A stretch of 39,029 nucleotides of DNA from Nevskia soli (lineage in GTDB: Bacteria > Pseudomonadota > Gammaproteobacteria > Nevskiales > Nevskiaceae): assembly GCA_026224805.1 (NCBI GenBank), contig JAMFRN010000217.1:1-39029 (forward strand), in the 5' to 3' direction. The first letter of the stretch is position 1; the number at the start of each line of letters is the position of its first letter. Positions 1 to 39,029 of this stretch are shown here, in pieces. Both the position numbers and the translations under genes were made by a program. Under the pieces are notes generated by a model. It made no database searches. It was not told where the DNA came from and was given only the letters and a program-made list of their open reading frames with translations.

Positions 1-468
1 ATCCTGTCCATGTACGGCGGCGGCTTCGCCACCGTGCCCGCTTACCTGGCCGACATGTTCGGCACGCAGATGGTCGGTGCCATTCATGGCCGCTTGCTCA
101 CCGCCTGGTCGGCGGCCGGCGTCATCGGTCCGGTGCTGATCGCCAGCCTGCGCGATTTCGAAAAGGCGCAGGGCGTGCCCGGCAACCTCGTTTATGACGT
201 GACCCTTTACATCCTGGCGCTACTGCTGCTCGGCGGGCTGATCTGCAATTTTCTGATCAAGCCGGTGGCGGAAAAGTACCAGATGACCGATGAGGAATTG
301 CGGGCCGAGCGCAGCCTTGCCCACGAGGTGACGGCCGATCCGCGCGCCGCCACGGCGGCACGCGGCTCGGCGGGCTTCGGCACGGCGCTGGCGTGGCTGG
401 CGGTGGGCGTTCCCTTCCTGTGGGGCTTGTGGACCGCACTGCAGAAAGCCGCGGTACTGGTCCATTGA
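1..468 (+). CDS. MFS transporter, oxalate/formate antiporter (OFA)-like, C-terminal part
   Basis: The gene runs in from the left edge; the frame is open from base 1 and ends at TGA 466-468. About 155 residues are visible. They include a glycine-rich segment (YGGGFATVPAYLADMFG), a helix ending in GVIGPVLIAS, and two further hydrophobic helices (VTLYILALLLLGGLI; a tryptophan-rich last helix). This pattern, with the loop motif GAIHGRLLTAWSAAG, is what I know from the OFA branch of MFS carriers, which exchange small carboxylates such as oxalate, formate or lactate across the inner membrane. The formate dehydrogenase operon starts 36 bases downstream on the same strand, so a formate or oxalate substrate is a reasonable inference but is not shown by the sequence. 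The N-terminal helices lie outside the window. Confidence 0.8.
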   Translation: MLSMYGGGFATVPAYLADMFGTQMVGAIHGRLLTAWSAAGVIGPVLIASLRDFEKAQGVPGNLVYDVTLYILALLLLGGLICNFLIKPVAEKYQMTDEELRAERSLAHEVTADPRAATAARGSAGFGTALAWLAVGVPFLWGLWTALQKAAVLVH

Positions 469-504
469 ATCGAGGCGGCCAATGAACGGATTGCGAGGTT
501 TTTG

Positions 505-1020
505 ATGAAACGGCAGTTGCAGGAACAGGCGATACGTCCGATGCCGGCCGCGCGGCCGCTGGCGGAAGGCCAGCGCGCCGAGGTGATGGAGGTGATCGAC
601 CGGCTGCGCGCGCTGCCAGGCGCGCTGCTGCCGATCCTGCATGGCGTGCAGGACGCCCTCGGCTACGTCCCGCCGGGGGCGGTGGCGCTGATCGCCGCCG
701 AGCTGAACCTGACGCGCGCCGAGGTGCATGGCGTCGTCACCTTCTATCACTACTTCCGCACCACCAGGCCCGGCCGGCAAGTACTGCAACTGTGCCGCGC
801 GGAGGCCTGCCAGGCGCTGGGCGCGGCGGCGCTAGAACGGCATGCGAAGCAGCGCCTCGGCGTGGACTTCCACGGCACCACGGCGGACGGCCGCTACACC
901 CTGGAGCCGGTGTACTGCCTGGGCAACTGTGCCTGCGGACCTTCGCTGATGCTGGGCCAGGAACTGCACGGGCGGGTCAGCGCCGAGCGCTTCGACGCCC
1001 TGGTGGGGGCCGCCTCGTGA
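505..1020 (+). CDS. fdsG: NAD-dependent formate dehydrogenase gamma subunit (NuoE-like)
   Basis: 171-residue NuoE-type subunit of the soluble molybdenum formate dehydrogenase. It carries one [2Fe-2S] cluster that takes part in electron transfer between the iron-sulfur chain and NAD. The four ligands fit the thioredoxin-like ferredoxin pattern: C97 and C102 (C-x4-C), then C138 and C142 (C-x3-C, in YCLGNCACGPS). ATG 505 is preferred over the TTG just before it because GAGG at 495-498 sits at good distance. The stop TGA overlaps the GTG start of fdsB (GTGA, 1017-1020), which indicates translational coupling. It is first in the order fdsG-fdsB-fdsA-fdhD-fdsD, the known order of fds operons. Confidence 0.95.
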   Translation: MKRQLQEQAIRPMPAARPLAEGQRAEVMEVIDRLRALPGALLPILHGVQDALGYVPPGAVALIAAELNLTRAEVHGVVTFYHYFRTTRPGRQVLQLCRAEACQALGAAALERHAKQRLGVDFHGTTADGRYTLEPVYCLGNCACGPSLMLGQELHGRVSAERFDALVGAAS

Positions 1021-2567
1021 GCGTGCGCATCTATATTCCGCGCGATGCCAGCGCGCTGTCGCTGGGCGCGGAGGCGGTAGCGGCGGCCATCGCCGCCGAG
1101 GCGCAGCGGCGCGGCATCGAGCTGCGCGTGACGCGCAACGGTTCTCGCGGGCTGTTCTGGCTGGAGCCGCTGGTCGAGGTGGAAGCGGCGACCGGCCGCG
1201 TCGCCTACGGGCCGGTGCACCTGGAGGATGTGCCGGGCCTGTTCGATGCCGGCTTCGTCGAGGGCGCCCGGCATCCCTTGCGGCTCGGCCCCACCGAGGG
1301 GATTCCCTATTTGAAGCGGCAGGAGCGCCTGACCTTCGCCCGCGTCGGCGTCACCGATCCGCTGAGCCTCGACGACTACCTGGCGCATGACGGCTGCCGC
1401 GGACTGCGCAACGCCCTGGCCATGGCGCCGGCCGACATCGTCAAGGCCGTGACCGACTCGGGCCTGCGCGGCCGCGGCGGTGCCGCGTTTCCCACCGGCA
1501 TCAAATGGAAGACGGTACTGGGCACCGAGTCGGCGCAGAAATATATCGTCTGCAATGCCGACGAGGGCGACTCCGGTACCTTCTCCGATCGCATGATCAT
1601 GGAGGGCGATCCCTTCGTTCTGATCGAAGGCATGACCATCGCCGGGCTGGCGGTGGGGGCCACGCGAGGCTACATCTACCTGCGCTGCGAGTATCCGCAT
1701 GCGCATCGCGCACTGAACGCCGCCATCGCCACCGCCTATGCGCGCCGCTGCCTCGGCGCGGATGTGCTCGGCAGCGGCCGCCGCTTCGATCTGGAAGTGC
1801 GGCTCGGCGCCGGCGCCTACATCTGCGGCGAGGAGACCTCGCTGCTGGAGAGCCTGGAGGGCAAGCGCGGCCAGATCCGCTTCAAGCCGCCGCTGCCGGC
1901 GATCAAGGGGCTGTTCGGCCAGCCTACGGTGATCAACAACGTCATTAGCTACGCCACGGTGCCGCTGATCCTCGACCGCGGCGCCGAGTTCTACAAGGAA
2001 TACGGCATGGGCCGCTCGCGCGGTACGCTGCCGTTCCAGCTCGCCGGCAATATCAAATACGGCGGCCTGGTGGAAAAGGCCTTCGGCGTCACCCTGCGCG
2101 AGCTGCTTTACGACTACGGCGGCGGCAGCTACAGCGGCCGGCCGATCCGTGCGGTGCAGGTCGGCGGTCCGCTGGGGGCCTACATACCGGCTGCGCAGTT
2201 CGACGCGCCGATGGACTACGAGGAATTCGCCAGGATCGGCGGCATGGTCGGTCACGGCGGCCTGGTGGTGTTCGACGACACAGTGGACATGGCGGCGCAG
2301 GCGCGCTTCGCCATGGAGTTCTGCGCCGCCGAGTCCTGCGGCAAGTGCACGCCCTGCCGCATCGGCTCGACCCGCGGCGTTGAGGTCATCGACCGCTTGG
2401 TGGCGGGGCAGCAGCCGGATAAGCAGGAAGCACTGCTGCGCGATCTGTGCGAGACCCTGACTCACGGTTCGCTGTGCGCGCTGGGCGGGCTGACACCCGC
2501 GCCGGTGTTGAGCGCGCTCAATCATTTTCACGAGGATTTCAGCAGGCGCGCGAAGGTTGCGGCCTAG
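1017..2567 (+). CDS. fdsB: NAD-dependent formate dehydrogenase beta subunit (NuoF-like, FMN/NAD binding)
   Basis: 516 residues from GTG 1017, which overlaps the fdsG stop. The frame is open further upstream, but that part lies inside fdsG and is not coding. Residues 1-90 form the extra N-terminal thioredoxin-like domain typical of FdsB. The NuoF core follows, with the glycine-rich NADH/FMN motif GLRGRGGAAFPTGIKWK (149-165), the CNADEGDSGTFSDR motif, and YICGEETSLLESLEGKRG. The C-terminal [4Fe-4S] site is ESCGKCTPCR with C441, C444 and C447, plus C487. This subunit passes electrons from formate to NAD+ in the cytoplasm. No residue expected for activity is missing. Confidence 0.95.
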   Translation: MSVRIYIPRDASALSLGAEAVAAAIAAEAQRRGIELRVTRNGSRGLFWLEPLVEVEAATGRVAYGPVHLEDVPGLFDAGFVEGARHPLRLGPTEGIPYLKRQERLTFARVGVTDPLSLDDYLAHDGCRGLRNALAMAPADIVKAVTDSGLRGRGGAAFPTGIKWKTVLGTESAQKYIVCNADEGDSGTFSDRMIMEGDPFVLIEGMTIAGLAVGATRGYIYLRCEYPHAHRALNAAIATAYARRCLGADVLGSGRRFDLEVRLGAGAYICGEETSLLESLEGKRGQIRFKPPLPAIKGLFGQPTVINNVISYATVPLILDRGAEFYKEYGMGRSRGTLPFQLAGNIKYGGLVEKAFGVTLRELLYDYGGGSYSGRPIRAVQVGGPLGAYIPAAQFDAPMDYEEFARIGGMVGHGGLVVFDDTVDMAAQARFAMEFCAAESCGKCTPCRIGSTRGVEVIDRLVAGQQPDKQEALLRDLCETLTHGSLCALGGLTPAPVLSALNHFHEDFSRRAKVAA

Positions 2568-2593
2568 TGCAAGCCATCATGAAGAAGCTTGCT

Positions 2594-2673
2594 CGCGCAG
2601 AGCCGCAAAGACGCAGAGAAAAGCCAAAGCTTTTATATAAAAAGCTTTTTTCGCGGCTTTGCGGCTCTGCGCG
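2594..2673. repeat. Nested inverted repeat between fdsB and fdsA
   Basis: A perfect 17-base inverted repeat (left arm 2594-2610, right arm 2657-2673; arm CGCGCAGAGCCGCAAAG) encloses a second, AT-rich palindrome (AAAGCTTTT at 2626-2634 and AAAAGCTTT at 2640-2648). The arms resemble the dispersed CGCAGAGACGCAGAG-type palindromes I know from many proteobacterial genomes. It fills most of the 133-base gap between fdsB and fdsA, the only wide gap in the operon. In RNA it would form a long stem that could stabilise or attenuate the transcript. It ends about 15 bases before the fdsA ribosome-binding site, so it leaves that site free. Confidence 0.8.
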
Positions 2674-2700
2674 CGATGCTTTTGATTCAGGAGTCGCATC

Positions 2701-5559
2701 ATGCTTTCCATAGCAGAAAAGGATTTTGGAACGCCGCCCCCGGCGCCGTCGGAGCAGCTGGTCACGCTGAGCATCGACGGCTTCGAGGTGTCGGTGGCGG
2801 CTGGCACTTCGGTGATGCGCGCGGCGGCGCTGGCGGCCATCGCGGTGCCCAAGCTCTGCGCCACCGAGCAGCTCGATGCTTTCGGCTCCTGCCGCCTGTG
2901 CCTGGTGCAGATCGAGGGGATGAAGGGCTATCCGGCCTCCTGCACCACCCTGGTGGCGCCGGGGATGAAGGTGACCACCCAGAACCAGAAGATCGGCGAG
3001 CTGCGCCGTGGCGTGATGGAGCTATACATCTCCGATCATCCGCTGGACTGCCTCACCTGTCCCGCCAACGGCCACTGCGAATTGCAGGACATGGCCGGCG
3101 CGGTGGGGCTGCGCGAAGTGCGCTACGGCTACGAGGGCGAGAATCATCTTCAGGCGAAGAAGGACGAGAGCAATCCCTACTTCACCTTCGACGCCAGCAA
3201 GTGCATCGTCTGCTCGCGCTGCGTGCGCGCCTGCGACGAGGTACAGGGCACCCTGGCGCTGACGGTGCAGGGGCGCGGCTTCGGCTCCAAGATCGCCGCC
3301 AGCCAGGACGATTCCTTCCTCGATTCCGAATGCGTCTCCTGCGGTGCCTGCGTGCAGGCCTGCCCGACGGCAACGCTGTCGGAGAAATCGCTGATCGACA
3401 TGGGTCAGGCCGAGCACAGCGTTGTCACCACCTGCGCCTACTGCGGCGTGGGCTGCTCGTTCCGCGCCGAGATGAAGGGCGCCGAAGTGGTGCGCATGGT
3501 GCCGAACCAGAATGGCCATGCCAACCATGGACATTCCTGCGTCAAGGGCCGCTTCGCCATCGGCTACACCACCCATCCGGACCGCATCACCAAGCCGATG
3601 ATCCGGGCGAAAATCACCGATCCCTGGCGCGAGGTGAGTTGGGAAGAAGCGATCGGCCATGCGGCTGCCGAGTTCAAGCGCATCCAGCAGAAACATGGGC
3701 GCGACTCGGTCGGCGGCATCACGTCCTCGCGCTGCACCAACGAGGAAACCTATCTGGTGCAGAAGCTGGTGCGCGCCGCCTTCGGTAACAACAATGTCGA
3801 TACCTGCGCCCGCGTCTGCCATTCGCCTACCGGCTATGGCCTGAAGAACACCCTGGGCGAGTCGGCCGGCACGCAGACTTTCGACTCGGTGATGCACGCC
3901 GATGTGATCCTGATCATCGGCGCCAACCCGACCGACGCGCACCCGGTGTTCGGCTCGCAGATGAAGCGGCGCCTGCGCGAAGGGGCCAAGCTGATCATCG
4001 CCGACCCGCGCCGCATCGACCTGGTGCGGATGCCGCACATCCGGGCTCAGCATCATCTGCAGCTGCGGCCGGGCACCAATGTCGCCCTGCTCAACAGCCT
4101 GGCGCATGTCATCGTCACCGAGGGGCTGGTCAGCCAGGCGTTCGTCGCGGCGCGCTGCGAGCCGGTGCCGTTCGCCAACTGGCAGGCCTTCGTCGCCGAG
4201 CCGCGCCATTCGCCGGAGGTGCTGGAAGCGAATACCGGTGTGCCGGCCAGCGAGGTACGCGCCGCCGCGCGGCTCTATGCCACCGGCGGCAACGCCGCCA
4301 TCTACTACGGCCTCGGCGTCACCGAGCACAGCCAGGGTTCGACCACGGTGATGGCCATCGCCAACCTGGCCATGGCTACCGGCAATATCGGCCGCGAGGG
4401 CGTAGGCGTGAATCCACTGCGCGGGCAGAACAATGTGCAGGGCTCCTGCGACATGGGCTCGTTCCCGCATGAGTTTCCCGGTTACCGCCATGTCAGCGAC
4501 GCGGTCACGCGGCAGCTGTTCGAGCGGGAATGGGGCGTGGGCCTGCATGCGGAGCCGGGCCTGCGCATCCCCAATATGTTCGAGTCTGCGCTGGACGGCG
4601 AATTCCTCGGGTTGTACTGCGAGGGCGAGGACATCGCCCAGTCCGATCCCAACACCCAGCATGTCACCGCGGCGCTCAGCGCGATGGAATGCATCGTGGT
4701 GCAGGACCTGTTCCTCAACGAGACGGCCAAGTTCGCGCATGTGTTCCTGCCCGGCTCCTCCTTCCTGGAGAAGGACGGCACTTTCACCAATGCCGAGCGG
4801 CGCATCTCGCGCGTGCGCAAGGTGATGAACGCGCCGGCCGGTTATGCCGACTGGGAGATCACGCAACTGTTGTCCAATGCGCTGGGCTATGCGATGAACT
4901 ACGCCCATCCTGGCGAGATCATGGACGAGATCGCGCGGCTCACGCCAACCTTCACCGGCGTCAGCTACGACAAGCTGGAGCGGCTGGGCAGCATCCAGTG
5001 GCCGTGCAACGAGCAGGCGCCGGACGGCACGCCGATCATGCACGTGGACGAGTTCGTGCGCGGCAAGGGCAAGTTCCTGCTCACCGAGTATGTGCCGACG
5101 CGCGAGAAGGTCAACAGCCGCTATCCGCTGATCCTCACCACCGGGCGCATCCTGTCGCAGTACAACGTCGGCGCGCAGACCCGGCGCACCGCCAACAACG
5201 CCTGGCACGAGGAGGACCGGCTGGAGCTGCATCCGCACGATGCGGAGGAGCGCGGCGTGAAGGACGGCGACTGGGTCGGCGTGCAGAGCCGCGCCGGCGA
5301 GACGGTGATGCGCGCCCTGGTGACGCCGCGGGTGCAGCCGGGACTGGTCTACACCACCTTCCACTTCCCCGATTCCGGCGCCAACGTCATCACCACCGAC
5401 AACTCGGACTGGGCCACCAACTGTCCCGAGTACAAGGTCACCGCGGTGCAGGTGACCCGCGTCAGCCAGCCTTCGGAATGGCAGAAGCGCTACCGCAAGT
5501 TTTCCGAGCGCCAGCAGGAATTGCTGAAGCAGGGCGGCGATGTCACAGCCCTCAAATAA
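2701..5559 (+). CDS. fdsA: NAD-dependent formate dehydrogenase alpha subunit (molybdenum catalytic subunit)
   Basis: 952-residue catalytic subunit that oxidises formate to CO2 at a bis-MGD molybdenum centre. The N-terminal NuoG-like part holds a [2Fe-2S] site (C53, C64, C67, C81) and a His-ligated cluster (H113, C117, C120, C126). Two ferredoxin clusters follow (C168/171/174/178 and C211/214/217/221). The molybdopterin oxidoreductase domain begins near 243 with its own cluster (C245, C248, C252 and a later Cys in HSCVKGRF). The molybdenum ligand is C373, followed by H374, in CARVCHSPTGYG, so this is a cysteine, not a selenocysteine, enzyme. The C-terminal region is the MGD-binding fold. ATG 2701 has AGGAG at 2689-2693. 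The end overlaps fdhD by 20 bases. Confidence 0.97.
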   Translation: MLSIAEKDFGTPPPAPSEQLVTLSIDGFEVSVAAGTSVMRAAALAAIAVPKLCATEQLDAFGSCRLCLVQIEGMKGYPASCTTLVAPGMKVTTQNQKIGELRRGVMELYISDHPLDCLTCPANGHCELQDMAGAVGLREVRYGYEGENHLQAKKDESNPYFTFDASKCIVCSRCVRACDEVQGTLALTVQGRGFGSKIAASQDDSFLDSECVSCGACVQACPTATLSEKSLIDMGQAEHSVVTTCAYCGVGCSFRAEMKGAEVVRMVPNQNGHANHGHSCVKGRFAIGYTTHPDRITKPMIRAKITDPWREVSWEEAIGHAAAEFKRIQQKHGRDSVGGITSSRCTNEETYLVQKLVRAAFGNNNVDTCARVCHSPTGYGLKNTLGESAGTQTFDSVMHADVILIIGANPTDAHPVFGSQMKRRLREGAKLIIADPRRIDLVRMPHIRAQHHLQLRPGTNVALLNSLAHVIVTEGLVSQAFVAARCEPVPFANWQAFVAEPRHSPEVLEANTGVPASEVRAAARLYATGGNAAIYYGLGVTEHSQGSTTVMAIANLAMATGNIGREGVGVNPLRGQNNVQGSCDMGSFPHEFPGYRHVSDAVTRQLFEREWGVGLHAEPGLRIPNMFESALDGEFLGLYCEGEDIAQSDPNTQHVTAALSAMECIVVQDLFLNETAKFAHVFLPGSSFLEKDGTFTNAERRISRVRKVMNAPAGYADWEITQLLSNALGYAMNYAHPGEIMDEIARLTPTFTGVSYDKLERLGSIQWPCNEQAPDGTPIMHVDEFVRGKGKFLLTEYVPTREKVNSRYPLILTTGRILSQYNVGAQTRRTANNAWHEEDRLELHPHDAEERGVKDGDWVGVQSRAGETVMRALVTPRVQPGLVYTTFHFPDSGANVITTDNSDWATNCPEYKVTAVQVTRVSQPSEWQKRYRKFSERQQELLKQGGDVTALK

Positions 5560-6454
5560 ATCCTTCCCCGGGGCGGCAGCGGTGGCCGGCGGCGACGATG
5601 CCGCCGCCGCTGGCCATGTGCGCCTGCCGGTGCGGGCCTGGCGCGACGGCAGGCTGGTCGTGGTGGAGGATTGCGTCGCCGAGGAGACACCGGTGGCGCT
5701 GGTCTACAACGGCGAGCCGCACGTGGTGATGATGGCCACGCCGGCCGACCTGGAGGATTTCGCCCTGGGCTTTTCCTGCAGCGAGGAAGTGATCGGAGAT
5801 GCCGGCGAGCTGCAATCGCTGGACGTGTTCCGCCACGACAACGCCGGCGCCGCCAGCTACGAGATCCGCATGCGCATTCCGCCGCAGCGGCACCAGGCGC
5901 TGCTGGGCCGGCGCCGCAACCTGCAGGGCCGCACCGGTTGCGGCCTGTGCGGGGCGGAGACCATCGCCGACGCCATCCGCAGCCCGCGCCGCGTCGGCGC
6001 CGGGGTGCCGGTGAGCAGCGCCGCGCTGCGCCGCGCGCAGGACGAGTTGCGCCGCCGCCAGCCGCTCAACGCGCTCACCGGGGCCACCCATGCTGCCGCC
6101 TGGGCCGCGCCCGACGGGGCGCTGCAACTGGTGCGCGAGGACGTGGGCCGGCACAACGCGCTGGACAAGCTGATCGGCGCGCTGCTGCGCGAGGGTCGCG
6201 ACACCGCGCGCGGCTTCGCCCTGGTCACCAGCCGCGCCAGTTACGAGATGGCGCTGAAGGCGGCGATGGCGGGGATTCCCCTACTCGCGGCGATCTCGGC
6301 GCCCACTGCCTATGCCATTCGCGTGGCCGGAGAGGCGGGCCTGACCCTGATCGGCTTCGCCCGCGGCGACAGCTTCGTCATCTATGCCTGCCCGGCCCGG
6401 GTGCTCGACGCCGGGCCGCGTGGCTTGGGCGCAGATGGAACTGCGGCCTCATGA
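5540..6454 (+). CDS. fdhD: Formate dehydrogenase accessory sulfurtransferase FdhD/FdsC
   Basis: 304-residue FdhD-family protein, called FdsC in fds operons. The family handles the sulfur needed on the molybdenum centre and binds the bis-MGD cofactor before insertion into the apoenzyme. The catalytic C-x-x-C motif is present as GCGLCGAE (C134, C137). The conserved LEDFALGF and REDVGRHNALDKLIG segments are also intact. About 30 low-complexity Ala/Gly residues precede the first conserved strand. The start ATG 5540 lies inside the end of fdsA with AGGG just upstream. Its own stop overlaps the fdsD start (ATGA, 6451-6454). The overlaps on both sides mark it as an integral operon member. Confidence 0.95.
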   Translation: MSQPSNKSFPGAAAVAGGDDAAAAGHVRLPVRAWRDGRLVVVEDCVAEETPVALVYNGEPHVVMMATPADLEDFALGFSCSEEVIGDAGELQSLDVFRHDNAGAASYEIRMRIPPQRHQALLGRRRNLQGRTGCGLCGAETIADAIRSPRRVGAGVPVSSAALRRAQDELRRRQPLNALTGATHAAAWAAPDGALQLVREDVGRHNALDKLIGALLREGRDTARGFALVTSRASYEMALKAAMAGIPLLAAISAPTAYAIRVAGEAGLTLIGFARGDSFVIYACPARVLDAGPRGLGADGTAAS

Positions 6455-6663
6455 GCATCGAACACCTGACCAATATGGCGAACGACATCGGTGCCTTCTT
6501 CCACGCCGAGCCGGTGCGTGAGGACGGCATCAAGGGCATGGTCAATCACCTGCAGCGATTCTGGACGCCGCGCATGCGCCGGCAGATCGTCGAGCATCTG
6601 CGGCAGGGCGGGGAAGGGCTGGATGAGTTGCCGCGGCAGGCGGTGCAGCGGCTGGAGGCTTAG
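6451..6663 (+). CDS. fdsD: Formate dehydrogenase delta subunit
   Basis: 70-residue small subunit that ends fds operons. It begins with MSIEHLTNMANDIGAFF and contains GIKGMVNHLQRFWTPRMRRQI, which matches the FdsD pattern of a short alpha-helical protein with a conserved N-H-L-x-R-F-W-x-P-R-M core. In other species FdsD is reported as a minor or assembly-related subunit; its biochemical job is not clear from sequence. It overlaps the fdhD stop by four bases. No obvious intrinsic terminator follows; the next bases hold dispersed palindromes. Confidence 0.92.
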   Translation: MSIEHLTNMANDIGAFFHAEPVREDGIKGMVNHLQRFWTPRMRRQIVEHLRQGGEGLDELPRQAVQRLEA

Positions 6664-6734
6664 GGCTTCCCTTGGCCAGGCCCCTCATAACCTTCTCCTC
6701 ACTACACGCGGGGAGAGGGGGATTTAGCGTCGTC

Positions 6735-6815
6735 GGATGTGCTGAGCGTAGCGAAGCGCATCGTTTACCGCGGCACGGCACTCGATTGATGCGCTTCGCT
6801 ACGCTCAGCACATCC
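6735..6815. repeat. 28-base perfect inverted repeat
   Basis: Left arm 6735-6762 and right arm 6788-6815 are exact reverse complements over 28 bases, separated by 25 bases. The core is GCTGAGCGTAGCGAAGCGC. I know closely similar sequences as dispersed intergenic repeats in many high-GC genomes. Which protein, if any, moves or uses it is unknown. Confidence 0.85.
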
Positions 6816-6930
6816 TACCTGCCGTGGCATGTTGATCGGAGTTTCCCCAGGCTTTGCCGGGGTTGCGGCTTGATGCTCTTTCGTCCGCGAGGGGAGCCGC
6901 AAGGTGCTGAGTGTGCGGCCCCTCACCCTG

Positions 6931-6960
6931 CCCCTCTCCCCACGTTCGTGGGGAGAGGGG
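6931..6960. repeat. CCCCTCTCC-type hairpin, possible bidirectional terminator
   Basis: CCCCTCTCCCCAC pairs with GTGGGGAGAGGGG around a GTTC loop, a 13-base stem that can close further at the loop. It lies 18 bases beyond the stop of the PstS/OmpA gene on the minus strand. There is no T-run, so it is not a classical intrinsic terminator. The same core recurs at 20449-20471, 38330-38352 and, shortened, at 38418-38438. Confidence 0.7.
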
Positions 6961-6978
6961 ATCCAGATTGAGTTTTGC

Positions 6979-8625
6979 CTACTTGAGCCAGACCTCGACG
7001 CGCCGGTTGCGCTCGCGTCCGGCGGGGGTGTCGTTCGACGCCACCGGGATGGCGGAGCCGAAGCCGCGCACGTCGAGCACGTCGATGCCGCGAGAGCGCA
7101 GCGCTCCGGCGATGACGTCGGCGCGCGCCTGTGACAGTTGCAGGTTGGAATCGGCGGCGCCGACGCCGTCGGCGAAGCCGGCCAGCAGCAGGCTGCGGCC
7201 GCGCCCGGATTTGCCCATGAAGGCGACCAGGCGGCCAAGATCGCGCTGCGCCTTGGTGTCGGGGTTGCCGGTGCCGGACTCGAAGCGGAAGTCGAAGGAC
7301 AGGCGCTCGGCGCCGGCGACCATCTGGCTGTAGCCCGCGGGCCAGTTGGCGTCGAGGGCGACTTTTTCCGTGTACGGATTCTGCGAGATGAAGCCGATCT
7401 GCTTGACCACGTCCTGGCCGGCATCGGACAGGGCGAACTCGACGAAGTCGGCGGCGTCCCGCGACGGCGCCTTGCCCGGCAGGTACAGGTACAGGCGCCG
7501 CGACAGCGGATAGTCCTCGGTGCCCACGGTGAACTGCGTCGGCACGATCGGCGGATTGCCGGGGCCGGCGGAGATGCCCAGCACCTTGCTGCGCCGAACA
7601 TAGGGCAGGCCGATGAAGCCGATGGCGCCGGGGTCGGCGGCCACCGCGTCGGACAGCTCGGTGGAGGATTCGTAGCGGTGCGCCGAGCCGAGCAGCTTGA
7701 GGCTGAGCGGGTCGAGCACCAGGGCCTTGAAGGTGTCGAAGGTGCCGGACTTGTCGTCGCGGGCGTAGAGGGTGATCGGCCCGGCGCTGCCGCCGAGCGC
7801 GCTCCAGTCGGAGATGTCGCCGGAGAAGATCTTGCCGACCTGCTGGATGGTCAGCGTCTGCAGCGGGTTGGCGGAATTCACCACCACGGCGACGCCGTCC
7901 AGGCCCAGCACGTGCTCGGAGGAGGGCGAGGACAGGTCGCCGTCGAGCGCGGTGAGATCGGCGATCTCCTCTGGCTTGATGCGCCGCGAGGCCATGCCGA
8001 GGTCGGCGGCCTGCGCCGCGAGATCCTTAAACGCGGTGGCGGAGCCGTGCGCGAACACTTCGATCGCCGGGCGTGAACCTGCGGTTGCCGATTGCGATAC
8101 CACCTGGTGTTCGTCGGCCGCAAGTTCCTTGACGTCGGTGGCGCTGGCGCCCTTGGACCTGAGATAGGCGTCGGCCAGCGCCGGCCCCAGTTTCTCGCCG
8201 ATGGTGTTGGAGCCGTGCATGCGGAACAGCACCGCCACGGGGGTGCGGGCGGCGGTGGATTGCACCGGGGACGCATCGGGGGCGGGAGCACTGGGACGTC
8301 CGAGCAGGAGCACCAGGATCAGGCCGATAATGCCCAGTACCAGCCCTGCCACCAGGAAGGCCATCGGCACCTGCCGCTTCGGCTGCGCCTGGACGATGCG
8401 CGAGGCTTGCTGTTGCGCGCGCACGTCGGAAGCGAGTTTGCGCAGGGCCGCGTCGCCGCGGGTTTCCGCCTCGCTCAGGATCTGTTCCAGCCGTTGCGGA
8501 TTGCCCAGCAGGTCGCGCAGGGAATCCCTGGCGCCGAGTTGCCGCTCGGCCTGCAGCTTGAGCTGCCAGACCAGGTTGGAAAACTGGATATTTCCGGGTT
8601 TCCCCGAATCGTTTTTGTCCGACAT
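6979..8625 (-). CDS. Membrane-anchored PstS-like substrate-binding protein with C-terminal OmpA domain
   Basis: 548 residues. The N-terminal 86 residues look cytoplasmic and charged. One transmembrane helix follows (about 87-109, AFLVAGLVLGIIGLILVLLLG). A periplasmic PstS-like binding domain (about 130-400) has the family motif MHGSNTIGEKLGPALADAY and a later DDKSGTFDTF. The C-terminal OmpA domain (about 420-548) shows GFADGVG, the LSQARA helix and GRERNRRVEVWL, including the Asp and Arg that in this family contact diaminopimelate of peptidoglycan. The likely role is a phosphate- or anion-sensing/binding protein tied to the cell wall; ligand not proven. ATG 8625 is the only good start; the ribosome-binding site is weak. 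The upstream region carries a Pho-box-like site (8669-8686). Confidence 0.85.
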   Translation of the reverse strand: MSDKNDSGKPGNIQFSNLVWQLKLQAERQLGARDSLRDLLGNPQRLEQILSEAETRGDAALRKLASDVRAQQQASRIVQAQPKRQVPMAFLVAGLVLGIIGLILVLLLGRPSAPAPDASPVQSTAARTPVAVLFRMHGSNTIGEKLGPALADAYLRSKGASATDVKELAADEHQVVSQSATAGSRPAIEVFAHGSATAFKDLAAQAADLGMASRRIKPEEIADLTALDGDLSSPSSEHVLGLDGVAVVVNSANPLQTLTIQQVGKIFSGDISDWSALGGSAGPITLYARDDKSGTFDTFKALVLDPLSLKLLGSAHRYESSTELSDAVAADPGAIGFIGLPYVRRSKVLGISAGPGNPPIVPTQFTVGTEDYPLSRRLYLYLPGKAPSRDAADFVEFALSDAGQDVVKQIGFISQNPYTEKVALDANWPAGYSQMVAGAERLSFDFRFESGTGNPDTKAQRDLGRLVAFMGKSGRGRSLLLAGFADGVGAADSNLQLSQARADVIAGALRSRGIDVLDVRGFGSAIPVASNDTPAGRERNRRVEVWLK

Positions 8626-8668
8626 TGTTTGTTATGCCCCAATGATCAGGGTCGTTTAGCAAATGAAA

Positions 8669-8686
8669 ATGACGTTTCTGTGAAAG
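8669..8686 (-). promoter_or_regulatory. Pho-box-like 11-base direct repeat upstream of PstS/OmpA gene
   Basis: Read on the minus strand this is CTTTCAC-AGAA-ACGTCAT, two 7-base half-sites with a 4-base spacer. Compared with the Pho box consensus I know (CTGTCAT, 4 AT-rich bases, CTGTCAY), 13 of 18 positions agree, and both TCA cores are in register. It lies about 45-60 bases before the start codon. An identical 18-base copy sits at 10824-10841. Binding by PhoB is an inference. Confidence 0.4.
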
Positions 8687-8730
8687 CGGCCGCCGCAAGC
8701 CCCGTGCCGGCCAATTCCGTCGTGCAAAAG

Positions 8731-8764
8731 AATGGGGGCGGCTCCTGGCGGAGCCGCCCCCATT
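8731..8764 (-). terminator. Intrinsic terminator after the first propeller lipoprotein
   Basis: A 15-base perfect stem (8731-8745 with 8750-8764, core GGGGGCGGCTCC) with a 4-base loop, followed on the minus strand by CTTTTG. It lies 28 bases beyond the stop of the lipoprotein gene ending at 8793. A near-identical structure follows the upstream paralogue. Confidence 0.85.
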
Positions 8765-8792
8765 TTGAAGCGACTGCTGGTACCGCTTTACA

Positions 8793-10709
8793 TCAATGCG
8801 CGTTGATGTTGTTCGGCGTACCCGCCGGCAAGGTGCCGCCGCCGGCGATGCTGACGGTCAGCTCCGCGTTGCCGATCTGGCGGTAGTTGAGCAGGTTGTT
8901 GTTCGGCGTCTGCACGCCGTAGCCGGCGAAGGTCATGCTCAGGTGGGTGGGATCGACCTGGGTGGCGGTCGGTGCGTACAGGCGCTGGGCGAACCAGGTC
9001 TGGGTCGGGATGACGGGCGCGGTGGACGGAACCGTGACGCTGGCGCCGCCGGCCTGATTGGGGCCGGTGAAGCTGTTGATCGAGGCGATCGGGTTGGTGA
9101 TGCCGTTGTACACCGTCCAGTTCATCATGTCGGTGGACTCGGCATAGCCGATGTAATGGAACGCATCGGAATCGCCGTCCAGGCAGTTGCCGCCCGAGAA
9201 GTACAGGCCCCAGCGGGTCTGGTTGCCGTAGATGTCGATCAAGGTGCCGCGCGGGCTGATCCAGCGGGTCTGGGTGAAGTCCACCGTGGTCGGATCGTTC
9301 AGGCCTTTGACCACGCCCAGGTCGGTGAAGTTGACGCCGTCAGTGGTGGTGGCCAGGCGCACGTTGGAAATGTCGTGGTTGGTCTTGCCGCTGAACGGCG
9401 CCTTGTTGCACTGCTCGGCCGCCGACAGGGCGGTACTGCCGGTGTTGTCGCCGTTGAGGATCTTCTGTACGTACAGCACCGTGACCGGCGCGCCCGGCGT
9501 GGTGGCGGCGACCGCATTGGCGGCCGGCGTCGGGAACACCGCCATGATGCCGTCCGGATTGAGCAGTCCGTTGGTCTGCTGTACCACCACCGGATTGGTG
9601 GTGTTGCCCGCAACCGGGCTGAGCGCGGAGGCGATGGACTTGATGTCGTTGGTGCCGGGAACCGCGGTGGTCTTGTTGTTGGTGTTGGAGATCGGGAACT
9701 TGTTGCTGGCGGAGGTGAGGTTGATCACCCACAGCGGCGCGCCGTCGACGATTGCCGTGGCCGGCGTCACGCCGGGCAGGTTGCTGGTGTTGCGGTCCAG
9801 CATGTACAGGAACTGACCGGTCCCCGCGTTGCCCATGCCGGGCAGCTGGATGATGGCGGCATGGCCCCAGCCGTCGTCATCGCCGGAAGCGGGGTAGCCG
9901 ATTTTCGACGGGTATTCGCCGGCGACGGTGGCATTGGCGTTGGTACTTTGCAGCGTCGCCGGGCAGCCGGTGCTGGTCGAGGTGGCGGAGTAGCCGCCGC
10001 TGATCGGATTGGTCTGGTCCGGGTACAGTTCCAGCACGGTCTGCATGAAGTACCAGGTCTTGCCGTTGTCGTCCGATTCGGCGACGACCAGGGCTTCATC
10101 GAGATCCTTGGGGCGCCAGTCGAACAGGCCGATGATCGGCGCCTGGCCACCGTAGGCGTTGCCGGTGGGGGTTAGCGTGGTGTTGTACACCAGCGGGAAG
10201 TAGTACGGCGCCATGGTGACCGAGGGATCCTGCCCGGTTGCCGGCGTGGTGCCGAGCGGCGCGGCTGCCAAGGCGGCGAACTTGGCGCCGGTGACGTAGG
10301 ACACGCGCGTGGGCGCGCTGCCGCTGGAATAGGTGCAGAAGCCGTAAGTCGTATCCGGCACGTTGCCGCTGGTCAGGAACGGGTTGGTGGTGTTCTGGGT
10401 GTTGTTGGGATCGGCTGCCAGGTTGGTCAGGTTGAACGGTGTGGCGCCGTTGGCCGAGCCTTCGCCGATCGCCGTGCCCTGGTTGATGGTGACCGCGTTG
10501 ACGGTAGCGCCTGAGCCCAGCTTCGTGGTCAGGACCTGCGCGCCGGCGCCGCTGCCGGAGGAGGAAGAACTGCTCGAGCTGGAAGACGAGCCGCTGCTGG
10601 AGGAAGAGGAGGTCGTATCGGTGGTGTTGTAGTAATTCTTGGTGCAGGCGGAAATCAGGCTCAGTGACAATGACAGCAGGAGTGCTGCTGCCAGTTCATG
10701 ATTGGTCAT
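8793..10709 (-). CDS. Polyserine-linked lipoprotein with predicted beta-propeller domain (paralogue A)
   Basis: 638 residues from ATG 10709, preceded by AAGGGACG. The frame is open upstream, but the signal peptide fixes this start: MTNHELAAALLLSLSLSLISAC with lipobox ISAC and lipidated C22. A Ser/Gly linker (about 34-53) follows. The ectodomain contains an exact Asp-box, SDDNGKTW, as in sialidase-type beta-propellers, and two related blade motifs, TTDGVNFTD and ESTDMMNWT. The protein is therefore probably surface- or periplasm-exposed and may bind or cleave a polysaccharide; catalytic residues cannot be assigned. Polyserine linkers are known from secreted carbohydrate-active enzymes of gammaproteobacteria. 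It is a tandem paralogue of the next gene upstream. No named family is recognised with certainty. Confidence 0.85.
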   Translation of the reverse strand: MTNHELAAALLLSLSLSLISACTKNYYNTTDTTSSSSSSGSSSSSSSSSSSGSGAGAQVLTTKLGSGATVNAVTINQGTAIGEGSANGATPFNLTNLAADPNNTQNTTNPFLTSGNVPDTTYGFCTYSSGSAPTRVSYVTGAKFAALAAAPLGTTPATGQDPSVTMAPYYFPLVYNTTLTPTGNAYGGQAPIIGLFDWRPKDLDEALVVAESDDNGKTWYFMQTVLELYPDQTNPISGGYSATSTSTGCPATLQSTNANATVAGEYPSKIGYPASGDDDGWGHAAIIQLPGMGNAGTGQFLYMLDRNTSNLPGVTPATAIVDGAPLWVINLTSASNKFPISNTNNKTTAVPGTNDIKSIASALSPVAGNTTNPVVVQQTNGLLNPDGIMAVFPTPAANAVAATTPGAPVTVLYVQKILNGDNTGSTALSAAEQCNKAPFSGKTNHDISNVRLATTTDGVNFTDLGVVKGLNDPTTVDFTQTRWISPRGTLIDIYGNQTRWGLYFSGGNCLDGDSDAFHYIGYAESTDMMNWTVYNGITNPIASINSFTGPNQAGGASVTVPSTAPVIPTQTWFAQRLYAPTATQVDPTHLSMTFAGYGVQTPNNNLLNYRQIGNAELTVSIAGGGTLPAGTPNNINAH

Positions 10710-10823
10710 GACGTCCCTTGGTGTGGCGGTTGAAGAACTTCCCGAAGCGGGACAAATTAATGGCGGCGCATGACTATCATTGTTTTGTATGCCCCAATGA
10801 TCGGGCTCATTTAGCAAATCAAA

Positions 10824-10841
10824 ATGACGTTTCTGTGAAAG
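10824..10841 (-). promoter_or_regulatory. Second copy of the Pho-box-like site, upstream of paralogue A
   Basis: Identical over 18 bases to the site at 8669-8686, inside a duplicated segment of about 70 bases (10789-10859 against 8634-8704). It lies about 115-130 bases before the start codon of paralogue A. The spacing to the gene is longer than at the other copy, so only one of the two may be functional. Confidence 0.35.
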
Positions 10842-10881
10842 CGGTTGTCGCAAGGCCCGCGGCGGCGATTTCGCGGTGCAA

Positions 10882-10920
10882 AAGAAAGGGGGCGGCCCCT
10901 TACGGAGCCGCCCCCATTTT
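10882..10920 (-). terminator. Intrinsic terminator after paralogue B
   Basis: On the minus strand a GC stem (GGGGGCGGC with GCCGCCCCC) is followed by CTTTCTTTTG. It lies about 40 bases beyond the stop of the gene ending at 10960. It matches the terminator at 8731-8764 in sequence and position, so gene and terminator were duplicated together. Confidence 0.8.
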
Positions 10921-10959
10921 AAAACGACGATTAATAGCGACTGCTGGTGCCGCTTTACA

Positions 10960-13101
10960 TCAATGCATATTGCTGTTGTTCGGCGTTCCCGCGGGCAGAG
11001 CCTTGCTGACCGTGAGCTTGACGTTACCAATCGTGCGGTAGTTCAGCAGATCGCCAGCGGGCTTCTGCGATCCGTAGCCCGCAAAGGTGACGTTGAGGTG
11101 GGTTGAATCGACCTGCACCGCCGTCGGGGCATACAGACGCTGCGCGAACCAGGCCTGCGTGGGAACGATCGGGGCGGTTGCCGGGATCGTGATCTGCGAG
11201 CCGGTGTGGGTGCTGGCGTTGTTGTCGTTGTACACGGTTTCGGTGTTGATCGAGGCGATCGGGTTGTTGACGCCGTTGTACACCGTCCAATTCATCATGT
11301 CGGTCGATTCGGCGTAGCCGATGAAATGGAAGGCGTCGGAGTCGCCGTCCAGGCAGTTGCCGCCGGAGAAGTACAGGCCCCAGCGGCTCTGGTCGCCGTT
11401 GATGTCGATCAGGGTGCCGCGCGGGCTGACCCAGCGGGTCTGGGTGTAATCCACGCTCTTCGGATCATTCAGGCCGCTGACGATGCCCTTGTCGGTGAAG
11501 TTGATGCCGTCGGTGGTGGTAGCCAGGCGCACATTGGAGATGTCGTGGTTGGTGGTGCCCGGCACGCTGGCCCCGGTCGGCGCCCCCGCGCACTGCTCGG
11601 CCACCGAATATGGCGTGCTGCCGGTGTTGTCGCCGCCGAGGATCTTTTGCACGTACAGTACGGAGACCGTCGTGCCCGCCGTGCCCACGGTCGCCGCCGG
11701 GGTCGGGAACACCGCCATAATGCCGTCCGGATTGAACAGGCCCTTGGTCTGCAGCACACGCACCGGGGATTTGGTGCCGGACGCAGCGGAATTGAGCGCC
11801 GTGCCGATGGACTTCAGATCGGTGCTGGCCTCGTCGCCGTAGTTGCCGATCGGGAACTTCTGGCTGGCCCAGGTCATGTCGACCACCCACAGCGGGGCAT
11901 TGTCGTTGATTGCCTGAGTGGTGGGGGTGGTGGCGCTGTTGAGGTTGAAGCTCGCGTTGTTGGTATTGCGGTCCAGCAGGTACAGGAACTGTCCGCCGGC
12001 AGTACCGCCGCCGCTGGGCGAGCCCTCAGTCGGAATCGCACCCGGGAGCTGGATGACCATGGCGTGGCCCCAGCCGTCGTCGTCGCCGGAATTCGGGAAG
12101 CCGACCGACGAGGGGTACTCGCTGGGCGAGGTGGAGTTGGTGTTGTCCGCGCTGGCTGTCGTACCGGGGCAGCCGGTGAAGCCCGGGTTGGGCGGAGAAC
12201 TGGTGGTGCCGCCGGTGGTGGTGCTGACGCCGGCGCTATAGGTCGGATTGGTTTCATCCGGATACAGCTCCAGCACCGTCTGCATGTAGTACCAGGTCTG
12301 GCCGTTGTCGTCCGATTCCGCGGCCACCAGAGCCTCATCGTTGTCCTTGGGGCGCCAGTCGAACAGTCCGACGATCGGCTTGGAGCCGGTGGCTGCGCCC
12401 GGCGCATGGGCGGAAGTGGTGATGGGCGAGGTGTACACCATCGGGAAGTAGAAGGGCGCCATCGCCACCGAGGGATCGCCGCCAGCCTGGCCCGCGGGAA
12501 CCGTGTTGGCGTTCGTCCCGCCGACGAGAGACGTCACGCGCACCGGGGAGCTGCCGTGGTAGTCGCAGAAGCCAAAGGAATGATCCGGCACGGTGCCCTT
12601 GGAGCTGTACGTCGTGTACAGGTACGGGGTGGTGAAGTTGCTGGTCGTGATCGTGTCGCTGTTGTTCGTATCGGTATACGGGGTGCTGTTGAAGGTGTAA
12701 GCCTTCAGCTTGTCCAGGGTGAACGGGGTGTTGCCGGAATTCTTGCCGATGCCCACGCCCACGTTGATGGTGGACTTGGCGGGCACGACGCCGGAATCCA
12801 GGGTGGTGACCAGCGCCTGGGCGCCCGCGCCGCTGCTGCTCGAGGAGCTGCTGCTCGAGCCGCTGCTGGAAGAAGAGGAGCTGGAGCTGCTGCTGCCGGA
12901 GCTCGATGAGCTGCTGGAGGAGGAGGAGCTGCCGGAGCTGGAGGAACTGGAACTGCCGCTGCTGCTCGAGCTGGAAGACGAGCCGCTGCTGGAAGAAGAG
13001 GAGGTGGTATCGGTGGTGTTGTAATAGTTCTTGGTACAGGCGGAAATCAGGCTCAGTGACAATGACGATACGAGTACTGCAGCCAATTTATGGTTGGTCA
13101 T
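10960..13101 (-). CDS. Polyserine-linked lipoprotein with predicted beta-propeller domain (paralogue B)
   Basis: 713 residues from ATG 13101. Like its downstream neighbour it opens with MTNHKLAAVLVSSLSLSL and lipobox ISAC (C22). Next comes a much longer Ser/Gly linker (about 34-92) of six serine runs of 6-11 residues, each ended by a glycine. The ectodomain has the Asp-box SDDNGQTW, the blade motif TTDGINFTD, and the same ESTDMMNWT segment, and aligns along its whole length with paralogue A. It is probably an outer-membrane or periplasmic polysaccharide-binding or -cleaving protein; activity unknown. The 5' leader (13102-13165) is also conserved between the two genes. An 11-base periodic repeat lies about 100-135 bases upstream. 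Confidence 0.85.
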   Translation of the reverse strand: MTNHKLAAVLVSSLSLSLISACTKNYYNTTDTTSSSSSSGSSSSSSSSGSSSSSSSGSSSSSSSSSSSGSSSSSSSSSSSGSSSSSSSSSGAGAQALVTTLDSGVVPAKSTINVGVGIGKNSGNTPFTLDKLKAYTFNSTPYTDTNNSDTITTSNFTTPYLYTTYSSKGTVPDHSFGFCDYHGSSPVRVTSLVGGTNANTVPAGQAGGDPSVAMAPFYFPMVYTSPITTSAHAPGAATGSKPIVGLFDWRPKDNDEALVAAESDDNGQTWYYMQTVLELYPDETNPTYSAGVSTTTGGTTSSPPNPGFTGCPGTTASADNTNSTSPSEYPSSVGFPNSGDDDGWGHAMVIQLPGAIPTEGSPSGGGTAGGQFLYLLDRNTNNASFNLNSATTPTTQAINDNAPLWVVDMTWASQKFPIGNYGDEASTDLKSIGTALNSAASGTKSPVRVLQTKGLFNPDGIMAVFPTPAATVGTAGTTVSVLYVQKILGGDNTGSTPYSVAEQCAGAPTGASVPGTTNHDISNVRLATTTDGINFTDKGIVSGLNDPKSVDYTQTRWVSPRGTLIDINGDQSRWGLYFSGGNCLDGDSDAFHFIGYAESTDMMNWTVYNGVNNPIASINTETVYNDNNASTHTGSQITIPATAPIVPTQAWFAQRLYAPTAVQVDSTHLNVTFAGYGSQKPAGDLLNYRTIGNVKLTVSKALPAGTPNNSNMH

Positions 13102-13198
13102 GACGTCCCTTTGTGCGGCGGTTGAAGAATTTCCCAAAGGAGGGCAAGTTAATGAGGCCGTATGACTGTCCGGTTACGAAAAGCGCCTATTGCCTCTC

Positions 13199-13238
13199 GG
13201 TAATGATTCGGTGATATTCCGGTAATGTTTTGGCGGGA
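13199..13238 (-). promoter_or_regulatory. Three to four 11-base direct repeats, likely response-regulator operator
   Basis: Read on the plus strand: GGTAATG-ATTC-GGTGATA-TTCC-GGTAATG-TTTT-GGCGGGA, that is 7-base half-sites every 11 bases. On the minus strand the unit is CATTACC / TATCACC. Tandem half-sites with 11-base spacing are typical of OmpR/PhoB-family activators. The array is 98-137 bases before the start of paralogue B and 125 bases before marC on the other strand. The former position suits activation better. The regulator is unknown. Confidence 0.5.
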
Positions 13239-13362
13239 ATTTCCGGTCAGCCGCCTGCCGTTGCGGCCGGAAACAGGGGGCGGTTGCCGGGCGCGATGGG
13301 CCGGCCGATTGCCGCTGCCATGCCTTCACCACTATCGCCACTATTTTTAGGAAATGCGCTGG

Positions 13363-13992
13363 ATGGATCTGGTCAAGGAATTCGTCTCGCTGCTGGCGCT
13401 GCTCAACCCGATCGGCGCGATCCCCTTTTTCCTCGGGCTGACCGCCTCGCAGAGCCGGGTGGAGAAGCGGCGCACCATCCGCGTCGCCGCGTTTTCGGTG
13501 GCGGTGGTGCTGGCGGTGGCGGCCACCGCCGGCGAGCGCATCATCCATTTCTTCGGCATCAGCGTCGGCTCGCTGCAGGTGGGCGGCGGCATCGTCATGC
13601 TGCTGATGGCCATCGCCATGGTCAACGCCCAGGCCGGCAATACCCGCTCCACCACCGAGGAGCGCGACGAGGCGGAGCTGAAGGACAATATCGCGGTGGT
13701 GCCCTTGGCGATCCCGCTGATGGCCGGCCCGGGCACCATCAGCGCCATGATCATCTACGCCGGCAAGGTCAGCGGCTGGCTGGAGATCGGCGCGCTGATC
13801 GGCATCGGCGCGGCGCTGGGCGCGGTGACCTTCATCGCGCTGAGTCTGGCCGATCCCATCGCCAACTGGATCGGCCGCACCGGCATCAACATCACTACCC
13901 GCCTGATGGGGCTGATCCTGTCGGCGCTGGCGGTGGAGTTCATCGTCAACGGCCTCAAGGCCCTGCTGCCGGGACTGGGGCCGCAGACCTGA
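13363..13992 (+). CDS. MarC family integral membrane protein
   Basis: 209 residues, about six hydrophobic helices. It matches the MarC/UPF0056 family by LLALLNPIGAIPFFLGL near the start, AVVPLAIPLMAGPGTISAMI in the middle, and TRLMGLILSALAVEFIVNGL at the end. The family's function is unsettled; an early link of MarC to multiple antibiotic resistance was not upheld, and transport of a small molecule is assumed. Start: ATG 13363 has AGGAA ending nine bases before it. ATG 13354, in frame, lies directly against that site and is less likely. The gene is divergent from the lipoprotein pair and convergent with the GNAT gene. Confidence 0.9.
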   Translation: MDLVKEFVSLLALLNPIGAIPFFLGLTASQSRVEKRRTIRVAAFSVAVVLAVAATAGERIIHFFGISVGSLQVGGGIVMLLMAIAMVNAQAGNTRSTTEERDEAELKDNIAVVPLAIPLMAGPGTISAMIIYAGKVSGWLEIGALIGIGAALGAVTFIALSLADPIANWIGRTGINITTRLMGLILSALAVEFIVNGLKALLPGLGPQT

Positions 13993-14026
13993 GGCGGTCC
14001 GAGGCGCCGTCAGGATCGCTTCAGTA

Positions 14027-14092
14027 GTAGGGCGGCCCGTGGCCGCCGGAACTGTCGCGGTGCAGAACCACGGCGGCCACAGGCCGCCCTAC
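14027..14092. repeat. GGGCGGCC/GGCCGCC inverted repeat, copy 1
   Basis: Arms 14027-14047 and 14072-14092 are reverse complements over 21 bases with one mismatch. Each arm itself contains a smaller GGCGGCC-type palindrome. It lies between the convergent marC and GNAT genes. A second copy is at 16358-16423. Confidence 0.8.
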
Positions 14093-14158
14093 TGTGGCTC
14101 GGGCCGCAGACCCGAAGGTGGCGGCCGCGCGCCCTGGATCGGAGCGGGGCGCTTCTGC

Positions 14159-14647
14159 TCACTCCGCCACCAGGCCGCTATAGCCGTCGGCCCACAAGCG
14201 CTTCTCCATCCGCACCGCATCTTCCACGCCGCGGTAGTAGCCGGCCAGGCGTTCGATCTCGCGGTAGTTGCGGCTGCGGTAGAAGGCCCTGGCGGCTTCG
14301 TTGGTGGTGCGCGCCTCGACGCGGATTTTCTCGATGCCGGCGGTGCGCGCGCTGGCTTCGAGCCAGTTGAGCAGGGCGGCGCCCATGCCCTTGCGGCGCC
14401 GCAGCTGCTGCACGGCGAGCAGGTGCAGGTGGGCGGTGTCGTCGTTGTACTTCATGATGCCGAAGCCGAGCAGGTTGGTGCCCTCACGTACCACGGCGAC
14501 ATTGGTCGAGCGGTCGCGGATGCTCTTCAGCACCCGCGTCGGCGTCCAGTCCCAGCCCAGCCCGCGCTCGATGTAGTCGCGCGACATGCGCGAGATCGCG
14601 GGCGCGTCGCTGAACACGGCGAGGCGGATTTTATGGTCGGCGATCAT
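14159..14647 (-). CDS. GNAT family N-acetyltransferase
   Basis: 162 residues with the GNAT fold. The acetyl-CoA-binding motif is RRRKGMGAALLNWLE (R-x-x-G-x-G). It is preceded by strand HLHLLAVQQ and followed by VEARTTNEAARAFYRSRNY, the usual RimI-like helix and C-terminal strand region. It should transfer an acetyl group to an amine on a protein or small molecule; the substrate cannot be read from sequence. Start ATG 14647. The neighbours on the same strand are a glycosylase-like gene and small conserved genes, with a gap of 152 bases on the upstream side, so it may have its own promoter. Confidence 0.88.
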   Translation of the reverse strand: MIADHKIRLAVFSDAPAISRMSRDYIERGLGWDWTPTRVLKSIRDRSTNVAVVREGTNLLGFGIMKYNDDTAHLHLLAVQQLRRRKGMGAALLNWLEASARTAGIEKIRVEARTTNEAARAFYRSRNYREIERLAGYYRGVEDAVRMEKRLWADGYSGLVAE

Positions 14648-14799
14648 CGGCTGGTGTTCTTTCCCATAGGGGCTTCAGGCCTGCTGCGGCAATCCGGCTT
14701 GCAGCATGGAGCAAACCTTCCCGGTTCGGCAATCCACCCGGCGCCGGCCCGGATGCGGTGACTGTGCCGCAAAGCAGTGGCGTCCATCGGCACCGTTCG

Positions 14800-15387
14800 T
14801 CAGCTTTTGCCCTCAAGCACCTCGGCCACCCGCGCCCGCAGCTGCGGCAGAAGCTCCTTCTCGAACCACGGGTTTCGGCGCAGCCACATATTGTTGCGCG
14901 GGCTGGGGTGCGGCAAGGGGACCGTGTGCGGCCAGTGCTCGCGCCAGGACTGCACCGCGCTGGTGACCGACGTGCCCGCATCGGGCAAATGGTAGTCCAG
15001 CGCGTACTGGCCGATGACCAGCGTGAGTTGCAGCTGTTTCAGCTGACGCAGCAGTTTCTCGCGCCAGGCCGGCGCGCATTCGGGACGTGGCGGCAGATCG
15101 CCGCCCTTGCCGGTGCCGGGGAAGCAGAAGCCCATGGGAATGAGGGCCACCTGCTTTGCGTCGTAGAACACTTCCGGAGTCAGGCCCAGCCACTGGCGCA
15201 GGCGATCGCCGCTTGCGTCCGAGAAAGGTACACCGGATTCATGGGCCTTCCGTCCCGGTGCCTGGCCCACGATCAGGATGTGGGCCTGCGGATGCAACTG
15301 GAAGATCGGCCGCGGACCCAGCGGCAGATGCTCCGCGCAAATGGTGCAGCGGCGCACTTCGTTGAACAGTGAGGCGGCGGAGGCCAA
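14800..15387 (-). CDS. Uracil-DNA glycosylase superfamily protein
   Basis: About 195 residues. Motif 1 is VGQAPGRKAHESGVPFSDAS, the counterpart of the GE/GQxPG water-activating loop. Motif 2 is HPSPRNN, the DNA-intercalating loop. A CTIC pair near the N-terminus and two later cysteines (GFCFPG, PECAP) could hold an iron-sulfur cluster, as in family 4 and 5 glycosylases. The likely role is removal of uracil or a related damaged base from DNA; activity of this subgroup is less certain than for true Udg. Start: TTG 15387 is chosen because AAGGA lies eight bases before it. TTG 15414 in the same frame is an alternative but its purine tract touches the codon. No ATG start is available in frame. Confidence 0.85.
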   Translation of the reverse strand: MASAASLFNEVRRCTICAEHLPLGPRPIFQLHPQAHILIVGQAPGRKAHESGVPFSDASGDRLRQWLGLTPEVFYDAKQVALIPMGFCFPGTGKGGDLPPRPECAPAWREKLLRQLKQLQLTLVIGQYALDYHLPDAGTSVTSAVQSWREHWPHTVPLPHPSPRNNMWLRRNPWFEKELLPQLRARVAEVLEGKS

Positions 15388-15444
15388 GTCATGAGTCCTT
15401 GCTTGTGGTGTCAATCCCGCCGTGGACGGGCGCCTGCCGGGCGT

Positions 15445-15867
15445 TCAGCGCAGCTCCTTGCGGATGACCAGCTTCAAGCCCGACCATACCGCATTGATCG
15501 CGCAGACCTTGATATCGACGAAACCCAGGGGCAGCGCCACCGCGCGGATGGTGTCGTCGGTGATGTCGGTGGGGACTTTGGATGCCTGTTTGGGCCACGA
15601 TACCCAGACCATGCTATCGGGCTTGAGCGCAGTCCGGTATTCCCCCAGCAGTTCCTGAAGCCTGGCCCGGCTGGCGGTGAAGAGATGGACGATATCGGTG
15701 GACGGGGTCAGCCGCGTGGCGAAGCGCACGCCCTCCGGCAGCGGATCGAGCAGGGCCGGGTAATTTTGCGGCGCATCGACGGTCAGCACCAGGCTGCCCG
15801 GCTTGATGCCCAGCTTCCGCGCCAGCGGCGTGCCCGAGTATCCGGCGGTGGCGGCCTTCCTGATCAC
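15445..15867 (-). CDS. DUF3052 family protein
   Basis: About 140 residues. Starts with the family signature GYSGTPLARKLGIKPG and continues with DIVHLFTASRARL and VWVSWPKQASKVPTDIT, which are typical of DUF3052. The biochemical function is unknown. The start is uncertain: GTG 15867 places the conserved GYSGTPL near the N-terminus as in relatives. The frame is open to a TTG at 15912, which would overlap the end of the DUF302 gene by 23 bases. No clear ribosome-binding site supports either. It probably forms an operon with the DUF302 gene directly upstream. Confidence 0.85.
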   Translation of the reverse strand: MIRKAATAGYSGTPLARKLGIKPGSLVLTVDAPQNYPALLDPLPEGVRFATRLTPSTDIVHLFTASRARLQELLGEYRTALKPDSMVWVSWPKQASKVPTDITDDTIRAVALPLGFVDIKVCAINAVWSGLKLVIRKELR

Positions 15868-15889
15868 GGCTGCATCAGGCCGGGACTGT

Positions 15890-16303
15890 TCATGTGGTGA
15901 CAACGCTCGCAATCAGGCGCTCGGCCGGAGCCAGGTTGTTCAGCAGCTCCGTTGGCAGCGAATGCCGTTCGATCAGGTAGGCCGCGGCATTGAAGCTGAC
16001 CATGACCTGGCCGAGCGCCGGTTCCGTCACCAGCACCTTGAGCGGCAAGTCGATCCCGCTGAGCGGCTGCGCCAGCATCAGCGGCGTGCCGGCCTTGGGG
16101 TTGCCGAAGAGGATCAAGGTGGTCGGCGGCATGGCCATGCCCACCGCAATGGCCTCTGCTCTCTGATCAATGACGGCGAACACCTTGATGCCGTGATCCG
16201 CGAATGCTGCGAGCAGGAGGCGCACGGTATCTGCGAACGGATGAGCGCTGCGGAGGCTGACCACGCCGTGCTTGCTGTTTGGGTTGATGTCGGATGGAGT
16301 CAT
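15890..16303 (-). CDS. DUF302 family protein
   Basis: 137 residues from ATG 16303, with AGGTGA just ahead. It contains the DUF302 features: HPFADTVRLLLAAFADHGIKVFAVIDQ at the front, the central PPTTLILFGNPKAGTPLM, and DLPLKVLV. The family has a small alpha/beta fold of unknown function, sometimes fused to or near redox and envelope genes. No signal peptide is seen, so it is probably cytoplasmic. It ends close to the start of the DUF3052 gene, so both are likely read from one transcript. Confidence 0.88.
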   Translation of the reverse strand: MTPSDINPNSKHGVVSLRSAHPFADTVRLLLAAFADHGIKVFAVIDQRAEAIAVGMAMPPTTLILFGNPKAGTPLMLAQPLSGIDLPLKVLVTEPALGQVMVSFNAAAYLIERHSLPTELLNNLAPAERLIASVVTT

Positions 16304-16357
16304 GCTCACCTCATCGAGACGCAATAGCACTTCCTAAAGGGGAAAATGAAACCAATC

Positions 16358-16423
16358 GTAGGGCGGCCTGTGGCCGCCGAGGTTGCTGCCACTCGGAACC
16401 ACGGCGGCCACTGGCCGCCCTAC
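16358..16423. repeat. GGGCGGCC/GGCCGCC inverted repeat, copy 2
   Basis: Same element as at 14027-14092. Arms 16358-16378 and 16403-16423 bracket a 24-base spacer that differs only in part from copy 1. It lies three bases past the corrected stop of the small membrane protein gene, where it may act as a transcript end. Confidence 0.8.
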
Positions 16424-16426
16424 TAT

Positions 16427-16784
16427 CTACTTTGTTAACGTGAACAGATATACACCCCACGCCAGAGCAAATGGGGCCAGGTACGTAGAAAAAAAGCCGA
16501 CACAGGGGGGCTAGTCCTCTTGTTCCGCGAGTCTTGATCAAATAGTACGGCAAGGCGAGTGGCCAGAAGCCCAAGAACATGAAACCAAAGTCCAACGGCT
16601 GATGAATGCGTTGGAGCCGTGCGTCTGCATGCACCCAAAGGGCAAGAAGGGTAGAGAACACAAGGAGCCAGAAATAGCTTAGATGTTCGCCGATGGCGAA
16701 ATGCAATAACGTGAGAGTCACCGAGTAAACGCATACGGCGCTACTCAATGCCAACATTGCTGTGACAAGAGTTCTCTTGCTCAC
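16427..16784 (-). pseudogene. Small integral membrane protein gene with a frameshift
   Basis: From GTG 16784 (MSKRTLVTAMLALSS; a TTG at 16808 is also possible) the frame encodes three hydrophobic segments up to LALPYYLIKTRGTRGLAP. It then changes character, becomes Cys-rich and runs through the adjacent repeat to a stop at 16311. Removing one base from the run of six G at 16505-16510 (six C on the coding strand) restores a hydrophobic helix, GFFSTYLAPFALAWGVYLF, and a clean end LTLTK with TAG at 16427-16429. The intact protein would have four helices and about 118 residues. The family is not recognised. The gene is visibly less GC-rich than its neighbours. It is either a real mutation or a homopolymer sequencing error. 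Confidence 0.7.
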
Positions 16785-16835
16785 GTCCGAATTTTGGCCC
16801 AATACCAACGGACGGCCTTACGCCAGCACGAGCGG

Positions 16836-17375
16836 CTAATCTCGCCGCGATCTATGCGGTCCCGCCGGCCGGTCCGCCGGCTCGCGCAAACGAGGCAATA
16901 GCTCCGCCAGGTTGCAGGGCCGGGTGTTCACGTCGAGTTGCGGCGCGATGATCTTGTCCCAGGCCAGTTCGCAGGCGCCGCGCGATCCTGGGAGGCAGAA
17001 CACCAGGCGGCCGTTGGCGCTGCCGGCGAAGGCGCGGGACTGGAGGGCGGAGGGGCCGATGTCTTCGTAGGAGAGCCAGCGGAACAGTTCGCCGAAGCCG
17101 TCGGTGAGGCGGTCGAGCAGGGGCTTGACGGCTTCGGGCACGAGGTCGCGGCCGGTGAGGCCGGTGCCGCCGGTGGTGATAATGGCGTCGATGCTGTCGT
17201 TGATCAGCCAGTTGCCGAGCTGGGCGCGGATGTGGAAGCGGTCGTCGCTGACGATGCTGCGCGCGGTGAGGGTGTGGCCGGCGGCGGCGATGCGCTCGAC
17301 CAGCAGCTGGCCGGACTTGTCGTCGTCGAGTGTGCGCGTGTCGGAAACGGTGAGTACTGCGATGCCTAATGCCAT
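16836..17375 (-). CDS. moaB: Molybdenum cofactor biosynthesis protein MoaB
   Basis: 179 residues of the MoaB/Mog fold, which adenylates molybdopterin before molybdenum insertion. The molybdopterin-binding signature TTGGTGLTGRDLVPEA is intact, as are IAVLTVSDTRT at the start and LVFCLPGSRGACELAWD near the end. It is cytoplasmic. The C-terminal tail is rich in Pro and Arg. Start ATG 17375. The formate dehydrogenase in this window needs the cofactor, though moaB is 10 kb away and on the other strand, so they are not one operon. MogA is the close alternative name. Confidence 0.92.
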   Translation of the reverse strand: MALGIAVLTVSDTRTLDDDKSGQLLVERIAAAGHTLTARSIVSDDRFHIRAQLGNWLINDSIDAIITTGGTGLTGRDLVPEAVKPLLDRLTDGFGELFRWLSYEDIGPSALQSRAFAGSANGRLVFCLPGSRGACELAWDKIIAPQLDVNTRPCNLAELLPRLREPADRPAGPHRSRRD

Positions 17376-17428
17376 GGTTGCCTCAAGTCGTCGTCAACCG
17401 AAACATCATAAACCCAGCGGCGAGCATA

Positions 17429-17511
17429 GTAGGGTGGGTGGAGCGTAGCGCAACCCACCGTTGCGCGACGGCATGGTGGGTTCCGCGCCTGGCGGCGCTT
17501 CACCCACCCTA
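17429..17511. repeat. GGGTGGGT-type palindromic repeat pair
   Basis: TAGGGTGGGTGGAGCG at the left end is answered by CGCTTCACCCACCCTA at the right. Two smaller hairpins lie inside (GTGGG with CCCAC). The same type occurs at 36736-36773 and 22460-22490. It lies upstream of moaB and downstream of the cyclase gene. Confidence 0.75.
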
Positions 17512-17531
17512 TGGGTGCCACGAATGCTTTC

Positions 17532-17577
17532 GTAGGTCGGGCTTCAGCCCGACGAGTCGCCCTGAAGGGCGACCTAC
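17532..17577. repeat. Double hairpin repeat at the end of the cyclase gene
   Basis: Two short stems, GTCGGGCTTCAGCCCGAC and GTCGCCCTGAAGGGCGAC, lie within a larger inverted repeat bounded by GTAGGTCG and CGACCTAC. It overlaps the stop of the cyclase gene (17574-17576). This is a common dispersed repeat type and may serve as a transcript end for that gene. Confidence 0.7.
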
Positions 17578-19394
17578 GCTGACCTTGGAAAGAGCTTTGC
17601 AGTTGGCCCGGTCGCCGTGCCGCCGGCGAGCTGCAGCCGCGCGTTGCGGCGGCGTTCGATCGGGTAGAGGCTGAACAGGCGGTATTTGCCGAAGCGCTTG
17701 GCCAGTTCCACTTCGCCGGCGTATTCGGCGGCGAAGCGTTCCGGCGCTTCGAGCGCGAGGCGCGCGGCGAAGGCTTCGGTGACGAAGATCATGCCGGGCG
17801 GGGTCACCGGCTCGATGCGGGCGGTGAAGGAGAGCTGCGAGCCGTAGTAGTTGGCGACGTTCTCGATCGGGTCGTGGCCGACGAAGGCGGGGGCGAAGTG
17901 CACGGCCAGGCGCAGCTCGATCTCGCGCAGCATGCCGGATTCGCTGCGCCGCACCTCCTCGATACAGGCCTGGATCGCCACGGCGATTTCGGCGGCGGTG
18001 GCGGCGTCCTCGGTGACGACATTGATGGCGTCGCCCCAGGTGTGGCGGAACAGCACCTTGTCGCCATGGCGGCCGATGATCTGCGCCACGCCGCCCATCA
18101 CGTGCGACCAGAAGCGCGGCATCTCCTCGTCGTGCAGGCGGCGGAAGCCGGCGATGTCGGCGAAGATCAGGCCGACGAAGCGGCGCCGCACCTCCGGCCG
18201 CTGCTGCGCGGGGCACTGCGCCGGCAGGACGGCGGCGCTGCCGCTGTCCTGCTCCGCGCGCAGCCAGTAGCCGGGCGGATTGCTGGCCGGCGCCAGCTCG
18301 ACGCGGCGGCAGTGGCTGCCGAGGCGCCGTGCGGCGAGCCGGGCCAGGCCCTGGGCCATGGCGGCGACGTGGCTGCCGGCCCAATCCTGCTCGTCCTCGA
18401 GGAAGCCCTGGCTGGCGGTGACTTCCCCGGCTTGCTCCAGGCAGCGCGCCAGGCGCATCGCCCAGCCGGGGCCGAAGCTGCGCTGCCAGCGCTCGATCAG
18501 CGGCTTGCGCGCGGTGGGCAGCACCAGCGACAGGCGCGCGCCGCGTGCCATGAAGTATTCGGCGGCGCAGAGGTCGGCCGGCTGGACCAGGGCGGCGTGG
18601 ACGCGTGCGCCCTCGCATTGCAGCACGTCCAGGCCGCTGACCGCCGGGGCGGTGCGGTCGGCGCCGAACACCACCGGGATCTCGATGGCGGCGCGGTCGA
18701 TGTACAACAAGGGCGGCAGGTGCAGCAGGTCGGAGAATTCATCCTCGATGCGCAGATGCTGGCAGATCAGGCGCAGCTGCTGCCGGGTGCGGCTGCGCGC
18801 GCTGACGTTGCCGCGCGCCAGCGTGTCGGCGGCGCGCAGGCTGCGCCGGGCGCGGGTGGTGTCGCCCAGCAGCAGGGCCGCCTCGGCTTCGCTGGCGCGC
18901 AGATAGTAGTGATCGACGTCGTCGGAGGGAATGGTGCCGCTGGCCAGGGTCAGCACCTCGTGCGCCAGGCGGTGCGAGGTCCCGGCATCGCCGGCCAGCA
19001 GGAACATGGTGGCCGCGTTGATCGCAGTGAAGTAGCCACCGGTCTGGCGGAATGCGTTGAGATAGGCCTGGGCGGATGCGCGCAGGTCGTCGCGGCTGCC
19101 GCCGGCCAGGGCCAGGTCCTTGAGCAGGCGGCCCTGCAGGGCCAGCCAGTCCTCGTCGATCTCTTCCTCGCGCAGGCCCAGTTCGCCGTAGCGGCGCAGG
19201 GCGAATTCGGTGCTGCCGGCATTGGCCAGCGCCAGCAGGGACAGGTATTGCAGGCGGCGCGTGTGCGCGCCGAGCTGCTGCGCCTGGTCGACCAGGTCGT
19301 AGCAGAGCAGATAGTTGCCGGCGCGCAGGGCTTCGCCGGCGCGTGCCGCGAAGACCTCGGCTGTGTTGTCGCTGTGGCCCATTACGTCCCCCAT
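17574..19394 (-). CDS. TPR / SLOG-like Rossmann / class III nucleotide cyclase protein
   Basis: 606 residues, no signal peptide or membrane helix. Residues 1-210 are alpha-helical repeats with QTGGYFTAINAATMFLLAGD and YYLRASEAEAALLLGDTTRA, the pattern of the TPR-like TRAFs-binding (DUF4071) domain known from ASK-type MAP3 kinases and many bacterial signalling proteins. Residues 225-375 look like a degenerate Rossmann (SLOG-like) unit (ADLCAAEYFMARGARLSLVLP). Residues 403-580 are a class III cyclase domain: metal ligands D413 (FADIAGF) and D455 (TWGDAINV), and R526 (TARIEP). The purine-reading lysine is replaced by H451 and the usual Asn by S522. It should make a cyclic nucleotide; which one is open. 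ATG 19382 is an alternative start with GGGGGA ahead. A SLOG-like gene lies 114 bases upstream on the same strand. Confidence 0.85.
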   Translation of the reverse strand: MGDVMGHSDNTAEVFAARAGEALRAGNYLLCYDLVDQAQQLGAHTRRLQYLSLLALANAGSTEFALRRYGELGLREEEIDEDWLALQGRLLKDLALAGGSRDDLRASAQAYLNAFRQTGGYFTAINAATMFLLAGDAGTSHRLAHEVLTLASGTIPSDDVDHYYLRASEAEAALLLGDTTRARRSLRAADTLARGNVSARSRTRQQLRLICQHLRIEDEFSDLLHLPPLLYIDRAAIEIPVVFGADRTAPAVSGLDVLQCEGARVHAALVQPADLCAAEYFMARGARLSLVLPTARKPLIERWQRSFGPGWAMRLARCLEQAGEVTASQGFLEDEQDWAGSHVAAMAQGLARLAARRLGSHCRRVELAPASNPPGYWLRAEQDSGSAAVLPAQCPAQQRPEVRRRFVGLIFADIAGFRRLHDEEMPRFWSHVMGGVAQIIGRHGDKVLFRHTWGDAINVVTEDAATAAEIAVAIQACIEEVRRSESGMLREIELRLAVHFAPAFVGHDPIENVANYYGSQLSFTARIEPVTPPGMIFVTEAFAARLALEAPERFAAEYAGEVELAKRFGKYRLFSLYPIERRRNARLQLAGGTATGPTAKLFPRSA

Positions 19395-19434
19395 GCCGGC
19401 CCCGTGAATGTCCGGCTAGTGCATCTGTCAACTT

Positions 19435-19482
19435 GAGTGCAGCGAAAAATCCGGCCAGATCCTTCGCTGCACTCAGGATGAC
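19435..19482. repeat. TTCGCTGCACTC hairpin repeat between the SLOG and cyclase genes
   Basis: GAGTGCAGCGAA (19435-19446) pairs with TTCGCTGCACTC (19463-19474), and the right side continues into CAGGATGAC. The same core, AGATCCTTCGCTGCGCTCAG, recurs at 22388-22407. It separates the two signalling genes and could weaken or end transcription between them. Confidence 0.7.
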
Positions 19483-19508
19483 AAGTCTGATTATTGGTCA
19501 CCAGGACT

Positions 19509-20270
19509 TCATCCGTCTTGCGCCGCAGAGTAGCCGGCTGCCGGATCGATCACGATCAGGCGGTGCCCGTCACGGCCCGGCCGCGGCGGCGGCAGGTCGA
19601 TGCTGAACTCGGCCGGAATATGGTGCGGATGGCGGCGCCAGTCCACCACCTCGGCGGTGCCGCCGGGGCGCAGCAGGTTCTGCTCGCGCAGGATGGCGAC
19701 GAGGATGTCCGAACGCCGCGCCAGGCAGGCGGCGAGCAGGCGGTACTGCTGCTCGCGGAACGCCTGGTCGCGCAACTCGGCGCCGCCGCTGCCGGGCGGC
19801 AGCAGGTCGACGATGAGTTCGCAGGAGGCCAGGGTGGTTTCGATCTGCTGCCGCTGCAGCTGGCGCTGCGTCGGCGAGATTTCCTCGCCGGCTTCGCGCA
19901 GGCTGTCCTGCCAGTCTTCCAGCAGGGTCTGCGGCGGCACCGGCAGCAGGCCGATCATGCGGAAGGGGATGTCGTGTTCCAGCAGCCAGCCGCTCAGCAC
20001 CCGCGCGAACAGCAGATCCGATCCGGGGGCCAGGCCGCAGAGCAGGCAGACCTGGGCGTAGCCGCCGGCGGGAAACAGGCGTGGCAGCACGCCTAGTCGC
20101 AGCTGCATCACCACGTTTTCCTCTTCCTCGGCGCTAAGCAGCAGGTGGCCGGTGCCGCCGAGCAGGAATTCGCTGTCGTCGCGGCCGGCGAGGGTGCGCA
20201 GCCAGTCGGCGAGCGGCACAGCCAGCGCCGGCGGCTCGATGCCGTTTATGAGGTGTTTGGGCCTGGACAC
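19509..20270 (-). CDS. SLOG-like Rossmann domain protein next to the cyclase
   Basis: 253 residues from GTG 20270. The core pattern is a Rossmann-like SLOG domain: strand and glycine loop QVCLLCGLAPGSDLLFARV, second strand RMIGLLPVPPQTLLEDW, then EQQYRLLAACLARRSDILVAI followed by RPGGTAEVVDWRR. The last segment matches the GGTA-x-VV nucleotide- or sugar-phosphate-binding end of SLOG proteins. The family is proposed to bind nucleotide-derived ligands in conflict and signalling systems. The N-terminal 60 residues and the Pro-rich C-terminal 45 residues are not recognised. It lies directly upstream of the cyclase on the same strand, so sensing the cyclase product, or controlling the cyclase, is a fair inference. 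No effector domain such as a nuclease or membrane channel is visible. Confidence 0.65.
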   Translation of the reverse strand: MSRPKHLINGIEPPALAVPLADWLRTLAGRDDSEFLLGGTGHLLLSAEEEENVVMQLRLGVLPRLFPAGGYAQVCLLCGLAPGSDLLFARVLSGWLLEHDIPFRMIGLLPVPPQTLLEDWQDSLREAGEEISPTQRQLQRQQIETTLASCELIVDLLPPGSGGAELRDQAFREQQYRLLAACLARRSDILVAILREQNLLRPGGTAEVVDWRRHPHHIPAEFSIDLPPPRPGRDGHRLIVIDPAAGYSAAQDG

Positions 20271-20448
20271 GGTGTCACTTTACCGTGTAACGGCCGCGCG
20301 AAGCGGGACGTATTTCTCAGAGCCAGGCGGGGAGATGCGGTGCCAGAGCCGCCACGTCCGCGGCAGGCGCGGCTGATGGATGCCGCGTCCCTCACCTCGG
20401 CAACCGCTCCATGCGTTGCCCTACCTCGGGCATCCATGCCCTCGCCTG

Positions 20449-20471
20449 CCCCTCTCCCGGAGGGAGAGGGG
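20449..20471. repeat. CCCCTCTCCC hairpin after the thiolase gene
   Basis: CCCCTCTCCC (20449-20458) pairs with GGGAGAGGGG (20462-20471) over a 3-base loop; TTT follows on the plus strand. It is 20 bases past the thiolase stop. On the minus strand no T-run follows, so termination of thiolase by this stem alone is doubtful. The remainder of the 20271-20490 gap shows nothing else. Confidence 0.7.
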
Positions 20472-20490
20472 TTTAATGCCGGTCTTGGCT

Positions 20491-21675
20491 TCAGATCATC
20501 TCGATGGCCAGGGCCACGGCTTCGCCGCCGCCGATACACAGGCTGACGATGCCGCGCTTGCCACCGGTCTTGCGCAGGGCGCCGATCAGGGTGGTGAGCA
20601 GGCGCGCGCCGGAGGCGCCGATGGGGTGGCCGAGGGCGCAGGCGCCGCCGTGGATGTTGACCTTGTCGTGCGACAGGTTGTGTTCCTTCATCGCGGCCAT
20701 GGTGACCACGGCGAAGGCTTCGTTGATTTCCCACAGGTCGACGTCGGCGGCCTTCCAGTTGAGCTTTTCCAGCAGCTTGGCGATGGCGTAGACCGGGGCG
20801 ACGGTGAATTCGCCCGGCACGCGCGAGTGCTGGCTGTGGCCGAGGATGCGGGCCAGCGGCTTGATGCCGCGCTTGTCCGCTTCCGACTGCGCCATCAGCA
20901 CCACTGCAGCGGCGCCGTCGGAGATGGAGGCCGAGGTGGCGGCGGTGACGGTGCCGTTCTTGCTGAAGGCGGGCTTCAGCGTCGGGATTTTTTCCGGCTT
21001 GCTCTTGGCCGGCTGCTCGTCGGCTTTGACCAGCTCGACACCGACCTTGCCGGACACTTCCACCGGGGCGATCTCGAAGGCGAAGCTGCCGTCGGCGCCG
21101 GCGGCCTGGGCGCGCTTCAGCGAGGTGATGGCGAACTCGTCCTGCTGGGCGCGGGTGAAGCCGAACTTCTCCACCGTGCGCTCGGCGTACACGCCCATCG
21201 GTGTGCGCTTCTCGTAGGCGTCTTCCAGGCCGTCCAGGGCCATGTGGTCGAGCAGCTCGGCGTGGCCGAAGCGATAGCCGCCGCGGGCCTTGAGCATCAG
21301 GTAGGGCGCGTTGGTCATGCTCTCCATGCCGCCGGCCAGCATCACCTTGTTGGTGCCGGCCTTGAGCTGGTCGTGGGCGAACATCACGGCCTTGAGGCCG
21401 CTGCCGCAGACCTTGTTGATGGTGCTGCAGGCCACCGACTGCGGTAACCCCGCGCCGAGCGCCGCCTGCCGCGCCGGGGCCTGTCCCTGGCCGGCCATCA
21501 GCACATTGCCCATGATCACTTCGTCGATGTCGCCGGCCTTGAGGCCGGAGCGCTCCACCGCGGCCTTGATCGCCACGCTGCCCAGCTGGTTGGCGGAGAC
21601 GGAGGAGAACACGCCGAGCATGCCGCCCATGGGCGTGCGGGCGATGGAGGTGATGACGATGGGATCCTGGGACAT
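20491..21675 (-). CDS. Acetyl-CoA C-acetyltransferase (thiolase)
   Basis: 394 residues, the usual length of biosynthetic-type thiolases. All catalytic residues are present: nucleophile C90 in NKVCGSG, H350 in GGACALGHPIGASGAR, and C380 in SLCIGGGEAVA. The enzyme condenses two acetyl-CoA to acetoacetyl-CoA, or cleaves the reverse way, in the cytoplasm. That step feeds polyhydroxybutyrate, ketone body or fatty acid pathways; AtoB and PhaA are the nearest named types, and no phaB or phaC is in the window to decide. Start ATG 21675 has AGGA six bases before it. It stands alone with gaps of about 170 and 220 bases on either side. Confidence 0.93.
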   Translation of the reverse strand: MSQDPIVITSIARTPMGGMLGVFSSVSANQLGSVAIKAAVERSGLKAGDIDEVIMGNVLMAGQGQAPARQAALGAGLPQSVACSTINKVCGSGLKAVMFAHDQLKAGTNKVMLAGGMESMTNAPYLMLKARGGYRFGHAELLDHMALDGLEDAYEKRTPMGVYAERTVEKFGFTRAQQDEFAITSLKRAQAAGADGSFAFEIAPVEVSGKVGVELVKADEQPAKSKPEKIPTLKPAFSKNGTVTAATSASISDGAAAVVLMAQSEADKRGIKPLARILGHSQHSRVPGEFTVAPVYAIAKLLEKLNWKAADVDLWEINEAFAVVTMAAMKEHNLSHDKVNIHGGACALGHPIGASGARLLTTLIGALRKTGGKRGIVSLCIGGGEAVALAIEMI

Positions 21676-21842
21676 GGTGATTCCTGCGCGGTAAGGGAAA
21701 TCCGAGGGGCGAATTGTCGCTTAATCGGTTCGGGGACGGCAAAAGGCCACTGGCTGCGGGGCCATCGGCAGCAGGGCGCGGCGTCCCGCGCTACGCCGGT
21801 AAGGCAGGTTATCGGCGGCCGCCCCCCGCGCAAGGGATATGG

Positions 21843-22271
21843 CTACAGCTCCCGCTCGATCGCCGTGACCACGCCATCCTTGAAGATCACGCGGATGCGG
21901 TCGGTTTCGGTCTGCACCGGGGCGGCGTAGAACGACGGGCCGGGGTAGAACAGCGGGTCGTAGAAGCTCGGGTAGGGGTAGAAATAGGGATAGGCCGCCG
22001 CCCCGCCGGCGGTCTGCACCTGGGTGTAGTGCCAGATGTTCTGCTGGCCGCTGGCGTCGGTGTGCTCGGTGATGCGATCCGGCTTGCCCAGGGCGAGCTG
22101 CACCGCCGCTTCCGGCATGCCCAGGCCAACCTGGCCTTTCTTCACCAGCTCCTGCTGCTCCGGCGTCAGGTTCGAGTAGGCGCCGGGATTGTCCTTGATG
22201 CGTGCTTCCGGCGTGGCGCAGCCGGCCAGTGCGGCGAGGGTCAGCAGGGCGGGGATCAGCAGACGTTTCAT
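21843..22271 (-). CDS. Small lipoprotein with BamE-like domain and aromatic/proline-rich segment
   Basis: 142 residues from ATG 22271, with AAGGAG seven bases ahead. The signal peptide MKRLLIPALLTLAALAGC has lipobox LAGC with lipidated C18. The mature part opens with a segment resembling SmpA/BamE-type folds: VKKGQVGLGMPEAAVQLALG, then a glycine-proline turn and IWHYTQ, ending in RVIFKDGVVTAIEREL. Between them lies a run rich in Tyr, Phe and Pro (about residues 93-118, AYPYFYPYPSFYDPLF). It is probably anchored in the outer membrane. BamE itself is normally shorter and lacks the aromatic run, so this is a relative, not a clear BamE. The frame is open further upstream, but the lipobox fixes the start. 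Confidence 0.85.
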   Translation of the reverse strand: MKRLLIPALLTLAALAGCATPEARIKDNPGAYSNLTPEQQELVKKGQVGLGMPEAAVQLALGKPDRITEHTDASGQQNIWHYTQVQTAGGAAAYPYFYPYPSFYDPLFYPGPSFYAAPVQTETDRIRVIFKDGVVTAIEREL

Positions 22272-22383
22272 GGACGCACTCCTTAACCGCGCAAGGGTGG
22301 GGCAATGATATAGCGTTTGCGTGAGTGCCTGAGTGCGGGCTGAATGTTGCGGGCGCAACCTCCCGGGTTCCTCGGTTGCGCCG

Positions 22384-22413
22384 GGCCAGATCCTTCGCTG
22401 CGCTCAGGATGAC
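22384..22413. repeat. Dispersed AGATCCTTCGCTGCGCTCAG repeat, copy 2
   Basis: Near-identical to the right half of the repeat at 19435-19482 (one base differs in the shared core). It contains only one side of that hairpin. Confidence 0.7.
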
Positions 22414-22459
22414 ATTGGGTTGGGAGACGCGCCCCGATTACAGCCGGCACCGCAGCATC

Positions 22460-22490
22460 GTAGGCTGGGTTGAGTGAAACGAAACCCAGC
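22460..22490. repeat. GCTGGGTT/AACCCAGC hairpin repeat
   Basis: An 8-base stem around an 11-base loop (TGAGTGAAACG-like). It belongs to the GGGTGGGTT-type dispersed repeats also seen near 17429 and 36736. Confidence 0.6.
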
Positions 22491-22574
22491 GCTCACGCCC
22501 GCCTCTTGAACCGACCTACAGGCTTGTTTCAACAGTCCGCGCCAGGGATGGCGCGGTGCTTGTCAGGACGACAT

Positions 22575-25500
22575 TCACACTCGACGCAAGTCGAGTGTAT
22601 GCGGATAGTCCGGATTCCGTGGCTCATCCGGCGGCCAGTAGCTGGTCGGCGTGTGCCCGTAAGGCTCGAAGCGCGACAGGCGCCGCGCTTCGGCTTCGTA
22701 AGCGTTGACCGGGAAGGTTTCGTAGTTGCGTCCGGCCGGGTGGGCGACGTGGTAGGTGCAGCCGGCCACGGCGCGGCGGTTCCAGGCGTCGTAGAGGTCG
22801 AACACCAGGGGCGTATGCACGCCGATGCCAGGATGCAGGGCAGAGGTGGGATGCCAGGCGCGGTAGCGCACGCCGCCGACCATTTCGCCGTGTACGCCGG
22901 TGGGCGTCAGCGGCACGCGGCGGCCGGCCACGGTGACGAAGTGGCGCCCTTCCGTGAGACCGGTGACGCGTACCTGCAGGCGCTCCAGCGAGGAATCGAC
23001 AAAGCGCGTGGTGCCGCCCACCGCCGTTTCTTCGCCCAGCACCGGCCAGGGCTCGAGGGCGTGGCGCAGTTCCAGCTCCACATTCTGGTAGCGCACGCTG
23101 CCGTGGCGCGGGAAGCGGAATTCCTGGTGCGCGGCGAACCACTCGTCCTGGAAGGCGAAGCCGGCGCCGCGCAGGTCGGCAAGGATTTCGCGCAGGTCGT
23201 TCCAGACATGGTGCGGCAGCATGAAGCGGTCGTGCAGCTGCGTACCCCAGCGTACCAGCGGACGGGTGTAGGGCTTTTCCCAGAACCAGGCCACCAGCGA
23301 GCGCAGCAGTAATTGCTGCGTCAGGCTCATCTGCGGATGCGGCGGCATTTCGAAAGCGCGGAACTCGACCAGGCCGAGGCGGCCGGTGGGGCCATCGGGC
23401 GAATACAGCTTGTCGATGGAGATTTCGGTGCGGTGGGTGTTGCCGCTCAGGTCCACCAGCAGGTTGCGCAGGGTGCGGTCGATCATCCACAGCGGCACGC
23501 TGTGCCCGGGCTTGGGCAGCTGCGACAGGGCCAGCTCGATCTCGTAGAGCGAGGAAGTCTGCGCCTCGTCGACGCGCGGATGCTGCGAGGTGCTGCCGAT
23601 GAACAGGCCGGAGAACAGGTAGCTCAGCGCCGGATGGTTCTGCCAGTAGCGGATCAGGCTGCCGAGCAGATCCGGCCGGCGCAGGAACGGCGAGTCCGCC
23701 GGCGTGGCGCCGCCGAGCACGAAGTGATTGCCGCCGCCAGTGCCGACGGCGCGGCCATCGACCAGGAATTTCTCGGTGCCCAGGCGGGTCAGGCGCGCTT
23801 CCTCGTAGACCACCTCGGTGGTGTGGCGCAGCTCGTCCCAGCTATGCGCCGGGTGGATGTTGACCTCGATCACGCCGGGGTCCGGCGTCACCTTGAGCAC
23901 GTTGAGGCGCGAGTCCGCCGGCGGCGAATAGCCCTCGATGCGCAGCGGCACGTCGAGTTCGCCGGCGCTGTCCTCCACCGCGGCCAGCAGGTCGAGATAG
24001 TCCTCGATGTTGGCGGCCGGCGGCATGAACACGCAGAGATAACCGTCGCGCGGTTCGACCGAAATCGCGGTGCGCACGTTGCCGCCTTCCAGATAGGCGC
24101 CGCGCCGGGTCGGCGTCGGCTGCTCGCGTTCGGCGGTGAGCTTCTGCGTGCGCCGGCCGCGCCGGCGTTCGGTTTCCTTGTCCAGCTCTTCCTTGCGGGT
24201 GCTGGGAGATTGGAGGAACGGCTGGCGGCGTCCGTCCGGCTGCTCCGGCAGCGGCTCGCGCTGCATGAAGGGGTCGTAGGGGATGACGTGCGGATAGGCC
24301 AGCGGTGGCAGCCAGGGCAGCGCATCCAGCGGCAGGCGGAAGCCGATGGGCGAGTCGCCCGGGATCAGGAACAGGCGGCCCTGGCGGAACGACCAGCGTT
24401 CCGAAATCCAGGCGCGCGACTGCCAGCGCTGCACCGGCAGGGCGTAACCGCGCGGCGTGTCGAGCCCGCGCTCGAAGATCTTGGCGATGCGCGCGCGCTC
24501 CTCCGGGTCCTTCAGCTTGCTGTCCTCGGGCAGCACGTTGTCCGGCAGCTGGCGCTCGCGATGCAGGTAATAGAAAGCGTCCTCGTAGGCCGGCAGGGCG
24601 TTGCCCGGCGCCACTTCCAGGCGTTCGGCGATGCCGCGGATCAGGGCCCGTGCTGACTGGATGTCGGCCTTGATGGTGCCGCTGGCCAGCTCGGTACGCA
24701 CGATGGGCTTGCCGTCGCCGCGGAAATAGCAGCCGTAAGCCCAGCGCGGCAGCGATTCGCCCGGGTACCACTTACCCTGGCCGTAGGTCAGCAGCCCGTC
24801 CGGGGCGAAGCGCCCGGCGAGGCGGCGGATCAGCTTGTCGGCCAAGGCCTGCTTGGTGGGCCCCACCGCGGCGGTGTTCCACTCATCGCCCTGCATGTCG
24901 TCGATGGAGATGAAGGTCGGCTCGCCGCCCATGGTCAGGCGCACGTCGCCGGCCTTGAGCTTGCCGTCGACCTTGTGGCCAAGCTTGTCGATCGCCGCCC
25001 ACTGGTCCTCGGTGTAGGGCTTGGTGACGCGCGGCGATTCGTACAGGCGCTTGACGTACATCTCGTGGCCGAATTCGACCTCGGCCTCGTCCACCGCGCC
25101 GCTGATCGGGGCGGCGCTGGACGGCTCCGGCGTGGCGCAGACCGGGATATGGCCCTCGCCGGCGAGCAGGCCGGAGGTGGGGTCAAGGCCGACCCAGCCG
25201 CCGCCGGGCAGGTAGACCTCGCACCAGGCGTGCAGGTCGGTGAAGTCGTGGTCGGTGCCGGAGGGGCCGTCGAGCGACTTCACGTCCGGGGTCAGCTGGA
25301 CCAGGTAGCCGGAGACGAAGCGCGCCGCCAGGCCCAGGTGGCGGAAAATCTGCACCAGCAGCCAGCCGGTGTCGCGGCAGGAGCCGGAGCCGTTGCCGAG
25401 CGTCACTTCTGGGGTCTGCACCCCCGGTTCCATGCGGATCAGGTAGCTGATATCGCTTTGCAGGCGCTGGTTGAGGCCCACCAGGAAGTCGATGGTGCGC

Positions 25501-25916
25501 ATCTTGTCCAGCGGGATGCTGTCCAGATACTTCTTCAGCAGCGGACCGGCCGGGGCGGCGCGCAGGTACGGCTTCAGCTCTTCCTTCGCCTCCTCGGTGT
25601 AGGTGAAGGGGAACTGCTCGGCCTCGCCCTCGATGAAGAAATCGAAGGGATTCCAGATCGCCATATCGGCGACCAGGTCCACCACCACCTTGAATTCAGT
25701 GACTTTCTCCGGAAATACCACCCGCGCCAGCCAGTTACTGAAAGCGTCCTGCTGCCAGTTGATGAAGTGGTCCTTCGGCTCGATTTTGAGCGAGTAGGAC
25801 AGCACCGGGGTGCGGGCATGCGGCGCCGGGCGCAGGCGGATGATCTGCGGCGACAGGGTGACGCGCCGGTCGTAGCGGTAGATCGTCTCGTGATGCAGGA
25901 CGGCGTGAATGCTCAT
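22575..25916 (-). CDS. Transglutaminase-like protein with DUF2126 domain
   Basis: 1113 residues. Residues 1-90 are the bacterial transglutaminase-like N-terminal domain (HHETIYRYDRRVTLSPQIIRL). The cysteine-protease-like core carries the full triad: C180 in GSGSCRDTGW, H229 in DLHAWCEVY, and D245 in WVGLDPTSG. The remaining two thirds match DUF2126, with TMGGEPTFISIDDMQ, KWYPGESLPRW and GGNHFVLGGATPADSPFLRRP. The family occurs in clusters with alpha-E and circularly permuted ATP-grasp proteins, and is proposed to act in peptide or small-molecule modification or proteolysis. Those partners are not in this window. Start ATG 25916. It is divergent from the leucine dehydrogenase gene with 100 bases between. 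Confidence 0.93.
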   Translation of the reverse strand: MSIHAVLHHETIYRYDRRVTLSPQIIRLRPAPHARTPVLSYSLKIEPKDHFINWQQDAFSNWLARVVFPEKVTEFKVVVDLVADMAIWNPFDFFIEGEAEQFPFTYTEEAKEELKPYLRAAPAGPLLKKYLDSIPLDKMRTIDFLVGLNQRLQSDISYLIRMEPGVQTPEVTLGNGSGSCRDTGWLLVQIFRHLGLAARFVSGYLVQLTPDVKSLDGPSGTDHDFTDLHAWCEVYLPGGGWVGLDPTSGLLAGEGHIPVCATPEPSSAAPISGAVDEAEVEFGHEMYVKRLYESPRVTKPYTEDQWAAIDKLGHKVDGKLKAGDVRLTMGGEPTFISIDDMQGDEWNTAAVGPTKQALADKLIRRLAGRFAPDGLLTYGQGKWYPGESLPRWAYGCYFRGDGKPIVRTELASGTIKADIQSARALIRGIAERLEVAPGNALPAYEDAFYYLHRERQLPDNVLPEDSKLKDPEERARIAKIFERGLDTPRGYALPVQRWQSRAWISERWSFRQGRLFLIPGDSPIGFRLPLDALPWLPPLAYPHVIPYDPFMQREPLPEQPDGRRQPFLQSPSTRKEELDKETERRRGRRTQKLTAEREQPTPTRRGAYLEGGNVRTAISVEPRDGYLCVFMPPAANIEDYLDLLAAVEDSAGELDVPLRIEGYSPPADSRLNVLKVTPDPGVIEVNIHPAHSWDELRHTTEVVYEEARLTRLGTEKFLVDGRAVGTGGGNHFVLGGATPADSPFLRRPDLLGSLIRYWQNHPALSYLFSGLFIGSTSQHPRVDEAQTSSLYEIELALSQLPKPGHSVPLWMIDRTLRNLLVDLSGNTHRTEISIDKLYSPDGPTGRLGLVEFRAFEMPPHPQMSLTQQLLLRSLVAWFWEKPYTRPLVRWGTQLHDRFMLPHHVWNDLREILADLRGAGFAFQDEWFAAHQEFRFPRHGSVRYQNVELELRHALEPWPVLGEETAVGGTTRFVDSSLERLQVRVTGLTEGRHFVTVAGRRVPLTPTGVHGEMVGGVRYRAWHPTSALHPGIGVHTPLVFDLYDAWNRRAVAGCTYHVAHPAGRNYETFPVNAYEAEARRLSRFEPYGHTPTSYWPPDEPRNPDYPHTLDLRRV

Positions 25917-26016
25917 TCAGGGGAGGCCGGGTATGGATGGTGCTGGGATTGGCAGCGGTACAATAAGCAAAAATCGCTGCACCGTGGCGGTGCCGCCCCC
26001 AAATCAAGGAAATCCG

Positions 26017-27066
26017 ATGTCCGTCTTTGACCATCCAGAGTTCGATGCGCACGAGCAGGTCGCCTTCCGCTACGACCGCGCCAGCGGCCTCAAGGCCATC
26101 ATTGCCGTGCATAACACGCGCCTCGGCAAGGGCCTGGGCGGCTGCCGCATGTGGCCCTACGCTTCCGACAGCGAGGCCCTCACCGACGTGCTGCGCCTGT
26201 CGCGCGGCATGACCTACAAGGCGGCGCTGGCCGGGCTGCCGCAGGGCGGCGGCAAGAGCGTCATCATCGGCGATCCGCGCCACGACAAGACGCCGGCGCT
26301 GATCCAGGCCATGGGGCGCTTCGTCGAGAGCCTCGGCGGCCAGTACGTCGTCGCCGAGGATTCCGGCACCAGCGTCGCCGACATGCGCCTGATGGCCGGC
26401 GAGACCAAGCACGTCGGCGGCCTGGCCGACGAGAAGTCCGTCGCCGCCGGTCGCACCGGCGATCCTTCCCCGGCCACCGCCATGGGCGTGTTCATCGGCA
26501 TCCAGGCGGCGGTGCGCGCCCAGCTCGGCCGCGACGACCTCAAGGGCCTCAAGGTGGCGATCCAGGGCGTGGGCAATGTCGGCGGGCGCCTGGCGCGCCA
26601 CCTCAGCGATGCCGGTGCCAAACTGTGGGTGACCGATCTGCACCAGCCGGCAGTGGACCGCTGCGTCAGGGAGCTGGCCGCCCAGGCGGTGCCGATGGAC
26701 GTGGTGCACTCACTGGACGTGGATGTGTTCGCGCCCTGTGCCATGGGCGCGGTGCTCAACGACAGGAGCATTCCCGAGCTGAAGGCGAAAATCGTCGCCG
26801 GCGCCGCCAATAACCAGCTGGCCAAGCCCAAGCATGATCATGCCTTGCTCGAGCGCGGCATCCTCTACGCGCCCGACTATGTCATCAACGCCGGCGGCAT
26901 CATCGACATCTTTTACGAAGGCCCCAACTACGACGAGGCCACGGTGCGCGCCCACCTGGAGCGCATCGGTCATACCCTGGGGCAGATCTTCAAGCACTCG
27001 GCCAACGAGAAGCGGCCGACGGGGGAAATCGCTGATCGTATGGCGGAGGCGATATTCCGCGGGTAG
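26017..27066 (+). CDS. Glu/Leu/Phe/Val dehydrogenase, leucine dehydrogenase type
   Basis: 349 residues from ATG 26017, with AAGGA six bases ahead; the frame is open further upstream but lacks family features there. The key residues K68 (MTYKAALAGLPQGGGKS) and K80 fall at the same numbers as in characterised leucine dehydrogenases. The Rossmann motif GVGNVGG and the PCAMGAVLND segment are intact. It oxidatively deaminates branched-chain or related amino acids to 2-oxo acids with NAD+ in the cytoplasm; the preferred amino acid cannot be fixed. The 100-base divergent gap to DUF2126 contains TACAAT at 25959-25964, a possible -10 element without a good -35. It is followed by the CinA-type gene after 30 bases. 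Confidence 0.92.
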   Translation: MSVFDHPEFDAHEQVAFRYDRASGLKAIIAVHNTRLGKGLGGCRMWPYASDSEALTDVLRLSRGMTYKAALAGLPQGGGKSVIIGDPRHDKTPALIQAMGRFVESLGGQYVVAEDSGTSVADMRLMAGETKHVGGLADEKSVAAGRTGDPSPATAMGVFIGIQAAVRAQLGRDDLKGLKVAIQGVGNVGGRLARHLSDAGAKLWVTDLHQPAVDRCVRELAAQAVPMDVVHSLDVDVFAPCAMGAVLNDRSIPELKAKIVAGAANNQLAKPKHDHALLERGILYAPDYVINAGGIIDIFYEGPNYDEATVRAHLERIGHTLGQIFKHSANEKRPTGEIADRMAEAIFRG

Positions 27067-27096
27067 CGGCATAAAGCACGCGGATATCGAGCAGAT

Positions 27097-27606
27097 ATGA
27101 CGGCCACGCCTTCCGACAAATCCCTGCAAACTCTCGCTTGTGCCGTCGGCGAGCGTCTGCTTGCGCGCGGGCAGTGCATCGCCACCGCCGAATCCTGCAC
27201 CGGCGGCCTCATCGTCAAGCTGCTGACCGATATCGCCGGCAGCTCGGCCTGGTTCGAGCGCGGGCTGGTGACGTATTCCAACGACGCCAAGCACGAGTTG
27301 CTTGGCGTGCCCGCCGAGACCCTGCAACGCGCCGGCGCGGTCAGCGCTGAAACGGTGCAGGAGATGGTGCAGGGCTTGCTCAAGGCCGCGCCGGTGCAAT
27401 GGGCTGTGGCGGTGAGCGGCATTGCCGGGCCGGGCGGCGGCAGCGCCGACAAGCCGGTGGGGACGGTATGGATCGGCTGGGGCGGGACGGATGCGGCGGT
27501 ATCGGTGAGCCGCTTCCTGTTCGATGGCGATCGCGATGCGGTGCGCCGGCTCTCGGCCGAGGCGGCGCTGCGCGGGCTGGAAGGTTTGCTGCAAGCCGGG
27601 CAGTAG
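27097..27606 (+). CDS. pncC: CinA C-terminal-type nicotinamide-nucleotide amidase
   Basis: 169 residues, a stand-alone CinA C-terminal domain. The signatures TAESCTGG (with the likely nucleophile S33), YSNDAKHELLGV, and VSGIAGPGGGSADKPVGTV are all present. PncC converts nicotinamide mononucleotide to nicotinate mononucleotide, which recycles pyridine nucleotides in the cytoplasm. The CinA N-terminal domain is absent, as in the E. coli PncC form. It starts 30 bases after the leucine dehydrogenase stop and is probably co-transcribed with it. Symbol by family. Confidence 0.9.
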   Translation: MTATPSDKSLQTLACAVGERLLARGQCIATAESCTGGLIVKLLTDIAGSSAWFERGLVTYSNDAKHELLGVPAETLQRAGAVSAETVQEMVQGLLKAAPVQWAVAVSGIAGPGGGSADKPVGTVWIGWGGTDAAVSVSRFLFDGDRDAVRRLSAEAALRGLEGLLQAGQ

Positions 27607-27724
27607 CCTGCCGCTCGAAGTGATCGGCGGCTGCCGCGAGAAAGTTGGCATCGGAGTTGAGCATCGCACGCGGCCTGCGATTTGCCGCAGCGCACCACGC
27701 GCCGCGCATGGATACGGGCACGTA

Positions 27725-27755
27725 TTGACGCCCCGATTATACCGCGCCTGATTAT
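27725..27755 (+). promoter_or_regulatory. Possible sigma-70 promoter for the glutamate dehydrogenase gene
   Basis: TTGACG at 27725-27730 is a near-consensus -35 box. TGATTAT at 27749-27755 lies 18 bases downstream and could serve as a weak -10. It is about 52 bases before the start codon. The spacing is a little long and the -10 is poor. Confidence 0.35.
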
Positions 27756-27806
27756 TTTTCCGGCTGGCATACTCCGCCCATACATACGAATTGGCTGGAG
27801 GAGTAC

Positions 27807-30800
27807 ATGGAAGCCCGCCCCAGTCCGGACGCCAAGTCCGGGCAGGAGTTGTTATTGGAGCAGATGGATGCACTGGCGCAGGCGCAGACCGGTGTGGACG
27901 ATGTCGTGTTGTTTCGCGCTTTCCTGCGCCGTTATTTCGAGATGGCGGCGCTGGATACGCTGAAGCTGCGCACGCCGGAAGAATTGCTGCACATCGCGCT
28001 CGGCCACTGGAGCTTCGCCCGCCTGCGCAAGTCCGGCGCGCCGCTGGTGCGGGTGGTGCCGCCGCAAGGCGGCGACGAGGCGCGGCCGGGGCTGGCGGTG
28101 GTGGAAACCTGCGTCGAGGACCAGCCGTTCCTGGTGGATTCGATCGTCATGGCGGTACGCGCCACCGGTGCTTCGGTGGACTGGACGGTGCATCCGGTGC
28201 TGCATCTGCAACGCGATCGCGCCGGCAAGACCATCGCGGTGGAAGACGCGGACAAGGGTACTGCCGAATCGCTGATCCACCTGGAGTTCGAGCCGCTGCA
28301 GAACCTGGCGGCGTATGCCGCGCTGGAGCAGCAGGTGCGCACCGTGCTGGAGGATCTGCGGCGGGTGGTCGACGATTACCCGCAGACGCTGGAGCGGGTG
28401 CGCGCGCTGGTGGAGGAGCTGAAGATGGTGCCGCCGGAAGGCGACGCCGAGGAATTCGCCGAGGCGCGCGAGTTCCTCACCTACCTGGACCAGCAGCACT
28501 TCACCTTCCTCGGCAAGATCGAGAGCCGCGCCGCCCAAGGCGAAAGCGGCAAGCCGACGTTCCGCACTGATCCCGCTTCCGGACTGGGCCTGCTGCGCGC
28601 CGGCAGCCGCTGGGCCGCCGAGGATCTGATCGCGCCGCAGGTGGAGCTGGACAAGTACGCCGATTCGCCGCGCCTGGTGGTGGTGACCAAGGCCAACCTG
28701 CGCTCCACCATCCATCGCGAGGGACTGATGGACGTGGTGTCGGTGAAGCGCTATGACGCCAAGGGCAATCTGGCCGGGACGGTGCGCTTTGTCGGCCTGT
28801 TCAGCTCCGAGGTCTATATCGACCGGCCGCGCCACATTCCGCTGATCCGCCGCAAAGCTGAGTATGTGATGCAACATTCGCGTCTGCCGGAGAGCAGCCA
28901 TTCCGGCAAGAACCTGCGCGACATCCTGCACGGCCTGCCGCGCGACGAGCTGTTCCAGGCCGGCGAGGATGAGCTGTTCCAGCTGTGCACCGGCATCCGC
29001 GCCCTGCGCGACCGGCACCAGCTGCGGCTGTTCATGCGCCGCGACCGCTACGGCCGTTTCTACTCCTTCCTGGTGTATCTGACGCGCGAGCGCTATTCGC
29101 GCGAGCTGCGCGACAAGGTCGGCGCAACCCTGGTGGAACTCTGCGGCGGCCAGGCGCTGGACCGCGAGGTCGATTTCCAGCGCGGCGGCCTGACCCGCCT
29201 GCATTACCTGGTGCGCACCAGGCCCGGCACCACCATTCCGCTCAGCGCGAGCGAAGTGGAAACGCGGCTGATCGCGGCGACGCGCAGCTGGCGCGAGCAG
29301 TTGCGCGAGCTGCTGGCGCGGGAGAAGCTGAGCCCGGCGAAATTCGCCGATGCCTTCCCGCTGTCCTATGTCGAGTCGCTGACGCCGCAGGAAGCGGCGG
29401 CCGATGTGGCCTACCTGGCACGGCTGTCGCCGTCCACGCCGGTGTTGCCGCGCCTGGGTGTGAGCACCGTCGAAGGCACCTTGCCGCAGGCCACTAGCCT
29501 CAAGCTGTATGCGCTGCATACGCCGGTGACCTTGTCCGACGTGTTGCCGACGCTGGAGAATTTCGGCCTGCGCGTGATCCGCCAGGAGCCGGCGGAGATC
29601 ACGCCGAAGGACGGGCCCAGTCTGTGGGTGCAGGAGTTCGAGATCCAGCACGGCGGCTGCGAGCTGTCCGCCGATTCGCAGAAGAAGTTCTTCGAGTCCG
29701 GCTTCCTCCAGGTGTGGCGCGGCGAAGTGGAGAACGACGGCCTCAACAAGCTGGTGCTTGGCGCCGGGCTGGATGCGCGCCAGGTGACGCTGCTGCGCGC
29801 CATCTGCAAATACCTGATCCAGACCGGCCTGCCGTTCAGCCAGTCCTACATGGAAACGCTGCTGGCCGAGCACGCCGACATCGCGCGCCTGCTGGTGGCG
29901 CTGTTCGAGACACGCTTCGCGCTGAAGTTGGCGGCCGAGCGGCGCCAGAACGAGGACCTGAAGATCGGCCAGGCGCTGGATCATGCGCTGGACCAGGTGG
30001 CGAGCCTGGACGGTGACCGCGTGCTGCGCTCCTTCCTGGCGGTGATCCGCGCCACCTTGCGCACCAATTATTTCCAGAACAACGCCGAAGGTCACAGCAA
30101 GCACTACGTCAGCTTCAAGCTCGATCCGGCCAAGGTGCCGGAGCTGCCGCTGCCGCGGCCGATGTTCGAAGTGTGGGTCTACGCGCCGGAGGTGGAGGGC
30201 ATTCATCTGCGCGGCGGCAAGGTGGCGCGCGGCGGCCTGCGCTGGTCCGACCGCCGCCAGGACTTCCGCACCGAGATCCTGGGCCTGATGAAGGCGCAGA
30301 TGGTGAAGAACACGGTGATCGTGCCGGTCGGCGCCAAGGGCGGCTTCGTGGTGAAGAAGCCGCTCGATCCGTCCAACCGCGAGGCCTGGCTGAACCAGGG
30401 CATCGCCTGTTACAAGACCTTCCTGCGCGGCCTGCTCGACATTACCGACAACCGCGTCGGCAATGCCATCGTGCCGCCGCAGGATGTGCTGCGCCTGGAT
30501 GAGGACGACCCCTACCTGGTGGTGGCGGCGGACAAGGGCACGGCGACGTTCTCTGACATCGCCAACAGCATCTCCGCCGAATACGGGTTCTGGCTCGGCG
30601 ATGCCTTCGCTTCCGGCGGCTCGGTCGGCTACGACCACAAGAAGATGGGCATCACCGCGCGCGGCGCCTGGGAAAGCGTCAAGCGCCACTTCCGCGAGCT
30701 GCCCGCGGCCGGGCCCGGCGCCTTGGGCAAGGACATCCAGGCGGAGGAGTTCACGGTTGTCGGCATCGGCGACATGAGCGGCGACGTGTTCGGCAACGGC

Positions 30801-32657
30801 ATGCTGCTGTCGCGCAAGATCAGGCTGCTGGCCGCCTTCGATCACCGCCACATCTTCATCGATCCGAATCCGAACGCGGCGTCCAGCTTCATCGAGCGCG
30901 AGCGCCTGTTCAACCTGCCGCGCTCGTCCTGGGCCGACTACAACGCGGCGCTGATCTCACCCGGCGGCGGCATCTGGCCGCGCAGCGCCAAGCTGATCAA
31001 GCTGAGTGAGGAAGCCCGCGCGGCGCTGCAGATCCGCGAGGCGGCGCTGACGCCGAACGAACTGCTCAAGGCGCTGCTGAAGGCGCCGGTGGACCTGCTG
31101 TGGAACGGCGGCATCGGCACCTACGTCAAGGCCTCCTCGCAGAGCCACCAGGATGTCGGCGACCGCGCCAACGACGCCATCCGCGTCAACGGCAAGGATC
31201 TGCGCTGCAAGGTGGTGGGAGAGGGCGGTAATCTCGGCTGCACCCAGCTCGGGCGCATCGAATATGCCCTGCTCGGCGCCGATGGCGTCGGCGGGCGCAT
31301 CAATACCGATGCCATCGACAATGCCGCCGGCGTGCACACCTCGGATCGCGAGGTGAACATCAAGATCCCGCTCAACCAGTTGATGGCGGACGCCAGGCTG
31401 ACGCGCGCGGAGCGCGATCCGCTGCTCGCCGGGATGACCGAGGAGATCGGGCGCTTCGTGCTGCGCGACAACTATGTGCAGAGCGCCGCCATTAGTCTGT
31501 TGTCGCAGAACGCGGCGCAGCGGCTCGACGATCACGCTGAGCTGATGCGGCTGCTGGAGCGCGAGGGCCTGCTCAATCGCGCCATCGAGTACCTGCCCGA
31601 CGAGGATGCGCTGAAGGAGCGGCGCAACCGCAGCCTGGGACTGACCCGGCCGGAGCTGGCGGCGCTGATCGCCTACAGCAAGATCTCGCTGTACGACGCG
31701 GCGCTCAAGTCGGAAGTGCCGGATGATCCCTTCTTCACGCGCGATCTGCTGGCCTACTTCCCCGAGTCGCTGACGCAGCGCTACCGGCCGCAACTCGAGC
31801 AGCACCGCCTGAAGCGCGAGATCGTCGCCACCATCCTGTGCAACGCCCTGGTCAACCGCATGGGCGCGGGCTTTGCCCAGCTGTGGGCCGAGGACCACGG
31901 CCTGATGCGCGCCGAAGTGCTGAAGGCCTATGCCACCGCGCACCAGATTTACGGCGGCGACCACTACTGGCGCGCGATTGAGGCACTCGACAACCAGGTG
32001 CCGGCGGCCTTGCAGTACCGCCTGATGGGCTATGCCATCGGCCTGCTCAAGCACGCCACCGGCTGGTTCACCAGCTCGCGCTTCGCGCAGCTGCCGGTGC
32101 AGCAGGCGGTGGAGCGCTTCACCCAGCCGCTGGCCGAGCTGGAGCGGCTGCTGCCGGCGGTGCTGCCGCCGGGTTACCGCGAGGACTGGGACAACACCGT
32201 CACCAATCTCAACAAGGAAGGCGTGCCGGACGACCTGGCCTTGCGCCTGGCCAATACCCGCGCCCTCGGCGGAGCCCTGGACATCGCCGAGCTGGCGGAG
32301 GGCGCCGGGGTGTCGCTGGCCGATGCGGCGACGGTGTACTACCTGTGCGGTGAGCGCTTCCGCATGCTGTGGCTGTATGCGGCGATCAATGAGATGCCCA
32401 CCGTCGGCAAGTGGCAGTCGCTGGCCCGCGTCAACCTGCGTGATGATGCCTACCGCATCCACCGGCAACTCGCCGGGCGGGTGTTGGCGCATCCGGGCGA
32501 GGGCGCGCAGGCGCGCTTCGACGGCTGGATCGCGGCCAACGAGCGGCACGTGAAGTTTTCCTCGGAGCGCCTGGCGGAGCTGCAGGCGACCGGCGTCAAG
32601 GACTTCACCACGCTGGCGGTGGCAGTGCGGGAGATTCGCAAGCTGCGGCGGCTGTAA
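27807..32657 (+). CDS. gdhB: NAD-specific glutamate dehydrogenase, large (180 kDa) type
   Basis: 1616 residues, the length of the L_180 glutamate dehydrogenases. The first 700 residues are the N-terminal regulatory part with ACT-like segments (VETCVEDQPFLVDSIVMAVR). The catalytic region begins near 800 with GGKVARGGLRWSDRRQDFRT and GLMKAQMVKNTVIVPVGAKG; the GAKGG motif is near 842. A second dinucleotide motif, GEGGNLGCTQLGRIEY, lies near 1136. The enzyme deaminates glutamate to 2-oxoglutarate and ammonia with NAD+, mainly catabolic. Start ATG 27807 has GGAGGAG directly ahead, a strong site. No truncation or frameshift is seen across the whole length. Symbol follows common use for this type. 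Confidence 0.95.
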   Translation: MEARPSPDAKSGQELLLEQMDALAQAQTGVDDVVLFRAFLRRYFEMAALDTLKLRTPEELLHIALGHWSFARLRKSGAPLVRVVPPQGGDEARPGLAVVETCVEDQPFLVDSIVMAVRATGASVDWTVHPVLHLQRDRAGKTIAVEDADKGTAESLIHLEFEPLQNLAAYAALEQQVRTVLEDLRRVVDDYPQTLERVRALVEELKMVPPEGDAEEFAEAREFLTYLDQQHFTFLGKIESRAAQGESGKPTFRTDPASGLGLLRAGSRWAAEDLIAPQVELDKYADSPRLVVVTKANLRSTIHREGLMDVVSVKRYDAKGNLAGTVRFVGLFSSEVYIDRPRHIPLIRRKAEYVMQHSRLPESSHSGKNLRDILHGLPRDELFQAGEDELFQLCTGIRALRDRHQLRLFMRRDRYGRFYSFLVYLTRERYSRELRDKVGATLVELCGGQALDREVDFQRGGLTRLHYLVRTRPGTTIPLSASEVETRLIAATRSWREQLRELLAREKLSPAKFADAFPLSYVESLTPQEAAADVAYLARLSPSTPVLPRLGVSTVEGTLPQATSLKLYALHTPVTLSDVLPTLENFGLRVIRQEPAEITPKDGPSLWVQEFEIQHGGCELSADSQKKFFESGFLQVWRGEVENDGLNKLVLGAGLDARQVTLLRAICKYLIQTGLPFSQSYMETLLAEHADIARLLVALFETRFALKLAAERRQNEDLKIGQALDHALDQVASLDGDRVLRSFLAVIRATLRTNYFQNNAEGHSKHYVSFKLDPAKVPELPLPRPMFEVWVYAPEVEGIHLRGGKVARGGLRWSDRRQDFRTEILGLMKAQMVKNTVIVPVGAKGGFVVKKPLDPSNREAWLNQGIACYKTFLRGLLDITDNRVGNAIVPPQDVLRLDEDDPYLVVAADKGTATFSDIANSISAEYGFWLGDAFASGGSVGYDHKKMGITARGAWESVKRHFRELPAAGPGALGKDIQAEEFTVVGIGDMSGDVFGNGMLLSRKIRLLAAFDHRHIFIDPNPNAASSFIERERLFNLPRSSWADYNAALISPGGGIWPRSAKLIKLSEEARAALQIREAALTPNELLKALLKAPVDLLWNGGIGTYVKASSQSHQDVGDRANDAIRVNGKDLRCKVVGEGGNLGCTQLGRIEYALLGADGVGGRINTDAIDNAAGVHTSDREVNIKIPLNQLMADARLTRAERDPLLAGMTEEIGRFVLRDNYVQSAAISLLSQNAAQRLDDHAELMRLLEREGLLNRAIEYLPDEDALKERRNRSLGLTRPELAALIAYSKISLYDAALKSEVPDDPFFTRDLLAYFPESLTQRYRPQLEQHRLKREIVATILCNALVNRMGAGFAQLWAEDHGLMRAEVLKAYATAHQIYGGDHYWRAIEALDNQVPAALQYRLMGYAIGLLKHATGWFTSSRFAQLPVQQAVERFTQPLAELERLLPAVLPPGYREDWDNTVTNLNKEGVPDDLALRLANTRALGGALDIAELAEGAGVSLADAATVYYLCGERFRMLWLYAAINEMPTVGKWQSLARVNLRDDAYRIHRQLAGRVLAHPGEGAQARFDGWIAANERHVKFSSERLAELQATGVKDFTTLAVAVREIRKLRRL

Positions 32658-32676
32658 GCGGCTCGTCTTGCCGTCT

Positions 32677-32700
32677 CTCTCTCCATGAACACGGAGAGAG
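32677..32700. repeat. CTCTCTCC hairpin between convergent genes
   Basis: CTCTCTCC (32677-32684) pairs with GGAGAGAG (32693-32700) over an 8-base loop. It sits between the glutamate dehydrogenase stop and the GFA-gene stop. No T-run follows. It looks like a degenerate member of the CCCCTCTCC family. Confidence 0.45.
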
Positions 32701-32713
32701 GGCGGTGAAGCGG

Positions 32714-33133
32714 CTAGAGCAGCCGCGTATCCTCCGGCGCCTGATCGAATCGATTATGCCGGCCGTCGATGTACTGCACCGGTGCAGCGGCGAGTTCGTC
32801 GGCGTCAACTTCGTCCAGTGCGGCAATGGCGATGGCGTAAAACAGGCCGCCGAACGATGGGTGATCGCCGCTGGCGTAGGTGCGCACGCCGCAGGTGCGG
32901 CAGAAGAAGAAATGCAGGAAGGGTTCGGGCTTGCCCGGCGGTGTCCAGCGGTATTCGGTCTGCGCCTCCGCGCCCTGGAGCAGGCGCAAAGCCTGGCCTG
33001 GGACGAAGCTGAACCAGGCGCGCGACTTGCTGCAGATGGAGCAGTTGCATTTGTTGGTGCCCTGGGCCAGGTCGATGCCGGCTTCGAAGCGGACGGCGCC
33101 GCAATGGCAGCTGCCGGTGTAGATCTTGAGCAT
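32714..33133 (-). CDS. GFA (CENP-V/GFA) family zinc protein
   Basis: 139 residues from ATG 33133. Zinc-binding cysteines follow the family pattern: C9 and C11 (SCHCGAV), C29, C31 and C34 (KCNCSICSK), and C78 and C81 (CRTCG). The founding member helps formaldehyde react with glutathione, but most relatives have no proven activity. A role in formaldehyde handling would fit the formate dehydrogenase operon in this window; this is an inference since they are 26 kb apart. Cytoplasmic. It is convergent with the glutamate dehydrogenase gene. Confidence 0.88.
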   Translation of the reverse strand: MLKIYTGSCHCGAVRFEAGIDLAQGTNKCNCSICSKSRAWFSFVPGQALRLLQGAEAQTEYRWTPPGKPEPFLHFFFCRTCGVRTYASGDHPSFGGLFYAIAIAALDEVDADELAAAPVQYIDGRHNRFDQAPEDTRLL

Positions 33134-33188
33134 GTGCTTGTCTCCCTTACGTGCGGGCTCAGGCGGGCGGTGCGGTTGCTGGCCCGCG

Positions 33189-33662
33189 TCAGGCCGCCCG
33201 ATGCCAGTTCCGCGCCGCTTCCACGAAATCGGCGCGAATCTTGGCGGAATAAAAGGCGCGCGGCGGGATGATGATGGCGCTGCCGCTACGGACGCTGATG
33301 ATGACCCCGCCTTCGGCGCTTTCGTTGATGGCGCCTATTTCAGCCCATTTGCGGCTCGCGCTTTTCTTGCCGATGCTGGTGGTGATGCCGGACTCGTCGG
33401 CGGTGACGGTTCTGGGCGAGGGCTTGAACATCAGCAGCGGGTAGGCCCACATCAACCCGACCAGTCCCGCGCCGGCGGCAATGGAGCCGAGGATGTTTTC
33501 TATGTCGACGGGTTTCTTGCCGACCACCATCGGCAGGGCGATGAGGAAGATGGGCACGCAGAAGATCAGCAGGTGCACCTTCCAGATTTTCTGTTTCCAC
33601 AGCTTCAGGTACCAGCGGTAGATTTCTTCGCGGGTGGAGGCGTACTGGACGGTGATGGGCAT
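33189..33662 (-). CDS. YcxB-like membrane protein
   Basis: 157 residues. Two hydrophobic helices lie at about 29-48 (VHLLIFCVPIFLIALPMVV) and 58-80. The C-terminal half resembles the YcxB-like domain: DESGITTSIGKKSASRKWAEI and GSAIIIPPRAFYSAKIRADF. The function of the domain is unknown. The protein is probably an inner-membrane protein with a cytoplasmic C-terminal domain. Start ATG 33662, upstream of the GFA gene on the same strand with 55 bases between. Confidence 0.8.
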   Translation of the reverse strand: MPITVQYASTREEIYRWYLKLWKQKIWKVHLLIFCVPIFLIALPMVVGKKPVDIENILGSIAAGAGLVGLMWAYPLLMFKPSPRTVTADESGITTSIGKKSASRKWAEIGAINESAEGGVIISVRSGSAIIIPPRAFYSAKIRADFVEAARNWHRAA

Positions 33663-33692
33663 GTGGGTGTCGGAGTCAGTGCCTGAGGGGGG

Positions 33693-33726
33693 GGCCTCGA
33701 TACACCCGCTTCGCGGGCACTCGGGG
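33693..33726. repeat. TCGATAC-type dispersed repeat
   Basis: A CCTCGATACACCCGCTTCGC stretch followed by GGGCACTCGGGGCGAAC, with a CCCGC/GCGGG hairpin in the middle. The type is widespread in proteobacterial intergenic DNA. It lies between the YcxB-like and zapE genes. Confidence 0.5.
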
Positions 33727-33750
33727 CGAACGGATTTTTGATATGAATTT

Positions 33751-33768
33751 CTGAAGCGATCGCTTCAG
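33751..33768. repeat. 18-base perfect palindrome at the zapE stop
   Basis: CTGAAGCGATCGCTTCAG is identical to its reverse complement and overlaps the zapE stop codon (33765-33767). It contains GCGATCGC. It is not followed by a T-run on the minus strand, so an intrinsic terminator is not supported; a protein-binding site is possible. Confidence 0.6.
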
Positions 33769-34916
33769 GTCAGATGCGGCTTGGCCAGGTATTCCTGTGA
33801 CTGCATTTCGATGAGCCTGGAGACGGTTCTTTCGAATTCGAACTTGAGCTTGGTGCCGCTGTAGAGCTGCTCCATCGGCGCTTCGGCGCCGATCAGCAGC
33901 TTGACGCCGCGGTCATAGAACTCGTCCACCAGGTTGATGAAGCGGCGCGCGGAATCGTTGTCGTCGCTGGTTAGAAGCGGCACGTAGCTGAGGACGATGG
34001 TGTGGTGGGTGCGCGCCAGTTCGATGTAGTCGGCGGCGCTGCGCGGGCCGTCGCAGAGGTCGTGGAAGTCGAACCAGGCGGCGCCTTCGCCGACGCAGCG
34101 CGCGGTGATCGGGCGGCCGTTGATCGGCAGATCGACGCGCTGGCACAGGCCGTGCGGCGCCACCGCGTTGAAGCGTTCGCCCAGCGCGGCCATGGCGGCC
34201 TGGTCGCAAGGGTGCAGGTACAGCGGCATGCCGTGCAGGGCGCGCAGGCGGTAGTCGTTGCCGCCGTCGACGTTGAGCACGGTGCAGTTCTGCTTGAGGC
34301 GCTCGATCGCGGGCAGGAAGCGGCCGCGCTGCAGGCCGCCCTGGTAGAGCAGGTCGGGCGCGACGTTGCTGGTGGCGACCAGGGTGATGCCGCGCTTGAA
34401 CAGGAACTCGAACAGGCGGCCGAGGATCATGGCGTCGGCGATGTCGGAGACGTAGAACTCGTCGAAGCACAGCACGCGGGTGGCGTCAGCGATCTCCTCG
34501 GCGACGCTGATCAGAGGGTCCTGCTCGTCGGGGTAGCGGTTGCGGCGCTCGTGCACTTCCAGCATGAAGCGGTGGAAGTGGGTGCGGCGCTTGCGGGTGA
34601 AGGGCAGCGCGTCGTAGAACGCGTCCATCAGGTAGGTCTTGCCGCGGCCCACGCCGCCCCACATGTAGAGGCCGGCAACCGGAGGGTAGTGGAGCCGCGA
34701 GCTGCCGAAGCGGCGCTTGGGCGGATTCTCGATCAGCTCGTCGTAGACGCGCTGCAGGGCTTCGACCGCCTGCGCCTGCGCCGCGTCGGAGACGAATCCC
34801 TCTTTCTGCAAATCGGCCTGGTAGCGCTGGCGCGGCGTCGGCTGCAGTTCCTGCGTGGCGCTGCCGGTGCGGGTGGCGTTGATGTCGCGGCCGCGCAGAT
34901 GTTCGGGGTGTGCCAT
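33765..34916 (-). CDS. zapE: Cell division protein ZapE (AFG1-like ATPase)
   Basis: 383 residues, the usual ZapE/AFG1 length. The Walker A motif is GGVGRGKT (87-94) and the Walker B motif is VLCFDEF (148-154). Conserved segments HFHRFMLEVH and FVYPLL-type later parts (LSYVPLLTSDDNDSARRFI) are present. ZapE is a P-loop ATPase that associates with the Z-ring in Gram-negative bacteria; AFG1 relatives act in mitochondrial protein quality control. Start ATG 34916. It lies 53 bases downstream of plsC on the same strand and is probably co-transcribed with it. Confidence 0.93.
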   Translation of the reverse strand: MAHPEHLRGRDINATRTGSATQELQPTPRQRYQADLQKEGFVSDAAQAQAVEALQRVYDELIENPPKRRFGSSRLHYPPVAGLYMWGGVGRGKTYLMDAFYDALPFTRKRRTHFHRFMLEVHERRNRYPDEQDPLISVAEEIADATRVLCFDEFYVSDIADAMILGRLFEFLFKRGITLVATSNVAPDLLYQGGLQRGRFLPAIERLKQNCTVLNVDGGNDYRLRALHGMPLYLHPCDQAAMAALGERFNAVAPHGLCQRVDLPINGRPITARCVGEGAAWFDFHDLCDGPRSAADYIELARTHHTIVLSYVPLLTSDDNDSARRFINLVDEFYDRGVKLLIGAEAPMEQLYSGTKLKFEFERTVSRLIEMQSQEYLAKPHLT

Positions 34917-34969
34917 GAGAGTCGGGGCTTATCCGCGGGAGATGGTGCCGGCTGCGCAGCGGATCGGGT

Positions 34970-35728
34970 TCATGGATAGGCCTTGGCGATTTTCGGCGGC
35001 ACTGGTGCTTCCGTGCCGTCGGCTTCGCCGCAGTGCTGCAGGATGATGGCGCGTGCGGCATCCCGCAAGTCCTGTACCGCATTGCGGTCCTCGCCCGGCG
35101 CGGTCACCGGGGCGAAGATTTCCACCGACACCGGATTCCAGCGGAACACCTTTTGGCCGTCGCCGTAGAGGGTGCGCGTGCCGCGCAGCACCACCGGCAC
35201 CACCGGCACGCCGGCGCGGGCGGCGACCATGAATGCGCCGGAATGGAACGGCAGCAGGGTCGGCGGCTGGCGGAAGGTGCCTTCCGGGAAAATAGTGAAG
35301 GGCTCCCCGGCCTGGATGCGCTCGATCAGCTCGCGCGTGGCCAGCGCGGCGGCGCGCACCGAGCCGCGGTTGACGAAGCTGACGTTCATGCGCTTGATGA
35401 TCAGGCCGACGTAGGGCCAGTCGGCGGCGCCGTGCTGCACCAGGAAGGTGAAGCGCCCCGGTAGGGCCGCGGTGACGATGATGCCGTCGAGGTAGCTGGC
35501 GTGGTTGCACACCGCGATGCAGGGGCCGGGCGGCAGGTTCTCCAGGCCGCGCACGCGGAACGGGATGAAGCTGAGCGCCAGCCAGGCGCGGACGCCGAAG
35601 CGGCCGATGGCGCGGCGCATTGGCAGGGTCGGCGCCACGATCAGCAGCGGGCAGAAGATCCCCAGCAGGACGATGAACAGCACCGTCATGGAGTAGACGC
35701 CGAATAGCGTTCTGAGAATACGGGTCAT
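34970..35728 (-). CDS. 1-acyl-sn-glycerol-3-phosphate acyltransferase family (PlsC-like)
   Basis: 252 residues. An N-terminal hydrophobic segment (about 12-32) anchors it in the inner membrane. Acyltransferase motif I is NHASYLD with H76 and D81 (H-x4-D); motif III is FPEGTF (about 147-152); VPVVPVVLRGT matches motif IV. It should acylate lysophosphatidic acid or a related glycerol phosphate at sn-2 during phospholipid synthesis. Several paralogues of this family exist in most genomes, so PlsC itself is likely but not certain. Start ATG 35728, 37 bases from the divergent xerD start. Confidence 0.9.
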   Translation of the reverse strand: MTRILRTLFGVYSMTVLFIVLLGIFCPLLIVAPTLPMRRAIGRFGVRAWLALSFIPFRVRGLENLPPGPCIAVCNHASYLDGIIVTAALPGRFTFLVQHGAADWPYVGLIIKRMNVSFVNRGSVRAAALATRELIERIQAGEPFTIFPEGTFRQPPTLLPFHSGAFMVAARAGVPVVPVVLRGTRTLYGDGQKVFRWNPVSVEIFAPVTAPGEDRNAVQDLRDAARAIILQHCGEADGTEAPVPPKIAKAYP

Positions 35729-35754
35729 TGTTCTTTGGGTCGGGCGTCCGCCTT

Positions 35755-35760
35755 ATTATA
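35755..35760 (-). promoter_or_regulatory. Consensus -10 element (TATAAT) in the plsC/xerD divergent gap
   Basis: ATTATA at 35755-35760 reads TATAAT on the minus strand, 26 bases before the plsC start codon. No good -35 box lies at the usual distance, which would already be inside xerD. It is the only promoter-like sequence in this 37-base gap. Confidence 0.35.
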
Positions 35761-35765
35761 AGGGC

Positions 35766-36728
35766 ATGAAGTCCGACTCCCCGGCCTCACCCAGGCCAGA
35801 TGCGCTCGACCCCGCCGATCATGCCGGCATCGAGCGCTTCGCCGACATGCTGTGGCTGGAACACGGCCTGGCGCGCAACAGCCTCTCCGCCTACCGCTCC
35901 GACCTGGCCCTGCTGGCGCGCTGGCTGCGCGCGCAAGGGCGGCCCCTGGACGGCGCCGGCACCGCCGAGCTGAAGGGTTACCTGGCCCATCGCACCGACC
36001 GGGCGCGGCGCCAGGGCCAGCAGCGCCAGCCCTTCAGCGCGCGCTCGCAGGCGCGCTTCATCACGGTGTGCCGCCGTTATTACGGCTGGCTGGTGCGCGA
36101 GCGCCTGCGCGGCGACGATCCTTCCGCCCACCTGGAAATGCCGCGGCTCGGCCGCGCCCTGCCCAAGACGCTCAGCCTGGAACAGATCGACCACCTGCTG
36201 GCGGCGCCCCCGGCCGAGGGTGCGCTGGGCCTGCGCGACCGCGCCATGCTGGAGCTGATGTACGCCTCCGGCCTGCGTGTGTCCGAGCTGGTCAAGCTGC
36301 GCCGCGACGAGCTGAACCTGGAGCACGGCGTGGTGCGCCTGGTGGGCAAGGGTGGCAAGGAGCGCATGGTACCGATGGGCGAGCCGGCGATGGAGGCGGT
36401 GAAAAGCTGGCTGCGCCACGGCCGGCCGGAATTCGCCGGGGACAAGTCCGGCGATGCGGTGTTTCTGGGCCGGCGCGGCGAGGCGATGACGCGGCAGAAT
36501 TTCTGGCTGCTGATCAAGCGCCATGCGCTGCAGGCCGGCATCGCCGCCAAGCTGTCGCCGCATACGCTGCGCCATGCCTTTGCCACCCACCTGTTGGAGC
36601 ACGGCGCCGATCTGCGCGCGGTGCAGACCCTGCTCGGGCACGCTGATCTTTCCACCACGCAGATCTATACGCATGTGGCGCGTGCGCGGCTGAAGCAGTT
36701 GCATGCGAAGCATCATCCGAGAGCGTGA
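35766..36728 (+). CDS. xerD: Site-specific tyrosine recombinase XerD
   Basis: 320 residues with an N-terminal SAM-like core-binding domain (about 18-120) and a C-terminal catalytic domain. All six catalytic residues are present: R171 (SGLRVSEL), K195 (GKGGKERMVP), H266 and R269 (HTLRHAFATHLL), H292 (LGHADLSTTQ) and nucleophile Y301 (IYTHV). It resolves chromosome dimers at dif with XerC. Its length, sequence and position near dsbC (xerD and dsbC are neighbours in E. coli) indicate the housekeeping enzyme and not a phage integrase. Start ATG 35766 with AAGG ahead. It is divergent from plsC. Confidence 0.93.
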   Translation: MKSDSPASPRPDALDPADHAGIERFADMLWLEHGLARNSLSAYRSDLALLARWLRAQGRPLDGAGTAELKGYLAHRTDRARRQGQQRQPFSARSQARFITVCRRYYGWLVRERLRGDDPSAHLEMPRLGRALPKTLSLEQIDHLLAAPPAEGALGLRDRAMLELMYASGLRVSELVKLRRDELNLEHGVVRLVGKGGKERMVPMGEPAMEAVKSWLRHGRPEFAGDKSGDAVFLGRRGEAMTRQNFWLLIKRHALQAGIAAKLSPHTLRHAFATHLLEHGADLRAVQTLLGHADLSTTQIYTHVARARLKQLHAKHHPRA

Positions 36729-36735
36729 TGGATAT

Positions 36736-36773
36736 GGTGGGTGGAGCGCCGTCAGGCGCGTAACCCACCCTAC
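36736..36773. repeat. GGTGGGT hairpin between convergent xerD and lysE-family genes
   Basis: GGTGGGT (36736-36742) pairs with ACCCACC (36763-36769), with inner GCGCC/GGCGC. It fills the 46-base gap between two convergent stops and is a plausible two-way transcript end. It belongs with the repeat at 17429-17511. Confidence 0.7.
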
Positions 36774-36774
36774 G

Positions 36775-37407
36775 TCAAACCTGCTCCACCGCCAGCTTCA
36801 GCCCGAATCCCATCATGGTGGCGCCGAGCACCGCGTCCATGGTTTTCCTGACGCGCGGGCGCGCCAGGAAGCGGCTGAGGCGGCCGACGCTGAAGGCCAG
36901 CAGGCTCAACCAGATCAGGCCCTCGAAATAGTGGATGCCGATGAGCAGGGCCGATTTCAGCACCACCGGGTCGCCGGGATTGAGGAACTGCGGCAGGAAG
37001 GCCAGGTAGAACACGGCGATCTTGGGATTCAGGGCATTGGTCAGCAGGCCTTGCAGGTAGCTGGCCCGCACCGATTTCGCCGGCGGCGGCGCGGCATCGG
37101 CACTGGCGGCCGTGCCACGCCGGAACGCGCCGCGCAGGGCGCCCCAGCCGAGATAGAGCAGGTAACCGGCGCCGGCCAGCTTCACCGCGTAGAACACGCC
37201 GGGAGAGTAGACCAGCAAGCGCACCAGCCCGCAGGCCACCAGCAGCACGTAGAAAAAACCGCCGCTGACGATGCCCAGAACGGTGGCGAAACCGCGCCGG
37301 AAGCCGCCGGCGCTGGTATTGGCGATGACCAGGAAGGTGTCCGGGCCGGGCGCGATGGTCAGGGCCATGGCGATCAGGGTGAAAGCCAGAACACTGTGGT
37401 CGAACAT
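36775..37407 (-). CDS. LysE/RhtB family amino acid exporter
   Basis: 210 residues with about six membrane helices. The family signature near the start is present (ALTIAPGPDTFLVIANTSAGG), as are GAGYLLYLGWGALRG and LLTNALNPKIAVFYLAFLPQF. Members export basic or neutral amino acids, homoserine or threonine; the substrate is not readable from sequence. Start ATG 37407. It lies on the minus strand between xerD and dsbC, which are adjacent in many gammaproteobacteria, so it may be a later insertion. Confidence 0.92.
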   Translation of the reverse strand: MFDHSVLAFTLIAMALTIAPGPDTFLVIANTSAGGFRRGFATVLGIVSGGFFYVLLVACGLVRLLVYSPGVFYAVKLAGAGYLLYLGWGALRGAFRRGTAASADAAPPPAKSVRASYLQGLLTNALNPKIAVFYLAFLPQFLNPGDPVVLKSALLIGIHYFEGLIWLSLLAFSVGRLSRFLARPRVRKTMDAVLGATMMGFGLKLAVEQV

Positions 37408-37547
37408 ACGGGTTCCCCTGTGCCGGATGGCTGACGGACGTGGCGGACCATTACTTTATCAGGTGGTCCGGCGGAACCGGACCGCCGGCTTTTTGTCATA
37501 CTAGCAACCTCTTTCTGGCAACCGTCTGCTGCGTCCGGACCTCTTCA

Positions 37548-38321
37548 ATGAAACGCATTTTTACTGCCCTCCTCGGGCTCGGCCTGGCCTTCTCGGTGGG
37601 TGTTTTTGCCGCCGACGATCTTTCCGTGGACGCGGCGAAGGACAAGATCGCCAAGGCGCTCGGCATCGACCGCAGCCAGATCCGGCCCTCGCCGGTCAGC
37701 GGCTGGTACGAGGTGCAGCACGAGCATGACTTCGCCTACGTTTCCAGCGACGGCAAGTACCTGCTGCAGGGCGACCTGGTCAACATGGATACCGGGGAGC
37801 GCATCACCGAGGAGCGCCGCCGCGCCGACCGCCTGGCCGCGCTGAAGCAGCTGGGGCCCGACAACCTGATCGAGTTCGCGCCGCCGCCGCCGATGGCTGC
37901 GAAGTACGTGATCACTGTGTTCACCGATCTGGACTGCCCTTACTGCCGTAAGCTGCACAGCCAGATTGCCGAGTACAACGCCAAGGGCATTGCCGTGCGC
38001 TATGCCTTCTTCCCGCGCCACGGCATCGGTTCGCCGACCTACTACCAGGCGATTTCGGTGTGGTGCGCGGATAACCGCCAGCAGGCGCTGACCCGCGCCA
38101 AGCTCGGCGATAGCACGCCGCCGAGGAAGTGCGAGAACCCGGTGGACAAGGAATACAAGCTGGCGCTCGACCTCGGCCTCAACGGCACGCCCGGCATCAT
38201 CCTGCCCGACGGCACCCTCTACGGCGGCTACGCGCCGCCGGACGAGCTGCTGGCGATCCTGACCAAGAGTGAAGCCGACGACAAGGCCGTCGCCGCCGCG
38301 GCGGCGAAGACCAAGGGCTAG
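37548..38321 (+). CDS. dsbC: Thiol:disulfide interchange protein DsbC
   Basis: 257 residues from ATG 37548; the signal peptide MKRIFTALLGLGLAFSVGVFA fixes this start although the frame is open further upstream. The mature protein has the N-terminal dimerisation domain (about 25-85) and a thioredoxin-like domain with the active site C130-P-Y-C133 (DLDCPYCRK) and the cis-proline loop NGTPGIIL. Two further cysteines (VWCADN and RKCENP) match the structural disulfide of E. coli DsbC. It isomerises wrong disulfide bonds in the periplasm and is kept reduced by DsbD. The C-terminus ends in an Ala/Lys-rich tail. The ribosome-binding site is weak. Confidence 0.93.
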   Translation: MKRIFTALLGLGLAFSVGVFAADDLSVDAAKDKIAKALGIDRSQIRPSPVSGWYEVQHEHDFAYVSSDGKYLLQGDLVNMDTGERITEERRRADRLAALKQLGPDNLIEFAPPPPMAAKYVITVFTDLDCPYCRKLHSQIAEYNAKGIAVRYAFFPRHGIGSPTYYQAISVWCADNRQQALTRAKLGDSTPPRKCENPVDKEYKLALDLGLNGTPGIILPDGTLYGGYAPPDELLAILTKSEADDKAVAAAAAKTKG

Positions 38322-38329
38322 TGGCTTAT

Positions 38330-38352
38330 CCCCTCTCCCTTCAGGAGAGGGG
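38330..38352. repeat. CCCCTCTCC hairpin after dsbC
   Basis: CCCCTCTCC (38330-38338) pairs with GGAGAGGGG (38344-38352) over a 5-base loop, eight bases past the dsbC stop. It may end or protect the dsbC transcript. Confidence 0.7.
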
Positions 38353-38417
38353 CAGGGAGGCGCTGTTTCAACGATACGGGCACCTTGTTGATAGCGCGCC
38401 CCGCGCCTCAGGGCGCG

Positions 38418-38438
38418 GCCTCTCCCAAAGGGAGAGGC
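38418..38438. repeat. GCCTCTCCC hairpin before the acetolactate synthase stop
   Basis: GCCTCTCCC (38418-38426) pairs with GGGAGAGGC (38430-38438) over AAA. Together with 38330-38352 it gives two members of one repeat family inside a 131-base convergent gap. Confidence 0.7.
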
Positions 38439-38452
38439 AAACACGGCCCCTC

Positions 38453-39029
38453 TCAGTCGATCACCTCGGTGTTCGCGGCGCCTGGCGCCACCATCGGCAG
38501 CACCATTTCCTCCACCGCTACCGGCGCGCGGATCAAGGCCGGTCCGGGACGGCTGAAGGCCTCGCGCAGCATCGCTTCGGCATCCTCCGCTTCCGCCAGG
38601 TCGTAGGCCGGCACACCGAAGGCCCGCGCCACCGCGCATAGCGAGGATGGGCGCGCATACAGCGAGGCGACGTGGCGTTTCTGGTAGAACAGCTCCTGCT
38701 GCTGCCGCACTAGGCCCAGCGCGGCGTTGTCCATCACCACCGTCTTCACGTTCAGGTCCAGCTCGGCCAGGGTGGCGAACTCCTGGATGTTCATCAGCAG
38801 GCTGCCGTCGCCGCTGAAGCACACCGCGCCGGCTTCGGGCAGCGCTAATGCAGCCCCGATGGCCACCGGCAGGCCGAAGCCCATGGTGCCGAGGCCGCCG
38901 GAGGTGAGCCAGCGCTCGGGCCGGGTGAAGGGATAGCTCTGCGCCACCCACATCTGGTGCTGGCCCACATCGGTGGTGATCGCCGTATCCGGATGTGCCA
39001 GTTGCGACACGGCGCGGATCAGGCCGTAA
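38453..39029 (-). CDS. Acetolactate synthase large subunit-like ThDP enzyme, C-terminal part
   Basis: The gene runs off the right edge; the last 192 residues are visible. The C-terminal ThDP-binding domain is clear: TDVGQHQMWVAQSY, SGGLGTMGFGLPVAIGAA, the GDGSLLMNIQEFATL motif, and MDNAALGLVRQQQELFY. This combination fits the catalytic subunit of acetolactate synthase (IlvB/IlvG/IlvI), the first common step of branched-chain amino acid synthesis. Stand-alone relatives exist, and no regulatory subunit (IlvN or IlvH) is in the window. The stop is TGA at 38453-38455. Confidence 0.85.
   Translation of the reverse strand, partial: YGLIRAVSQLAHPDTAITTDVGQHQMWVAQSYPFTRPERWLTSGGLGTMGFGLPVAIGAALALPEAGAVCFSGDGSLLMNIQEFATLAELDLNVKTVVMDNAALGLVRQQQELFYQKRHVASLYARPSSLCAVARAFGVPAYDLAEAEDAEAMLREAFSRPGPALIRAPVAVEEMVLPMVAPGAANTEVID

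Follow-up and report, generated by a model that had tools for sequence, protein, structure and literature searches.

Psp3 of Pseudomonas combines a phosphate-binding-protein domain with an OmpA domain, two features shared with a gene product of the locus studied here, and under Pi stress P. stutzeri DSM4166 secreted it, while the two other strains studied did not (PMC5082522). For PP_3818, a similar protein, PMC9358898 gives a scavenging function as being without evidence. The corresponding gene of Nevskia soli, P0001, lies on the minus strand at positions 6979 to 8625 of the window, i.e. the whole stretch of 39,029 nucleotides that was analysed. Its 548-aa product has a PBP_like_2 domain at residues 188-401 (6.4e-33) followed by an OmpA domain at residues 448-541 (4.4e-11), the Psp3-type order, and its best matches among PDB sequences are solved phosphate-binding proteins. 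The PBP_like_2 domain is also shared with PstS of PstSCAB, from which P0001 differs by the presence of the OmpA domain. The link to Psp3 (P. stutzeri PSTAA_2217) is given by this architecture and by the similarity of P0001 to other homologues, often from Pseudomonas, which reaches 38-51% identity over the best segments. Read by eye, the N-terminus of P0001 consists of ~87 residues followed by a hydrophobic segment (residues ~88-108), whereas the Pseudomonas homologues mostly have a signal-peptide-like start; a Rheinheimera homologue resembles P0001, with its segment at residue 82. The protein is probably anchored in the inner membrane and, via its OmpA domain, attached to peptidoglycan.

The genome encodes PhoB (contig C216, 342 bits against a cut-off of 296). 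It also has, on contig C141, a pstS gene that lies together with a PstB-like fragment and carries a strong Pho box, CTGCAACAAAACTGTCAT, in its upstream region. The window's own contig gave no match to the PstB model.

Two paralogous genes, A2 (P0002, 8793 to 10709, 638 aa) and A1 (P0003, 10960 to 13101, ATG at 13101), are encoded on the same strand as P0001. Their products are identical at 420 of 616 aligned residues (68%) and have SLISAC-TKNYY at the N-terminus, where a signal peptide and a lipobox cysteine were recognised by eye, following the lipobox rule; in A2 the lipobox-like ISAC is accompanied by a Ser-rich stalk. The body of both lipoproteins is without significant match in Pfam, NCBIfam or PDB sequences, and the structure predicted for the A2 body from two sequences has a mean pLDDT of 27, too low to be of any use. 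P0002 had no match in plasmids, tblastn at 1e-4 found neither A gene in 52 loci of P0001 homologues, and Rfam at gathering thresholds gave no match between 6500 and 14000. Among the literature matches listed, none dealt with this duplication or with the A lipoproteins. The A1 stalk (12817-13005), built of SSSSSSG-type repeats, far exceeds the A2 stalk in length, which points to a gain or loss of repeats since the duplication. Among 85 genomes of the order, three others hold homologues of the A genes (G006, G017 and G012), and by eye the A-type C-terminal body is found on different stalks: Ser-rich in the window and in G006 (L203), repeated Ig-like-looking modules in the 1111-aa ORF of G017 (L204), and collagen-like GAT/GPA triplets in G012 (L205).

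The two genes are the product of a ~2.2-kb tandem duplication, which is clear from the alignment of 8623-10777, lengthwise, with 10778 to ~13170. The left end of the first unit coincides with the P0001 start codon, and the right end of the second, which is approximate, falls inside a predicted Pho box at 13162-13179. The aligned parts comprise the P0001-side intergenic segment, a terminator-like hairpin, the gene body and the 5' leader. The hairpin 3' of A2 (8731 to 8764, minus strand) has 15-nt arms that are 100% complementary, and its duplicate 3' of A1 (10885-10918, minus strand) has arms that are 87% complementary.

An original prediction for this DNA had singled out an 18-base site occurring identically at 8669-8686 and 10824-10841 and matching the Pho box consensus at 13 of 18 positions. 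Identity and positions are confirmed, on the minus strand, i.e. in the direction of P0001, A2 and A1. The score of 13/18 was also reproduced, against the E. coli Pho box; four positions in the window reach it when both strands are read, two of them being the copies of the 18-mer. No third exact copy exists in the assembly, which comprises 267 contigs and 3.95 Mb and is 84% complete; another of its contigs has one similar site with 3 mismatches. The 18-mer is present twice because the tandem duplication copied gene A, the terminator and the P0001 promoter region together; the units align along their whole length, therefore the site was copied with gene A. This common origin had been overlooked.

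The conservation of the site must be read in this frame. It had been placed in a 70-base segment with about ten differences, where its strict conservation against drifting flanks was taken to suggest function. The count of mismatches in this segment is 8, and the paralogous stretch extends far beyond 70 bases. The longest perfect run around the 18-mer is 24 nt. When the 14 mismatches of the surrounding 94 aligned columns are placed at random, P is 0.16 for such a run; for a run of 18 nt or more anywhere within the 70-nt segment (8 mismatches) it is 0.65. The run length is thus unremarkable, and how the site compares with its immediate flanks carries no weight as evidence. Over a longer range, the duplicates are identical at 144 of 166 intergenic positions (87%), above the 177 of 246 (72%) at fourfold-degenerate sites of the duplicated gene (P=4e-4). 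The box side of the intergenic region, at 83%, is less conserved than the terminator, at 90%. The higher intergenic identity is compatible with constraint or with local gene conversion.

A motif of 18 columns was fitted to the upstream sequences of pstS and phoB, each at most 260 bases long, from the window's genome and its relatives. Upstream regions of pstS were obtained from matches in 30 of 61 genomes, all used, and those of phoB from matches in 58 of 61, with 30 loci used. After exclusion of the genome's own pstS and phoB promoters, 58 sequences remained, of which 55 entered the motif and gave 47 distinct sites; these are not independent, since the training genomes are related. The training promoters have a -10 element TAnnCT 10 bases downstream of the box. 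Of 49 distinct sequences, 48 have its A and 47 its final T.

Scored by the box alone or by box and -10 (extended score), the top three of ~78,000 window positions are 8669-8686, 10824-10841 and 13162-13179, one each upstream of P0001, A2 and A1. None of 300 column-permuted motifs placed all three top matches there, in either the box or the extended version; at least two fell there for 4/300 (box) and 18/300 (extended), and at least one for 42/300 and 79/300, respectively. Dinucleotide shuffling of each intergenic region separately gave P values (box/extended) of 0.004/0.0014 for P0001, 0.0058/0.025 for A2 and 0.017/0.0012 for A1, those of P0001 and A2 being mutually dependent. Of 8 million simulated positions, 9 scored as high as the P0001 site and 37 as high as the A2 site. 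Motifs built from a single gene give a weaker picture: with the pstS-only motif the top three are A1, P0001 and a site unrelated to these genes, and the phoB-only motif ranks a plus-strand position at 13198, then A1, then P0001 (2.5 bits), A2 being absent from both top threes. That plus-strand site (13198-13231) lies upstream of a MarC gene, and shared intergenic control with A1 is possible. The E. coli-type pattern proved too blunt for a scan of the own genome, with 419 matches at up to 3 mismatches against 429 for the reversed control and hence no enrichment. A Pho-like site with 1 mismatch was observed at G000:C24:7399-7416 (L087, L132), just upstream of a PhoB-like response regulator gene (C24:6720-7376), on a contig that also has three PBP_like_2 matches.

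The three predicted boxes, all on the minus strand, differ in quality. Box 1 (CTTTCACAGAAACGTCAT, 8669-8686) lies 43 nt upstream of the P0001 start codon and consists of the 7-nt direct repeats CTTTCAC and ACGTCAT separated by the 4 nt AGAA, an 11-nt period. With 13.5 bits it ties with box 2, its copy at 10824-10841 upstream of A2, for the top box score in the window. A candidate -10, TAAACG (8653-8658), follows box 1 at 10 nt and scores 2.3, against 8.0 for the own pstS and 8.2 for the own phoB. Box 2 is followed by a weak candidate, TAAATG (10808-10813), which scores 0.0 and brings the extended score to 9.0. In both copies the spacing is right and the TA is present, and the final T is absent. 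Box 3 (TCGTAACCGGACAGTCAT, 13162-13179), upstream of A1, has, at 14.0, the highest extended score of all window positions, and its -10, TAACTT (13146-13151), is closer to that of the relatives than those of the two copies. This Pho-type promoter, which belongs to the first lipoprotein gene, had escaped the original prediction. At A2, a remnant of the A-type promoter is left at 10754-10775 on the minus strand, formed by the second half-site AGTCAT (10770-10775) and the -10 TAATTT (10754-10759), its first half-site having been lost at the duplication junction. The -10 of the remnant scores 6.0, its extended score being -6.5.

Homologous genes extend the comparison to other genomes. A motif scan of orthologous upstream regions, proposed along with the original prediction, gave a divided answer. 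Homologues of P0001 were available from 52 loci, 50 of them with an upstream region long enough to score, and the extended score of the own P0001 site (12.2) was reached or exceeded in 31 of the 50, against 10 of 361 control ORFs of the same loci; a score of at least 20 was found in 26/50 and 1/361, respectively. The effective number is lower and the matches are not independent, as they come mostly from Pseudomonas; a slightly wider search counted 24 distinct sites. Rheinheimera, Reinekea and Donghicola also contribute Pho-type promoters, and some matches are doubtful, such as an AT-rich one in L044. The promoter is missing upstream of 19 of the 50 homologues, among them all four from Xanthomonadaceae/Lysobacterales (L045, L065, L074, L082) and one (L049) that is missed due to the choice of start. 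In the 85 genomes of the order, the only P0001 orthologue at 1e-40 besides the window's own is that of G068 (53%), whose upstream region has no box (best score 3.3, extended -8.4). For the A genes, the G006 homologue has a strong Pho promoter (box 14.1, extended 19.3), its link to the gene being deduced from overlapping contig ends, as the gene is split over two contigs. The G017 homologue has a weak box (10.2, extended 3.6) without a -10, and no box was found upstream of that of G012. A1, A2 and G006 have a footprint in common, AGTCAT followed ten bases on by TAnnTT.

We favour, with a probability of roughly 0.7, the explanation that the 18-mer is a Pho box, i.e. a predicted PhoB site, in the promoter of the PstS-like/OmpA gene P0001, that it was duplicated together with gene A and that all three genes are Pho-regulated. 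When Pi runs short, PhoB~P would occupy both 7-nt direct repeats and bring RNA polymerase to the -10 located 10 nt downstream. It would most likely activate P0001 from 8669-8686 and A1 from 13162-13179. The duplication, running from the P0001 start codon to inside the A1 Pho box, copied gene A, the terminator and the P0001 promoter region. A2 thereby lost half of its A-type box and gained the P0001-type box of its neighbour upstream, and P0001, A2 and A1 would then all respond to PhoB. The assignment of a PhoB site to the PstS/OmpA and lipoprotein genes probably holds, though on other grounds than those first put forward: the clade motif, the presence of PhoB and pstS in the genome and the promoters of homologues speak for it, and the conservation argument falls away.

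The identity of the two 18-mers could also be a mere leftover of the duplication, both genes using other promoters. The duplication alone accounts for two copies, the perfect run is no longer than chance allows given the mismatches of its flanks, the -10 hexamers are poor and the G068 orthologue has no box. We consider this unlikely, as the sites are the best positions of the window for a PhoB motif trained elsewhere, Pho-type promoters are enriched upstream of P0001 homologues and intergenic identity exceeds that of fourfold sites. A milder version, in which the P0001 box is functional and the A2 copy a passenger, is a serious contender, if somewhat short of an even chance. A2 would then be driven by the A-type remnant or by read-through from A1. 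Box 2 has indeed the worst -10 and the lowest extended score of the three, the remnant keeps a TAATTT that scores 6.0, and neither single-gene motif ranks box 2 in its top three; however, a terminator-like hairpin stands between A1 and box 2, and the remnant as a whole scores below zero.

It is very improbable that the conserved segment binds another regulator through TTTCACAGAAA, a TTTC-ACA-GAAA inverted repeat, the likeness to Pho being coincidental. The inverted repeat is visible in the sequence, and likeness to the E. coli consensus is by itself weak, four window positions reaching the same 13/18. The direct repeats of period 11 and the 10-nt spacing to the -10 nevertheless fit PhoB, as does the third site, at A1, which is without this inverted repeat.

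If the Pho-box explanation holds, the junction halved the own Pho box of A2 and yet set that of P0001 upstream, so that A2 would have remained Pho-regulated, now from another promoter. Retention in a regulon by capture of a neighbouring promoter is a general mechanism long known, of which this would be a small and readable case. Tying P0001 and the lipoprotein pair to phosphate starvation would also suggest a role, open to testing, for proteins that no known family matches. The further idea that a narrowly distributed, uncharacterised family of Ser-stalk surface lipoproteins adds a new output to the Pho regulon, with A2 rescued by its neighbour's box, is put forward tentatively, and we regard it as rather doubtful.

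Compared with PhoB-dependent promoters, as presented in PMC4415409 and PMC10294691, the site has the same two 7-nt repeats 4 nt apart. It stands upstream of the gene of a phosphate-binding protein, with the fixed spacing to a candidate -10 that the pstS and phoB promoters of the relatives have. It differs in that the half-sites are degenerate (13/18 to the E. coli Pho box) and that the -10 is without its usual final T at both copies. The biology is that of an ordinary Pho regulon, a well-known control system, to which the locus is a modest addition and a new example; its twist is that the same junction which broke one Pho box brought in that of the neighbour.
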